From the NCBI GenBank assembly GCA_021234155.1, contig JAJEKV010000064.1:4402001-4466000 (forward strand): DNA of 64,000 nt, given 5' to 3'. Every line of letters begins with the position of its first letter. The stretch's first letter is position 1. Shown piece after piece: positions 1 through 64,000 of the stretch. The DNA is from Isoetes taiwanensis (Eukaryota > Streptophyta > Lycopodiopsida > Isoetales > Isoetaceae). The notes under the pieces were generated by a model. That model saw only the letters and a program-made list of their open reading frames with translations. It searched no databases and had not been told where the DNA came from. Position numbers and translations under genes: made by a program.

Positions 1-658
1 TTCACTTAAGGCTGAAATTTCAGCCGTTGCTCACACGGGTTCCTTTTCCTTTATTGCAATATGAGAAAAAAAAAACCTCCCCTTTTATTATTTTCCGACA
101 CCTATTCACTTTTTATTTCAGCGTTTTCCTTGTTCCATTCATTTAGCGAAGAACCTTCAGTCCGGCGACTGGCTATGGTTTTTCCGTGGTATCCCTAACC
201 AAGGTTCCTGTCATGGAGTATTTTCTTAGCTGCTGGATCATGTGACACCTTTTCTTTAACCTGCATTTTCGGCATAATCAATCTCCAGAAACAGATTTGA
301 TCAAAGGATTTCCCCTGTATCGGTGAAGGTTTTACGTAATGCCGGAGATCTCTTCTTACAAAACTCTGAGAATCCTGTAACTAGTTTTCTGATCACCTTA
401 AGGTATGTTTCCCGCATTGAGTTTGTGATCTCGTCATATTTTGTGTTAGTTACCGAAGCTCGAAATCTGTAAGATTGGGTGCATCAAGCAGAGGAAAATT
501 GTGGAAAAGCTACTTGGAACAGACTTTAGTAGCATAATCTTGGAATATCTGGTCTAAAACAGTGGCGAAATGAATCCGTACTTGCATGGCTCAACGGATT
601 CTTGCTTTCAGCTATGGCGTCTTATTTGTTATGTGAAACATGAAGATCAGCAAGAAAA
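1..658. other. 5' flank of the DUF1191 gene
   Basis: No open frame of note lies here. The stretch is AT-rich and presumably holds the promoter and 5' leader of the gene that starts at 659. I see no unambiguous TATA box and cannot place a transcription start. Confidence 0.4.
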
Positions 659-1684
659 ATGCCAGTGATGGCCACAGCATACAGAGCACCCTGTTCAATG
701 GAAAATGCCGTTAATTGTAGCTTCGTTTTCTTTCTCCTATCCATTTGGTTTATATTATCAGCAAAAGCAGACCAAGTTTCGGACAAGCAAAAAATACAAG
801 AATTGGATGCCAAAATCCAAAGCTATGCATTCAAGGCACTGGCCCCTGTTCCAAAAACTGGTAGAATCTATAATGTCTCTATTCCAGGACTAGATGGCAT
901 AAAAGTGCAAGCGGTTCGGCTAAGAACAGGCAGCTTGAAACGGCATGGAGTTGAAATCAGCGAGTTTTCCATACCAACATTTGTTATAGCAGACACGACT
1001 AAGAAATATGTGGTTCTGGTTTACAGGGAATTCAACAACTACACCACATATACACCGGAAGGTTACACACTTGTAGCACCAGTTTTGGGCATCAAAGCTT
1101 ATGAAGGCAACGACCTAAATACAACGCAAGAGCTACCAGAGATTAGTGTTAATGCAGGGGGAGATCTGATAAGTGCCCGCATCCCATTTTCAATGGGTAA
1201 CTTGCAAGCAAGCACGTTATACTGTGCAACCTTTGATTCAGACGCAAAGCTTACTCTGTCCAACGTAAGCTCTTCCCCAAATGTTTGTTTTCTGAATAAG
1301 CTTGTGGATTGTAGTCTGGTGGTTTCTTCAATGGCACCTGCGCCTTCTCCATCTCTAGCACCACAGGGTTCTAAAATGCCATCTCCTGCGCCTGCCAACG
1401 GCCCTATTTCGATATCTAATGGGAATGCTCACAAGAAAAAGAGTTCAAGGATATGGAAGCTTGCTGTTGGCTGGACAATAGGATGCCTTGCTATCTTAGT
1501 GCTTATAATTTTAGCTGCCTTAGTGCTCAAGGCAGTGGTTCACAGAGCTAGAATTGCTCAAATGGAAGCTAAAGCAGCTAATAGTGAAACCTTGCAAACT
1601 GCTTTAATTGGTGGCAACAGAGCACCTGCTGCTGCCAACACAAGGACCAAACCTGTCTTAGAGACAGATTACTCTGTCTCTTGA
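659..1684 (+). CDS. DUF1191 family single-pass membrane protein
   Basis: An intact single-exon gene of 341 codons. The N terminus has a hydrophobic signal-peptide-like stretch at about residues 18-36. Met14 (position 698) would give a more standard signal peptide than the first Met, so the start is uncertain between 659 and 698. The body, about residues 45-215, carries the block pattern I associate with plant DUF1191 (LDAKIQSYAFKAL, LRTGSLKRHGVEISEF, YTLVAPVLGIKAY). A Pro/Ala/Ser-rich linker (about 222-248) resembles cell-wall-associated linkers. A basic patch and one strong transmembrane helix (about 267-293) follow, then a short cytosolic tail of about 48 residues. The expected arrangement is an extracellular domain anchored in the plasma membrane. 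The family's biochemical function is unknown. No stops or frameshifts are seen. Confidence 0.85.
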   Translation: MPVMATAYRAPCSMENAVNCSFVFFLLSIWFILSAKADQVSDKQKIQELDAKIQSYAFKALAPVPKTGRIYNVSIPGLDGIKVQAVRLRTGSLKRHGVEISEFSIPTFVIADTTKKYVVLVYREFNNYTTYTPEGYTLVAPVLGIKAYEGNDLNTTQELPEISVNAGGDLISARIPFSMGNLQASTLYCATFDSDAKLTLSNVSSSPNVCFLNKLVDCSLVVSSMAPAPSPSLAPQGSKMPSPAPANGPISISNGNAHKKKSSRIWKLAVGWTIGCLAILVLIILAALVLKAVVHRARIAQMEAKAANSETLQTALIGGNRAPAAANTRTKPVLETDYSVS

Positions 1685-2365
1685 TTGTTTCACTCTTTTG
1701 CAGCAGGTTTAATCCATGCATTTGTGAAGATTCGATTGATTTATTGTTCTATCGGGAAATTGTTGTACAAGAAATATACTATAAATACATACATTACATT
1801 TGTTGACTGCTGCAGATAAATCTGTGAAGTTTTCTAGGAATTATGTTGCAATTTCGACAGCACCCAAATAGGGATTATGCAGCTCATGCAAAAGGGTGAA
1901 GTGAAAACCAGGTTTTGTAAACTTTTTTTTTTTTTAAAGATTCTGCAATGAATGATGTATATTGTACCAATTCAAGTAATGAAGATGATGAATAGGAATG
2001 AAGGTTTATAAAAAATACTGAACCAATTGACAAGATGATGAATATTTACTATGGAGGAGCTGGTTGAGGACATTGACAGTGGCTCTGTTGTGCAGCTGTA
2101 CATTGTGCTTTGATCACATGTGCTGTGACAGGCTGGCGTTTTGCTTTGCTGGCAATATTGTATCATTATTCTCTGTAGGAGCCAGCATTCCCACATAACA
2201 GTAAGGCCAGTCAGTCAACTAGCATCAAGCTCTCCAGCAACATTCCAGTTAACGTTACAAAGGTAGTAAAAAAGGGGTCTCCTCAGACTTTGCAGGACTT
2301 TCTTTTGCTTTTGTCTGAGCCTTGACCAGATGTTTGGGCCTTTTTTAATTCCGCTGGAATCTAGA
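1685..2365. other. 3' flank of the DUF1191 gene, no gene seen
   Basis: AT-rich sequence containing the presumed 3' UTR of the DUF1191 gene, with A/T-rich possible polyadenylation signals around 1770-1800. A 74-codon open frame on the minus strand (1972-2196) has no recognisable features and is treated as chance. Confidence 0.4.
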
Positions 2366-4220
2366 TATTCAGGTGCATATCCAAATCTATGGTTTTTTTT
2401 CTTTAGACTTGGTTAGTTTAATTATGTTCGATTCCAGAATATGGCGTCCTGTCTCTTTCCACCTAGTTGGAAATTCATGCTTCCTTACTTCTATACAATC
2501 TCGATTTTATGGGGTAGCGTAGCGGGCTATATGAAGAGGTTGTTAGTTGTCAAGACATCTTACATTGGATTTATTGTCCTAGTCCCAAGGTCCAAATGAT
2601 TATAAACAATATCCGTTATAGTTATACGATGTGCAAAATGTCGTTATCTCTATGTCCATTGTATGTTAGATAACATTACAACGTCTCTACGTTCCCATGC
2701 GCATCCGACCTAACTTCAAGATTCAAGGACCTAACTTCAAGATTCAAGGTAGCTTCAGAATCCCTTCTCATTTTTGAAAAATCCAAGCCGAACTTGGAAG
2801 TTGACCTCAAATTTTGGGGTTAGATAAGAACATGGGAGCTCTCTCTATTTTTACCTTGAGAATAAATTTTGAAGTTAGGGTCTGTTTCATGGGAGCATAC
2901 CCTAATAGGAATCCAAGGAGGAATATTTGCAATCAACCCACCAAAAGTTCTTATAAGGAAAGAAGAATTGATTATCGTTATGACAATCACATAGACTATG
3001 CTAGTTGGTCAAAACCATGTTATAGACGGGTGCTTCAACATTAATGTTACTGATTGATGAAGCAGTTGGTAAACAACCAAGCCTTGTAATTTGATTGGAG
3101 CTATAATGTAAATGGTATAGCCTTGCACACACATTGGGGGTGCAAAGTAAATGGTATATAAATTCGAATTGTGATATCGGCATGCAACATGTGCCTCGCA
3201 ATTTGATTGGAGCTACAATGTAAATGGTATGTGAGCATGAATTGTGATATTAACATGCAACATCTGTAAGGCATGGAACATGGCACATTGCCTGAATGAT
3301 GTCAAAATTGTGACATCATATTATATTTTGCAGATATTGATATAAACAAAAACCTATCTTGCCTTTGGTTTGGGGTTGTTGTGTTGGTAGTTTTTATGGT
3401 GATGGGTGAATAGAGACTAGGGCATCATTCAACATTTGTTATATGTGTGTGTCGCAATATTCAGGTGCATAGCCAAATGTAGAATTTTTTTTTTTAGACT
3501 TTGTAGTTTAATTATATTTGATTCTAGATTCCACCCTTCCGTCTCTTTCCACCTAGTTAAAATTTCATGCTTCCTTGCTTCCATACAAGCTCGCTTGTAG
3601 TGGGTCGTGTAATTATACAGGCATATGAATAGGTTGTTAGTTGTCAAGAAATCTTCCATACTATTTATTCTCTTCCTAGCCCTAGTCCCAAGGTCCAAAT
3701 GATTAATAAACAGTATTCTTTATACAACGTGCAAAATATCATTATCTCTATATCCAAAGTGCGTGTTGTATGTTAGATAATGCTACAAAATCTGGAGGGG
3801 ACGTTGTCTCTATGTCCAAAGCGTTTGTTGTATGTCAAATAATGCTATAACATATAGAGGGAAAGCCCGATGGGAATAATATATCAAGGATGATTATTTG
3901 CAAACAACCTACTAAAACTCCATAGAGTGAAAAAATGAATTGGTTATCCTTTTTACATCCACATACACTTCCTCCAACCTTAGACTATGCTATTGGTCAA
4001 GACCATGCAGGTGGTTCAACATTAATGTTTAGTAATTGATGAAGTAGACCTGGTAAAAAGCTAGTCTTGAATTTAACTAGAACTATGTAAGTGGTATATG
4101 ACATGCAATCTGATTGGAGGTCGATTTGAATTGTGATTCAACATGCAAAATCTAGCCTTGCAATTTGTATGGAGATACAGATAGTATGTAAATTTGAACT
4201 CTGATGCCGGCATGCAACGG
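2366..4220. repeat. Diverged direct duplication, unit about 1.1 kb
   Basis: The sequence starting near 2366 (attcaggtgcata...) recurs near 3462 in the same orientation. Shared landmarks come in the same order: a run of T, a ctttccacctagtt block, ggttgttagttgtcaag, and cccaaggtccaaatgat. A second landmark series at about 2905-3110 (gactatgctagttggtcaa, caacattaatgtt) recurs at about 3880-4090. The copies differ by many substitutions and small indels, so the event is old. Copy 2 seems shortened. No coding potential is evident. It could be a tandem duplication or LTR-like ends of a small element. Short sub-repeats around 3095-3260 (ttggagctayaatgtaaatg) add local complexity. Confidence 0.7.
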
Positions 4221-5040
4221 CTACAAGATATGGACCATGGAACTAGTTCTAGAACCGATATCTCTCGATTGTAAAGTCACCCAGAGTCTATGACACAAAA
4301 ACTCCTCCTCCTCCTCCTCCTCCCCCTCCCCCTCCATTCTTACCAAGCCTCTTATGTACAATTAGGTTAAACTAACCTTGTTCAAGGCAAGAAATTTATC
4401 CCAATATCTACCCTAGTTTTTAGGCCAGGCTATATTAGGCACTCTACAAACCAATGTCAATATGTCATTTGATTGAATAGCATATTTCAGAATTTTGAAT
4501 TTATATACGAGAATCAATCGCCATAAACACGTTTTGATTTAATGTCAAAGCACCAACTTGAGAAAGCAATGATCACTTCCTCTCCCCTCTTCAATTGTGT
4601 AACCGTAAGGAGGAGCTCTGCAAGGTGAGGGCAGCCCGCCTGCAAAAGAAATGGGCAGTGTACAGGGGAGGCGCAGCAATTATTCTAGATCAGTGGCCTT
4701 CCAATCCTTGGACTGGCTATGTCTAGATAATTTTAGAAGCATAAATTTACCACTAGCATTAGCATTATCTTCTCTTATTCTTGGTAGCCTTTTAATATTT
4801 GGTTATTGTATTTGGTGATGGGGCCTAGTCCCCAGGTTTTAGATGGGTTGTTGCCCTTGCATGTGCCGTCCCATAACCCGTTGGGTTCCCGTGGACGTAA
4901 AAATTCATCTTATCTTATCTTATCTTTTAGTAATCACCAAAATACAATCGTTGTATAGTATTATCTTAACAATAGACATATCTCACCAAGTTCTTGCCCT
5001 TACTTTACTATATTGCTTTATGACATCAATTCAATTGTAA
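4221..5040. other. Non-genic stretch with simple repeats
   Basis: Contains a (CTC)n tract near 4303-4335 and four copies of TTATC near 4910-4928. The second is preceded by a cgtggacgtaaaaattc block, a layout that resembles the microsatellite-type tail of a truncated LINE. No gene seen. Confidence 0.4.
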
Positions 5041-6822
5041 TTCTTAGATCTAGGAATTCATGTTGTGCTCCATATTCCTGGTACTCTGTATGGACTTTCT
5101 CGAGCTTCTTGACCGAAATAGGTTTTGCTCTTGTGATCACGGGATCGAGGCCCTACACATAGTCACACCTTTCACTGTCCCATACAAACTTGAACTTGAC
5201 AACTTGCAGGCCCAGTATGCCGAGCACATTAAGGATTTTCTTTTTGCCATTGATGACTAGATGGCCACATCAAACCTGCACTCAAAGCACCACCCTTTCA
5301 GAGCTTTCCTTCTTGGCCAAGAGTACACCGCGAACATCACCAAAATGATATACTTGAGCTAGGACTCCATTAATATCAAATATCACAAGTTTGTTAGGTG
5401 CCTCGGGATCCCAATTATCATTTGGCTCTGGCCAGAGGTCTGGTTTAGGATCAAGAAAAGGGATCTTGATTGGTTTCTAGGCTTTGCAAAATTTATTGCT
5501 AGCACCCCAGTCTTAGAGGTGGCGACAGGTGTGTTGATCATGCATGAGAGTCTGAGTCTGAGTCTGAATATGAGGATTCTGAGTAGATGTTGACTCCGTT
5601 CGGGAAATATTTTAAATGTTCTAGGAAAAAATCCTACGCCTCATGAATCAATATGTCTATAATTTTTTTCAGCCTACACTTTCCTACAAGAATAGAACCA
5701 ACATGCAATTTTCCTGCAAAATAAAAAACACCAAGATATAATTTCCTACAAGATGGATATAATTTCCTACAAGATGGAAAATAAACATGTAATTTTCTTA
5801 CAGACTAAAATTCAGCAAGTTATCATTTGTAAAAAAACAGGTTATATAAATATAGTATGATTCATGGTTAATGTAATACTATAAAACCTGATCAAAATCA
5901 TGAAATTCCACATTTAATATAACAACTTATGTGAACTTCAATGTCCTCAAGTAAAAAAGAAAACAAACAAACGGGATTACTCGTCATCTTCATCTGATCC
6001 TTCTTCTTCCACATTTACACCAGTTACCTTGGACCTCGAATTGGTTGAATATATGTGTCTATACTTGGCTGCTAATGCTTATGCCTGCAGCAAAAAAAGT
6101 TTCTGCCCTACCCTGCCGCCGCTTGCTCTCAATGCTTCTGGTTCTCGATGCAATGTTGCTTCGCCGAAATCGGTTGGAGATGGGATAGATAGAAAGAGTG
6201 AAGCGCCAAACTCTTCTCTGAGTCGCCGCCACCATTTGCTTGCTGCCATTTCTTTCCTTCCGTCCGCTTACCTAAACCTAAACCTATTTTTCCCCTTTAC
6301 GATTTTTCCCCCTCTAAAAAAACCTAACCTAAAAAAAGGAAAAAAAAGGGGCTAAATGATATCTCGTGAGGAATCCAGCAAACAAAAAGGGGGGCAAGAG
6401 ACTTTTACGGCAACTTTTTTTTGTCCCCTTCAAATTTCCTATAACATCAAAAAGTTGGACGGGCCCACTTCCGTCTATTTTTTCTTGTACGTGTGAATTT
6501 ACAAAATTTGTCGGACACATATGCTTAAACCTCGGTATTTCCCGAACCAAGGATGTTGAGTGCCCTGAAACAATACATGCTTTCGGTTAGTAATATTTGT
6601 TTGATTCTCAACTAGCTAGTCGAGAACCAAAGCATCACATACAATTGACTTTCTCGACTAGCGTAGTTGGAAAGGGTAAACCTCAAATGCTCCATGATGT
6701 TCTCTGCCACCTCGTTTGCCATGCCTTTGACGTCTTCGTTGTTTCCTATATTTTCTTGGTTATCGGTACTCCATCTTTGACTTCTTCGTCATAGCCTTCT
6801 GTATCTCCCCCTTTTTCTTTTT
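5041..6822. other. Unassigned stretch, possible decayed element
   Basis: A 66-codon open frame on + at 5060-5260 runs into further coding-like but stop-interrupted sequence to about 5590. I do not recognise the product. The 5640-6000 part is AT-rich with short repeats (ttcctacaagatggatataa occurs twice near 5740-5790). A 108-codon frame at 6029-6355 has low-complexity composition and is probably chance. Nothing here is supported as a gene. Confidence 0.3.
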
Positions 6823-8400
6823 TTACTGGAAGTGCTTATGAAATGCATCCAAGTAAAGCTTGCAGGTTTCAACCATGGCCTTGTCCCCAACGATAAATAT
6901 TGGCTTCATTCCAAACAACGTTGTTCCTTGAGAGAACAACCTATTTATATACCAACAATCTCCTTCTCTTCGACCAATCATATGATAAAATACTTGATAA
7001 CCCTCATGCGCTTCAAACTCCTCTTTCTTGATAGCTCCTTCAGCCAAGTATTCAAGAACAACACTTTTGTTGGCATCATTCAAAATTCAGATCTCTTGGC
7101 ACATGTTGTATCTTCCAAGTTTTGAAGCTTGCCAAAGGCCTGATTTCTTAGTAAAATTGTATCTTCATTCTTAGCTTGGTATTCTCCCAAGATCGGCCTG
7201 CAAACAAGCTGGAAGTCCCCAAAAACTACAACGTTAGTGATGCCAATATGTTTGGATACTTGTAAACCTGCAATCAAAGCTTTGTACTCAGTCATGTTTG
7301 AAGTTGTGTTGCGATAGATCCTGCCAACCTTTGCTAATAATTTGCTAAAACGGTCCTTGATTATGGTAGCAGAAGAAGCAATACTTAACCTCTTTGAGAT
7401 TCCTCCATCAAACCATAGATAGACAAAGGTCTTTTCATGCATGGGAACCTCATTTGGTCTGACTGTGGCAACAAGTTCATACTCTCCAAAGAAATTTGGG
7501 ATCAAAGGATCTTCCTCTAGAAAGTTGAGCAAGAATCTCCCATTTTGTTGTATAATGTCACCAAATCTTACCATCTAAAACTGTACGCTCTCCCTTTGAA
7601 CAAATAGGCCTTGCATCAAAAAGTTGACATCATCTCCTACTGAAGAGCAAGTTAAATATGTTTGATTTCTCATCTGCATTACCAAAAAACACAACAACGA
7701 AGTTAGCAGCAACAACAATGTCTTCAATGTCAATTGACACATTATTTATGATGCATATAGGGTTAATCTTTGAATTGAAGAAGGATTTAGGTGTCATCTT
7801 ATCAACTTCTAACACACACAACTTCATAATGTGATGTGGCATTATATTGAGAGGTGATCCCCTATCTAGTAGCACTTCTGTCAAGTTTTTCTTAACAATC
7901 TTTATGTGCAAGTAGAGGCATCAAGGTCTTGTTCTTGAGCCAAGTAAGACCTTTACTCATCAATATGATTGGCAAATGCTACCTACTCCTTCTTGGTTAG
8001 ATTGATCACTTTGTCCCTATAAGAAGGACAGTTTTGAGAAGTGTTAGCAAGTCTACACACACCTTAGAACTTCTCAACCCTAAGGTGGCACAACCTGGTT
8101 GACCTCATGCTTTGATCCTCTAAGACCTGCATAAGTCTGCATAAATCTCACTAATGCACTTGGTTCAACTACCTTATCTTGTCTTGCTTTGCAAAATACT
8201 CTTTGACACTACATCTATCTTCACGGTGACCTGTGGCCTTAACAAAACATTTTCTTTCCATAGTGGACTCTTTTACCACATTTAATGCATGGCATGTACT
8301 AGTATATATCAGAGGAATGAGTGTTTCTTGAGCAATGAGCACATGGGAGATAAGTTCTTCTTTTTGGCCTAGCAACCTTCATTTCTAGAAGCTGTTTGGC
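6823..8400 (-). pseudogene. Decayed Ty3-type retrotransposon: capsid knuckle, protease, RNase H remnants
   Basis: Read on the minus strand from right to left. 8375-8169 has a Cys/His motif like a degenerate gag zinc knuckle (CFVKATGHREDRC). 7911-7630 has a retropepsin-like block (LLDRGSPLNIMP, where the family usually has D-x-G-S-x-N). 7574-7080 has an RNase H-like segment with NMTEYKALIAGLQ and GDFQLV, where a catalytic Asp-Ser is usual. The reverse transcriptase expected between protease and RNase H is missing, so the element has a large internal deletion. Frames are broken between segments. The RNase H form resembles the long-element (Tat/Athila-like) branch, but I cannot assign a lineage. 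No LTRs were identified. Confidence 0.65.
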
Positions 8401-8630
8401 GATCTATTTTAAGGCATCAGAGGCCTTAGAGATCTCTGCCTTTACATCAGCCACAAGACTGCCAGATTCTTCTATTTTTGGCCCTTACTTCTCCTTTTGA
8501 ATGAGATAAACTGGTATGGACCAAGCCCCATGTATTCTTTCTCATAATTGGATAGAAAATATCATTAGGAGCGTGCAAGATAGGACTATCTGGACGCCCA
8601 CCTTATTGGCTCCCTAAATTGACTAGAGAA

Positions 8631-8700
8631 GCCAAGGAGGATTCACTCAAATGAATCCTCAAGGTTCACACTAGCGAATCCTCCTTGGCTTGGAGGATTC
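8631..8700. repeat. Palindromic GGATTC cluster, left part
   Basis: GCCAAGGAGGATTC (8631-8644) and its perfect reverse complement (8676-8689) flank two further GGATTC/GAATCC pairs. The chromovirus inserted immediately to the right, and the same type of palindrome continues at 19,881-20,075. The two parts were one repeat cluster before the insertion. Confidence 0.75.
8696..8700. repeat. Left target-site duplication of the chromovirus (gattc)
   Basis: Five bases identical to 19,881-19,885 directly flank the outer ends of the two LTRs. A 5-bp duplication is the usual product of Ty3-type integrase. Confidence 0.85.
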
Positions 8701-8809
8701 TGTCATGAACCTACGCGAAAACAAGGAAAATACGTGGAAAATACGGAAGAAACATGCCAAGATCGGGAAAGAATCTGATATATGAACAGGAATCAAGAGT
8801 ACAATGGCC
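8701..8809 (-). repeat. 3' LTR of the chromovirus, distal part
   Basis: Matches the right LTR from its first base (tgtcatgaacctacgcg) to about acaatggcc, with a few substitutions and an indel. The match breaks where the LINE tail begins and resumes near 14,389. Confidence 0.85.
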
Positions 8810-9932
8810 TAAAGGAAGGAAGGAAGGAAGGAAGGTACTTTTATCGTCCACGGAGACCAATCGGTCTATGGGACCCAATACAAGAACGCGACAAAGCGGA
8901 TTATCGCGGATTAAAAACCCCCCCAGAAGGGTTTTGAGGAAAAACCATGGGCGCAATCGGCCTGGCCGACAAACTAACATACAAAATGCGAGAAACACCC
9001 AAATATATACAGATCATGCACCGCACCGATGCCTAATCGGCAGCGGCCATGCGCGGGGCAAAGGTGACCTCGCAGTCCAACCCTCTCGAATGTACGACCC
9101 GGGCACGCGTCTTGGCGGTGTGTTCATCGGCAAATGTAAGGGCAAGTCCGGCCGCACTAAGGGGCGTGTCGCCCCGGATCGGACCAGTATTTGGGCAACT
9201 CCGGAAAGTGTGAGACTCATCCTCAATGGCACCCGTTTTGACAAAGATCGACAGAGAGCACGTCCCGGGGGGGCTCCCCAATCCACCGCCTGCCTCGATG
9301 CGAAGATGGTGGGCACCGTGCGAATGGAGGCAATGAGTCTGCGCTTTTCAGGGCGGTACCGGGAACGCATAAGTAGAGCTGTGGGCCCGGGGCTAACGAG
9401 GGGGTTGATGTGCTCCTTGTAATGGGCCATTTGACTGCTCTAGAGCCGGGGTCCCGAGCTTGCCAAGGAAACAAGCTGCCTAGGTACTCCCTTGGCTGTC
9501 CCACGATCGGGCCATGCGGTCCACTGCATGCATCCGTGCTCTCGCCGTTCCATCTGGCGAACCCGATCTCTCTTACCCCTCCAACGGGCCCTAAGCATTT
9601 GCGGACTCATTGCCACGCGGTGTAAGCCCGGTGCGCGGAGCCGAGCATCACCCATAGTAACCACTTTTCGAAAATAGGCGATGTGTCTATCAAAGGGCTG
9701 CCACCGGCGGCAAGAATCGATTTCTGCAGCAGAGAATCGATAGGGAACTGAAGGTTTCACCCAAGTGCCCGTGCCAAAATGCCTTCACGCACCTGCTCCA
9801 AGTCGTTCCATGTCGCCAAAGAGACGCCAGGGCCCCAAACCTCGACCCCGTCTGAGGAAGGGCCAGGCTCGACCGGTGCCGGGCAGATGTGACCGATGGC
9901 CCCAATCATAGAGCTCTGCCGGGCGACTGTTG

Positions 9933-12589
9933 TTACGCATGGCATAAAGCGCTTTCCCGACTTTGTGGCGCCTCCCGCCAGAGCGAGGAGGGGAACTCCA
10001 CCCCTAGATACTTGTAGGTGGGCGTGGCGTCCACGGTGCATCCCCCGATATGTGAGTGCGGGGAGGCATGGGGTGGCGTGAAGAGGATATGAGAACCACC
10101 ACGGTCTTGGCGATTCACAGCGCATGTGCGTAGCGACAAAATGTGTCTAGGGCATCCGGGTGAGGCCGCATAGCCGGGGTGTGGGGGCAATGAGCCAACA
10201 TCGTCCGCATAGATGAGTGGCGGATGACACGGGTGCAAAAGGCGTATGCCATCTCCCCATGCTCGATAAGCCGGGGCTCTAGCCCGATCAATGTAGAGGC
10301 CAAAAGTGTTGGCGAGAGGGGCAACCTGCCGGACCCCGATACTACTAGTGAATGCTTGGCCCGTCGGGCGATCCCCGCCAAAACAACTCTCATACAACTT
10401 GTATATGGCATTACGCACGAGGCGCTGGGAGCCCCGATTGGCGCTGATCTAGCCCACGGCTTTTTCGGGGGGAACCAGTATCAAAAGCCTTCGAAGTCCA
10501 CAAAGCGGCAATACAAGTCTGCCGATGATTCCGGCTGTCTTCAATCGATGCCCGCAGGTGTGAAGATATGGTCAATCGTTGAGTGGCGGGGTCTAAAGCC
10601 CCGCCTGTGTGAGGGTTTCGCACATCTGGCCGCCTCCGCCCGGGGTCAATTCTTTGCTTCGAGAATGCCGACCAACGGTTTGGCAAAAATCTTGAGCTAA
10701 CCATGATCGTCCGGTAATTGGCCGGACAGTGTGGGTCGCCCGCCTTTGAATGGGAACAACCCTGCTTGTGGTCTATTGTCGGGGGAGACCTTCCTGCAAT
10801 GCTCGTTGAAGCAGGGGTAGTGAGGACCGGCACAAGCGGGGCCGCCTCGCCCATTTGAGTAACTTCGGCCGCATACCATCGAGGGTGTTTGCCTTCCCAT
10901 TAGCCGGCCGTTGCGGGGCCCTCCTCAACATCCTCCTCCACGAGAACCAATGGGGGGCCATCCTGTGGGGGTATGGGCGTACGCGTCCCTGGCGGGTCAT
11001 AGAGCTGCTGCAAGTCTTCGTTCCCATTTGCCGTGTGTGATGTCCCCCGTAGGGCCGGATCGGCCTTCAAAGCACTCGCGCCAAAAGGTTCGAGGATGAG
11101 TGTCCAACAGGCGAACATCTCCCCCCGATGCACGGCAAGGTACCGCCTTTGTCTCCCTTCCGGATGGGGCAGTGATGCGTGATGGCTCGCAAGCGGGTGG
11201 CGGATCCGGATCGTGATGTGAGCCGCCGCTATGCGTTCTTTACACTCGCGATCAAACCATCGGGGCTTGGGAATGTTGTCGACCCCGAAGCGGCGACGGG
11301 TCTGGGGGCAAAACGTCCCACCGATCCCGTAATAGCGAAGTCACCTGGTCTGCTGGCACGCTTCTAGTGTGGAGGTCCGCGGAAATTACCGGGAGGGCAT
11401 CCATGAGCATCTCTACAGTAGTCCCTCGCACGCTCATAATCTAGTCTCAACCGAGGACGGCGAGGGTCGGCATAGTGGGGGGTTCCGGGCGCTTGTCAAA
11501 CCAAGTCCAAATAAAGTGGGAGGTGATCCGAGTCGACCTCTTCATCCCGTCGCCGTGCCCACCCGGAAACGACCGGACGAGATGCATATCTTCGCGCAAC
11601 CACTGAGCACATAGTCCACCACACTAGACCCTCCCCCGATTGTCCCTGTCTGCATGTGCACTTGCGAGAATCGCCCTTTGCGGACAGCCATTGCAAATTA
11701 TCAAGTCAAAAAATACCACATAGCAGGAGCAACTGTCACAAAGCGAAAGTGACTGGCCGTCATCCGATCCTCGTGGCGAGGTTGCTTTCGGGCGAGCTGC
11801 AGGACATCGTCGGCGAGGGGGTCAAGTCGCATGGGTTGCTCTACTCCTGTCCAGGTGCATTGAAGTCTCCAAGAAGGACGACCCTACCCAACCGGGCTGT
11901 GCTGTCTTTGTATGTCATCATATAGATCGACATAAGGGTCCATCCTATCCGCATCGGGGTGGGCTGCGATAGAAGGTGCTCTCTCTGAGGGAAATAACAG
12001 CGCCGAGAAAAAGAGGGTTGCCATCGGTATTATGCACACGAACCCACAAGTACCGGTTGTGTAATGCAATGCGCCTTCCGGAGGGTAACCGAATGTGCCA
12101 AGGTTGTCCCAGTAGTAGCAAGCCACTCCACCATGACCCCTCTGTCTGTGCATGCGGTATTGAAGACCGAAATGTTGGTAACCCGGCGGATCGTAGCTCA
12201 GGCTCAAAGATGCTCCCATGTTCCATGAGAAAGATGAGATCCATATCGGCCGCCACGGAGTTCAGACCGCCCCTTACGCCAAGGGAAGCCTCGACAATTC
12301 CATGAGACCACCCGGAGGCACAATTCCTATTTGTCGCCAGGGGATGGTATGCGCACCGAGTCCGGGGGGAGGAGGAAGCGCAGGTCGAAAGTGAGAAGTA
12401 GATGGAGCGGAGGCAAAGATGTGGTCGAGAGGGCATGGGTCGTGGAGGGAGCGGGGAGTAGGAGCAGGAGAAGGGGGGCCCGTGGTAGGAGAAGCGAAGC
12501 AGGGGCCACGGCAGCCGGCGGTTGGGGGTCGCGGGTCCGCAGCAGCAGCAGCGTGTTTGTCGGGAAAATGTGCATCCCCGCCGAACCAA
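9933..12589 (-). pseudogene. LINE ORF2 remnant: endonuclease and reverse transcriptase
   Basis: On minus, fragments from about 12,330 down carry an endonuclease-like start (MDLIFLMEHGSIFEPELRSA) and its end motif DSDHLPL near 11,510. RT blocks follow: PANYRTIM near 10,710, a SKAFDT palm motif near 10,480, GVRQVAPLANTFGLYID near 10,330 (usually RQG-PL), PLIYADDVG near 10,200 (the catalytic YADD box is intact), and PTYKYLGVEF near 9990. Successive blocks lie in different frames with stops between them, so the reading frame has taken many small indels. Long open frames on the other strand in this region are by-products of the high G+C content. Confidence 0.75.
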
Positions 12590-13299
12590 CCTGCGGCACC
12601 CCGGTGGCTAATGCCTCTCGACCTCGACAAGCCCCGTCTGCGTGCCTCGCTGCACCGGGTGTGAGATCCGTCCACGCATGGGGATGTCCCCTTCAAAGAC
12701 CGCCCCGGCGCTAATATGGCATCACGCACTGCATCCACAACCGTGAATATGACAATGCGGTCACGCGGCACCGAGCCCCATGACTCCGCTGCTCGAGAAA
12801 TGTGAACTGCCCGGGAATGTCATCCGATCGAGAATGTGTGTTCGAATGTTGTGGGCGGGCGACTCTCCCCCGCTTTGTTCGCATGCCTCGAACTACAGGT
12901 GGGCCTCTCGCTGCGCTTCCCCGAGTTCTCGGCTTATGAAGTCAAAGGTGGGCGAGGGCCGGTCCCGTCGGGGGGTGGTGGTGGTGGCTGGGATGGCGTG
13001 GAGTGGCGGAGGCTTGCGGGCAGCAGTCTGGGCTGGGCTGCGCCGGCGCGAGGCCGCGGGCGGGGTAGCGGTCCGAGCCGCTCGGCCTTTGTGAAGTCGG
13101 GAGTACAGCTCTTGCGTGGTCTGCCGCCGCTTGGCCATCTCCGCCCGTGACCGCCGCACCTGACTATGAACCTCGGGAGGGAGACCACAGCTCGTCTATG
13201 GATGGTTGCCCGCAACCCCGGAGCTCCGGGCTCACGAGTAGCGAGGCGTGCTTTCGAGCCCCAAGACACCGGCGTCGAGGGCGGGCTTGCTGTTCGATC

Positions 13300-13851
13300 T
13301 TACTCACGAAGATCCCGGCGTAATACGGCATGTGCAAGAGCAGCCTGCGCTTCCCGTGCCATGGTGGTGGCTGCCTCCACCTCTGACTGAAGCCGAGACA
13401 CCGTGACCATCGTCTCCTGCATTGCGCGCTCCCTCTCCTGTGTCATGGTGTCCAGAGTGATGAACACAGAGTCTAGGCGGGCCCGCATGTCAGCGACCTC
13501 TGCACGCTTTGTTGCATTTCGAAGTGTGCCAAGCCAAGGCCATCTTCCACATGCGTCGTCGCGGGTCTCCGGACTGTGATGCGGTTCTTCTCGACCCCAT
13601 TTGCCTTTTTGAGCACATGGGATGCGAGGACTCCATCTCCTTGTCATGCCGGCCCGGCGAACGCTGTTAGCCTCAATACGAGCATTGTTAGCCTCCACTC
13701 TCGCTTTGACATGGCTCCAATTCTCTGCAGAGGCAGGAATTCCTATGTGGTCTGAGCAATCAATCCCTTCCGGCCGGGCTGGCCTCGCTGAGGGGGCCTT
13801 CGCCTTAGCCCGAGCCTCCTTCTTCATGGAGGATGACTCTCCCCTGTCCAT
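13300..13851 (-). pseudogene. LINE ORF1-like coiled-coil protein
   Basis: A 183-codon open frame with a basic, Lys/Ala-rich N terminus. Its C-terminal half has heptad-like charged and hydrophobic spacing (MRARLDSVFITLDTMTQERE and onward), which predicts a coiled coil. It lies just upstream, on minus, of the proline-rich and endonuclease segments, where a LINE ORF1 is expected. I see no RNA-binding zinc knuckle. The frame may be a fragment of a longer, frameshifted ORF1. Confidence 0.5.
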
Positions 13852-13932
13852 GATGGCTGATCGGGACCGTTCAAGGGCTGCCCCCTCGCCTTAGGTTTCC
13901 CAGGCTGGCCCATCTTCTGTGGCCATGACTTT

Positions 13933-14252
13933 CAAAGTTTGAGGGGTCTCTGGCTGCGGAAAGGGTGCTTAGAATCCAATTTGGGGACTCAAAAACGCGG
14001 GCAGAGCACCTTTTGGGGGTGTGGGGGTCTTGGGGGTTCCAAAGTTTGAGGGGTCTCTGGCTGCCTAAAGGGTGCTTAGAATCCAATTTGGGGACTCAGA
14101 AAGGCGGGCAGAGCACCTTTTGGGGGTTTGGAGGTTTTGGGGTGCCAAAGTTTAATGGGTCTCTGGCTGCCTAAAGGGTGCTTAGAATTCAATTTGGGGA
14201 CTCAAGAAGCGGGCAGAGCACCTTTTGGGGGTTTGGGGGTTTTGGGTCTAGA
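13933..14252 (-). repeat. Three tandem ~107-bp monomers at the LINE 5' end
   Basis: Units start at 13,933, 14,040 and 14,146. Each begins caaagttt, contains gggtctctggctgc and ggtgcttagaatycaattt, and ends with gagcaccttttgggggt plus a G-rich tail. The copies are about 90% identical by eye. They lie upstream of the ORF1-like frame, as promoter monomers do in some LINEs. Confidence 0.85.
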
Positions 14253-14388
14253 GAGAGATTGTAAACCCTAGAGAGCCAGAAAGGGGCAAATCAAGAGGGG
14301 TCTATGCAAGGGGAGTGGGGGCGCTAGAGAGAGGGAGTAGGGCGCTGGGAGGGCGCTGGGAGGGCGCTTGGAGGCGCTGGGGAGGCAA

Positions 14389-14761
14389 CCAGGAATACGA
14401 ACAGATACCTAGAACGCTCAAGACTGTCGTTGAACTGGAATGGTTCGACAAGAAAGAGATGCCTCCTTATATATGTAGGCCAACGGTCAGAATCGCGCCA
14501 CTCCAATGGATGAGATCATGCCAAGTGTCGCGCATGCATGTAGGTTCTAGAATATTCTAGAACCTCCTGGAAACAGCCCCGCATATGAGAAAAACATGAG
14601 GAAATGTTTTTAATAAATATTGGTAAGGCACTTGACAAAGGTGTGTGACTTGCAACTGGAAGGTTGTGAGTTCAAACCTTGCTTCGTGCAACTACCTTTT
14701 TGCATCCGTGTGACGACTGTCTTTTGTACATATGATAACGAATATCCGTATGGTCGTCATA
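14389..14761 (-). repeat. 3' LTR of the chromovirus, proximal part
   Basis: Resumes the match to the right LTR at aggaatacga and runs to the inner LTR boundary at 14,761. It contains an 18-base block absent from the right LTR near 14,550 (tctagaatattctagaac overlaps it), and the tRNA-like segment at 14,621-14,682. Confidence 0.85.
14621..14682 (+). repeat. tRNA-like (SINE-head-like) segment in the 3' LTR
   Basis: tggtaaggcacttgac resembles a pol III A box and gagttcaaacc a B box, about 48 bases apart. A run of five T follows at about 14,697-14,701. The same segment lies in the other LTR at 19,724-19,785. Confidence 0.5.
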
Positions 14762-14773
14762 CCATCCCCCTCC
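14762..14773 (-). promoter_or_regulatory. Polypurine tract of the chromovirus
   Basis: On minus this reads GGAGGGGGATGG, directly next to the LTR. This is where plus-strand DNA synthesis is primed, and it fixes the element's orientation as minus. Confidence 0.7.
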
Positions 14774-17497
14774 TACGACGGCGACGAGTCCTCGGAGCTG
14801 GGGCCGGACTACTCAAACTTGGCTTATCTGGATAACGTCGGTAAAACTCCGCAATTTTATCAGGAGCATTACTCAGATTCTCGGCAGACTCCCAGGTTCT
14901 ATCACTTGGCGAGTAACCTTCCCAATCGACAAAGTAATACAATCGGTGACGAAGAAACTTGGAGTCCAGAATCTCTCGAACCTCGAACTCCTCATGATCA
15001 TCAATTTCTACTGGTGGTGGCGGCGAAGGAACACGATCTGGGAAAGTGATGACTGTATAGGGCTCCAATAGAGAAACATGAAATACTAGATGAAGCCGAA
15101 CAGCTGAAGGGAGCTCGAGCCGGAATGCCACATTGCTAATCTGAGCCGTGATCCGGTAAGGACCAAGGCAACGATAGTCAAGCTTATTGTAGGGACGTGA
15201 GGTAAGGAGGTTCCTATGAAGAAGCTAGACAAGGTCACCAACGTGAAATTTAGGAGCTTCTTACCGATACAAATCAGCATAATGTCGATAGCATTCCTGT
15301 GCTTGGTGAAGATGATGCTGAAGATCCGATTGAAGAGCCTGGAGTTTCTCAAGTCGAGACTCAGCACTAGGATTGATTGAGTCACCACCAGCGACGCTAA
15401 GGGACCAACGAGGATGCTGACCAGAGTTTAGAAAGAACGACTCTGGCCAGTGAAAGTATGTACTGAGTTATTATAGGCAAACTCAGCTAGCAGAAGATAA
15501 TCAACCCAATCATCCTGCTGATAACTGATAAAGCACCTTAAATATTGCTCCAGAGTCTGATTAATGCGCTCTGCCTTCTCATTACTTTCTGGATGATGAC
15601 TAGATGTCAGTAAGCGATCGATATGCAATAACTCTAAAAGCCGCTTCCAAAAACCTGCGACGAACTATGGTCCACGATTGCTGACGATAGTATCGGGCAA
15701 GACGTGAAGTCTGACTACTTCACGAAGAAGAAGATCCGTTATTCCCTCACTGGTGATGGTGACGTTGCAGGGAATGAAATGAGCCATCTTAGAGAAACGA
15801 TCAACAACCACCATGATGGCATCATAACCCCGAGAGACTGGCAACTCCGGAATAAAGCCTATAGAAATGCTATTCCAAGGTCCATCTGGTACCAGCAGTG
15901 GCTGAAGAAGGCCATGAGGAAGATGCCTTGGGACCTTCGCTCGACAGCAGATGTCACAGGATCGAATAAAAGCTTCAACAGAGCGACGAAGCCCAGGCCA
16001 CCAATACTCTCGACTAATAAGTTCAAGAGTCTTGGCTACTCTAAAGTGTCCGGCCATAGGTGAATCATAGCAAGCCTGAAGAACTCGAAGCGTAGAAGCA
16101 CCATCTGGCATATACAGAAGCCCATCATGGAATAGGAATCCATCTCGAACCTCAAAACGATCATAGTCTGATCGCATTTGCTGAGAAGATGATGAAGAGC
16201 CAAGGTGTGAGAATACGTCTTGAGCCAATGGATCGGAGGGCAGAGATGCTCGAACAGACTCCAACAAGGCCGTATCATGAGGCCTCTCGAACAAAGTGAG
16301 GGCCATACGCTGGAACCGATCAGGCCCTAGAATAACCTGTGATTGCTGATCAAATGCAGGATCACCTAGCTTGGGCTCAAGGTAGGAGCGTCGAGACAAG
16401 GCATCAGGCTTCCCTTGAAGCGATCCAGAACGATACTTGATCACGAAATGAATTCGGGATAATACTTGAGTATGCCACCAGGCCTAGCGACGATTGATCA
16501 CTCGAGCAAACTGAAAATATTCTAGATTTCGATGATCTGTGTAGACTGTGACCTTATAAGGAGATCCCTCCAAGAAACGTCTCCACTCCTCGAAAGAATC
16601 CACTATCGCCAACAATTCCTTGTCATAAATGGGATAGTTGATTTCAGCAGCCTGAAACTTCCGTGAGTGATAGGCGATTGGATGCAATTCATGGTCATCC
16701 CCCTCCTGTGACAGGATCCCACCAAGCGCAAAATCAGAAGCATCTACTTCGACAACATATGGGCGCAAAGGATCTGCACGAGCAAGAACTAGCACCGTGG
16801 TGAAAGCATGCTTCAGGATAACGAGAGCAGATTCTGCTTCTACAGTCCATTCAAATGGCATGTCCTTAATCGTGAGGCGTGTCAAAGGAAGGACAATCTC
16901 CAGATAATCATGAATGAAACGCCGATAGAAATTGGCAAACCCAAGAAAACACTGAACATCTCGAACGGATGAAGGTGTTTGCCACTCCAGAACAGTGCTG
17001 ACCTTTTCGGGGTCCATAAGACTCCATGTAGAGTGATGCGATAGCCAAGGAACTCCACATTATCCCGCTCGAATTGACACTTCTCAAGTTTGGCATATAA
17101 CCCATGCTCACGAAGCTTCTGAAGGACATGTCGAACATGCCTCTCATGTTCTTCGAGAGTCTTAGAATAAATAAGAATATCATCCAAATAGATGATAACA
17201 AAAGTGTCTAAGAACTCTCGAAAAACATCATTGGCCATATGCTGGAATATTGTAGGAGCATTGATAAGTCCAAATGGCATAATTGTGTACTCGAAATGGC
17301 CATACCGAGTACGAAAAGTTGTTTTCCACTCCTCATCCTCCCGGATCCAAATAAGATTGTAGGCACCCGGAAGATCAATCTTCGTAAAATAATGCACACC
17401 TTGGAGTCGCTCCAACAACTCTGGGATCAGGGAAGCAGATAACGATTCGGCACTGTGATTTTATTGAGGCTGTGATAATCAACAATCAGCCGTAGCG
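14774..17497 (-). pseudogene. Chromovirus pol: RT, RNase H, integrase, chromodomain
   Basis: On minus. RT (17,497-16,900) has VDYHSLNKITVPNRY, FTKIDLPGAYNLI and the catalytic IYLDDILIYS. RNase H follows (about 16,860-16,490), with VEVDASDFALGGILSQ and YTDHRNLEYF. Integrase (16,444-15,430) has a His/Cys finger region (AGHFRVAKT to CDICCRAK). Two catalytic aspartates are changed: the usual SMDFI reads SIGFI, and VSDRG reads VSNRG. A C-terminal chromodomain (about 15,010-14,880; EVREILDSKF, YFVDWEGYSPSDRTWE) defines a chromovirus; such domains direct insertion to marked chromatin. Stops and frameshifts occur at about 17,430, 16,450, 15,640 and 15,400. The RT N terminus lies on the opposite strand. 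Confidence 0.9.
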
Positions 17498-17504
17498 AGA
17501 TTGT

Positions 17505-19050
17505 TTCCGAAGGGGATTACGAGAGGATGTGAAAGATATGCTGTTGTATATGGAGAACCCTCAGACTTTGGAAGAAGCCATCAGATTTGCAGTTCGATGT
17601 GATAATCGGCTTTTCGAATGTAGGCAAGAGAGATGTAGTCAGGTCTTCCCAATCACACAAGCGCTTGTAGCTACACCTTCCCCGGTCTCATCTCTAGAAT
17701 CTAGCACGTCCGGACCTGAGCCTATGCAGATTGATCGGGCAGTTCGAGGACCTTTATCTGCCGCCGAGAAGCAGCGTCGAAGAGAGGCTAATCTTTGCCT
17801 TTACTGTGGAGGAGCTGGCCATATTGCTCGTGGATGCCCTGTGAAGCGCCCAAATCAGTCGAAAAACTTCAGGGACCGGTCCAAGTAGTAGGAGTCTCTC
17901 GTCGGCTGGTCGCCTTTTCTCAGACTCCTTTCACATTTCTTGACATGTTTATTCCATCGGATAAGGTCAACAAGGCATTCTTCATCCCTATATCATTGAA
18001 ATCAGAGGTTGGAAGATTGGAGGCGTTGGCGCAACTTGATTGTGGTGCAAATGCTTGCTTATGGATAATGCGTTCGCCAGTAAGCACGCAATCCCTAGAA
18101 GCAAGGTTGAGCAACCATGTTCTGTCGAAGTGATTGATGGATGGGAGATCTCCTCGGGTGCAGTCACAGAATTACTGTGCCTCTTCAGGCTTTGTTCGAG
18201 GGAGTTTCTTGTAGTATTTCCTTCAATCTCATCGTTAGTCCACATGCGCCAATAGTCTTGGGTCTGCCTTGGCGCGAGCTACGTAACCCACAGATTGATT
18301 GGCGTACTAGATCATTTCGATTTGCTAGTTCTAGCTCTAGTTCCAGTTCATCTGCAGTTCAGGCTTCTACACCAACATCGACTTCGATCTGTGCAGTATC
18401 GTGGGCTCCTGATTCCGTCCTTGTTGTTCCTGTTTCTGCTCCATGTGCTGATTCGACTCTTGCCTCTGCTCCAGTTCATGCCCCAGATGCTGACCATATT
18501 CTCGATGATGTTCCAGCTCCAGCTCTGGTTTCTGTTCTTGCTCCTACTCTTGCTCCAGTTCCAGTTCCTGCTTCTGCTCCTGGTCCAGTTCTTGTTCCAG
18601 TCCATGGCTCCAGTTCCTATTCTTGTTGCTCCTGCGCCTGCTCCTGCTCCTGCTCCTGCTCACGTTCATGTTCCTGCTCATGTTCCTGCTCCTGCTTTTG
18701 TAGAGGCTTCTTCATGCCCTCAGTTTCGTATTTCGAAGATTTCTCTTCGCGAGTTCGATAAATCTAGAAGGCAAGATCCAAGTTCAGTGTTTGCAATCTA
18801 GGTTCACCCGTCGGCTAGCTCGGCACCAGCGAAGTCTGCTCCAATGCTCCCAGATAATTATGGCAATGTCTCTGATGTTTTTGACAAAGTCAAGGCCAGC
18901 AAACTCCCAGAGCATCGTCCATATGATTGTCCTATTGATTTGCAGCAACATCATCCCAGGAAGTATCTACCGCAATTTATGAGGATATCTATGAGGATGG
19001 AGCTGAATCACAAGCCTGATCTGGTTCAAAAAACCGCGGAGCTTGGACCG
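17505..19050 (+). pseudogene. Inverted gag-protease-RT start of the chromovirus
   Basis: On plus, against the rest of the element. It holds the gag C terminus with a CCHC knuckle (CLYCGGAGHIARGCP, near 17,790), a retropepsin region (LDCGANACLW near 18,030, where D-x-G-A is usual) and its partner strand (IVLGLPWRELRNPQIDW near 18,260). An expanded Ser/Pro/Ala-rich low-complexity insert (18,325-18,700) follows. The start of RT comes last (YGNVSDVFDKVKASKLPEHRPYDCPIDL, near 18,850-18,940, given here only as landmark). Turned around, it would fit between the gag N terminus at 19,085-19,370 and the RT at 17,497. Stops at 17,888 and 18,133 break it. Confidence 0.85.
18325..18700 (+). repeat. Low-complexity CTGCTC/CCAGTTC minisatellite within protease ORF
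   Basis: Imperfect 6-bp repeats (ctgctc, gttcct, ccagtt) expand a Ser/Pro/Ala-rich linker between protease and RT. The bias makes all three frames open for a long way. Confidence 0.75.
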
Positions 19051-19084
19051 AGTGCCATCAAACTTCTCTGGCAGGCTGATCTTA

Positions 19085-19374
19085 GGCTTTGATAGCCTCA
19101 ATCCCGAGCTAGAAGCAGATTCATGTGAAGCAAGATGTTCCTTAAGCTCTTTGGCTCTGATAGCCTCAATCCCGAGCTAGAAGCAGATTCATGTGAAGCA
19201 AGATGTTCCTTAAGCTCTTTATTGTCCAACTGCAACTGCTGGCATACTTGAACAAGCTGCTGAACCTGCTGTAATAAAGTCGAAACCTCCTCCTAGATAT
19301 AAAATCACCAAATATGAGCTAAAAATGCTTAGGATCAGAGCAGACAAGAACCGGTAAGGGATTCCGGTTCAAAC
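19085..19374 (-). pseudogene. Chromovirus leader and gag N-terminal remnant
   Basis: On minus, downstream of the 5' LTR. From about 19,290 a coiled-coil-like gag start reads EEEVSTLLQQVQQLVQVCQQ and continues into a Lys/Glu/Leu-rich stretch. The bases next to the LTR (gtttgaaccggaatccc on minus) do not begin TGG, so no classical tRNA primer site is visible. gaaccgg and ccggttc there could pair. A 68-bp tandem duplication occupies 19,091-19,225. Confidence 0.6.
19091..19225. repeat. 68-bp tandem duplication (two near-identical copies)
   Basis: gatagcctcaatcccgagct begins at 19,091 and again at 19,159. The copies look identical through ttaagctcttt, so the duplication is recent relative to the element. 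Confidence 0.9.
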
Positions 19375-19880
19375 TGTCATGAACCTACGCGAAAACAAGG
19401 AAAATATGTGGAAAATACGCAAGAAATACGAAAGAAAGATGTCAAGATCGGCAAAGAATCTGATATATGAACAAGAATCAAGAGTACAATGGCCCGAAGA
19501 CAAGCAGGAACACAAGACAGATGCATAGAAGGCTCAAGACTGGCATTGAACCAGAATGGTTCGACAAGAAGAAGATGCCTCCTTATATATGTAGGCCAAC
19601 GGTCAGGATCGCGCCACTCCAATGCATGAGATCATGCCAAGTGTCGTGCATGCATGTAGGTTAGAACCTTTTGGAAACAGCTCCACATATGAGAAAGACA
19701 TGAGGGAATATCTTTAATAAATATTGGTAGGGCACTTGGCAAAGGTGTTGATTTGCAACTGGAAGGTTACGAATTCAAACCTTGCTTTGTGCAACTACTC
19801 TTTTGCATCCGTGTGACGACCGTCTTTTGGACATACGAGTATAATTTTCGTATGATACGAATATTCGTATGGGCATCACA
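19375..19880 (-). repeat. 5' LTR of the chromovirus
   Basis: A 506-bp LTR with TG/CA ends. It differs from the left LTR by scattered substitutions and several indels, so the insertion is not recent. It includes the tRNA-like segment at 19,724-19,785. Confidence 0.9.
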
Positions 19881-20075
19881 GATTCACTCAAGCGAATCCT
19901 CCTAGTGGCAGGTGTCAGATAATAGGTCTGCTGCATGCTTTGATTGCACTTTATAGGGATGCTGCGGAGCTTTTTAGAGTGATTTGATTGGAGGATTCAC
20001 TTAAGCAAATCCTCAGGATTCATTCAAGCGAATCCTCCTATGGCTTGGAGGATTCACCCAAGTGAATCTTCCTGG
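19881..20075. repeat. Palindromic GGATTC cluster, right part
   Basis: It starts with the 5-bp target duplication gattc (19,881-19,885). Imperfect palindromes of about 24 bp follow, of the form ggaggattcacttaag-like arm plus gcgaatcctcc-like arm, at about 19,998-20,065. They continue the cluster at 8631-8700. Confidence 0.75.
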
Positions 20076-22212
20076 ATGCTCTAACCAGTTTGGGAAGCCG
20101 ATAGCAACGTCGTTATCTGGAAGGTAAGAAAACATGTCAGCAATTTCTGTAGCAAGCAAGAATTCATTAGAGAAATTTGAAATTCTCGTTTGACTTGAAA
20201 TAGGTTGCAGTGCCCATATAAATCACTAAAAGTCCTCCATGTGGACCTCGTCAGTCAAGAAAAAACATGCAATAACAGTTGGACAAATCGCCATTGCGTT
20301 CTTATTTATATGAAAGACCAATATATAGATTTTTTAGGCAATTTTTAAAAAATATAGTGTAAGAATTGTGACAAATTTAGACATGCTAGGCTCACAAAGA
20401 TCGTCACTGCGATTTATTGAAACTGAAATTGAGACCATATCACATATCAACAGTTAAATTAACTTGTCTATTTATGATTCTTCAGTAATATTAATTATTT
20501 AATACAATAATACAACCTTTAAAAATTAAGCATATTTATGCTCAAAAGAATCACTACAGCGATTTTGGGGAGTACATCGATCTCTCTGTCAGCCCTTTTG
20601 ATGCTTATAAATCGCCATAGCAATTCCGTGGAGCTAGAAAAAGTCTTTTGCATATGCCGTACAACTTGCGAAGATAGTTAGTGAAGTAATGGAGGGAGAT
20701 TCGTCAAAAAAATTATAGAAACCGCTATTGAAGAGCCCGGAGATGTAACAGAAGGATTTTTCCAAAAATATCATGATAAGTATAGGCGTTTCTCCTTTCT
20801 CTAGTCTGCCAATATAGAGAATTCAGGGTTTGAGCATAATAAAAGCATAATATGGATCACAGTTTGTATTTGATTGCAGATCATTCATCTCTGATGCAAG
20901 CCCTAATCTCACAAAGTGTAGAAAATGATATCAATCCCCAATTTCCATGAGTAAAAACTAGGGCATGGCTAGATCCAATAGCTTCATCACAATGCCTTCA
21001 CTGCGCAAATTAAAAGGAAAAGGAGACAATGACGAACTTGTCGGCAGAGTAGAATATCATGGCCCGGCATTGATTCATTGTTTTGTTTTGCAGAATGGTA
21101 ACCTTCACGAAAGCATACGAGAAAACAAAAAAGAATCAAGGGTAGAAGTATACACGATTTACATACAGTGATTCTGAAATTCTGAAGCAGGGGCGAAGAA
21201 GCCGGCAAAATCTGACAATGCTGCATTGTTCCAAAACCTCAAAACGCAGGACCGTATTTCCTCAAACTGAAATCGCTCAAAATAATTCTATTTTCCATCA
21301 TCTTCAGTCTCCAATCTGCATCAGAATGCCGAAATCATCTGCCTGCTTCCAAAAATGACATCTGCCTGCCTCCAAAACAGCCCATCTGCTTGCAATTTGC
21401 ATCATCTGCCTGTCCAGAAAAAACTACCCTAAAGAACTCCAGAAAGATAGCAGATCCAGGACGAAGCTACAGCTATGGCGACGTCCAGCTATGGCGCCAG
21501 AGCATGGACCTTCGTATGGCGACCTTCTGCAGGCATGTTTGGAGCTCGTCTTTTGGCTATGGCAAGATCTGGCTATGGCCCTTGAAGCTTGGAGTTCGGA
21601 GCTAATTGTTGCCAAGCAGCGTGGCAGCTGCAGAGGGAAATAAAATTCTCCCTTTTTGTTCAAATTTTAAATTATCCTGCCCATCTTGGGCGGGACAACT
21701 TTTAATGGAGTATAAGGACTCTTTGGTTGTGATGGGCCTGGAGTGCTGTATTCAAAATTCTCAAAATCTCGTTTTTTTCTCTATATAACTAACTTGTGCT
21801 TTAGCTTTGGTAAAAGCCTTTGTGTATGAATCAAAGCCCTCTTGCTTTTGTACTTTTGAGCATCTTTCCATGAACCCTTAGTCTGTTGCTCAATCCCAAA
21901 CCATGCTAAGAACTCCTTGATGATCTCTTCCTAAGAGTTAGCACCTATACTAATCATATATTCAAGCCAAGTCCTTTACATCACCCTTGAACTTCTTGAA
22001 TTTTAAAAATTTGCATCCTTTCCTATAACCATATTCTTGTTACTATGGCATTTATGCTTGGATCAAAGTCAGGAGGAGGAGGAGCTGGTACATGAAGCTC
22101 AAAGTAGTGGCAAGGTATCTGGGTTTTCTTGCGGTTCTGCATGATCAGCACTTCCATTACTTACTTTTAGGAGCCATGCATTTCCAGGATCTTGGTAGAA
22201 CCTCCAAAATAT
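20076..22212. other. No supported gene; MITE-like motifs and a possible gag remnant
   Basis: Around 20,285-20,625 the motif AATCGCYA...GCGATT appears several times in inverted pairs. Around 21,460-21,590 agctatggcg-type words repeat. 21,840-22,212 read on minus resembles a broken retrotransposon gag region. No open frame above 80 codons has recognisable content. Confidence 0.35.
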
Positions 22213-22213
22213 T

Positions 22214-22222
22214 GAAGATATT
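22214..22222. repeat. Left target-site duplication of the L1 element (gaagatatt)
   Basis: Nine bases identical to 28,067-28,075. The right edge of this copy merges with the poly(T) tract, so its exact end is ambiguous. Confidence 0.6.
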
Positions 22223-22639
22223 TTTTTTTTTTTTTTGATGGTAAGATTGTATATATATTATTAATAATTATAAAGTATGTACAATAGAGATACAGATGAT
22301 GAGGAAGCCCAAAGTACTATAAGAAGAGAGGGCCTCGACTCGTCTTCCCCACTAGAAGGCTACTATAAGGAGATTCTTCTTTCTTCACCTAAGAGTGGGT
22401 ACTATAGAGAGAGCAGCTCCGTTCCAGTACTGGGCCCACCTATTATCAGTAGTATTAACTTACTCGTTATCAACCCAGTGGCACTTGAAGTAAGAGTAGA
22501 ACCCAACCAAGGTTCCAACTTTATCAAGTCCTCTGTTATATCTCGAACCTTTCTTCTTGTGATGAGATAGAGCCATCGAGCAACCTCCATATTGAAAGAA
22601 TTCTTTAACTTATCTATGGAGATCCCTTGACCACCTAAA

Positions 22640-25600
22640 GCCACATCACACGGTGCTTCGGATAGCCCAAAGTGACAGATTCACCAGGGAGGCCTTAATA
22701 CAGCAACGATCAGTGATGAGAACCAGATCTGGCCAGACTAGTTGGCTTAACATGATATCAATAATAGGACTGACCCACTGCCAAAAATCCGCAATCGAGG
22801 GCGAGTAAAAAAGAGATCGCTCTGATTTGAAGGTTTTGGCGGCCCAATGGACATTTGTCATCTCGGGTTGTAATACCCTTTTGAAATAATCTTTCCTTAG
22901 TACTTAATCCCCCTTGAAGAGCTAACCATCTGAAGAACTGTATCTTTCTAGAGCAGATAGATTTCCAGGAGTTTGACAGTAAGGTTATGGTGTCTGCCAA
23001 ACTAATTCCAAGCCTAGTCTCGACTATGAGGGGGTGTCCCGCACAAGTCCTCTGATATCCTTTTTAACACTATACTGATTTATCCCATCATATAGCCAGG
23101 TCTCCCGTGACCCCACAATACCTGTCAGATTAGCAGCGTTCCATAGGATTTCCTTTAAAACCCTACGATCTCCTTCCCCTGGGTTCGAGATTGTCCGCTT
23201 GAATGCAGTCCAGGAAACCCATCTACCAGCAATCCACAAGTGTTGTAATTGAGTTATTCCACAACTCTTCCACTTGACAAAGATACGAGGGTGTGAGAGG
23301 GCCAAAGGAAGCCCACCACTCTCCCAGATCCTAGTGTTCCAGAATAGACTGAAGCCACCCGCATCCGTAGGGGGATCCATAGGAGAGAAGAGATGTTGCA
23401 CCTGTGACCAAGCATGAAGAATTTTCCGCATAACAGGGGAGGTACTAGGAGCCACCTTAAAATTATAGAACAAAGCACCAAGCTCATCTCTAGGAAGAGA
23501 TGGCTTACCAAGGAGTTTGCCTTGTTTCAACCAATAAGAGACAAATCTCAAAGCAGGGGATGACTCACCTTGTAAAGCTCGCCAGACAAATTTGGCTGCC
23601 AGAGCCTGGGCTTGTAAGAAGGGGTCTTTACAACCCAAACCACCATCTTTCCTATCACGACAGAGTTCGCCCCAGGCCACCTTTGCCATACCTCCCCAGA
23701 TGAATTTCCGGATGATAGTTTGTATTTGGTTATACACCCCCTTCTGGGCGACCATGACTGATGAATAATAAATATGAGAAGCGGAAAGAACCGCATTTGC
23801 AACTGTCACTCGACCAGCTGTAGACAGGCACTTTGTAGACCACAAACCAACCTTTTTCCGGAGTTTATCGAGTATAGGGGCCCAGAGTCATTTAAGACGC
23901 CCCCTCGGCAAACACTGGGGAAGTCCAAGAAGTTTAACTGATTCCCCGGCAGAGACTACAGGGAAGCCCAAACCCCTGGCTCGAGGATCAATAACACATT
24001 CCGTTGGCCAAAGGACAGAGCATTTATTGGCATTGAGGCCAATACCAGAGATAATCTCAAAGGATAACAAGATCTCACGGAATGAGGTAAGGCTGTTGTC
24101 ATCATACCTAAGAAACATAAACGTATCGTCAAGATCTTTGCATGATCGTCGGCTTATCCACCTGGCCCCGGAAAGGTCGGGGCCTTCTAAATTCCCCTCG
24201 GCTACTTTGAGGTGGACCATTCTTGTTAAAAGATTTGCCATGATGAGAAACAGATAGGGGGCAAGGGGGCAGCCTTGCCTTATACCTTTTTTGAGCTTAA
24301 ATAGACCAGAAGGTTGCCCGTTAACCAGCACAGAGGCAGAGGCTAGGTTGTTCATCCCTAGAGCGAGTCGAATGAATTGCTCATCAAATCCCATATAACC
24401 CATAACTGCACGCAATCCTGCCCATCTAAGAGAATCATACGCCTTTCTGAAATCCATCTTTATCATTACACACTTTTGTTTTGAGACCTGACACCAATGC
24501 AACCCTTCCCTGGCTGCGAGGTAATTATCCAGGATATATCTGCCAGGCAAGAAGGCTGATTGCTCCATCCCAATGATCTTATTGAGTATGGGTTTCAATC
24601 GATTGGCAATAGCTTTCATAATCACTTTGTAGATGGCATTAGTAAGAGCAATGGGCCTCCATTCACTCAAAGTTAAAGGCCTGGGAACCTTCGGGACGAG
24701 CGTGATAAAACCAGCTGCCAGGGTAGGATGTAGAGAGCATGAGGCCCACGCACCACAGACTGCCTTAACAAAATCATCCCCGAGAACATCCCAAAATTCG
24801 ACAAAGAATTCAGGGGGGAAACCATCCGGACCAGGAGATTTTCCAGCGGCTAGAGAGCATAGAGTCTTGTAGATCTCATCCCTCTCAAAATTATGGAGTA
24901 GATGTCTATTTTCAGCAGCATTAACCCTCACCCCCCAGTCAATACTGGCCAACCAGGAGTTAATTTGAAGATGGAACGAGGGGGGTAGGGGATCTTCTTC
25001 AAATTGTTTTTCAAAACTTCCACGTATAAAGGACCTGATTTCCTGTGGGTCTTCAAGTACATTGAGATTATCATCCTTCACCGTTACCATACTATTTTCT
25101 GCTAATCTAGCCCCTGCCATCCTGAAGAAACACTTAGAGTTTTCATTGTCTAGTTCAGCATACCATTTGGTTTTGGAGCGGACTGCAGCTCCCCTTGCCT
25201 CCTCCTCCTCTATTGCCTTGGCTTTCCCTTCTAACATCTCCTCTGTATTCTGTTTTGCCATATTATGCGGATCCAATAACAGCTCCTGTTTGACTTCTCT
25301 CAGAAGATTGTAGACTTCATCCTTTTCCCTTTTGAATTCCATAGCTCTATTCCTGCCCCACCCTTTTACCCATCGCTTGATAAGCCCAATCTTTCTAACC
25401 CATCCCTTCATACTATATGTGTTATCAACAGCCGCTAGTGAGGAAGCAAAGACCCTAAAGGGCTTACAGAAAGCCTCCTTCCCCAGCCAGGACGTATTAA
25501 ACTTGAAGGGAATGTTTCCATCCATCCGGGTAGTAGAAACATCTTCTAAGGTTAAACTTTGGGGGACATGATCAGAGTGAGAAAATGCTAACTCACCCTC

Positions 25601-26257
25601 AACATAGCACCTGTCCATAAAACCCGCCGACTTATTGGCCATATAGAACCTATCCAACAAGCAGTAAACTCTGTCCTGTCCCTTTTGCTTGTTTGTCCAA
25701 GAAAAGGTGGCATTGGAAGGCGGAACCAAGGCAAATCCAGCATTATCTAGTAATGAATTCCAGGAGGAGTCCTCCTCAGTTGATAGGTTTCTATGTAACC
25801 CTACCTTCTGGTCCCATGTATCAGTCATATTAAAGTCTCCTCCCAGGATCCAATTATCTGTTGTGTTGGCTTGGAGAGAGATCCAGGACTCAATTTCCTT
25901 CCACATGACTGCCCTTTCACCCGGCTTATTAGATGCATAAACATTGAGGATTCCCCAATGACATTTATTCGTTTCAAAGGTAACCACCTGCCATCTCCCA
26001 TCCCCTGCAGAGTGATAAGTTTTTTGCACTAAACCTTTCCAAAGTATACTTATACCCCCTTTTGTTCCCCTGGCAGCACAGCCGAGGGAGGAATAGTTGT
26101 TGCCGACCCATTTACCCAAAGAGCTTGCCTGGAGGTCAGGGAGCCTGTGTTCCTGAATAATTATAATATCTGCCTTCATGGAACGAATTGCTGCAAGCAC
26201 TCTGCCTCGTTTGAGAACACCCTTTATGCCCCTAAGATTCCAAGAGACGATCTTCAT
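22640..26257 (-). pseudogene. L1 ORF2: endonuclease and reverse transcriptase
   Basis: It starts at an ATG at 26,257. The endonuclease (residues 1-230) keeps its key motifs: WNLRG, IQEHRLPD, LGGDFNMTD and SHSDH. RT blocks follow: GKSPGPDGFPPEFF, WRPIALTNAIYKVI, FLPGRYILDN, MDFRKAYDSLRW and GIRQGCPLAPYLF. The catalytic box, usually FADDT, reads LDDT, so activity is doubtful. One TGA at 23,888-23,890 interrupts the frame, which then continues in register to 23,024 (LSTAGRVTVANAVLS, GLGCKDPFLQAQALA). The C-terminal RT-associated zinc region (SRKIQFFRWLALQGGLSTKE) is shifted to another frame at 23,000-22,640. Confidence 0.9.
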
Positions 26258-26272
26258 ATTAAAAACTACAAG

Positions 26273-27271
26273 TCAACTTGGAGCACCAGAGATATCATAC
26301 CAGATGAGGGCAAGACCAAAGCCTATAGAGGCCAACAAGGGCACCAGTATCAAGGTAGATAATACCTGTCGTACAATAGCCCACTGCCCCCCATTTCTTA
26401 CCAATCTATAAGGGGAATATGTCAAAGGAAGACCCACCAAGAGATGCAGATCACATGGAGGATAACTCGGGAATCCACGTGTCGCCCCAGGGGCTATAGC
26501 CCACCAGGACCCCCCATGATCCAATGATCCTATAAGAAGTATCATATCAAGCCAAGCGAAACACCTTTTTCTTTTAGGCCCATCATTCCCCCAATACTCT
26601 CCCCTTTGCAATCTCAATTTTTTAAGACCCCCTTGATCACCCCCCCAACCCCTAGCCCACCATGATGTGTTTTCTAGAGAGCCTAGAGGGGAGCGAACCT
26701 CGAAAAGGAGGAGAGAGATGCCCTTTTTGACCCCACTTACCCCTTCTAGGATTGCCCCAAGGGCCATTGTTTCCCCATACCCACAACATTTGTCCCTCCC
26801 CCAAATTAGTCCCATTCTGTTTGGAAAAAGTATCAAAGGAAGAAGGGATCCCATGCTCCCTATAACCAACTGCACCAGAGGAGGCCCATCCCCCCCTAAA
26901 CGCAAAGGATCATAACAGTCAGTGGAGTCACAGTAATGATTTACCCACCATGGTTTAAAATTTTGACCCAATAAATGTAAAGGGATGTCTTTAGGAGAGT
27001 CAACCTTATCTCCACGTCCGCTACAACATTCCCTGTACAAGCCCTCATCTTCCACCCTAATCAAGCCCTTGATGGCTCCTAAAAAGTCAATACAGAAATA
27101 TGATAGTAGAATGAATAAGATCATCCATTCATAACTGGAACAGTTGATTGTAGCCCAAAATTGTAAGGTGTGGAAGGTGTCTATAGTTTTAAATTCCAAC
27201 CTTAATGTGATGCTTGTTCTATTGTACATCAGGACAAGAATAGTAGACAAGTTCATAAAGAGAGCATCCAT
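26273..27271 (-). CDS. Unassigned 332-codon frame between L1 ORF1 and ORF2
   Basis: An uninterrupted frame from ATG 27,271 to just before ORF2; only 13 bases separate its stop codon from the ORF2 start. The product is rich in Trp and Gly, with hydrophobic stretches near both ends (about residues 48-65 and 306-325). I recognise no domain. A 333-codon run without stops is unlikely by chance at this base composition, so it may be an accessory L1 protein, a former ORF1 extension or a captured fragment. Alternatively the frame is open because of composition on this strand. No function is claimed. Confidence 0.35.
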   Translation of the reverse strand: MDALFMNLSTILVLMYNRTSITLRLEFKTIDTFHTLQFWATINCSSYEWMILFILLSYFCIDFLGAIKGLIRVEDEGLYRECCSGRGDKVDSPKDIPLHLLGQNFKPWWVNHYCDSTDCYDPLRLGGDGPPLVQLVIGSMGSLLPLILFPNRMGLIWGRDKCCGYGETMALGAILEGVSGVKKGISLLLFEVRSPLGSLENTSWWARGWGGDQGGLKKLRLQRGEYWGNDGPKRKRCFAWLDMILLIGSLDHGGSWWAIAPGATRGFPSYPPCDLHLLVGLPLTYSPYRLVRNGGQWAIVRQVLSTLILVPLLASIGFGLALIWYDISGAPS

Positions 27272-27591
27272 TAATAGAAGTCTGTTTTCATCACAACAGA
27301 TTACAAAAACTTATCCAAAATAGCACCTGTACTAGAATATGCAGCCCCTGTATCAGAGTGACCGGCATCGAAACCAAAAAGATCAGCATCCCACTGATGG
27401 AAGAGGAAAAAACTTCACCACAGACCCAACCCATCGAATCTGCTTGTGTCCTTAAAGATTCCAGCCCCAAAGGGAGCTTAGAAGACCCAAAAACAGAGCA
27501 TCTAGAAGTAACCAGCTGCTGATAAAATGAGAAACTAACCTGGGAATACAACTCCATTAATCTGATATCCAGCCAACAACTCACAGCCAAA

Positions 27592-28066
27592 TCATTTCTT
27601 TTTAGCAGTATCATCTCTAGAGTGATCTAAGAGAAGCTTGGCCATCACCGATTCGAACTCATACTTATTTGCTCTCTTTCCAGGCACTTTTTTCTTCTTT
27701 TGTTTAGCTTCTTCCACGAGTTTAACTTCCTCAATCAAAAGCTCAGAACTTTGAGGAGGCAGTACCTCGGAAGCAACAACTCTAGGTACGGGTGGGATCT
27801 CAGATGAGAAAAGGTGTCGAACATCTTGTACCACAAGGTCCTCTGGGGCTTGACTATCCAAAGGTATAGCCTTAGATCGATCCTGCAGGATGAGAACCTC
27901 TTGAGGCTGATGCTGCTCAAGAGAAAGAGGGGAAGGATCTGACTGGGTCTGATGTAGCAGATCAGCCTTCTCCCAGGTCGCAACAGGGAGGCCATCCAAC
28001 TGAGCTATCTCTTGAGGCTGATGCAGAGCAGCCTCCAACTGGGTCTGGAATGACAGAGCAGCCTCG
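27592..28066 (-). pseudogene. L1 ORF1, C-terminal fragment
   Basis: An open frame with Gln/Pro/Leu-rich sequence ending in a basic stretch (KQKKKKVPGKRANKYEFESV). The N-terminal gag-like and zinc-knuckle parts are missing, because the element is 5' truncated at 28,066. Assignment rests on its place upstream of ORF2. Confidence 0.55.
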
Positions 28067-28075
28067 GAAGATATT
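28067..28075. repeat. Right target-site duplication of the L1 element (gaagatatt)
   Basis: Matches 22,214-22,222 and marks the 5' end of the L1 copy. Confidence 0.6.
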
Positions 28076-28519
28076 CCTATCTACCTTCAACCTCGGTGAT
28101 TTAGAAGTTCGAGATCACTTAAGGCGATGAATCTATGCAAGAAACTTGCAAAAATAATTCAAGGAACTCAAGTTTCAAGTGCTTTCTCAAAACTTAAAAA
28201 TGCAGTCTCAGCAAAACTTATGTCATGCACAAATACCTCGAATTTTGATGCCATTTCAATTCCAACAAGTGTTTTGTTATGCAAAGATTCTATGACCAAA
28301 AGTCTGGCCAAAGGGAATAAGAAATAACTTTCAAAATTAAGATCCTTACTAAAATGATCAATAGCCCTAGCATAATGCAAAAATTTTCAGATCTTCATGC
28401 AAATGCAATCTTTTTTCAATTCTTCCAGTTGGAACAATCTCTTGTACACCTGTATGTATAGTGCATCAAGTTATTTCAACAAAAAGCATGCAAATATGAC
28501 TTGAAAATTATTGTTTCTA

Positions 28520-29470
28520 GAATGACCTGTTCACACCATGCTCTGCATCCAAACACTCTTTGTCAATATACTTTGGACTCAAACTCTAAATTTCTAACAC
28601 ATTTTTTAGCGAGATTTAAGATAAGATAGATCTTTTACGGCCATGGAGACCTAGTCAGGCCAGGGATAGTATCTTATTAATAGAAGAATTTTTTGTTGGC
28701 ATCTGGTCTGACTCTGAAATGGAATATCCCAGGCTAGAAAAGAGTGCAGCAACTCTTATGTTCTTAATTAGCCACACTCAAGTTTTCATGAAACAAAATC
28801 CTATGTCCCTTTTATTTGCCAAAAACCAACCCAAGGCCAAAATATGTAGGTGGGCATGTAAAGTGCAAGCATATTAAATGCGTTTACGTAGTGAGACGAT
28901 CCATTACTATAGAAATGGAATCATATCTTGCTCAAGTCTTGGGTAAGCCCACAATAAAATCCATACAAGTACTTTCCCATTTTGCAAATATCCAAAGGTT
29001 GCAATTCATCGGCAATGTCCTCGTGAGAAGCTTTCACTTTTTGACATATAGACATCTGGCCACGTAGTTTAGGATTTTCTTTCTCATGCTAGGCCAAAGG
29101 AACTGTTTGCAGACCTTGCAGAGAGTTTACTAAATTCCAGGATGGCCTGACACGGGACTATCAGGAGCTTTTTTCAGAATTTGCTGCCTCAGCTCTGTAT
29201 TATCCAGTATGCACAATCGATTCTGATAAAACAACATAGACCAGTCGACCCTTGAACTTATAAGGATCCTTACTTACACCATGCTCTAGCGCTGCTATTA
29301 TAGGTCGATACTGCGGATCATCTTGGATCAACTGACTTAAATTGCCATCCCACTAAATAATAGCAATACTAATTGCAGCACAATATGATCGTCAGGATAA
29401 CGCATCCGCAAAAACGTTATCCTTGCCAAGTTGATACATTATATAAAATCATGTTAGTAATTGCTTCCAT
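28520..29470 (-). pseudogene. Ty3 integrase fragment with foreign insert
   Basis: Read on minus, 29,450-28,800 gives broken integrase-like sequence (LIQDDPQYRPIIAALEHGV, DPYKFKGRL, RPSWNLVNSLQGL). It continues into 28,690-28,520, which matches 46,630-46,830 in the opposite orientation, including gagtttgagtccaaa and gcatggtgtgaaca. Many stops. Both copies contain a ccatgg-gtaaaa block followed by ATCTT-type repeats. Confidence 0.65.
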
Positions 29471-29499
29471 CCATTTTGGCGATCGTTTAGATGAGGCTG

Positions 29500-30200
29500 T
29501 CACAAAGTACTTAAGACTGTGATGGTTTGTCTTAGCGAGAAATTTCTTACCCAATATGTAGCACAATAACATGGGGTTCCAGGAGGATTTGATATGGATG
29601 TAAAAATGACAGTTCCTAAAACCATAGACGATATCCTTAAAACAATCAAATGGATTGCCATAAAGGAAAAAGAAAACATAGATTTAAGATAAAAAATAAT
29701 CACGTTAGCTCACAGGTTATTATATTGGTCAAAGTAGTCTTATTAGGACATTGAGTTATTTTGGTAGAGGTTCAAGCCTTTGTACTTCATATTCTAAAAC
29801 CTTCGTCGAAGCCATATAGAGTTTCCATATTCTATCAAAACCTTAGGCGAACTAGTATTTCATGTTTCAAAATCATAGGCGTCCCCAATCATAAATGACC
29901 ATAAGTGAAACGAGGGGTGCAAGAGGCCGCAACATACAGTCTGGACTGTAGGATCGATGATCCGATGACTCTATTAGTCCGGGTAGCACAATAACAGGGG
30001 GCTCCAAAGGGATTTAATATGGATGTAAAAATGACAATTCCTAAGACCATAGATGATATCCCTAAAACAATTAAATGTGTTGTTACAATAAAAAACACTG
30101 GTGTTAGCTCACTGGTTACGTTAGTCAAAGTAGTCTTATCAAAACTTTAGGCGAACTTGTATTTCATGTTTCAAAATCATAGGCGCCCCCAATTATAGAT
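29500..30200. repeat. Diverged short direct repeats
   Basis: The block containing ggatgtaaaaatgaca, ttcctaa(a/g)accatag and catccctaaaacaat-like sequence occurs at about 29,560-29,660 and 29,985-30,085. The block tttcatgtttcaaaatcata occurs at about 29,861 and 30,162. No coding potential seen. Confidence 0.6.
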
Positions 30201-32420
30201 GACCATAAGCAAAACAAGAGGTACCCAGAGGCCTCACCATACGGGCTGGGTCATAGAAACGACATATCTGACGACTGTGGTAGTTCATGGTGCAAAGCAT
30301 ACACAATTGCAAGCATCTCCAAATCATATGTGTTGGATAATTCTGTTTTGCTTGACTGAGCTTCTTAAATTCATAAGCACACACATGCCCATCTTGCAGT
30401 AGAGCATCTCCAATATGAGAGGCATCAATTACTAGACAGAATTCTCGTTCATACAAGAAATCTTTAGAATAGGCACCTGCGTCAAGGCATCTTTTAGAAA
30501 TTGAAAACCGCATCCACATCCTTCGGGCCATTGAAATGCTAGACCCTTTGGAATTAAAGTGGTCAGACGAACTGCTTTCTTACAAAATTGAGTAATAAAC
30601 TTGAGATATGATCCAAATAACTCTCGGAATGCCCAGATCTCTTTTACAGATTGAGGTTGTGGCCAAATCATATGTGTTGGATAATTCTGTTTTGCTGAGC
30701 TTCTTAAATTCATAAGCACACACATGCCCATCTTGCAGTAGAGCATCTCCAATATGAGAGGCATGAATTACTAGACAGAATTCTCGTTCATACAAGAAAT
30801 CTTTAGAATAGGCACCTGCGTCAAGGCATCTTTTAGAAATTGAAAACTGCATCCACATCCTTCAGGCCATTGAAATGCTAGACCCTTTGGAATTAAAGTG
30901 GTCAGAGGAACTGCTTTCTTACAAAATTGAGTAATAAACTTGAGATATGATCCAAATAACTCTCGGAATGCCCAGATCCTTTTACAGATTGAGGTTGTGG
31001 CCAAACTTATATAGCTTTTACCTTTTCAAGATCTGGTTCAATTCCCTTGTTGGAGATAACATGGCCCAAATAAATTAACTGCTCTTGAGCGAAACTGCAT
31101 TTGGAAAGCTTATGCTATCTCAAAAAATTCATTTGGACATATCCAAGCATCTCAAACCATAGACATGAAGTCCTTTAGTGTAGAGAAATGTCCAGAGCCT
31201 AACTCACAAATTTGCAAGTAGACTTAGCACCCTGAACCGGATTATAAGCTTGTGCTAGAACGTTAACTATCTTGTCATAGAATTGTACTCCTAGTATTTC
31301 CATTAGGGAGTAATATCAAGTTGCATATTGCATGGATCTTGTCGTTATACTTCTTTATGAATATGGTTCGGAGGATCTTGTGCTACTAGAATATATAAGA
31401 TTCTGGATGTATAGAACATAGCATCTATCATTATTATTTGAATGGCTCATCTTTGGAGGGGTGTAGTAGCCATGTAACTCTGCGTCTATGGCCGAATGTC
31501 TAGACGGACAAGAATAAAAGGAGAGCCCCTTTGTGATGAGGCCTATACATATAGAGAAAGATTGTCTCCTTGGAGTCGCGACCCAAGGAGTACGCTTGAG
31601 ATGTATTCGTAATTGTAGGCATGTCGATATATGTAGGTATGCATGTGATCTTGTGTAACCCAATGCAAGGGCTCAGTGGAGCAGCTAAGATCTATCGTCA
31701 TTCTTAGATTTGTTTGGATTAAGGTAGTCAAAAAAGCTGCTTTCTTAAAAAATTGCTTAACAGACTTGCAATAAAGGCTAGAAATACCCTGACTGCCTTA
31801 CAGATTGAGGTTGTGGGCACTCTTGTATGGCTTTTACCTTTTCAGAATCCGGTTCAATTCCCTTGCTGGAGACAATATGGCCCAAATAAATTAGTTGCTC
31901 TTCAGCAAAACTTCAGTTGGAAAGCTTGCTGTAAAGCTTATGTTATCTTAATAGATTTAAAACTGTGCAAAAGTGCTCAACATGTTTTAGAATAGATCAG
32001 AGTATCATCGAAAAACACGAGCACAAATGGTCAAGTTCAGCTTAGAAAACATCATTCATAAGTTTCATAAAAGTGGCTGGTGCATTGGTAAGTCCAAATA
32101 GCATTATCACAAATAAATAGCGCCCATATCTTGTGCGAAAAGCAGTCTTAGAAATATCCTCTTCCTTTATTCTGATCTGGTGATAGCTAGATTGCAAATC
32201 AATCTTTTGCTACCACTTAATTAGTAAAAGAGATCATCTACTCTGGGCAATGCATAATCATTCTTGATAATGACCTGATTCAACAGCCTATAGTCAATAC
32301 ATATAGGCACGGGCTCCAATCCTTCTTCTTTACCAATAAGACAGGAGCTCCAAATAGAGATGGTCTAATAAATCCTTGTTTTACTAACATTTTCAACTGT
32401 TTCTTTAGTTCAGCGATCTC
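30200..32420 (-). pseudogene. Ty3 RT-RNase H fragments, internally duplicated
   Basis: Read on minus. 32,230-32,040 is RT ([33 protein letters not shown]). 31,920-31,790 is the RT thumb (IYLGHIVSSKGIEP). 31,080-30,200 is the RT connection and RNase H (SYLKFITQFCKKAV, FQFLKDALTQVPIL, CLVIDASHIGDALLQDGH). The last part is a tandem duplication. The usual YIDD box near 31,990 is damaged (DDTLIYS-like with a stop). About 330 bp (31,350-31,740) of unrelated sequence is inserted between thumb copies. Confidence 0.8.
30321..31005. repeat. 344-bp tandem duplication
   Basis: The sequence starting aaatcatatgtgttggataa at 30,321 recurs at 30,665 and runs to about 31,005. The copies are nearly identical; differences include four bases (ctga) missing near 30,695 and single substitutions. 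It duplicates the RNase H fragment. Confidence 0.9.
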
Positions 32421-35400
32421 CACCACACTAATAGAGTATGGAGGCCACGACCGGGGGGGGTGTTATAATTTCTCTAATGCTCATTTAAACTTAGGACAAT
32501 GGTGGAATCGAATGTAGCACATTAAAATGTTGACGTTGAACCATGTTTCCTGGAATTGCCAATCAGACTAGCAAAGAAATTAATGCAAGTGCCCCAGTAG
32601 CATGCTGATTATGGTAGCTGCTGAGACAAAATATAGTGTGAGAGAATACAGTGTTCGCATTGGAGGTTATATTCTAGTATCTTTAAGCACATTCCTTCAT
32701 TGTAATAATTCTAAAATATTTGAGGAGATCTTGTATAGGTGACATTGGTGCATGGCAAAGGATAGAGTGGTAGTGCAGTTGCAAGTAGTCTTCAAGGTTA
32801 TATAGTTTCTCAACAATATATGTGTTGACATCTAATTGTTGGTCTTAATTATGAGGGTTTCATGCTTTTGCAGCCTTTTAAATCAGGTGATATTTCCAGC
32901 TATTGTCAACAAAAATCACATTCACATTTCATATTAGTTCTTTTTTCTTGTTGGTAATTAAATTGTTGTAATAAATAAACCATTGTTGATTACTATTGTT
33001 GCTTGTCCTTGCATTATGGCTATGTTCAATTCAAAATAGATGTTTGTCTACTACATCTTCCGAAAGGCCCCTATAGATATGTTCACACAATTCTCAAGTC
33101 CCCGAAGGGGCCAAAAAAATTTAAGATTAACACAAACCATTGCATCCAACACTTTCACCAAAATCCCTCAGAAACCCCTTTTGTTTTGGGTGCATATTCA
33201 CATGAGAGGTGATGTTGGGCAGCGAGAGTCCTTTCTGTATTCCCTAAAATCGTACAATAAATCAACACCTTTTAGTCCATTGCCTCAAACCTTATAGAAT
33301 TTCACAAACCTCGTTATACGGTTTCTTGTACAAGCATATTCCATAAACGAGGATTGATATCTATAGTCTAGATCGAGGAATAACTAGCAAATATGCCCAT
33401 CCAATAGCTCGATGACCGGAGTCACCTCTTATGTGAATATACACCAAATCAAAGAAGCTTGAGGGAGATTTTGATTTGAAAGCATTGGATGTAATAAAAA
33501 ACCTAATAAACTATAAAACTATAAGCAACGGTTAAAACAGTCGCTATAGTAGGAGCGATCAAAATTATCAACAACATCAAAAGATGGACGGATCCGGAAG
33601 TTGGTCGAAAGGCCTGGCTATAGGCCGAATAAGTAGGTAGTCAAATTTAAACTAAAGGAAACCTAATTGACCTAAAAGGCAAAGCCTTTCCAAAAGCTAT
33701 GAACATTGTACGAACTTTCCAATTCCAAAAGTATGGATGGAGAAGCTAGTGAAAAGCTTGTTTCGTAAAGTTCAATTGCCAATTAGAAAGTCACGTCTTG
33801 TTTGAGCCTTATTCCTGCATTTTTGAATATCCCAAAGAAGTTATTCAGTTGGATTAATAGATTCTCAGAATTGGAAAGAATTAGAGATCGTGTTTGCAGC
33901 ATTCGCAAGTCTGAGCGTAGTTGGGTGGTGAATTTGTGCCATAAGACGTGTTTGACAATTTTGGAGAAAGAAGAGCACAATCATAACAGACTTCCATTTG
34001 CAATCCATTGACATAGTTTCACAAGAGTTCACTGATATTGTTGATATGGGAATCCAGATGAGTAAACTTCAAATTGTAATCAGGTACCATTTCATATTCT
34101 TCTTGTTTTACTTGATCCCATTCCTTCTACATAATTCTATAATAATTTACATATAAATGATTCGCTTCAAAAGCATTTTCGAACTCAGATCATAGTTTCA
34201 GATACCTTAATGCGCTCGAAGAACTTCTCCCATTCCAACAAACAGATAGCTTGTATTGGTTTCACACCCATGCCTCCATTGAAATAAGGCATATCTATTT
34301 TTTCTCACCTTAAGCTTGTGTTTCGGTTTGGGTTGACGTTTTGGATCCATTGTTGACTAGTTTGTGTAGTAGATACACAGGACCTAAAAAGTCATTTGCA
34401 CAATCCATATTTCTTGGGCGTAAGAAGTCATTCTCACAAACCATATCTCTTGGAGCTATTTACAGCATCTACTAGAACAACCGGATGATCTTGATCAAGA
34501 GGTGGGAGAGAAATTATTGGGGGAGCATATTTGATAGTGGAGGGGCAAAGGATTTATTGTATTAAATGTCAAAATTGGACTATGCTAATGTCTATTTGTG
34601 CAAGATTTGGCAAGGAATTATATGCTATTGCCATACCTTTTCTCATTTAATTCATTCAAGTTTATACCTTTCTGCATGTGCCTTTCCCTTGCCTGAGCTT
34701 CCACTTTTTACTCATACAAATAGTGCGAGGTATTATTTTCACATTAGTTTTATTATACTATACAAGAATTTGGCGCCGGCGGAGCCGGCGCTCTGTGCAC
34801 CCTTGACGACTGAACCTAAGTTCGATGGTTAAATTTAAGAGTAAATATCAACGGTCTGTAATCTGGCTCGGCATAAAAGATAAGCACAGTGAACTTAGCT
34901 TAATCTTCTAGCCTTCCTCGAACCTTGGTCCTCCTCTTTGGGTAACCAAGGTATGTATTTGTCTGTACATCGATTTGGATAAGTATAGTCCTCGTGAAAG
35001 AGAAAGTATTTGTTGTTAAGGGCTAATATTTGGGTAGTGGTTGTGTGTTGTGTAATGCATGTGGTGGTGGTAATGTGGTGTGCGTATTGTAATACATATG
35101 TAGTGGAACGGTGTGTTTTAGTATAGTGCATGTATGATGTGTGATGTGTGTAGTATAGTGTTTGTAATGCATGGGTAGTTGTGAGTTATTGGGGGTAGCT
35201 ATACGGTTGGGTTTAAGTTGTCTTAGCCATGCATTTGGCAAATTTTATTCTTCAATTCCGGCATCATCAATTTCTTTAACTCTTCCGTTTTGACACCTCA
35301 GGACAATTGAGATAAAATTTCCCTTATCGTAAACCACGAGTACCCTATGATTTCCGCTTTTTTTCCTGTGTTTTTATTTTTTGGAAATTTTTTCGTTTCC

Positions 35401-35656
35401 TACTCTAAGCGGCGCCGCTCATACTTTAATTTCCTACACTACCAAATTCAAACATTCAAAGGTTTTCGCATTCAAAGGTTTTCCATTCAAATTCAAAGGT
35501 TTTAAAACAGTACATTCAAAGGTTTTCCATTCAAAGGTTTTAAAACAGTACATCAAAATCATCACAACAGCTGAATTTGAATCAAGTAGCAAAAGCTGAA
35601 TCAAGTTTCAAAAAGCTGAATCAAGTTTGAATCAAGTTTCAAAAGCTGAATTTCCA
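32421..35656. other. No supported gene; simple sequence and palindromes
   Basis: AT-rich, with only short open frames. It contains a GT-rich tract at 35,035-35,165, a GC-rich palindrome at 34,773-34,791 (gcgccggc, 3 nt, gccggcgc), and a perfect 12-bp palindrome at 35,408-35,419 (agcggcgccgct). Near the recombinase 3' end, ttcaaaggtttt repeats at 35,455-35,545 and aagctgaatcaagttt-type repeats at 35,590-35,655. These last may belong to the recombinase element's 3' region. Confidence 0.5.
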
Positions 35657-37938
35657 TCAAGCAGCATTTTTCTTCATGTATTCGGCATCTGATGCAAGAA
35701 CAAATGTGCAATTATTGAATGTTGCACCCACAAATGACTGGCCACCTGCATAAACAAAAACTAGGTTATTTTGATCAATTTGAAAACATGTTCCAAATCA
35801 GAATAAAAATTAACAATAATGAGAAAACTTACCATAGTTTTGCACAATAGTCTGTTCTCCAGGAAAGTATTTTGCTAGCGAAGGTGTGCGTCTGATCATT
35901 TCTTCAAGCATGTCGTTATCAAAATCATCAGCAGTAACTGGTTTTACAGTATTTCCTGAAACTTGAATTACAGACTTATTGGCGCCAGTTTTTAAATCAA
36001 CAGGAACTTTGACAGGAGCTGTAAGGTAATCATCTGTTGGAGCAGCAACATTGTCTGCAAGAAACCAACTACAAATTAACATTTGGAAAACTACTAATGA
36101 TTTAAAAAAGGTACTAAAGGTTTCCAAAATTTACCTGTAATCGTAGTATGATCATGAACATCAGCAACGTTATCCGTAAGAAAAAACCTAGCCAAAATTA
36201 CATAGGAAAGTGAAACTAGGAAACTGAAACTAAGAAACTACTAGGAAACTGAAACTAGGAAAACAAACTAGGAAAATAAACTAACCTGCAATTGAAGTTT
36301 GACCGTCAACCAGAACCTTTGAAGAATGGTTTCCCATTAAGCCCTTCTCCTTCTCTTTAATCATTTCATTTAAAACATCAGGATACAACCTTAGACTACC
36401 ATCCTCATTGTAAGGTTTGCTCAAAATATTCATCGCAGCATTAACTTGGATTTCCTTGCTCCGGTCGTACCTATTAGAACACAAAATTACAACTGCATGA
36501 AAGGAAACAGACAAACAAATAAATAAATAAAAACTTACTTTTCGTATGCAGTCGTCGTCCTATGACCTGTTACAAGCTTTCCAATTTCTGGTGGAACTAG
36601 ACCAAGCGACATTCTTGTAACAGCAGATACACGTCCACTTTTATTACAAATGTCAACGTCCAACAAAGACCCCATGTATGTTATCCACTTGGCAAGATTG
36701 TTTTTTCCTACTCGAGATTTCTGAAACCAGACCTGCAAGAGAGTAAACAATTAAAAACAAAATAATAAACAATGCATAGGAAAAAGGAAAACCAACGTAC
36801 CTGACCGCGAAAGTTCGTAATCGCCTGACAGAAAAACCACTTTGGTTTATCATTTTCTTTTCCAGGTAAATGACGAGTATACTGTTTATATGTTAACACA
36901 AAGTCATTCTCAAAGCTCCATATTGGTGGTCTGAAATGGCTATCATCAAACCGGGTCACAGAAATCCCCCACGTCTTACTTTTTCTCTCATTATACAGCA
37001 GATATTCATTGCTGCCATCAAATTCCAAACTCAAGTCTACATCCTTCACATCATAAAGTTCCTGAGCACCTCTGATAGCAAATCTACTGACCAAATAAAA
37101 GCACAGTCGCTTCAAAATCCCTTTTGGATGTGTGATCTGATAATCTATATCAGCCAATAAATCCTGCTCTGTGCTATAAGAAATTGGCTGTGCTTTCTTT
37201 TTCTTTACACCAATACCTAAAGCTCTAGCTTTTGATGCCATGTGAACAAATGCTAATCTAGTAGTACCAAACAGATCATCTTTCAGAATGTTAAATCTTG
37301 CCTCCCTTTCTCCAGTAGCATTAATTCTTGCTTCTTGCTTTTTCCTGATAATCCTTCCTATTGACTTCAGTAAGCAATGCAGACTACAACAGAAAACAGT
37401 AAGTCAGAAACAATCAAGAAATAGAAATAAAAGAAATCAAAAGAATTTACCTGGAGGCAGGGTATAGAGTGCCGTCTTTCTTTCTAGTTTGTAAAAGAAA
37501 TTTAACAAGCATCTTATTCAACTCGAGCATGTTGAGATCTTCAAGTGGCATACTTGTGTCAAGTTTCTCAAACCTTCTCCATCCATCAAACTTACGTCTA
37601 GCCCAGTTGGTAAGTTTCTTGGACTTGTCTTCGCCCCCCTTTTCAATTTCAGAGACAGTTTTCTCATCAAGCTTCAAAAACTCCTTAAACTCTTCATCAT
37701 TTGGTGCCTTAAGATCATCAGTGTACACTGTCCCCTCTTTAAACCATGGCTCATTTCCAAGATCTTGCAACATCAACTCGACTGCAGCAGGATCCGTGCA
37801 TCCAACAAGCTCACAGTCTTCTTCATTTATGAGTGTAAACGAAGGACTGATACTAGCAGAGCAGTTAGAAACTGCATGTCCAGAAAGTAAACTCAAGCTA
37901 AGTAGAACACTAATAAACCTTTTAGCAACAAGAGACAT
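35657..37938 (-). CDS. Crypton-type tyrosine recombinase (DUF3504-like), six coding exons
   Basis: Exons on minus: 37,938-37,451; 37,383-36,801; 36,732-36,539; 36,470-36,286; 36,054-35,833; 35,745-35,657. All have GT-AG borders, and the frame is continuous for 587 codons including the stop. Residues about 100-230 form the N-terminal, helix-rich core-binding part (LNKMLVKFLLQTRKKDGTLY, ARFNILKDDLFG). The catalytic domain has Arg267 (SRFAIRGAQELYD), a candidate beta-hairpin Lys297/299, Lys388-x-x-Arg391, His414 (LVTGHRTTT) and Tyr423 exactly nine residues after the His. This is the tyrosine recombinase constellation, with Lys in place of the box II His. The C terminus (FVGATFNNCTFV) resembles the ends of animal Crypton-like proteins. 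Such enzymes cut and rejoin DNA through a Tyr-DNA link. A domesticated host gene is the main alternative. The N terminus looks like a signal peptide, which is odd for a nuclear enzyme. Confidence 0.82.
36135..36173 (-). pseudogene. Disabled extra exon of the recombinase gene
   Basis: On minus, 39 nt (DNVADVHDHTTIT) end at a proper GT donor. They resemble the start of the next exon (DNVAAPTDDYLT). The upstream splice acceptor lacks AG (ttacgg where the paralogous exon has ttgcag). Length and phase would keep the frame. It is probably a duplicated exon lost to splicing. Confidence 0.5.
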
Positions 37939-38172
37939 CTTGAAACCTGCATGCAGCACAAGGAAAACAAATGTTAGTACAGAAACATGACAAAGAATTA
38001 CAGTTAACAAAAAATCAGAGGATATTACCTCAAAAATGTATAAGAAGTCGCCTGGAACCCGCAAGTTACCGAGATTAGCCAAAAAACTTCGAGAAACAAT
38101 GAGATTTAACGCCAAAACACCGCACGGACTCGCTCCAAACGAAGATTCACCTACAAAACAGAAAAGAAACAC
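37939..38172 (-). promoter_or_regulatory. Likely 5' UTR with an intron, upstream of the recombinase
   Basis: A candidate acceptor (gcatgcag) lies about 12 bases before the ATG, and a candidate donor (gag, then gtaata) near 38,028. The first non-coding exon would lie at about 38,030-38,170, within copy 1 of the duplicated leader. This is inferred only from splice-like motifs. Confidence 0.35.
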
Positions 38173-38525
38173 ATTAGCTCATAAAAAATGCAAGAAAACT
38201 AAAGAAAACTAAAGAATCCAGCCAAATATAAGCGCCGACGAGCGCCCTCCAAGAACCTCTGCAAAAATCCTCTGCTGCTCTGCTACTCTATTTCTCAGAA
38301 AAATCAAGAACATTCGTAAAAGAAAATGCTCCAAACGAAGATTCACCTACAAAACACAAAAACAAACACATTAGCTCGTAAAAAACTAAAGAAAACTAAA
38401 GAAAACTAAGGAATCCAGCGAAACACGACCTTGGCGACCTCAATCGGCTTGAAGCGCCGACGAGCGCCCTCCGGGAACCTCCGCAAAAATCGTCTGCTCC
38501 TCTGCTACTCTGTTTTTCTCAGAAA
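38132..38525. repeat. Tandem duplication of ~195 bp in the recombinase leader
   Basis: gctccaaacgaagattcacc begins at 38,131 and again at 38,329. Each copy continues with cacattagctc, aaagaaaactaaag, gcgccgacgagcgccctcc and a ctgctactct region. Copy 2 carries an extra block of about 25 bases. The repeat covers the presumed promoter and first exon. Confidence 0.85.
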
Positions 38526-38559
38526 AGAACTTTCGTGAATGAAAAGCTGACGTGGAAAA

Positions 38560-38580
38560 GTTTGCCACGTGTCCGGAAAT
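38560..38580. promoter_or_regulatory. G-box (gccacgtgtcc)
   Basis: A CACGTG core near 38,568, with other ACGT-containing words nearby (tgacgtgg, acgcgtgg). Such boxes bind plant bZIP and bHLH factors. It lies between the duplicated leader and the hairpin. The link to the recombinase gene is inference. Confidence 0.3.
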
Positions 38581-38610
38581 CATAGGGCACGCGTGGCTTA
38601 CGTTTTGCAA

Positions 38611-38710
38611 CGTGCCACCAATCGGTGGTTTCCAGTTGGAAATCGGGTGGCGGCGCCGCCACTCGCGCCGCCACCCGGTTTCCAGCTGGAAACCACCTCT
38701 TGGTGGCACG
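38611..38710. repeat. Strong hairpin: 45-bp inverted repeat, 10-nt loop
   Basis: Arms at 38,611-38,655 and 38,666-38,710 match at 41 of 45 positions. Each arm itself contains small palindromes (ccaccaatcggtgg; ggtttccagctggaaacc). It is GC-rich, unlike its surroundings, and lies about 670 bp upstream of the recombinase ATG. It could be a terminal structure of the element, a foldback element or a source of small RNA. Confidence 0.9.
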
Positions 38711-38714
38711 TTAC

Positions 38715-41413
38715 CAAATACTAAGAATCAAGATTGCGCGATTAGCGCCAAGCTTAGAGCTCAAGGCTAAAAGGTTAACTTAGGTGAAAACGGGACTCAA
38801 GCTGCAAATGGGATGTCAGAATCATCAGATTGGACCTCTAAACGGCGTACAAAGCATAAAGTCGAAGCTGATAGTTGCAAATTGGGCATCAGAGCCATCA
38901 AATTGGACCTCTGCACCCGATTTTATCCCATAGATCTTAAAATCAATCTCTGACCTTTGTTCTGTTTAATGGGTCTCCAAACTGAAGAGATTATTTGTAA
39001 GATTTAGCCCAAGCTTGTGTTGGAACAAAACCCACTGTTGGTTCGTGGCCTAGATTCAAATACGGGAGCTCTGTAAAAACCCAAAGCCCTGATCATAGAC
39101 CGGAGATTTTTTTCTCGGTCCAAGGCTGCCATTAATCTATCAATTTTGAGTACTGAGTTTACCAAACTAATTATAAGCTATATTTAAAATCACGGCTCCT
39201 ATTAACGTTAGTGAAGAGAATCATACCTGGGTGGTCAGTCTTGCTCTCATGGAATTAACAATTCCTCTCCAGCAATCAACGGGAGAGCCTAATACCTGCG
39301 CCGAAAAATTTTTAAACCAAGGCCTTCGCTGAATTTTTTAGGATTGCAATCAAAACTGTCAGAAATAAGGTGTTTGGCAATTTATCGCGGACTTTCTGGA
39401 AGAAGCACAAGAAATAAACATGGTTGGCAATTTCTTGCACAAACGAATTCATGCCTGGTGCAGACTTACCTAGGGATTGCATGGCTGTTTTCTATGCCAC
39501 CATGTAGCAAATTTCACAGATTTGTATGCCTCTTTACTGCCCTAAATCACCCCGGTGCTATTGCGTTGAAGGGCAACTGTAGAATAATCTGCCTTAAAGC
39601 AACAGGAGTTCGTCAGCAGAGCTGTCGGGTCTTCGGTAGGCCTCGATTGCTTCAATCAATTTCTCTTGAATAGGGCTTCGTATGAAGTTTTTATCTTGAA
39701 TAGCGCTTGGTATGAAGCGTTTGAGAGTGAAGAAATATAAGCCTATAAATCTTAATAGAATGAAGAATCAAAGATTTGCGGCCTATTGCCGAGCTTTGCA
39801 CGGCTGTCCATGCTCAAAAGAAGCAATGAAAAACACAGACAATTTGTGCTTCCTGCATGCATAAGTTGGAGTAAATTGAATCCTGATTCCGACGGCCCTG
39901 CTTTTAAAGAGCCCTCAATATTTGAACTGGGTTTCGAAATTTGACAAATAGATTTTTGAGCATATATTTCTGTGTCTTATCATTCTCAGAGATTGCAGTT
40001 CCAGGGCACAAAATTTCTTTGCTGCGTTATCCAAATTAAGCCTCTTGAAAGCTAAATTTTTCGCATGGACACAGTCCGTGTGCCTCCGTTGGCTGCAAGT
40101 CATGGTTCCGTCGATTGATACTCGGCCTTGTGATAATACCTGGCCCTGTGATACGCCAGCCCTAACCTGATATTCTGTTTCCCTCTGCAACCCCAATCCA
40201 TAGTTTTCATCTCCGACAGAAGACAGAAACTTGGGCCAAACAAACATAGAAGCAGGAGAGCATAGAATTTGCAACAAATTCGACCTCAGGTTGTAAATTG
40301 ATCCAAAGTAGAGCAAACGAGTCCAAACCGAGCAGTTTTACTATAAAAAATCATTCCCTTTGGGTTGCTTTCAGAAACACACAGAGTACTTCTGCATACA
40401 CTGGGCCAAATCGAGACATCTAAAGGCCCACATGCAAAAACCTCAACCCCCGGAATTAATCTGAATAACCCAACTGGATTCATCTATCTGCTCTTCTACG
40501 GCCTCTCCTGGGGCAGAACTCGAAGCGTACGAGTATTCCCGGAAAACAAAAAGACGCCGGAAAAAGCAGTCCTATATACGTAGATAATTCAAAAAACTAG
40601 TAATCTTATATATAGAAGGATAGTTTATTTCCATTATCAAACAAAATCTCCTCCTTGTCCATTTCTATTGGCTCATTTTTCTGATTTTCGAACTACAATT
40701 TCACCATAAGATGGGTTTTCATTATGAGCTAGCTTTACATTCATCCGATGATGTTCCATACGCCTTTTATTTCCACGTTCTCTCATTTGCTCTCTATCAT
40801 CACAACCACTGTCTATAATAAGCTGCATTTTTCTTTTTTCTATCTTCCATATACTCCAGATATTGTGGAATGGGTGATGTTTGTCTGATCAGATTTCTCC
40901 TGCTCAGGATGAAGTAACTCCTTGATTGCAGACAATCACTGTTTAATTTATACTGTAAGTCTGCAAGTCTCCTATATTGCTGCTCATGCACTGAGTGAGT
41001 CCTTGATAGTAGAAGACAACCACTATTCTATTCTTATGGTGCTCCTTCTAGCGACAATATAGTCAACTTTTAGGTTCTACCCCAATATATTATCATCACT
41101 ATGCTGAACCTATTGTGCAAGGACTAATAAGCCTATTCATGATGCATGAGCTGATTTGCACAAAAAGGATATTTCTGATCTGTTAACTTAGTCCTACAAT
41201 TTGATGTCCTCGATTGCACTTATTAAACTTTTTGTTGAATATTCTTCTTTGGTTTGGACGATTTGTAACTTGCTTGGCCAAGATAAGCGAGACCATATCT
41301 TACATTTACAAAGCACCACTACAGTAATCTAACCACGTGTTCTGCCCGTCACCTTTTTGCATTATTTGTGTATTTAATAGAATTTTCTTTAACACGGTGG
41401 TGTGATATTTCAA
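38715..41413. other. No supported gene between recombinase and CBM48 genes
   Basis: Open frames here are short (up to 133 codons at 39,915-40,316 minus) and carry no recognisable motif. Short duplications occur, such as ttgaatagsgcttsgtatgaag at about 39,665-39,715. 38,780-38,930 holds paired copies of ggacctct-containing sequence. Confidence 0.4.
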
Positions 41414-44309
41414 CTATAACTCTGATAACGTCCTTTGAGCAGTGAGACGCTTTGTTACCCAGAAAACAAGTAGTTCTGCAGTTATTTTCTTCTCGTCAAT
41501 AAGAAATGGTTCTATAGTACTTGGCAGAGATCCATATGATGAAACCGAGAATCCTCTTGAGCCTGCCAGATATTTGTTCAGGGGCAATTAAAAACAAACG
41601 TTTGAAATGTGTGCTTACCTTCAAGTTTCCCATCTGGAAAATATGCCCAAAAGGAGTATGGTACCCCCTTTTTAGTGAATGCTCCTTGTAGCTGATTCAA
41701 AGATATTAGTAACCCATCAATTACTCCATATGGAAATTGTGAGCCATATCAACACACCTGATTGTCATCAAATAATAGATCAACGTTGGTGACGTCATCC
41801 TCCTTCTCAAGAGAAGCCTTCAAAAGAGGCATAACGTCTTCAGTGATGGTCTCTGCAAAAGGTTTACTTACTACAATCTTCTTCGGCGCCTTTGCAGCAG
41901 CTGGTGTTGCTATGGGGGCCTTCCCAGTCTCTTGCAAAGCTGGTTTAGGTTTAGGCTTTGATGCAACGGCAGTATCTGTCTTGGCTGCATCCTTTTCCAA
42001 TGTCTTGATATCTGCCTGCTCTTCTAATTCTTGAGTTGATAAAAGCATCAAAAACTTTTCAACTTGCAGTCCCTTTTATAAAAGACTAATAACAAGTAAA
42101 GGAGATGCAATCCGCATGGGTGTGCTGACTTAAAGAAAAATCAATGTTCGCAATTTATAATATAACTTGGCAGTTTCTTTTCATGAATAAAACATAATGC
42201 ATGTTGGTTATAGGCTTCAGAATGACACACAATCCTTTGTGCTTAAAACAGAATGGAACGTCAGAAAACAGGGGTCACCTATAAATATCTCGTTATTAAG
42301 CCCGCCTGCACCATCTGGGATGGCTGGAGCATCTGCAGAGTGCATCCATTTCCCATCCACTATAAACTTATATCTGTACTTGCCTGGCGACAGCTTCTGC
42401 AGAAAAACTGATAAAATGCAGATGCTAGAAGTAGGCAGCAATGATGATAAAAATTATTACTTCCCTTAAGAATACATCAAAAGGCCATTCAACATCTACC
42501 AAATGAGAATACTAACCTGCTTTACATGAAATATGCCAGTGGCATCTTTCACTAGGGGCACTTTTGTCTCCCAGTTAAGAAAGTCACCAGTAAGCAGCAC
42601 TTCAGAACCCTCCCCTTTCCAAACAAAGTCAACCTCTTGTACCACCACTGTAAACACATCATTCTTTCTTAAGGATTTCTCAGAATCTTTGCAACGAGGA
42701 AAATAAGAAAAACCGGGATCCTTGCAAAGAAAAGATCATTACAGTAGTACTACATTGACAGAAAAGAAGTTCCTTCATTTGCATCTATCCAATTTGAGTA
42801 AAGTTGGCCAATATACGCCAACTATGATGTCAAAAGTCCATAAGCTCTTATAGCAATGAAGGTCATACTGGTGGAAGAGGTCCAATTATGGTCATGTAAT
42901 ATACAAGCCAACCCTGAAAATATAAAACAGCATGCACATATCTGACAGCTACGATTGCTCTACAATGTCCAATTACTGGCCTCCTTGTTCTGGAATAAGT
43001 ATATTTCAATTATTAATATAGCTCTACAGTTTTGAGGAGCAGACAGATAAGCTGCTCCAGGAGTTCCAGTACCCATAACTAATGTGACATCTTCCAGTTC
43101 ATCCAATGCCCTGTACTCGCCTTCACTTCACTTATCCAATTACGAGCCCATCTGTATGATTGTATTCTTAATTGTACAAGCTTCATTTGGATCATCAAAC
43201 TCTCGCCATTGCTATATAATATTCATAAAGCACAGTCCCACAGATAACGTTGCTACTCCAAGAAGTCCCTGTTCTATCCAACTGAGACATTATTCAGCTT
43301 AGTGCTTTCCCCATCTTCTACTACAGTTCGAAAGACGAGGCAATTTGGAAATGGTCAATTTGCTGCCAGGTACACCAATGCTAAACATGGATTCCCATAC
43401 TGCAATATCGGCTGCCATTCCTGTAACACACTTTGCTGCCTTAGAGGCAAGTGGTAGCTACAACCTTAGTTCCTTTAATGCTCTCAGAGAACGCCATTCT
43501 AACTGTATTAAGTCTGTTGGATCTTGACTCTGAGTTCCGTATGTTCTTTCAATCCAATCTGTTCCATTGATCCACGTTGGTTTAAGAACAGAATGGACTC
43601 CACCTCTTGGTTCATAAAACTTTCAAAATTGTAGAATATAGCTTTAGCAACGATTAGTTGAATATACTATAACTTTATGTAGGTAGAGAATATTTTTTAC
43701 TGGCATTTAGTTCCACTGCTCTTCTGCTTTTCAAACTACATATCATAACGCACAATTTCAAGTAATTTGACACTATCAATCATATAGATGTTATTCTGTA
43801 TGAATGATAATATGGAAAAAGTTGTTCATAATAGAGACATCCAGAAGTCGTGGTAGATTTCTAGATATTAAACGTGTCTTATATGGGGAAGGATTTGTTA
43901 CTCCTAAACCATAAATCTGAAATGCAGTACCAACGAATAATATGATACACAGTTCAAAGCAACTAATTATATAGGAAATGCGAGAACGATACTAAGTTTG
44001 AGGAAACTTAAATAGAGGGGCATTTTTGAAGCATTTGGGTCGGTAATACTTACAAACTGAAGTAGAAGGCATGTAAGAGTCACTGCTTACGCTTGCCCTT
44101 GGTTGAAAAGTTCCTTTGGAGCAGGAAAACGATCTCCCTGTGTCAATCCTGGTTGCGAGATCGATCCTCCCGCTAGAATGTGTGGGTGCACAATACAGGC
44201 GGGAGCAGATGGATGAAGCAGGGGATGGACATCCATATCCATGGTTTAGAGGTAGCATAGCAGGGGCAGCCACCGAAGACACCATCTTGCTGCAGCGGCC
44301 AATTTCCAT
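41414..44309 (-). CDS. Plastid-targeted CBM48 (AMPK-beta-type glucan-binding) protein, six exons
   Basis: Exons on minus: 44,309-44,054; 42,647-42,517; 42,396-42,279; 42,062-41,758; 41,691-41,619; 41,562-41,414. All borders are GT-AG and the frame is continuous, giving 343 residues. The chosen start has a strong context (gccATGg); an in-frame ATG at 44,360 would add 17 residues. Residues 1-85 are Ser/Arg/Ala-rich with few acids, like a chloroplast transit peptide. Residues 90-168 form a CBM48 domain; Trp111, Lys139 and Trp146 match the glucan-contacting positions of AMPK-beta. A Lys/Ala/Pro-rich linker follows, then a conserved-looking C-terminal part (GVPYSFWAYFPDG, TIEPFLIDEKK, ELLVFWVTKRL). 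Its likely role is binding starch or a glucan-metabolic partner in the plastid. I cannot name the family member with confidence; it is not a classical PTST, whose CBM48 is C-terminal. Confidence 0.8.
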
Positions 44310-44396
44310 GGCGCGCACACATGCAATCCTACACCCGCAATTTCTAGATAATGCTCTCATCTGCCACGTGGCAACCACAAGCGGTCTAAATGCCAC

Positions 44397-45829
44397 GTCT
44401 GAACCAATGGTGAAAAAGCTACGGGAAAAATTCCAAAATACCTTTTTTTTTTGGTTAAAATTGCCAAAAACACCTTGGTGTAAGGGTATCGATGAAAATG
44501 ATTGTAATTTTTTTTTATGCTAGTGCATCTAGATGATGAATAAATAGTACATGAAATGTGAATCCAACCACATGTACCCACTTACCTTGAAGATAAATCA
44601 TGCACTAGAAGACTCTGGGTTATTCGAAGTTTGAAAGATGCCTATTCGAAGTTTGGAAGACAAGATATTGATGTTTGGAAGACCCCATGTTATAGCATCC
44701 TAATTCCTAGCCATTTTTCCCACTTTTACATCCATGCCCAATTCCCATCTCATTTTAATCATTATCCCCTTGGAATTTTTATCTAGGCCATCTTGCCAAA
44801 TTCTTATCCATAACTCCTTGAAATATCCATCTTTATTTTTTTGCCCTAAACCTTATAATCCTTGCTTCAGAACTTTTAATTTTGACCATATTGTCATTTT
44901 CTTATGAACGTTGCGTTAATAATTTCTTCACACCACTACACTATTCATACCACCATCCATGGAACTTCATTTGCCGTGTTATATTAGCCCATTTACCTTG
45001 TATCTTAACATGTCCTTCACTTTCTGATTTTCATATTTTTCCATTTACCACTTTTTGGCTTTAAAAACCATGGTTTAGATGGCTTTGCAAAAAGGGGCAA
45101 TAGACTTTGAGAGGATTTCCTATATCTTGATTTCTCCATGGCCTTGGACCTTTGAAATGGTTAAATATCCCTTGTATTCATTAGTCTGGGTCCTTGAACC
45201 ATGGCCGAAAAGCCCAAATATGGAAATACATGGGAAATGCGGAAGAAATACAAAACACTCTCGAAGGAAATTCGTGATGGCTGAACCCATGAATTCTAAA
45301 CCTGAAACTAAGGCTAAAATCTCGCCCTCCATCTTGCCATAGCCTCTACAACATGCGCATTCTTAGATTCCCAGCTTTCATGAAGCTAAGGATGCTATAA
45401 ACAACCACGGAATTAATGGAACCACCAAAAACTTGATTATAACAGGGGTGACCATTTACACAGATTTTTGAAGGCCCAGAAGTTGGGACGTGCCGTAAGT
45501 ATTGTTGTCCATGATTCCTTGCAGATCCCTTAGCTATCTGAGGCCTTATAAAACTCAAGATACAAAATTTCCTTGCTGTTTTTTTTCTGTGACAGTTCAC
45601 TTACAGAATTTTTGATCCACTTTGAACTCGTTTTTCTCCATTCTTCCAGTTCCAAACAAGATCAAGTTTTTTTTCACATGTTCCTACAGCTCTTTTCTGG
45701 TATTCATTCCAAAAATCAGCAATATATGAGTGCAAGTCTCAATTTCTGAAAGATGCCTTAACCATGCATTTATTCTAAAGATTCCTTGTATAGGACGAGA
45801 ATTTTGTTAAGTAATTGATGCCTCAGGCA
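44397..45829. other. No supported gene; promoter side of the CBM48 gene
   Basis: It should hold the CBM48 promoter (cacgtgg-containing words at 44,365-44,400). 44,640-45,060 is AT-rich. An 87-codon frame at 45,079-45,342 has no recognised domain. Confidence 0.35.
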
Positions 45830-46870
45830 CTTGTATTGGGGGTTCTCTACTGCAAGATGGACATATATGTGCTTATGAATCTAAAAAGCTCAATCCAGCT
45901 GAACAGAACCATCCAACACATGATTTGGAGATGCTTGCAATTGTGCATGCTTTGAAATTATGGAGGCATTACCTTTTGGATAAGAAATTTCTTCTTAAGA
46001 TAGATCATCACAGTCTTAAGTACTTTGCGAAGCAGCTTGAGCTAAATAATCACCAAGTGATGGATGCAATTACTGCAAGAGTATGATTTTATCATAATGT
46101 GTCAGCATGGCAATGATAACGTAATTGCGGATGCGTTGTCCTGACGATCATATTGTGCCACAATTTGTGTTGCTATTAATCAGTGGGATAGCGATTTAAG
46201 TCAGTTGATCCAAGAAGATCCTCAGTATTGACCTATAATAGAAGCGCTAGAGCATGGTGTAAGTAACGATCCTTATAAGTTCAAAGGGTCTTATAAGTTG
46301 TTTTATTACAATTTATTGTGCATACCCGATAATGCAGAGCTCAAGCAACAAATTCTGAAATAAGCTCATGGCGGTCCCATTTCAGGCTATCTTGGAATTT
46401 AGAGAACTCTCCACAAGGTCTGCAAGGCCTGGCATGAGAAAGGAAGTCCTAAATTATGTGGCCAGTTGTTTACCATGTCAGAAAGTGAGAGCTTCTCACC
46501 AGAAGATTGCGAGTGGATTGGATATTCGCGATGCAAATTGGGAAAGTACATGTATGGATTTTATTATAGGCTTGCCCAAGACTTGAGAGGATATGATTCC
46601 ATTTAGGTAGAAATGAATCGTCTCATTAAGGAAGCTCATTTCATGCCAACAAAAAATTCTTCTTTTAATAAGATAAAGATCCCTAGTCTGAATGGCCTCC
46701 ATGGTTGTAAAAAAACCTATCCTATCTTATATCTTGCAAAAAAAGTATTAGAAAATTAGAGTTTGAGTCCAAAATACATTGCATAAAGAATACTTGTACA
46801 TGTCAGCATGGTGTGAACAACTCAATTTATTGAAAAAAATACTAAAAAGGAGGCTTGGGCTGTTTTAGAC
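45830..46870 (+). pseudogene. Ty3 RNase H-integrase fragment (+)
   Basis: RNase H-like sequence runs from 45,835 (GGSLLQDGHICAYESKKLN, PTHDLEMLAIVHALKLWRHY, LKIDHHSLKYF). The integrase finger and core follow near 46,370-46,580 (VASCLPCQKVRA, WESTCMDFIIGLPKT) after stops and frameshifts. 46,630-46,830 matches 28,690-28,520 inverted. It belongs to the same element family as 28.5-32.4 kb. Confidence 0.75.
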
Positions 46871-49865
46871 TTAGATTTAGTTTCTCATTAGAAAAGCATG
46901 TAGGAGACAAGCTATTAGCTAAAAGAATATTCAAAATAGGCATTCATATATATTAAAATGATACATAGACATCAGGCTAGCCATTAAATTGAAAGACTAT
47001 ATTAAAACCATGATTAAATAGATATAGGAAAATTGGCGAATATTTGTCAAATGGCAAGAGCAAATTTGGCAAAAATCCAGTAAATCGCAAGAGATTATAT
47101 AAATTACAAGGTGAATCTTAATCGAAGGCTAGCATTCACAATAAATACTTAAATGTTTATCATTGTACATAAACACATGCATTTTGAAATGCTAAGCACT
47201 AATGAGTATCCATTGAGAATTTCACTACTTTAACATAGTTGTTCTTCCTAGCACATGCATCATGGGCATGCCTGCAGGTCGGATATGACGATCACATGCA
47301 TGGGCTTCACGAATTCGAACATTGAATTTCACTTTGTCTGTCATGTTTAAATTATCATATCAAAGTGGGATAGAATTTTATATATACATTGTTCAAAGCA
47401 TTTGAAACATGTGATTTGAAATTGATTTTAAACCCAATGTTTTATAACAGACACTATTTAACCAGAGAGAAAATATTGGCTAATAATCTTGACCATACAA
47501 CAAAACTATGATACTACAAAAATGAGAAGATGCCCTAAACTTCTTGAAGAGCTTAAAGGGAGGTTCTATGCACATGATCCAGTGGCCCATTTGGTTATTC
47601 GAGTTTATCAAAATGTTAACAAGTGAAAGTAATCTTCAGTTTCCTTGTGCATTTCCTTTGCAGTATAGTTTGAGTAGTCATTGGATGCCGAAATAGGAAA
47701 TGCCTTATGTAAGGCATGCAACGACTTGTATGATACTTTTTGCTACTGGAGGTATTTTTCTACCCCACCTGAGGTAAAGATATGGCATAGAATCATTAGC
47801 CAATAATTTCCTAACAAGGAAATGTATAAGGGAGAAATCTTTATGGTAATTTTCTTTACTTTTCTCCATAATGGAGTGTAATTTCCGTTGTCAACCTTAA
47901 ACATGACAATGATAAATCACATGTTATAACGCATAAGTACACGTGCCAAAATATGATAGGGAGACTGAACAACCTATGTATTGAATTTAAATGAAGTGAA
48001 TGACAACGCCTGGGAGCTATCAATTGTGCACTTTGTTGTGTTATGTCATATTCATATTTCTGAAACATCTTTATTGCAATGGAGATGCTCCTTCAGTTCA
48101 GCTTTTTGTATGCTTTGTTTTTAGCAGCCACTCTCATCTCTATTAAGCAGAAACAAAATGTCTGAAGATAAATCTCAAGTTCTATTACCCATTCGATAGT
48201 ATCAAAAGATAAGGAAAAATCTATTTTCAGTACTTCATCCACCTATTTCTAAAATGCATTGGTGGTTACGCTTCCCTACCTATTCAATCCATTCTAAGAT
48301 GGTCGGTATAAAGATGGTCGGTATAGGTCTGCCATTTTTTATAATCCCACTTGTGACTACATGAAAAATAAAGTTGAAAATGATTCAAGGGATAGAAAAT
48401 GACCTTTAGAACATAAAGTATGTGGCACTTAAATGTTGCAAAAAAGCCGGAGCATAGCAGATGCTTATGCAAAAACATTATAGCTAAAAAGCAGAAGATG
48501 CATTTTCAGAAATTTAAATATTTGAAAAATAGAATACTTATTACAATTAGAGTTCTGCAATCATTCTTAGGCTCGGGGTTAAATTGGTTTTGGGTGAAAA
48601 ATATGATAGCCATTGGATTGGCTTTTTTTTACTTCAATGGTTCTATGTGCTGCTGAAGATCATGTTTCTAATTGTGGCATCTCTAGCCTGCTTAAAAAAG
48701 CCTACAGATCTAGAAACAGGATTATTTGCCTGAATTGACCGATTTTGCAAGCAAGCATGGCCGATTGGGTGAGACAGGTTGGTTTCCTGCATGGGATGGG
48801 CATATATCTTCCATATATCTTGCAGGGCAGCGATGAATAGCCAGAGTAGAAGTGAATGTCCATTCAAAAGTGAATGTCAATCCGAAGCTTCTATTTGATC
48901 TGAGCAGGCTGGATCAGGGAAGAGAGTGGATCGAACAAAATAGAACTGCCAGACCCTTCAAAAGAGAGCAGGACGGGCTAGATCAGGGAAGAGAGCAAGG
49001 CAGGGAAGAGAGTTGTCAGTTTTTCATTTGGCGTCCTTCCTTCGAATCCGAAGCTTTGAATGTGAAGCTTTTGCACCATGAATCTGAAGCTTTAAAGCCT
49101 GTATTCTATTTTGGATTGTGCAGCATGAAAACCATGAGCGGATCGAATAGAACTGGGTTTGCAGTTAACCGGTTCTTTCTTCTCCTTGTAGCAGATTCAA
49201 AGCCTGTATTCTAAAGCAGGGCAACCAGAATAAATCCGATGAAAGTTTATTTCGGCGCCAAGGTTGGCTCCACCGTGCTTAGATGCCATGGCTTTCTTGC
49301 TTCAATGCCATAGCCGGATCAAGGGAGGACTTCGCCGCACCGCCACTCTCTCCATCAGACTGCCACGTTGGTGAGAGGCCATGCCACCTCTACGGCATCT
49401 AGACTCCTATAGACTCCTATAGGGAAGCAAGCCAAAACCAACGGCGCACATCTTTTTCAATTTTTTTTTAAAAACCCATTAGAGCCCAAAAAAGGCACAG
49501 AATGATTTGCATCTTTTCTTGCCTCCATGCATGGCTCAACTTTAATCGCCGCAAACGCAATTGGAAACATTTTGGAAAATTAACAATATCATGGTTGGGT
49601 CGTGATTTCTTCCGGTGGTGTATTTCCCTGATGCCATGTGGCACGGCCAATATCCAGGAATGCTAATCGGGTATGAAGATTCCGGATTACCTGTTGATCC
49701 GGTTACAGAAACAGGAATTTGTGTTGCTGCTTGTTCCGTCCGACCGTGTACAGCAGCTGAAGAACGGATATGAAAGGGAAACAGAGATCAAAACCAAATA
49801 GGGATTAAAATCATAGCACCATAGCCATCAGCCGTGAGCTCAAAATCACTCCCCAACCATGATAT
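46871..49865. other. No supported gene
   Basis: AT-rich sequence with short open frames only. A 120-codon frame at 48,852-49,214 is built on short internal repeats (gggaagagag; gaagctt words) and is not convincing. Confidence 0.4.
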
Positions 49866-49969
49866 TGTAAGGGTAAGAAAACCGGTCAGTGATTCACCGG
49901 CTTGCAGCTCCCGGCTAACGCCGGTCGCTGCCAATCCGGGAATCACTTCCCAGTTGTCTTACCCTTATA
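49866..49969. repeat. Small foldback (MITE-like) element
   Basis: Arms of about 35 bp, starting gtaagggtaagaaaacc (49,867) and ending gttgtcttacccttat (49,968), are imperfect reverse complements, including the inner agtgattc/gaatcact. It is about 104 bp long. A target duplication is not clear. Confidence 0.55.
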
Positions 49970-50469
49970 CAATCCTAGAAGACATTGAATCTCTATTTTA
50001 ACGAAAGGGAGAAATTGCAGACAATTCAGCATTCTAATACACAATCGGTTCATAAGGGCGTTTTGTTCCGTGAAATACAAACTCCAAAAGCAGATGCAAG
50101 AACACAATCAGATCCAAGTGTGGTTCGCTTCTTAATCACATACTACAAAAGAATACCAAACCTTCGCCCTTTACACATTCACCTACACATAACCAAGTGG
50201 ACCAGAACTCATGTCCCCAACTAGAAACCTCATAGCTATAATATTTTCTGTGATATATAAGTCATGTTCAAATGAAAACCTCCTTCCCGTGAAAAAGATT
50301 GAGAAAATAGAAGATTTATTTCATGTATAATCACATGGTATACGTGCCTCCTATAGTAACAAAAAAAAAGGAAACTAGTCAAGAACACGTAGTAATAATA
50401 CAACCAATTAAAAGGCCATCATTTTGTAATCCATAATTTGTATTGTCACCTATCCTAGGTCTAAAAGGG

Positions 50470-50519
50470 CCACCCATCCCATCCCATCCCATCCCATCCC
50501 ATCCCATCCCATCCCATCC
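50470..50519. repeat. (CCCAT)n microsatellite
   Basis: About nine perfect units of cccat, just outside the MULE. Confidence 0.95.
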
Positions 50520-50656
50520 ACATTTAGATTTTATAAAGAGCAAAAAGAACAATGTTGGAGAAGATTAAATTGTGCCACAAAATTGAGTCTCTTGCTTCCA
50601 AACGTAAATTTAGACTTTTAAAACGTGCACAATAATCATGTCTAGAGTTAGTCACG

Positions 50657-50665
50657 TCTCTAGTT
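50657..50665. repeat. Left 9-bp target-site duplication of the MULE (tctctagtt)
   Basis: Identical to 58,492-58,500. Nine bases is the standard duplication length for Mutator-like transposons. Confidence 0.95.
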
Positions 50666-51170
50666 GGCTCAAGATATATTTACCCTGGATTCGGGGATCC
50701 CGGAGCTCCCGTCCTCCGGAATCCCCAGGCGTTCTCGACGGGATCCGTTCGGGGACCCCCGTTTTCCCGTACTGACACATGCACGTACCTGTCAGGCCGA
50801 TCCGGGCCGTCCGAAACCCCGTCGAATCTCCGCCGTCCGCAGAGATCCCCTCCTCCGGGATCACGCTCGGTGATCCCCTCCTCCGGGATCACCGGGGCAC
50901 AGGCCGATATCCGTCCGATATCGGTAGGTGGTGATACCCTCCTCCGGGATCACGAGGGCCTGGTCGATATCCTCTCCCGATATCGGCCGTGGTGATACCC
51001 TCCTCCGGGATCACGCTCGGTGATCCCCTCCTCCGGGATCACGAGGGCCCGGTCGATATCCTCTATCGGCCCTGGTGATCCCCTCCTCCGGGATCACGAG
51101 GGCCTGGTCGATATCCTCTCCCGATATCGGCCGTGGTGATCCCCTCCTCCGGGATCACATCCATGACAGG
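50666..51170 (+). repeat. Left terminal inverted repeat of the MULE
   Basis: About 505 bp matching the right end inverted. The inner 330 bp holds seven copies of a palindrome with arms GTGATCCC and GGGATCAC around a 7-nt core (ctcctcc), alternating with cgatatc and gatatcggccg words. Confidence 0.93.
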
Positions 51171-51619
51171 CCCGCGTGCACGGGCTGTTAGCGGCGGCGG
51201 TTATCGGCCGAGCGATTCCGACCTCCGGGATCAAGACGTTGATTGCACCCGTGATTGGGAGGCGGTATATGAAAGCGTATGGGCGTTGGAGATTGAAGCG
51301 TGGACCCACCCAGCGGTCGAGGTTTGAACTTGCCGGCCCATACGCGGATGGCCACTTTCGAATGAGGACACGTGGAGGTTACGAGACCATCCTCGGGATC
51401 ACTCCCGATGCGTTGTTTCTCGGTTTTCTCTGCCGCATGTCAAGTAGCCCCGGTAGAGGAGCCGGAATGCCGCTTGGCATGGACGACCTAGAGGAGAAGA
51501 GAGAAGAGGTAATCGATTACTAAGTCATTTCAATGAAGAGACATGCATTCCCATTTATATTTTGAGTTTTTTTTTCTGACTAAGGGCTGAAATACAGCCC
51601 GAATCACCTCCAAATGGGT

Positions 51620-54286
51620 TGTTTGATCATGGCAATCTCCATTGGTATCCCGAAGAGCATCGGTACCTACTATTCAAGGGGGGTATGGATCTTTCTTTGT
51701 GGACCTGCTATATCCACACCAACCGGGTTCAAGATTTTATTCTTGAGGAGCGAAGAATTCCCAAGCACCTTGCAACTTCTATCTCCTGAACTCTCAGAGG
51801 GTGAGAGAGTGTTAAAAGACCCTACAAAGATTCCTACTTGACCTTGAAGAGGTATATTGTTAGATTCATGTGTTTTTAATTGGAAATCATCATTGAGTGA
51901 ACCAAGAAGTTATTGTGTTTGCTTGAAGTTATTTTGATTCATTTGAAGTGGTTCTTTTAGAATTACACTTAGGTCTACATTAACTTGTATTTGCATAATA
52001 CAGATATTGGTGTTCATATGGACCTCAAGACATGACAAAGCAAACACTCATGTGGTTGAGGATGGACCACGCCCACTTAGGGTAGACGCAGGAAAAGGGT
52101 TGAGAGGGAGAGGGTGTGCGTGGGGGGCTGCGGTGCCATTTCACAATCGAGGCAACTCTATCTCCTTCCGAATTTTCACATATCACTTATTATGGGTTTG
52201 ATCACAAGAATATCCAAGGTTTGCCTTGCCATGGTAAGTCCATTGACCCCAAGCAAGGGATTAAGTTCAAGTTAGCACCCCGGATCTCACAAGAATTGAA
52301 GGATTGGGTCCGAGAAAAGCTTGTGCAATGGCACACTCCACGTAGTGTCATGAATATGCATGAAGAGAGATGGAGATTGAAGCGTGATGTGCATGGAACC
52401 GAAAGCATGTGTAGGGACGATGTGCTCAAAATTGGGACGATACAATGTTGAGAAGGGAGTTGTTCAGAACACATGGAAGCTGCATGATGATCTTCCAACT
52501 AGCATCTATATGTGGGTTCAACAACACCAAGATTCGGTGTTCATGTATGAGCAAGGAGACTTGTTTCAGTTAGGAGTTATGACTCCAATCCAAAGGGAAT
52601 CCATGTTGAGATTTGGTAAGAAGTGGAGCCATTTGCATGGACTCTACCTTCAAAACAAATGACAAGAGGTATGATTTTTCTTGAACCTTCATTTTGTACA
52701 TTGATTTATTGGGTATGTATGTTTGTGCGGGTTCTATCTTTTCACACTCATCGCCTTTGATGAGTATTCCAATGGTTTGCCATTGGCTTACGCGTTCTAA
52801 CCAATTCTCAAGAGAGTGGAGCTATAACAAAGTGGATGCAAGCACTAAAGGAATCCTTATGCCAAGATGATCCCTGAATGGCAACCTTCTTGCATCATTA
52901 CGGATGATGCCCATGCTGAGATAAAGGCTGTAAAGAATGTAAGTTGTTGAAACTTAATCCTTGGTTGTGATTCCATATGTACTAACCTTGGTTATTTTTA
53001 TAGGTTTTCCCTAATGTACCCGTGCAAATATGCATTTGGCACGTGAGGAGGGCATGGATTAAATGGTTGCGTAAGAATGTGAAGAACAAGGTGCATCGAA
53101 ACGAGTTGTTCAAGGAGCTTGGTTACATTATGTACAGGACAGAAGGCCCTCTTGGAGACAATGAGTATGGGGAAGAGTACAGGGAAGTTGTGAGGAAAGA
53201 GGCCACCAGGAAATTGGAAGAGTTAGTGAGGAAGTATCCTCAATACCCTAAGCTGGCAGCCTACATGAGTAAGGAGTGGACTAAAAACATTTGTCAATGG
53301 GTGTTGGCTACAAGGATGTACCCTCACTCTAACCAAGAGACAAATGCTGCCATAGAGGCATGGCATTGTGCCTTGAAGAGGCGCCTGGGCATTTCTAAAC
53401 GTGCACTTCGAGGAAGGAGGATTGATTGGCTGCTCTACATCCTAACCAATAACGTGGAGACACACATGACATACATCAGGTATAGTTCCTACACATCTAA
53501 TCCTTCTCTCTAGCCTTTGTGTTTATATGATTCCTTTGTGTTGTAGGTCCATGAAGGAAGCAGGCTTTGTAGTAAACACATCCCAGGAGTAGATAATAGA
53601 GTGCGTCATACGAGGTGCAAGGAAGATTGCTGATGAACAAGTCACATTCACCAACTTCGAGGAAGGTGAGGCGTATGCAAAGTTTAACGTACTCTAGGGC
53701 TAGGTCCTTACTTTGTGAGCAGGGCACACAAGAATTGGGCATCTTTGGGCCCTTTGGGGAGCCAAGGGCAACTTGTGTAAACACCAGGTTAAGGTTATGC
53801 AATTGCTGGGCAACTACAGAGATCAGGATCTTTTACATGTGCTTGGGTCCCAATATGGGACAATTGCTGGGGGCATGGACCAGTTGAGGCCATGTGAAGA
53901 GATAGTTCCTTGGGAGGGAAACCCATGTGAAGATGTGGCCGACATTGTATGCTTGGGAGAGGAGTCTCTCCCAAATGGAGAGAAGGTTTAACTTGGATAA
54001 GACTCGTGCATCCTTACAGGAAGTAATTGCTAGAGTGGTGTCAAGGGCTCAAAAAGATCCTGGCATGCTTGTTGCTACTGATTCTCTTATGAGACAACTC
54101 GACACTAGGCTAGAGAGAATGAATGATGTTGGGGGCACCAACATGATAGCCATAACAACTCTCCCCACCTTGGCAATTGAAGAGAAGTGTGGAAATAGTT
54201 TGGCCAGGCTCAAGCCTTTGATAGAGCTTGGGAACAGGAAGGACAAGGAAATCAAGAAGAGCTGGAAGCAAGTTGAGATATTGTAG
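51620..54286 (+). pseudogene. MULE transposase, interrupted
   Basis: Coding-like blocks on + in order: an N-terminal block near 51,700 (RVQDFILEERRIPKH); 52,190-52,430 (GLPCHGKSIDPKQGIKFKLA, RSVMNMHEE); 52,440-52,660 (YNVEKGVVQNTWKLHDDLPT, LFQLGVMTPIQRESM); the DDE core near 52,735-53,010 (DEYSNGLPLAYAF, PEWQPSCIITDDAHAEI); and 53,022-53,480 (VQICIWHVRRAWIKWL, the conserved C-x2-H region). A SWIM zinc-finger trace follows near 53,760 (GNLCKHQVKVMQLL). Introns are apparent near 52,940-53,004 and 53,480-53,547. In-frame stops at about 52,798, 52,830, 53,590 and 53,697, plus frame shifts, show this copy cannot make an intact transposase. The predicted catalytic role is cut-and-paste transposition. 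Confidence 0.85.
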
Positions 54287-54424
54287 GTATGCAGTTGAAC
54301 AGAACATGTTAAGTCATTTATGAGTTTACTTTCAATTGTTCTCACTACATACGATAACTTAAGGGGCAACGCAACTCACTTAAGAAATGAAACCATTGAG
54401 GTTAACTTGGGACATTTAAGAACC

Positions 54425-54920
54425 GGACGTGTGATCCCGGAGGTGGGGATCACACGGCATCTACAGAAGAATATGCCTTAATATCGAAAATAGTAACCAT
54501 ACCATTGAAATTAAATAATGCTTTTTTCGCGGACGTGTGATCCCGGAGGAGGGGGTCCCCATTAATTATGTTGTGATCCCGGAGGAGGGGATCATCCGGC
54601 ATCTACAACGAATATGCCTTAATATCGAAAATAATATCCATACCATTGAAATTAAATAATGCTTTTTTCGCGGACGTGTGATCCCGGAGGAGGGGATTCC
54701 CATTAATTATGTTGTGATCCCGGAGGAGGGGATCATCCGGCATCTACAACGAATATCCCTTAATATCGAAAGTAATATCCATACCATTGAAATTAAATAA
54801 TGTTTTTTTCGCAGACGTGTGATCCCGGAGGAGGGGATCCACAGCCACGCACGTAGTGATCCCGGAGGAGGGGATCCCCAATAATATTGTTGTGATCCCG
54901 AAGGCGGGGATCACAACATA
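54425..54920. repeat. Internal palindrome array of the MULE
   Basis: Eight copies of the gtgatcccgg-aggagggg-atcac type motif, set in about 3.5 tandem units of roughly 142 bp (starts near 54,424, 54,531, 54,673 and 54,815). The units also share aatatcgaaa and catctacaacgaatat. It sits between the 3' ends of the convergent transposase and protease genes. Confidence 0.9.
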
Positions 54921-55345
54921 ATTATCAAGGAACATTAACACATTGACCAATATTTCACATTGACCAATATTTCACAGAATTGTCTCATATTCCACATTGA
55001 CCAATATTTCACAGATAGTTCATTTCTTATATTCATATGTATTCATATGTGCATACAGTTTACTCAAATTACATTCAAATATACAGATTAGATCCATTGT
55101 TATTTTCAGGGGCCATTTAACAGCAGACGGTAATCGGGACGAGAGAATCGATCAGGGCCTTCGGGCAAATAGAAAGTGGATTTCCTTGGGCTAGAAACAG
55201 GTCACTCAATTTCGCAAAAGCTGTAATGAAAAACCGCTGGGGTATTGTCTATCTCTTCCTTCTGGAACCAATCCCGGGTAATGACAACCTGAAAAAGAAC
55301 AATTCTTAGCAATGACAATCTGAAAAGTGACAATTCTTAAGTCAT

Positions 55346-55890
55346 TCAGAATTGTGATTTACCCGATCTTTGGTCGCAAACATCTCGAATAAATCTATTC
55401 ACATAATTTACCACATATACACCACAATCTTGGCTGTTATGTTTTTGGGGAGCATCCATCAAGATGCAAGGAGCATTGTGAAGTGCTGATTCCTCGTGCT
55501 TCCACCTCCGGAATAGGTCACTCAAGAACACGGAAATGTAATCCGAAGTTCAATCCCTAAAATAAGAACCTAATTACCTATCTTTGAAACCATAAATATG
55601 TGTACACCTGAAATAACTAACCACAAAGTTATGAAGCCTCGAACATCCGCATGCGGGGGATCATAAGAATCAAAGTGCAAAATGCAGGCGGTGGCTTGTT
55701 AAAATTTTCGGCATGCCAATTGATCAACAACTAATATAAACAGGCTCCAATGGCCACCGCAGATTCGATAAAACTAATCACTTGACAATTAAAAATGAAG
55801 GGATCTTTTAACTTCACAAGCGGATGTTACCTTGCATTAACAGAATGTAGTAGTCTTGAACATCTTTGAATTCTCCATTGAGCGGCTTTG
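55346..55890 (-). pseudogene. Ulp1-like (C48) cysteine protease of the MULE
   Basis: On minus, blocks in family order: LNGEFKDVQDYYILLMQG (near 55,860), CILHFDSYDPPH (near 55,670, containing the catalytic-type Asp), and APQKHNSQDCGVYVVNYV (near 55,420) with the oxyanion-hole Gln and nucleophile Cys of C48 peptidases. Blocks are separated by putative introns, and at least one frame change. The catalytic His block, usually between the first two, was not located. Ulp1 enzymes cleave SUMO-like modifiers; what they do for MULEs is not known. Confidence 0.7.
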
Positions 55891-57490
55891 TTAAAGCGGT
55901 GATGGCGGGATCAACTTTGCAAATTGGTCATATGCCCCGCCTAAACCTGCCTTGCTTCCACTTAGAAATAATCCGAATGCAGCAGGGTGAACCATTACAT
56001 GGTGACATCTCTTCTGAATAGGAATCGAATGGACAAGTACCCTAAGGAGAGGATGTGCAAATTGAAACAGAATTCCAATTGTTTGAGCAACAGAAGTGAA
56101 CTGTAGTAGCAAAATTACACTCACAGTAAAGAAGCTCCAATGCAGTCGGCATCCACCTCGCATTGCAAATCTCCGAGGCCACTTGGAATTGTTTGGAATT
56201 TTTGGGCCTCTGCCTCGGTGATGAAGAACTCTGCGATTTGCTGCCCACCTTAAGTAGCGGACTCTCCACAACAATTGGATATGTCAATGTGAAATTAAAG
56301 GTCCATCTCTCCTGTTGCAGACCTCTCTGGTAGGACAGACCAGCAATGTGAAAGGAGGGATCTATGCAATACAAATAATGAAATCTTATCCTGCTGGGTT
56401 TTATACTGGAATCAACCGGCTCCTCTTCGTCATCAGGCTCGGATTCTTCAGAAATAACTAGATTGGGAGCCATGATAGCAGATTCTCGCCGGGCCTTAGT
56501 AAACCGGCTTCAATGGTGCATCCGAACGATGTGGTGTCCTCCTTTTAAGCTGGGGAGATTTCAGATTATCATCTGCAGCGGCAACCTCGGAACTCCAATC
56601 GCGTCAAGCGTCCACTTGGGCCTTTCGGAATCCCATTTAGGGTCGGGCGGCCAAATTTCCGACTTCGGTGACCCCATTGCCATGGCTCAGAGCAATTCGA
56701 GCCCCAATTTCCCTTATTTGCTTCTCACGGGATTCGAGCTCACTGTGCTTTCTTTCTCACGAACACGCAAATTGATGAAGTCGGCCGCCCTTCGGGTAGA
56801 AGCAATCCAATATCTATCTGTTGATCCGCCAATACTGGCTTTGCGGCTCGTCTAGTCCTTTGAAGTTTCTCGGTCAAGTTATGGGCATACTTGAAATCGG
56901 GATCACAAGATCGGGCGCCACACTATCTTCCCATAGTCCCTCTTCTTGGATTCACCCTTCTTTGTTGTTGCGGGAATCCGACCCCTTGGAGCATCGGGGA
57001 GCTTGAAATTCTCATAAATGGTGTGTGCCCGAACCTATGATTTTCTAAATCAACCTTTTCTGCTTTGTAGCTCTTATCGCAGACGTCTACACTGCACCTC
57101 CATCTCAAGGGCAAACCGATCATACCAATGAGTCAGGGGGGCTCTTCCCGTGGGTGCTCCAAGAAATCTTCCCTATCAACATCGCCATCCCCTTGAGCCC
57201 CATGAATATCCTCCTGCCAATGAGCCTCAACATCTGCGGGGGCTCGACAATTGTTATTCCGGATCGGGCTTTTAAGCCCTTTTCCTTCTCTTTGGAAGGG
57301 GATTCCACCCTCGCATCGATTCAAACCCGGCTATATCTCTGAAACAGTCTGGTAACTTAAGAGAATTTGCAGCCTCATCTGCGGGCCCCCAGTTCTCATT
57401 TATGGAGGTATTTAAGCTAATTTCCAGGTTAACAGATTCGTCCATCTGCAAGGACAGGCAAGAATACGTTAAAAAACAAAGCAAAGGTTT
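55891..57490 (-). other. Coding-like remnants of unknown origin inside the MULE
   Basis: Open frames on minus at 56,473-56,042 (acid-rich start EESEPDDEEEPVDSS), 57,123-56,923 and 57,484-57,272 have codon-like sequence but no domain I recognise. They could be the N-terminal part of the protease gene or host gene fragments captured by the MULE. Confidence 0.4.
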
Positions 57491-57949
57491 AAAACAATGC
57501 TTAGGGCGACCGAGGTCTATTCAGTCGATTTTTTACCTTAAACAAGTAAAAGTAACTCTGGCGCCTTCAGATTATCGAGACACCACCGGCCACTCTGCGC
57601 CCCTGAATCGGACCCTCTCCTCTCTAAAATGGCGCAGAGGTCGTGGTTCGTGAGTAATCCAAAAATTGCACCCGGCTAGTAGTGGGAATTCCCTCCTCCT
57701 AATCACTTATCCACGCAAAGACATTATTGGCAACGTGACGGCTGCAATAACTCGGCCGTCCTTTAAATTTGAAAGGCCCGCTTTGATGCTACCACGCGGA
57801 CGGCCAGAATTGCAAGGACGTGATTCCGAAGGCTGATAACCGACGGCCACGATTTGACAGCCCACGCGGCATCGCGGGCATATCCCGCGTGTCCGCCGCT
57901 GGCGGATAACGGGGTCGTGGGGGTGATCCCAGAGGATGGGATCACGCCC

Positions 57950-58491
57950 CCGCCATGGATGTGATCCCGTGAGGAGGGATCACCACTACCGATACGGGGA
58001 GAGGATATCGACTGTGCCCTCGCGGATCCCGAGGAGGGGATCACCAGGCCGAGCGGGGAGAGGATATCGACCGGGCCCTCGTGATCCCGGAGGAGGGGAT
58101 CACCGAGCGTGATCCCGGAGGAGGGGAGGGGATCACCGAGCGTGATCCCGGAGGAGGGGATCACCACGGCCGATATCGGGAGAGGATATCGACCAGGCCC
58201 TCGTGATCCCGGAGGAGGGTATCACCACGGCCGATATCGGGAGAGGATATCGACCAGGCCCTGGTGATCCCGGAGGGATCACCGAGCGTGATCCCAGAGG
58301 AGGGGATCTCTGCGGACGGCGGAGATTCGACGGGGTTTCGGACGGCCCGGATCGACCTGACAGGTACGTGCATGTGTCAGTACGGGAAAACGGGGTCCCC
58401 GAACGGATCCCGTCGAGAACGCCTGGGGATTCCGGAGGACGGGATCTCTAGCTCCGGGATCCCCGAATCCAGGGTAGATATATCTTGAGCC
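57950..58491 (-). repeat. Right terminal inverted repeat of the MULE
   Basis: About 540 bp. Compared with the left repeat, the outer 200 bp is nearly identical; the inner part differs in number and order of the palindromic motif. Counting from about 57,922, just inside this boundary, there are nine copies on this side, several with 1-4 base changes. Confidence 0.93.
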
Positions 58492-58500
58492 TCTCTAGTT
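58492..58500. repeat. Right 9-bp target-site duplication of the MULE (tctctagtt)
   Basis: Identical to 50,657-50,665. Confidence 0.95.
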
Positions 58501-61262
58501 GAGTATTCTACTAATGGACAAAAAGTGCATTAACTGCAGTTTAGAAGGGGCCGGACTTTTCAGTGGCGTAGAGTCATATAATCATGATGCAAGACAAAAT
58601 ATTCAACGTTTCAGCACCTCTAGATCTCATCAACTTAAGCTTCACAAAAATCTCAAAGCCATTTCAAAAGTAAAGCTAGAGATTGGCTAAATCTTGGTAT
58701 AGAGAGCCCACAAGCAAAAATCTTTCACAAGAAAGCAAATATACATAGAGAGATGGAATTTACTCAGCACTGTCTGTCAGCATACAAAGGAACAGAACAT
58801 GCCCAGAACATGCCCTTATGGCCGGATCGAGCAATTAATCAGTGTGTGTAAATGCTTGAACATAATTGTTGTATTACCTGGTTATGGAAAAGAATTTTTG
58901 AAGCTACAGTAGACATCCATTGGATTGGCACATCTGCAATCCAGATTTTCCAGGTGAGTGAGCTTTGCATTCACCATATTAATACAATCGTCAGTCGCTT
59001 GCAACTGGTAAGAGTAATGCATGGTGTACAGATGTGCATTGCCATTGTTTAATATTCTGCCAAAATAACATCAAGAATAGTACATGCCTGAGAAGAATAA
59101 AATGCCATTTTTCTCGATTACTAAAAAAAATGAAGGCCATACCTTGCTACAACAAAGTAATTCGCGCTATGCATGTAGTTGGAACATGGCATGAATCTTC
59201 TTTCTGCAAATAGGAACAAAGCTTCAGGGATTTGACTCTACAGATTTAGCAGCATCCTAGTCGAAACATGTATTAATGCATTTTTTTATTGAGGAACTTG
59301 GTGTTACCTGTATGGCAAATAGTACCAATATCTTCAGACCTCTGTTTCCCAATGTTGCAAACAAGATTAACCTACATAAAGATGAGCAGGATGAAATCAT
59401 AGAAAAAAATTGTAAGGGATGAAGATAAAATGTCCCACAGATATGAACCATAAGGTACAGATGCAAAATAATTAGTTCAAACAGCGAATGACACTCACTT
59501 CATTTTCTGCAATTTTCATTTCGTATTCTCATGCTTCCAAGGTTATTTTGCCATCTGCCAAGCTAAATATATATTTTTCTTAATTAAAATATATGAGCTA
59601 TTTAAACAGCCTTGGAAGTTTTCTCACCTCTTGATATTGACCATAATACATTATCTTCAGTTTAAGCAATTCAAGCCCACCTGCTTATCATATTCTTTAT
59701 GATAAGCTATTTAAAATATATGAGCTATTTAAACAGCCTTGGAAGTTTTCTCACCTCTTGATATTGACCATAATACATTATCTTCAGTTTAAGCAATTCA
59801 AGCCCACCTGCTTATCATATTCTTTGTTCTCTTCAAATACAATTTGTCTATTTCGTGCGGAAACGGAACATCTGGCATTATGTATATCATCTATCTTTGC
59901 TTCACGATACTTTGGATGAGACTAGCAAATTATCTCCATGCAAGGCCATGTTAAATTATTGCATTTCTCATGTCAGAATAACAACTTGCTTATTTGCATA
60001 CATCTTTTTATTCATGGTGCCTATTTGCTGTCACAAGTATTGATGCATTCTAAGGGAACTGATATGCATACCAAATGGAAGTTCACTTATAAAGAAATCG
60101 CATTTAAGCAACAAAAGCACAAACTTAATGTTTGTGTAAGGCCGCAATTTATAATGCTAGGGATTCTGCGCTTCTCATAGATTATAACCACACTAATCAA
60201 GCGCTAGTCTAAAAAACAAAAAGCAGGCCCACCATTTTATGGAGGTAAAGAAGGATTCTATATCTTTGATAAGCTATCTCCTTGAAGACGGTGCTTTTGG
60301 TATCTCACCATAGCAACAGTTGTTTGCTTTTGATTTCCAAGCCATGATTTGTTTAGTGTAGAAGAGCTCCTTTAGACTAAATTTACAAGGCTACGATTTC
60401 TAGTAGAGCATTTGTGCGAGCGTGCAGCTGTAAGCACTTGGAATTGGAGATTGGAAAGAAGCCTAGCAATGTCTGGTTTTTAGCCTGAACTAGATGTCCT
60501 TATGAAATTGCGGGTTTCAGCTAATGTCACATATAGAGATAAGAAGCCAATGAACATTTTGGAAAGCCACCGAAGGATAATCAACTTCTTGTGTGATAAA
60601 TAAATTTTGGCCATTCGAAATGCTGTATTCCATGATATTTTTGCCTTGGCTGGTATGTACTCTGCTATCGTGCTTACAGGCTGGGGTAATTCAGTAGATG
60701 GTTAGCCTTCTGTTTAGGTACCAATCAACTAAGCGAAAGTTATCCAAAGCCAGGAGTCAATAACCGCATCTAAAATCTAGCATTTGATTCTTAAAAAGAC
60801 GAATACAAAACGGAGAAACGTTAAGTTTAGCTCTCAAAATTCTAAAGAGATTTGTAAAGCTATTTAATTGGTTATAGTTTAGCCCGGATTTTTGCTAGCT
60901 TGAACTAACATCGCAAGAAATTGACGTTCTTACCAGGAGAGCCTAGTTACGTTGTCGTCTTCAGTAAGGTCTTCATATTTTTTTCTCAGCTTCAAAAAAA
61001 AACAGGTAAAGGTACACGCCAGGGGCTTTGGCTTCGAATGCAGCAACAGCAGGCAAGTGTTCATTGGACAGAAATGGCAGGAAAGGAAAAAAAAGGCCGC
61101 GGATATCCCTTGCCGGGAAATTTTTCTGGCTATGTAAATGTCCAATAAAAATTCCAAAAGCTAGGGTTCCTTTTTTCCCCCAAATTTATGAAATAGTATC
61201 CGACAGATTTTTTGTTCTGTCATTTATGTTTACGCATTGACAAGTTGCAACTTGATGCTTTC
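58501..61262. other. No supported gene; one recent tandem duplication
   Basis: Mostly AT-rich. Short open frames (up to 83 codons) have no recognisable content. It contains the 127-bp duplication at 59,586-59,826. Confidence 0.4.
59586..59826. repeat. 127-bp tandem duplication, essentially identical copies
   Basis: aaaatatatgagctatttaa begins at 59,586 and 59,713. The two copies look identical through catattcttt, which argues for a very recent event or an assembly artefact. Confidence 0.9.
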
Positions 61263-61273
61263 TATAATATATA
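61263..61273 (+). promoter_or_regulatory. Candidate TATA box of the cyclopropane synthase gene
   Basis: tataatatata about 250 bp before the ATG at 61,522. Plausible by position and sequence only; no transcription start is known. Confidence 0.3.
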
Positions 61274-61521
61274 GGCCACAAGTTGAATATAAAGACCACA
61301 TGTGTCTCTGGCACTAGAAGTCAAGTCTGGTTTAATTTCATCTTCTTATACATTATACATAGGATGATACTTTTGCCACATCTCGTCCTTTGGCCCAATG
61401 GCTTGAGAGAAAAGTACTAACTACGTGGCCAATTGTGGCCCACGTTTGAAACCAGTGAGGAGGAGGACCATCTATCTGCCCTTTTTTTTGTTGCGCCATA
61501 GCCATAGCAGCAAGAGCAAAA

Positions 61522-64000
61522 ATGAAGGTGGCAATTGTAGGTGCTGGAGTTGCTGGCCTCATTGCAGCTCATACTCTAGCCAAATCAGGGTTCAAGGTTG
61601 TAATATACGAGAAAGAAAGCTATGTTGGTGGTCATGCGCGAACATTGCATTTTGAAGGAACTGCCTTGGATCTTGGTTTCATGGTCTTTAATCGGGTAAG
61701 CTTCATGTTTCTCAAAAATATCTGATAAAAGGCCAACGCACATTCTTCAAAATCATCTCAGTTTTGGTATTGCAGGTCACCTATCCAAATATGGTGGCTT
61801 TTTTTGAAGAAAATGGAGTGGACATGGAAGTTTCAGATATGTCATTTTCTGTTAGTCTTGATGACGGGAATGGTTGTGAATGGGGTAGCCGAGGGCTCTC
61901 AGGACTCTTTGCTCAAAAACGCAACCTGCTTAATCCGTACTTCCTTCAAATGGTCAGAGAGATAGTCAAGTTCAACTACGATGTGCATGGGTGAGTTTTA
62001 AATTTTTTTACTTTGCATTGGATAATGTTAGTTAATCAAGCTCGATAAATTTATTTCTCAACAATTTAGTTTTTGGATTGGTTTTTGGCCTGTTTTTTTA
62101 TTTTTAAAACCAACTATAAGATATGATATATAGCTAGCTGTGTAGGTTAGTCTAGAAACTTCAAAATTTGCAAAGCTCATCTCTATGCCATAGGGTAGAT
62201 TCACACTTGTTGTTATGGTATGTTAAATTAATTTTTAACACTTTCCCATTATGATTAAATTATCTTACAATTCACACCAACCATTATATTAAAAGTTTAA
62301 CATAATGGTCTCCATCATGAAGCTAAAAAACTCTTTCAATTTGGAAGTCATGGCATTGTCACATCATAGACAAAATAAGGAAGGACTAAATAGACTAGGC
62401 ACCCTGGAGGGGTTCTGTTGGTGCTCCTTTAAATAACACTACAAAAAAAGTATGAAGGTAATGTTGACAATTGTAGCCGTATAGGTAACCTATCTATTCA
62501 GATTAAGTATTTTTTTGGGGGATCCAGCTATGGAAAAGGAGAGGCCTCTCTCTATAGTACCCGTTCTCTAAAGAAGAGAGGCCATTCACCTTGTAGTACC
62601 CACATATTGGGGAAGAAAAGAAGATGTTCTTTGGAGTACATGTGCTCTGACTTCCCCAACATGTTTTTATGTCCTTAATACTTTCTACCTACCCTTTAGA
62701 GGGGATCTATAGTACATAATTTGTATCAATATATACAACAGCCCTAGCCCTACTTACTACCTTGGTCAATCCCTTGGTAGCATTAACATCCATGTCTCTT
62801 TGAGCAAAACAAAGATGGTCTATCCATCAAACGTCATTTGATGTCTATGTTAACATTAATCCATAAGTATCAAGAATACTCAAAGTATCTTACTATTTTT
62901 TTGAGCGTGAACTATGTGGCTTTTTAACCTTGAAATCATTATTTGATCTCTGAGTGATGAATAGAACTAGTGTTCTTTTACATTTTACTATAACCATCAT
63001 AAGGTTTTCATATTTAGGAATTAAGTACATGCCTCAATTATCTTTATGCTTATGCCTAAACATTTTGATATCCATTTAATTTCATATCTGTTTCCATGTT
63101 TTTGACATGAGGTGTGTAAAATTTACAATTCCCTTTTTTTTATATAATGTGAAAGTTTGTATCATAGATTCTTTGGCGCGTTCTGCCATTGCCATATCTT
63201 TATATCTTGACATCAAGTTTCATAATCTCTTACAAGTCTAATAAGGCTCAAATCATTCCAGTTGTAAATACCTTTAGTATAGATTTTACATGTCAAATGA
63301 CTAAGCATGTTATTTGCTTGTACATATTCATTCATGACTAAGTAAATGGTATTTCAAAAAAGAAACTCAACGCTTTTATTAATATCAGGTAACAAATGCT
63401 GGCATATCGACCTGTAATTTTCTGTCTGGCTACTAGTGAGCCATACTAAAATCCATTTTTTTATCATCAGATCTTGGCCTGATGAGGTTTTAAACGGAAA
63501 ATTATTTCAAAATCTCATATATACCAAGGCTTTTAAGTAGAGATTCTATTGCATACACATGCATATTTAAAAAGGTTTAAATAAAAAATGTCATATGCTT
63601 TAAGGATGCAGCTTATGAACTTGCTGCAATTTAAATAGCTAGGTCAAGTACTTAAGTAGATAGAAAAACCAGTTATTTTGCAGAAGAATGCCAAGATCAT
63701 CAAGAAGCACTCCATGTTAGCAGATTCTAGAGTAAAAGAATGCCCATGTAGCAGGTTCTCCATGCACACTTTGTTTTCCAATACCCAGATCTCCTCAATG
63801 TATGGAAAATAGATACTACCATTTCCATTACAGTTGACATAAGCTTTAGAGTAGAACATAAACAATGAGAGAAGAAACACTCGTACCTGCAGCCAATCGT
63901 ACAAACATTAGCAAATAACTTGTTAATGGTGCAAAGGCCAAAAGGTACATTGGTGTTTCTTTATCTCCCTTTATCAATTGCGTACCTTCTGCCCTTGAGC
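61522..64000 (+). CDS. Cyclopropane-fatty-acid synthase, plant type, first two exons (partial)
   Basis: Exon 1 is 61,522-61,695 and exon 2 is 61,776-61,990; both borders are GT-AG and the frame is continuous. The first 129 residues open with a Rossmann FAD-binding fold (VAIVGAGVAGLIAAHTLAKS, with the closing acid in VVIYEKE). GGHARTLHFEG, LDLGFMVFNRVTYPNM, EVSDMSFSVSL and LFAQKRNLLNPYF follow. This matches the N-terminal amine-oxidase-like domain that plants fuse to the methyltransferase domain of cyclopropane-fatty-acyl-phospholipid synthase. The enzyme adds a methylene from S-adenosylmethionine to an acyl double bond in phospholipids. The methyltransferase part lies beyond the window: from 61,991 to the end I see only intron-like sequence, so intron 2 exceeds 2 kb. 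A role of the flavin domain in catalysis is not settled. Confidence 0.88.
62515..62745 (+). repeat. L1 3'-end fragment in intron 2 of the synthase gene
   Basis: ctctctatagtaccc, gtagtacccac, ttggggaagaaaagaagat and the AT-rich end before atatatacaa resemble the 3' UTR of the L1 at 22,223-22,440 (minus). This copy is on + and lacks ORF2, so it would be a 5'-truncated relative. Confidence 0.4.

Follow-up and report, generated by a model that had tools for sequence, protein, structure and literature searches.

A probable tyrosine-recombinase transposon of Isoetes taiwanensis with a one-sided inverted repeat and a large terminal hairpin

A 64,000-nucleotide stretch of the Isoetes taiwanensis genome (contig JAJEKV010000064.1, positions 4,402,001 to 4,466,000; hereafter the window) contains an intron-bearing gene that resembles a tyrosine recombinase, and the question it raises is whether this is a host gene or the gene of a mobile element and, if the latter, by what means such an element might move. 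The first-pass annotation had joined six exons without a stop into 586 residues, and this was borne out by our exon joining, which gave 586 amino acids followed by a stop codon on the minus strand, with five introns of 67, 68, 68, 231 and 87 nt that are all (5 of 5) bordered by GT-AG (Table 1). The catalytic residues R267, K388-x-x-R391, H414 and Y423, which it had also named, were each found at those positions, and the spacing of nine that it gave between histidine and tyrosine agrees with the nine residues from H414 to Y423. When the window protein was aligned with those of six of 14 loci, which are 49-67% identical to it, the catalytic R, K-x-x-R, H and Y were invariant in all seven members.

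Table 1. Features of the element in the window, with positions counted from the first nucleotide of the window.
Feature	Position	Strand	Basis
Whole transposon, 3,394 nt including the C at both ends	35328..38721	gene minus	shared borders, empty site
Left terminal repeat CGTAAACCACGAGTACCCTATGATTTCCG, 29 nt	35328..35356		repeat comparison, genome matches
Exon 6, including stop	35745-35657	minus	exon joining
Exon 5	36054-35833	minus	exon joining
Exon 4, with Y423	36470-36286	minus	exon joining
Exon 3, with K388, R391 and H414	36732-36539	minus	exon joining
Exon 2, with R267	37383-36801	minus	exon joining
Exon 1, with ATG	37938-37451	minus	exon joining
Weak QRICH1-like stretch	residues 134-178, exon 1 into exon 2	minus	Pfam
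Right subterminal repeat	38574..38602		inverted copy of left end, 26/29 complementary
Right terminal hairpin, about 115 nt	38604..38718		DNA folding
Right end CAAATAC, putative crossover at or beside the last C	38715..38721		borders, empty sites

The gene was projected onto 13 other loci (L013 and L025 among them being one element), of which two, L004 and L007, proved to be intact copies besides that of the window, each with a start, a stop, an open frame and five GT-AG borders, and with coding sequences 95.4% and 98.9% identical to the window respectively. In this projection the remaining 11 carry stops or have lost borders, some of them since the fetched locus was cut short. Comparison of the window with L004 gave a dS of 0.149 and a dN of 0.023 (dN/dS about 0.15), and comparison with L007 gave a dS of 0.019 and a dN of 0.010, a ratio near 0.5 which comes from 20 changes only. 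Members of a related family (family C, described below) gave dN/dS values of 0.09-0.11, and between families dN was 0.18-0.55, with synonymous sites mostly saturated. The recombinase protein is under purifying selection.

The gene lies within a larger unit whose left border, at 35328, is common to 8 other copies and whose right border, at 38721, is common to several, the flanks being mostly unrelated; the transposon (35328-38721) is thus larger than the gene coordinates given in the first-pass annotation. That annotation had proposed counting copies in the genome, and in the assembly searched (1,658,258,908 bases in 1110 contigs) at least 168 stretches match the protein, some copies being 95-99% identical in exon 2 and others near 60% and 50%. 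Eighty rows taken from these (at least 168) stretches resolved into 70 loci, spread over 52 contigs. A genome search with the opening 28 nt of the left end, allowing at most 2 mismatches, gave 48 matches (right-end copies account for a few), compared to none for the reversed pattern, and 12 of the 48 lie less than 5 kb from a recombinase stretch, where 0.02 were expected from the 70 loci; for exact matches the figure was 8 of 13. Six derivatives of 306-1055 nt have both ends and lack the recombinase. For seven other open frames (73-195 amino acids), located within the element or at its margin, Pfam returned nothing credible, and the recombinase is the sole recognised gene, with no Rep/helicase, reverse transcriptase or DDE gene recognised. 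The first-pass annotation had left the choice between a live or recently live element and a domesticated gene; the family, its intact copies and its ends favour the former, and the many copies count against the latter. We consider it probable that this is a recently active DNA transposon, moved by the tyrosine-recombinase-like protein encoded by its only recognised gene.

How precisely the element inserts was seen by searching with the joined flanks of nine insertions, which yielded candidate empty sites for six. In five of these six the insertion is precise at one base, usually a C, with no longer duplication, and the sixth (L055/L070) gave no clean fit; for the insertion L042, one empty site (L066) was left out of the alignment. 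The empty site of the window insertion is at C1018:7208711 and reads CCCTTAT-C-TAAAAATC, the filled left junction being CCCTTAT-C-GTAAACC and the filled right junction CCAAATA-C-TAAGAATC, so that a single C alone is repeated. At another insertion, L016, the base at this point is a T in both the empty site and the left junction and a C at the right junction. The shared base is C in 15 of 18 left flanks and not C in the other 3, the set of 18 being what was left after removal of the subterminal copies L044, one L052 row, L056/L062 and L061, and including L054 and L059, which are one insertion. In the right flanks (n = 26, including the duplicated insertions L054/L059 and L056/L057/L062) the first base is A in 20, the second A or T in 24 and the third A in 22, and the target pattern is C|AWAA. 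The clean empty sites and the near-identical copies show the target sequence kept at the left junction and AAATAC at the right. Most further right ends were retrieved by a pattern (up to 4 edits tolerated) that itself ends in AAATAC; this biases the set towards such endings, and these further ends are not independent evidence on the point.

Some copies appear to have multiplied along with their surroundings. L009 (C930:2.6 Mb) and L023 (C912:2.44 Mb) are old copies with a common right flank, and this insertion was therefore probably duplicated with its surroundings. L054, L059 and L060 have a flank common to all three, which makes them one non-autonomous insertion multiplied with a host repeat. 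Three right-end matches, at C1033:3008473, 3026413 and 3044667, are spaced about 18 kb apart, and at L098 a left end precedes frames that resemble a LINE by eye. Elsewhere in the window, positions 8000-14000 are GC-rich (51-61% compared to about 40%), and minus-strand frames there resemble a broken LINE by eye; three pieces of them compared with Pfam gave no match.

The ends could be compared across diverged families within the same genome. Taking the window family as A, family B (L029/L030) is 63% identical to the window in exon 2, family C (L026/L027) 64-65% and family D (C1035/C1103) 51%. In all four the order of the ends is the same, with a left repeat, its inverted copy on the right and then a terminal hairpin (for B the right end and for D the left end are each known from a single copy, L030 and C1035 respectively), and in a further family, E (L031/L032), the left end matches this plan. 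The left repeat starts with CGTRAACC or CGTAACC, the inverted repeats are 27-29 nt long, and for each of the four families A to D 2000 shuffles were made, none reaching the observed pairing. The family C repeat was found 29 times in the genome, compared to 0 for the control, and 24 of these 29 matches form 12 head-to-head pairs, with no pairs in other orientations; of the six family C pairs that are 3.3-3.8 kb long, five enclose a recombinase stretch.

The hairpin follows the same plan, with sequences that differ among families A, B, C and D. The right hairpin of family A has a folding z of -12.9, with none of 200 shuffles folding as well, and the values for B, C and D are -4.0, -6.6 and -7.8 respectively, the last being for a 150-nt part of the C1103 copy; in the family D copy on C1035 the hairpin has collapsed (z -1.4). 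Folding of the left ends of A (z -0.1) and C (z -1.4) was not beyond chance. An alignment of family A right ends was made from 24 of 27 ends (L039, L041 and L053 were left out, and L037, L040 and L050 provided none). Within family A 94.5% of cells are paired in the hairpin. Four of 27 pairs have changed on both sides, a count reached by 21 of 500 shuffles, and the covariation score was reached by none of 500; this covariation is owed partly to L056, L057 and L062, which to judge by their flanks may be a single insertion that was duplicated. Covariation within family A is modest, and comparing the families gives the stronger argument. By eye, several mismatches in the family A hairpin resemble CpG decay in old copies. 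The length of the hairpin varies (38604-38718 in the window; also L036, L041, L093 and L095), the central part of both arms being lost together, and the shortened stems are mostly still paired. Roughly 80-100 nt inside the left end, a palindrome of the GGCGCCGC type is present in A (about 35408-35420), B, C and E (L029, L089 and L031), and a motif resembling it occurs in the hairpins of A, B and D; this palindrome is possibly a binding or promoter element.

By sequence, the homology of the protein to named recombinases is weak. Pfam gave DUF3504 (E 0.013, 16 bits compared to a cut-off of 29.7) and QRICH1 (E 0.025) for the window protein, both below cut-off. At E up to 1, DUF3504 was matched by 4 of 7 family members (best E 0.0016) and the phrog_1 integrase of PHROGs by 5 of 7 (two below 0.01, best 1.4e-4), the phrog_1 matches spanning the K-x-x-R to H to Y stretch; for the window member itself PHROGs yielded nothing, again at E up to 1, and the Pfam Phage_integrase profile was matched by one of the seven (E 0.13). 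Alignment of the family profile with lambda Int and with six phage integrases using hhalign gave nothing significant, the PDB gave no match by sequence for the protein and chance matches for the profile (E 1.4 and worse), a search of NCBIfam did not find an integrase, relatives were not confirmed in viral contigs or prokaryote genomes, and a search of phages with the 89-residue catalytic piece found no relative. A second recombinase lineage, at L001 (C31:90502-90981) and L002 (C606:42685-43182), does score above the Pfam cut-off for DUF3504, has a long N-terminal part and, in both copies, stops inside the match; element ends were looked for around this lineage and were not found. L002 matched the window protein by tblastn with an E of 1.3e-5 in a 22-locus set. 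The link to Cryptons and DUF3504 drawn in the first-pass annotation is consequently left with weak support from sequence, below the cut-off, and belongs to an element without the described end features of a Crypton.

What kind of thing the locus is can be weighed from these results together. A domesticated host gene resembling a transposon could account for the intact frame, the conserved introns and the purifying selection, and animal genes with DUF3504, QRICH1 and ZMYM offer a likeness, in that both Pfam domains are weakly matched here in the right order; those genes, however, have lost most of the catalytic residues according to excerpts of PMC3212892, whereas all are kept in the element. 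Domestication is made very improbable by the number of copies, by how sharp the ends are, and by the existence of empty sites and of deletion derivatives, and a domesticated single gene was ruled out by copy number, ends and empty sites and by the retained catalytic residues; for the window locus it is refuted by the empty site at C1018:7208711. That the sequence is contaminant DNA in the assembly can practically be dismissed, since recombinase matches are spread over 52 contigs or more, of which the longest measures 53 Mb, several insertions sit in sequence known also in an element-free form, and the window itself has a DUF1191 gene (DUF1191 being a plant family), a LINE-type reverse transcriptase and an RNase H of Gypsy type; contamination was ruled out by this contig spread, the empty sites and the window neighbours. 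More weight attaches to an ordinary Crypton, which would move as a double-strand circle and insert by a short overlap, the repeats and hairpin being incidental or serving as binding sites only. Like the Cryptons (CryptonF, S, A and I) in excerpts of PMC3212892, this element has a tyrosine recombinase as its only recognised gene, non-autonomous derivatives, a weak DUF3504 match and no long target duplication; the weak DUF3504 and QRICH1 matches stand in the right order, and the single base repeated at the two ends might represent a minimal overlap. Against this, the Cryptons of the same excerpts have no inverted repeats and have direct repeats of 4-6 bp, whereas the element has a terminal hairpin, long asymmetric inverted repeats (26 of 29 positions) and a one-base repeat, in an end plan kept across diverged families; it also has K-x-x-R where R-H-R-Y is given for Cryptons, and its host lies outside Table 1 of that paper. 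We regard the ordinary Crypton as doubtful.

The ends themselves recall another class of element. In Helitron2 or Helentron elements, as described in excerpts of PMC3627910 and PMC5148889, the left end opens with an inverted repeat whose partner is set inward from the right end, immediately ahead of a 3' hairpin; the repeats are asymmetric and there is no target duplication, and all of these traits are shared here. The element might therefore be a non-autonomous Helitron2-like element whose ends are moved in trans by a Rep/helicase, with the recombinase as passenger, and Helitron2-type elements carrying a Fanzor gene are reported in the excerpts of PMC3627910. Helitron Rep genes are abundant in the genome (1813 candidates, 150 of them scored; 17 of the 150 listed are in open frames of more than 1000 codons). 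For the 150 placed of these 1813 candidates, however, 0 of the 48 end motifs have a Rep hit within 20 kb (0.17 expected) and 1 of 48 within 50 kb (0.43 expected). The purifying selection on the recombinase speaks against a passenger role, as does the fact that the ends vary together with the recombinase in four families. The element further differs from Helitron2 as given in those excerpts in having no recognised Rep/helicase, no 5' hairpin (z -0.1 in family A), repeats about twice as long (27-29 nt compared to 8-15), a larger hairpin and a target of C|AWAA compared to TTTT|T/C. We consider a Helitron2-like element with a passenger gene unlikely.

If the tyrosine-recombinase-like protein is what moves the element, its one-sided inverted repeat and large hairpin suggest an unusual way of moving. 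The protein would act as the transposase of the element and would bind the inverted repeats as its likely sites; the left and right ends would then be joined (..CCAAATA-C-GTAAACC..) into a circle or copied strand, with CCAAATACGTAAACC as the predicted junction, and would enter the target through one crossover at the shared base, usually a C. This joined-end (circle junction) sequence was not found in the assembly. The boundaries of eukaryotic tyrosine-recombinase transposons are hard to define according to excerpts of PMC3212892, and for that reason the mechanism of these transposons is still a proposal. A staggered double-strand exchange of 6-8 bp, settled at random, would mix the junctions, each of them holding now the one sequence and now the other, except where repair is biased. 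The one-sidedness observed, together with a large hairpin kept at one end, is fitted better by an exchange of one strand; from the anatomy of the ends, such an exchange may occur at or beside the folded right hairpin and then be settled by replication. A similar arrangement is described for integron cassettes and IntI in excerpts of PMC4792948 and PMC2727003, where a tyrosine recombinase uses a folded hairpin substrate in an asymmetric reaction settled by replication, but this parallel is only an analogy, the use of a single strand here being read from anatomy. That a eukaryotic tyrosine-recombinase transposon moves as a folded single strand, with the hairpin as substrate, one strand exchanged at a single base and the junction settled by replication, is put forward tentatively, as a possibility below even chances. 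Should it be true, the element would have a mechanism of its own between those of Crypton and Helitron, and Helitron2-like ends would have evolved independently around a different enzyme.

As to novelty, the first-pass annotation was right that an intact, intron-bearing recombinase-like gene is present in a plant nuclear genome, and its suggestion that such a gene is new to plants is unsafe. In the part of PMC4438587 drawn on here, Crypton is one of the superfamilies listed for every group studied, including land plants, as a label only, and a first plant Crypton cannot be claimed because Table 2 of that paper names Crypton for all groups. No matching description was found in the open-licence literature on plant Cryptons and hairpin-ended recombinase transposons, in the portions of text that it offers. 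The new part is the ends, namely a tyrosine-recombinase DNA transposon with the ends of another class. A single genome offers empty sites and sharp ends, alongside copies that are intact, deletion derivatives and four diverged families, and the ends and the enzyme are therefore directly testable. Were the hairpin the substrate, the same end design would have been reached by two unrelated enzymes, and this plant would be home to a new type of recombinase system that was active recently.
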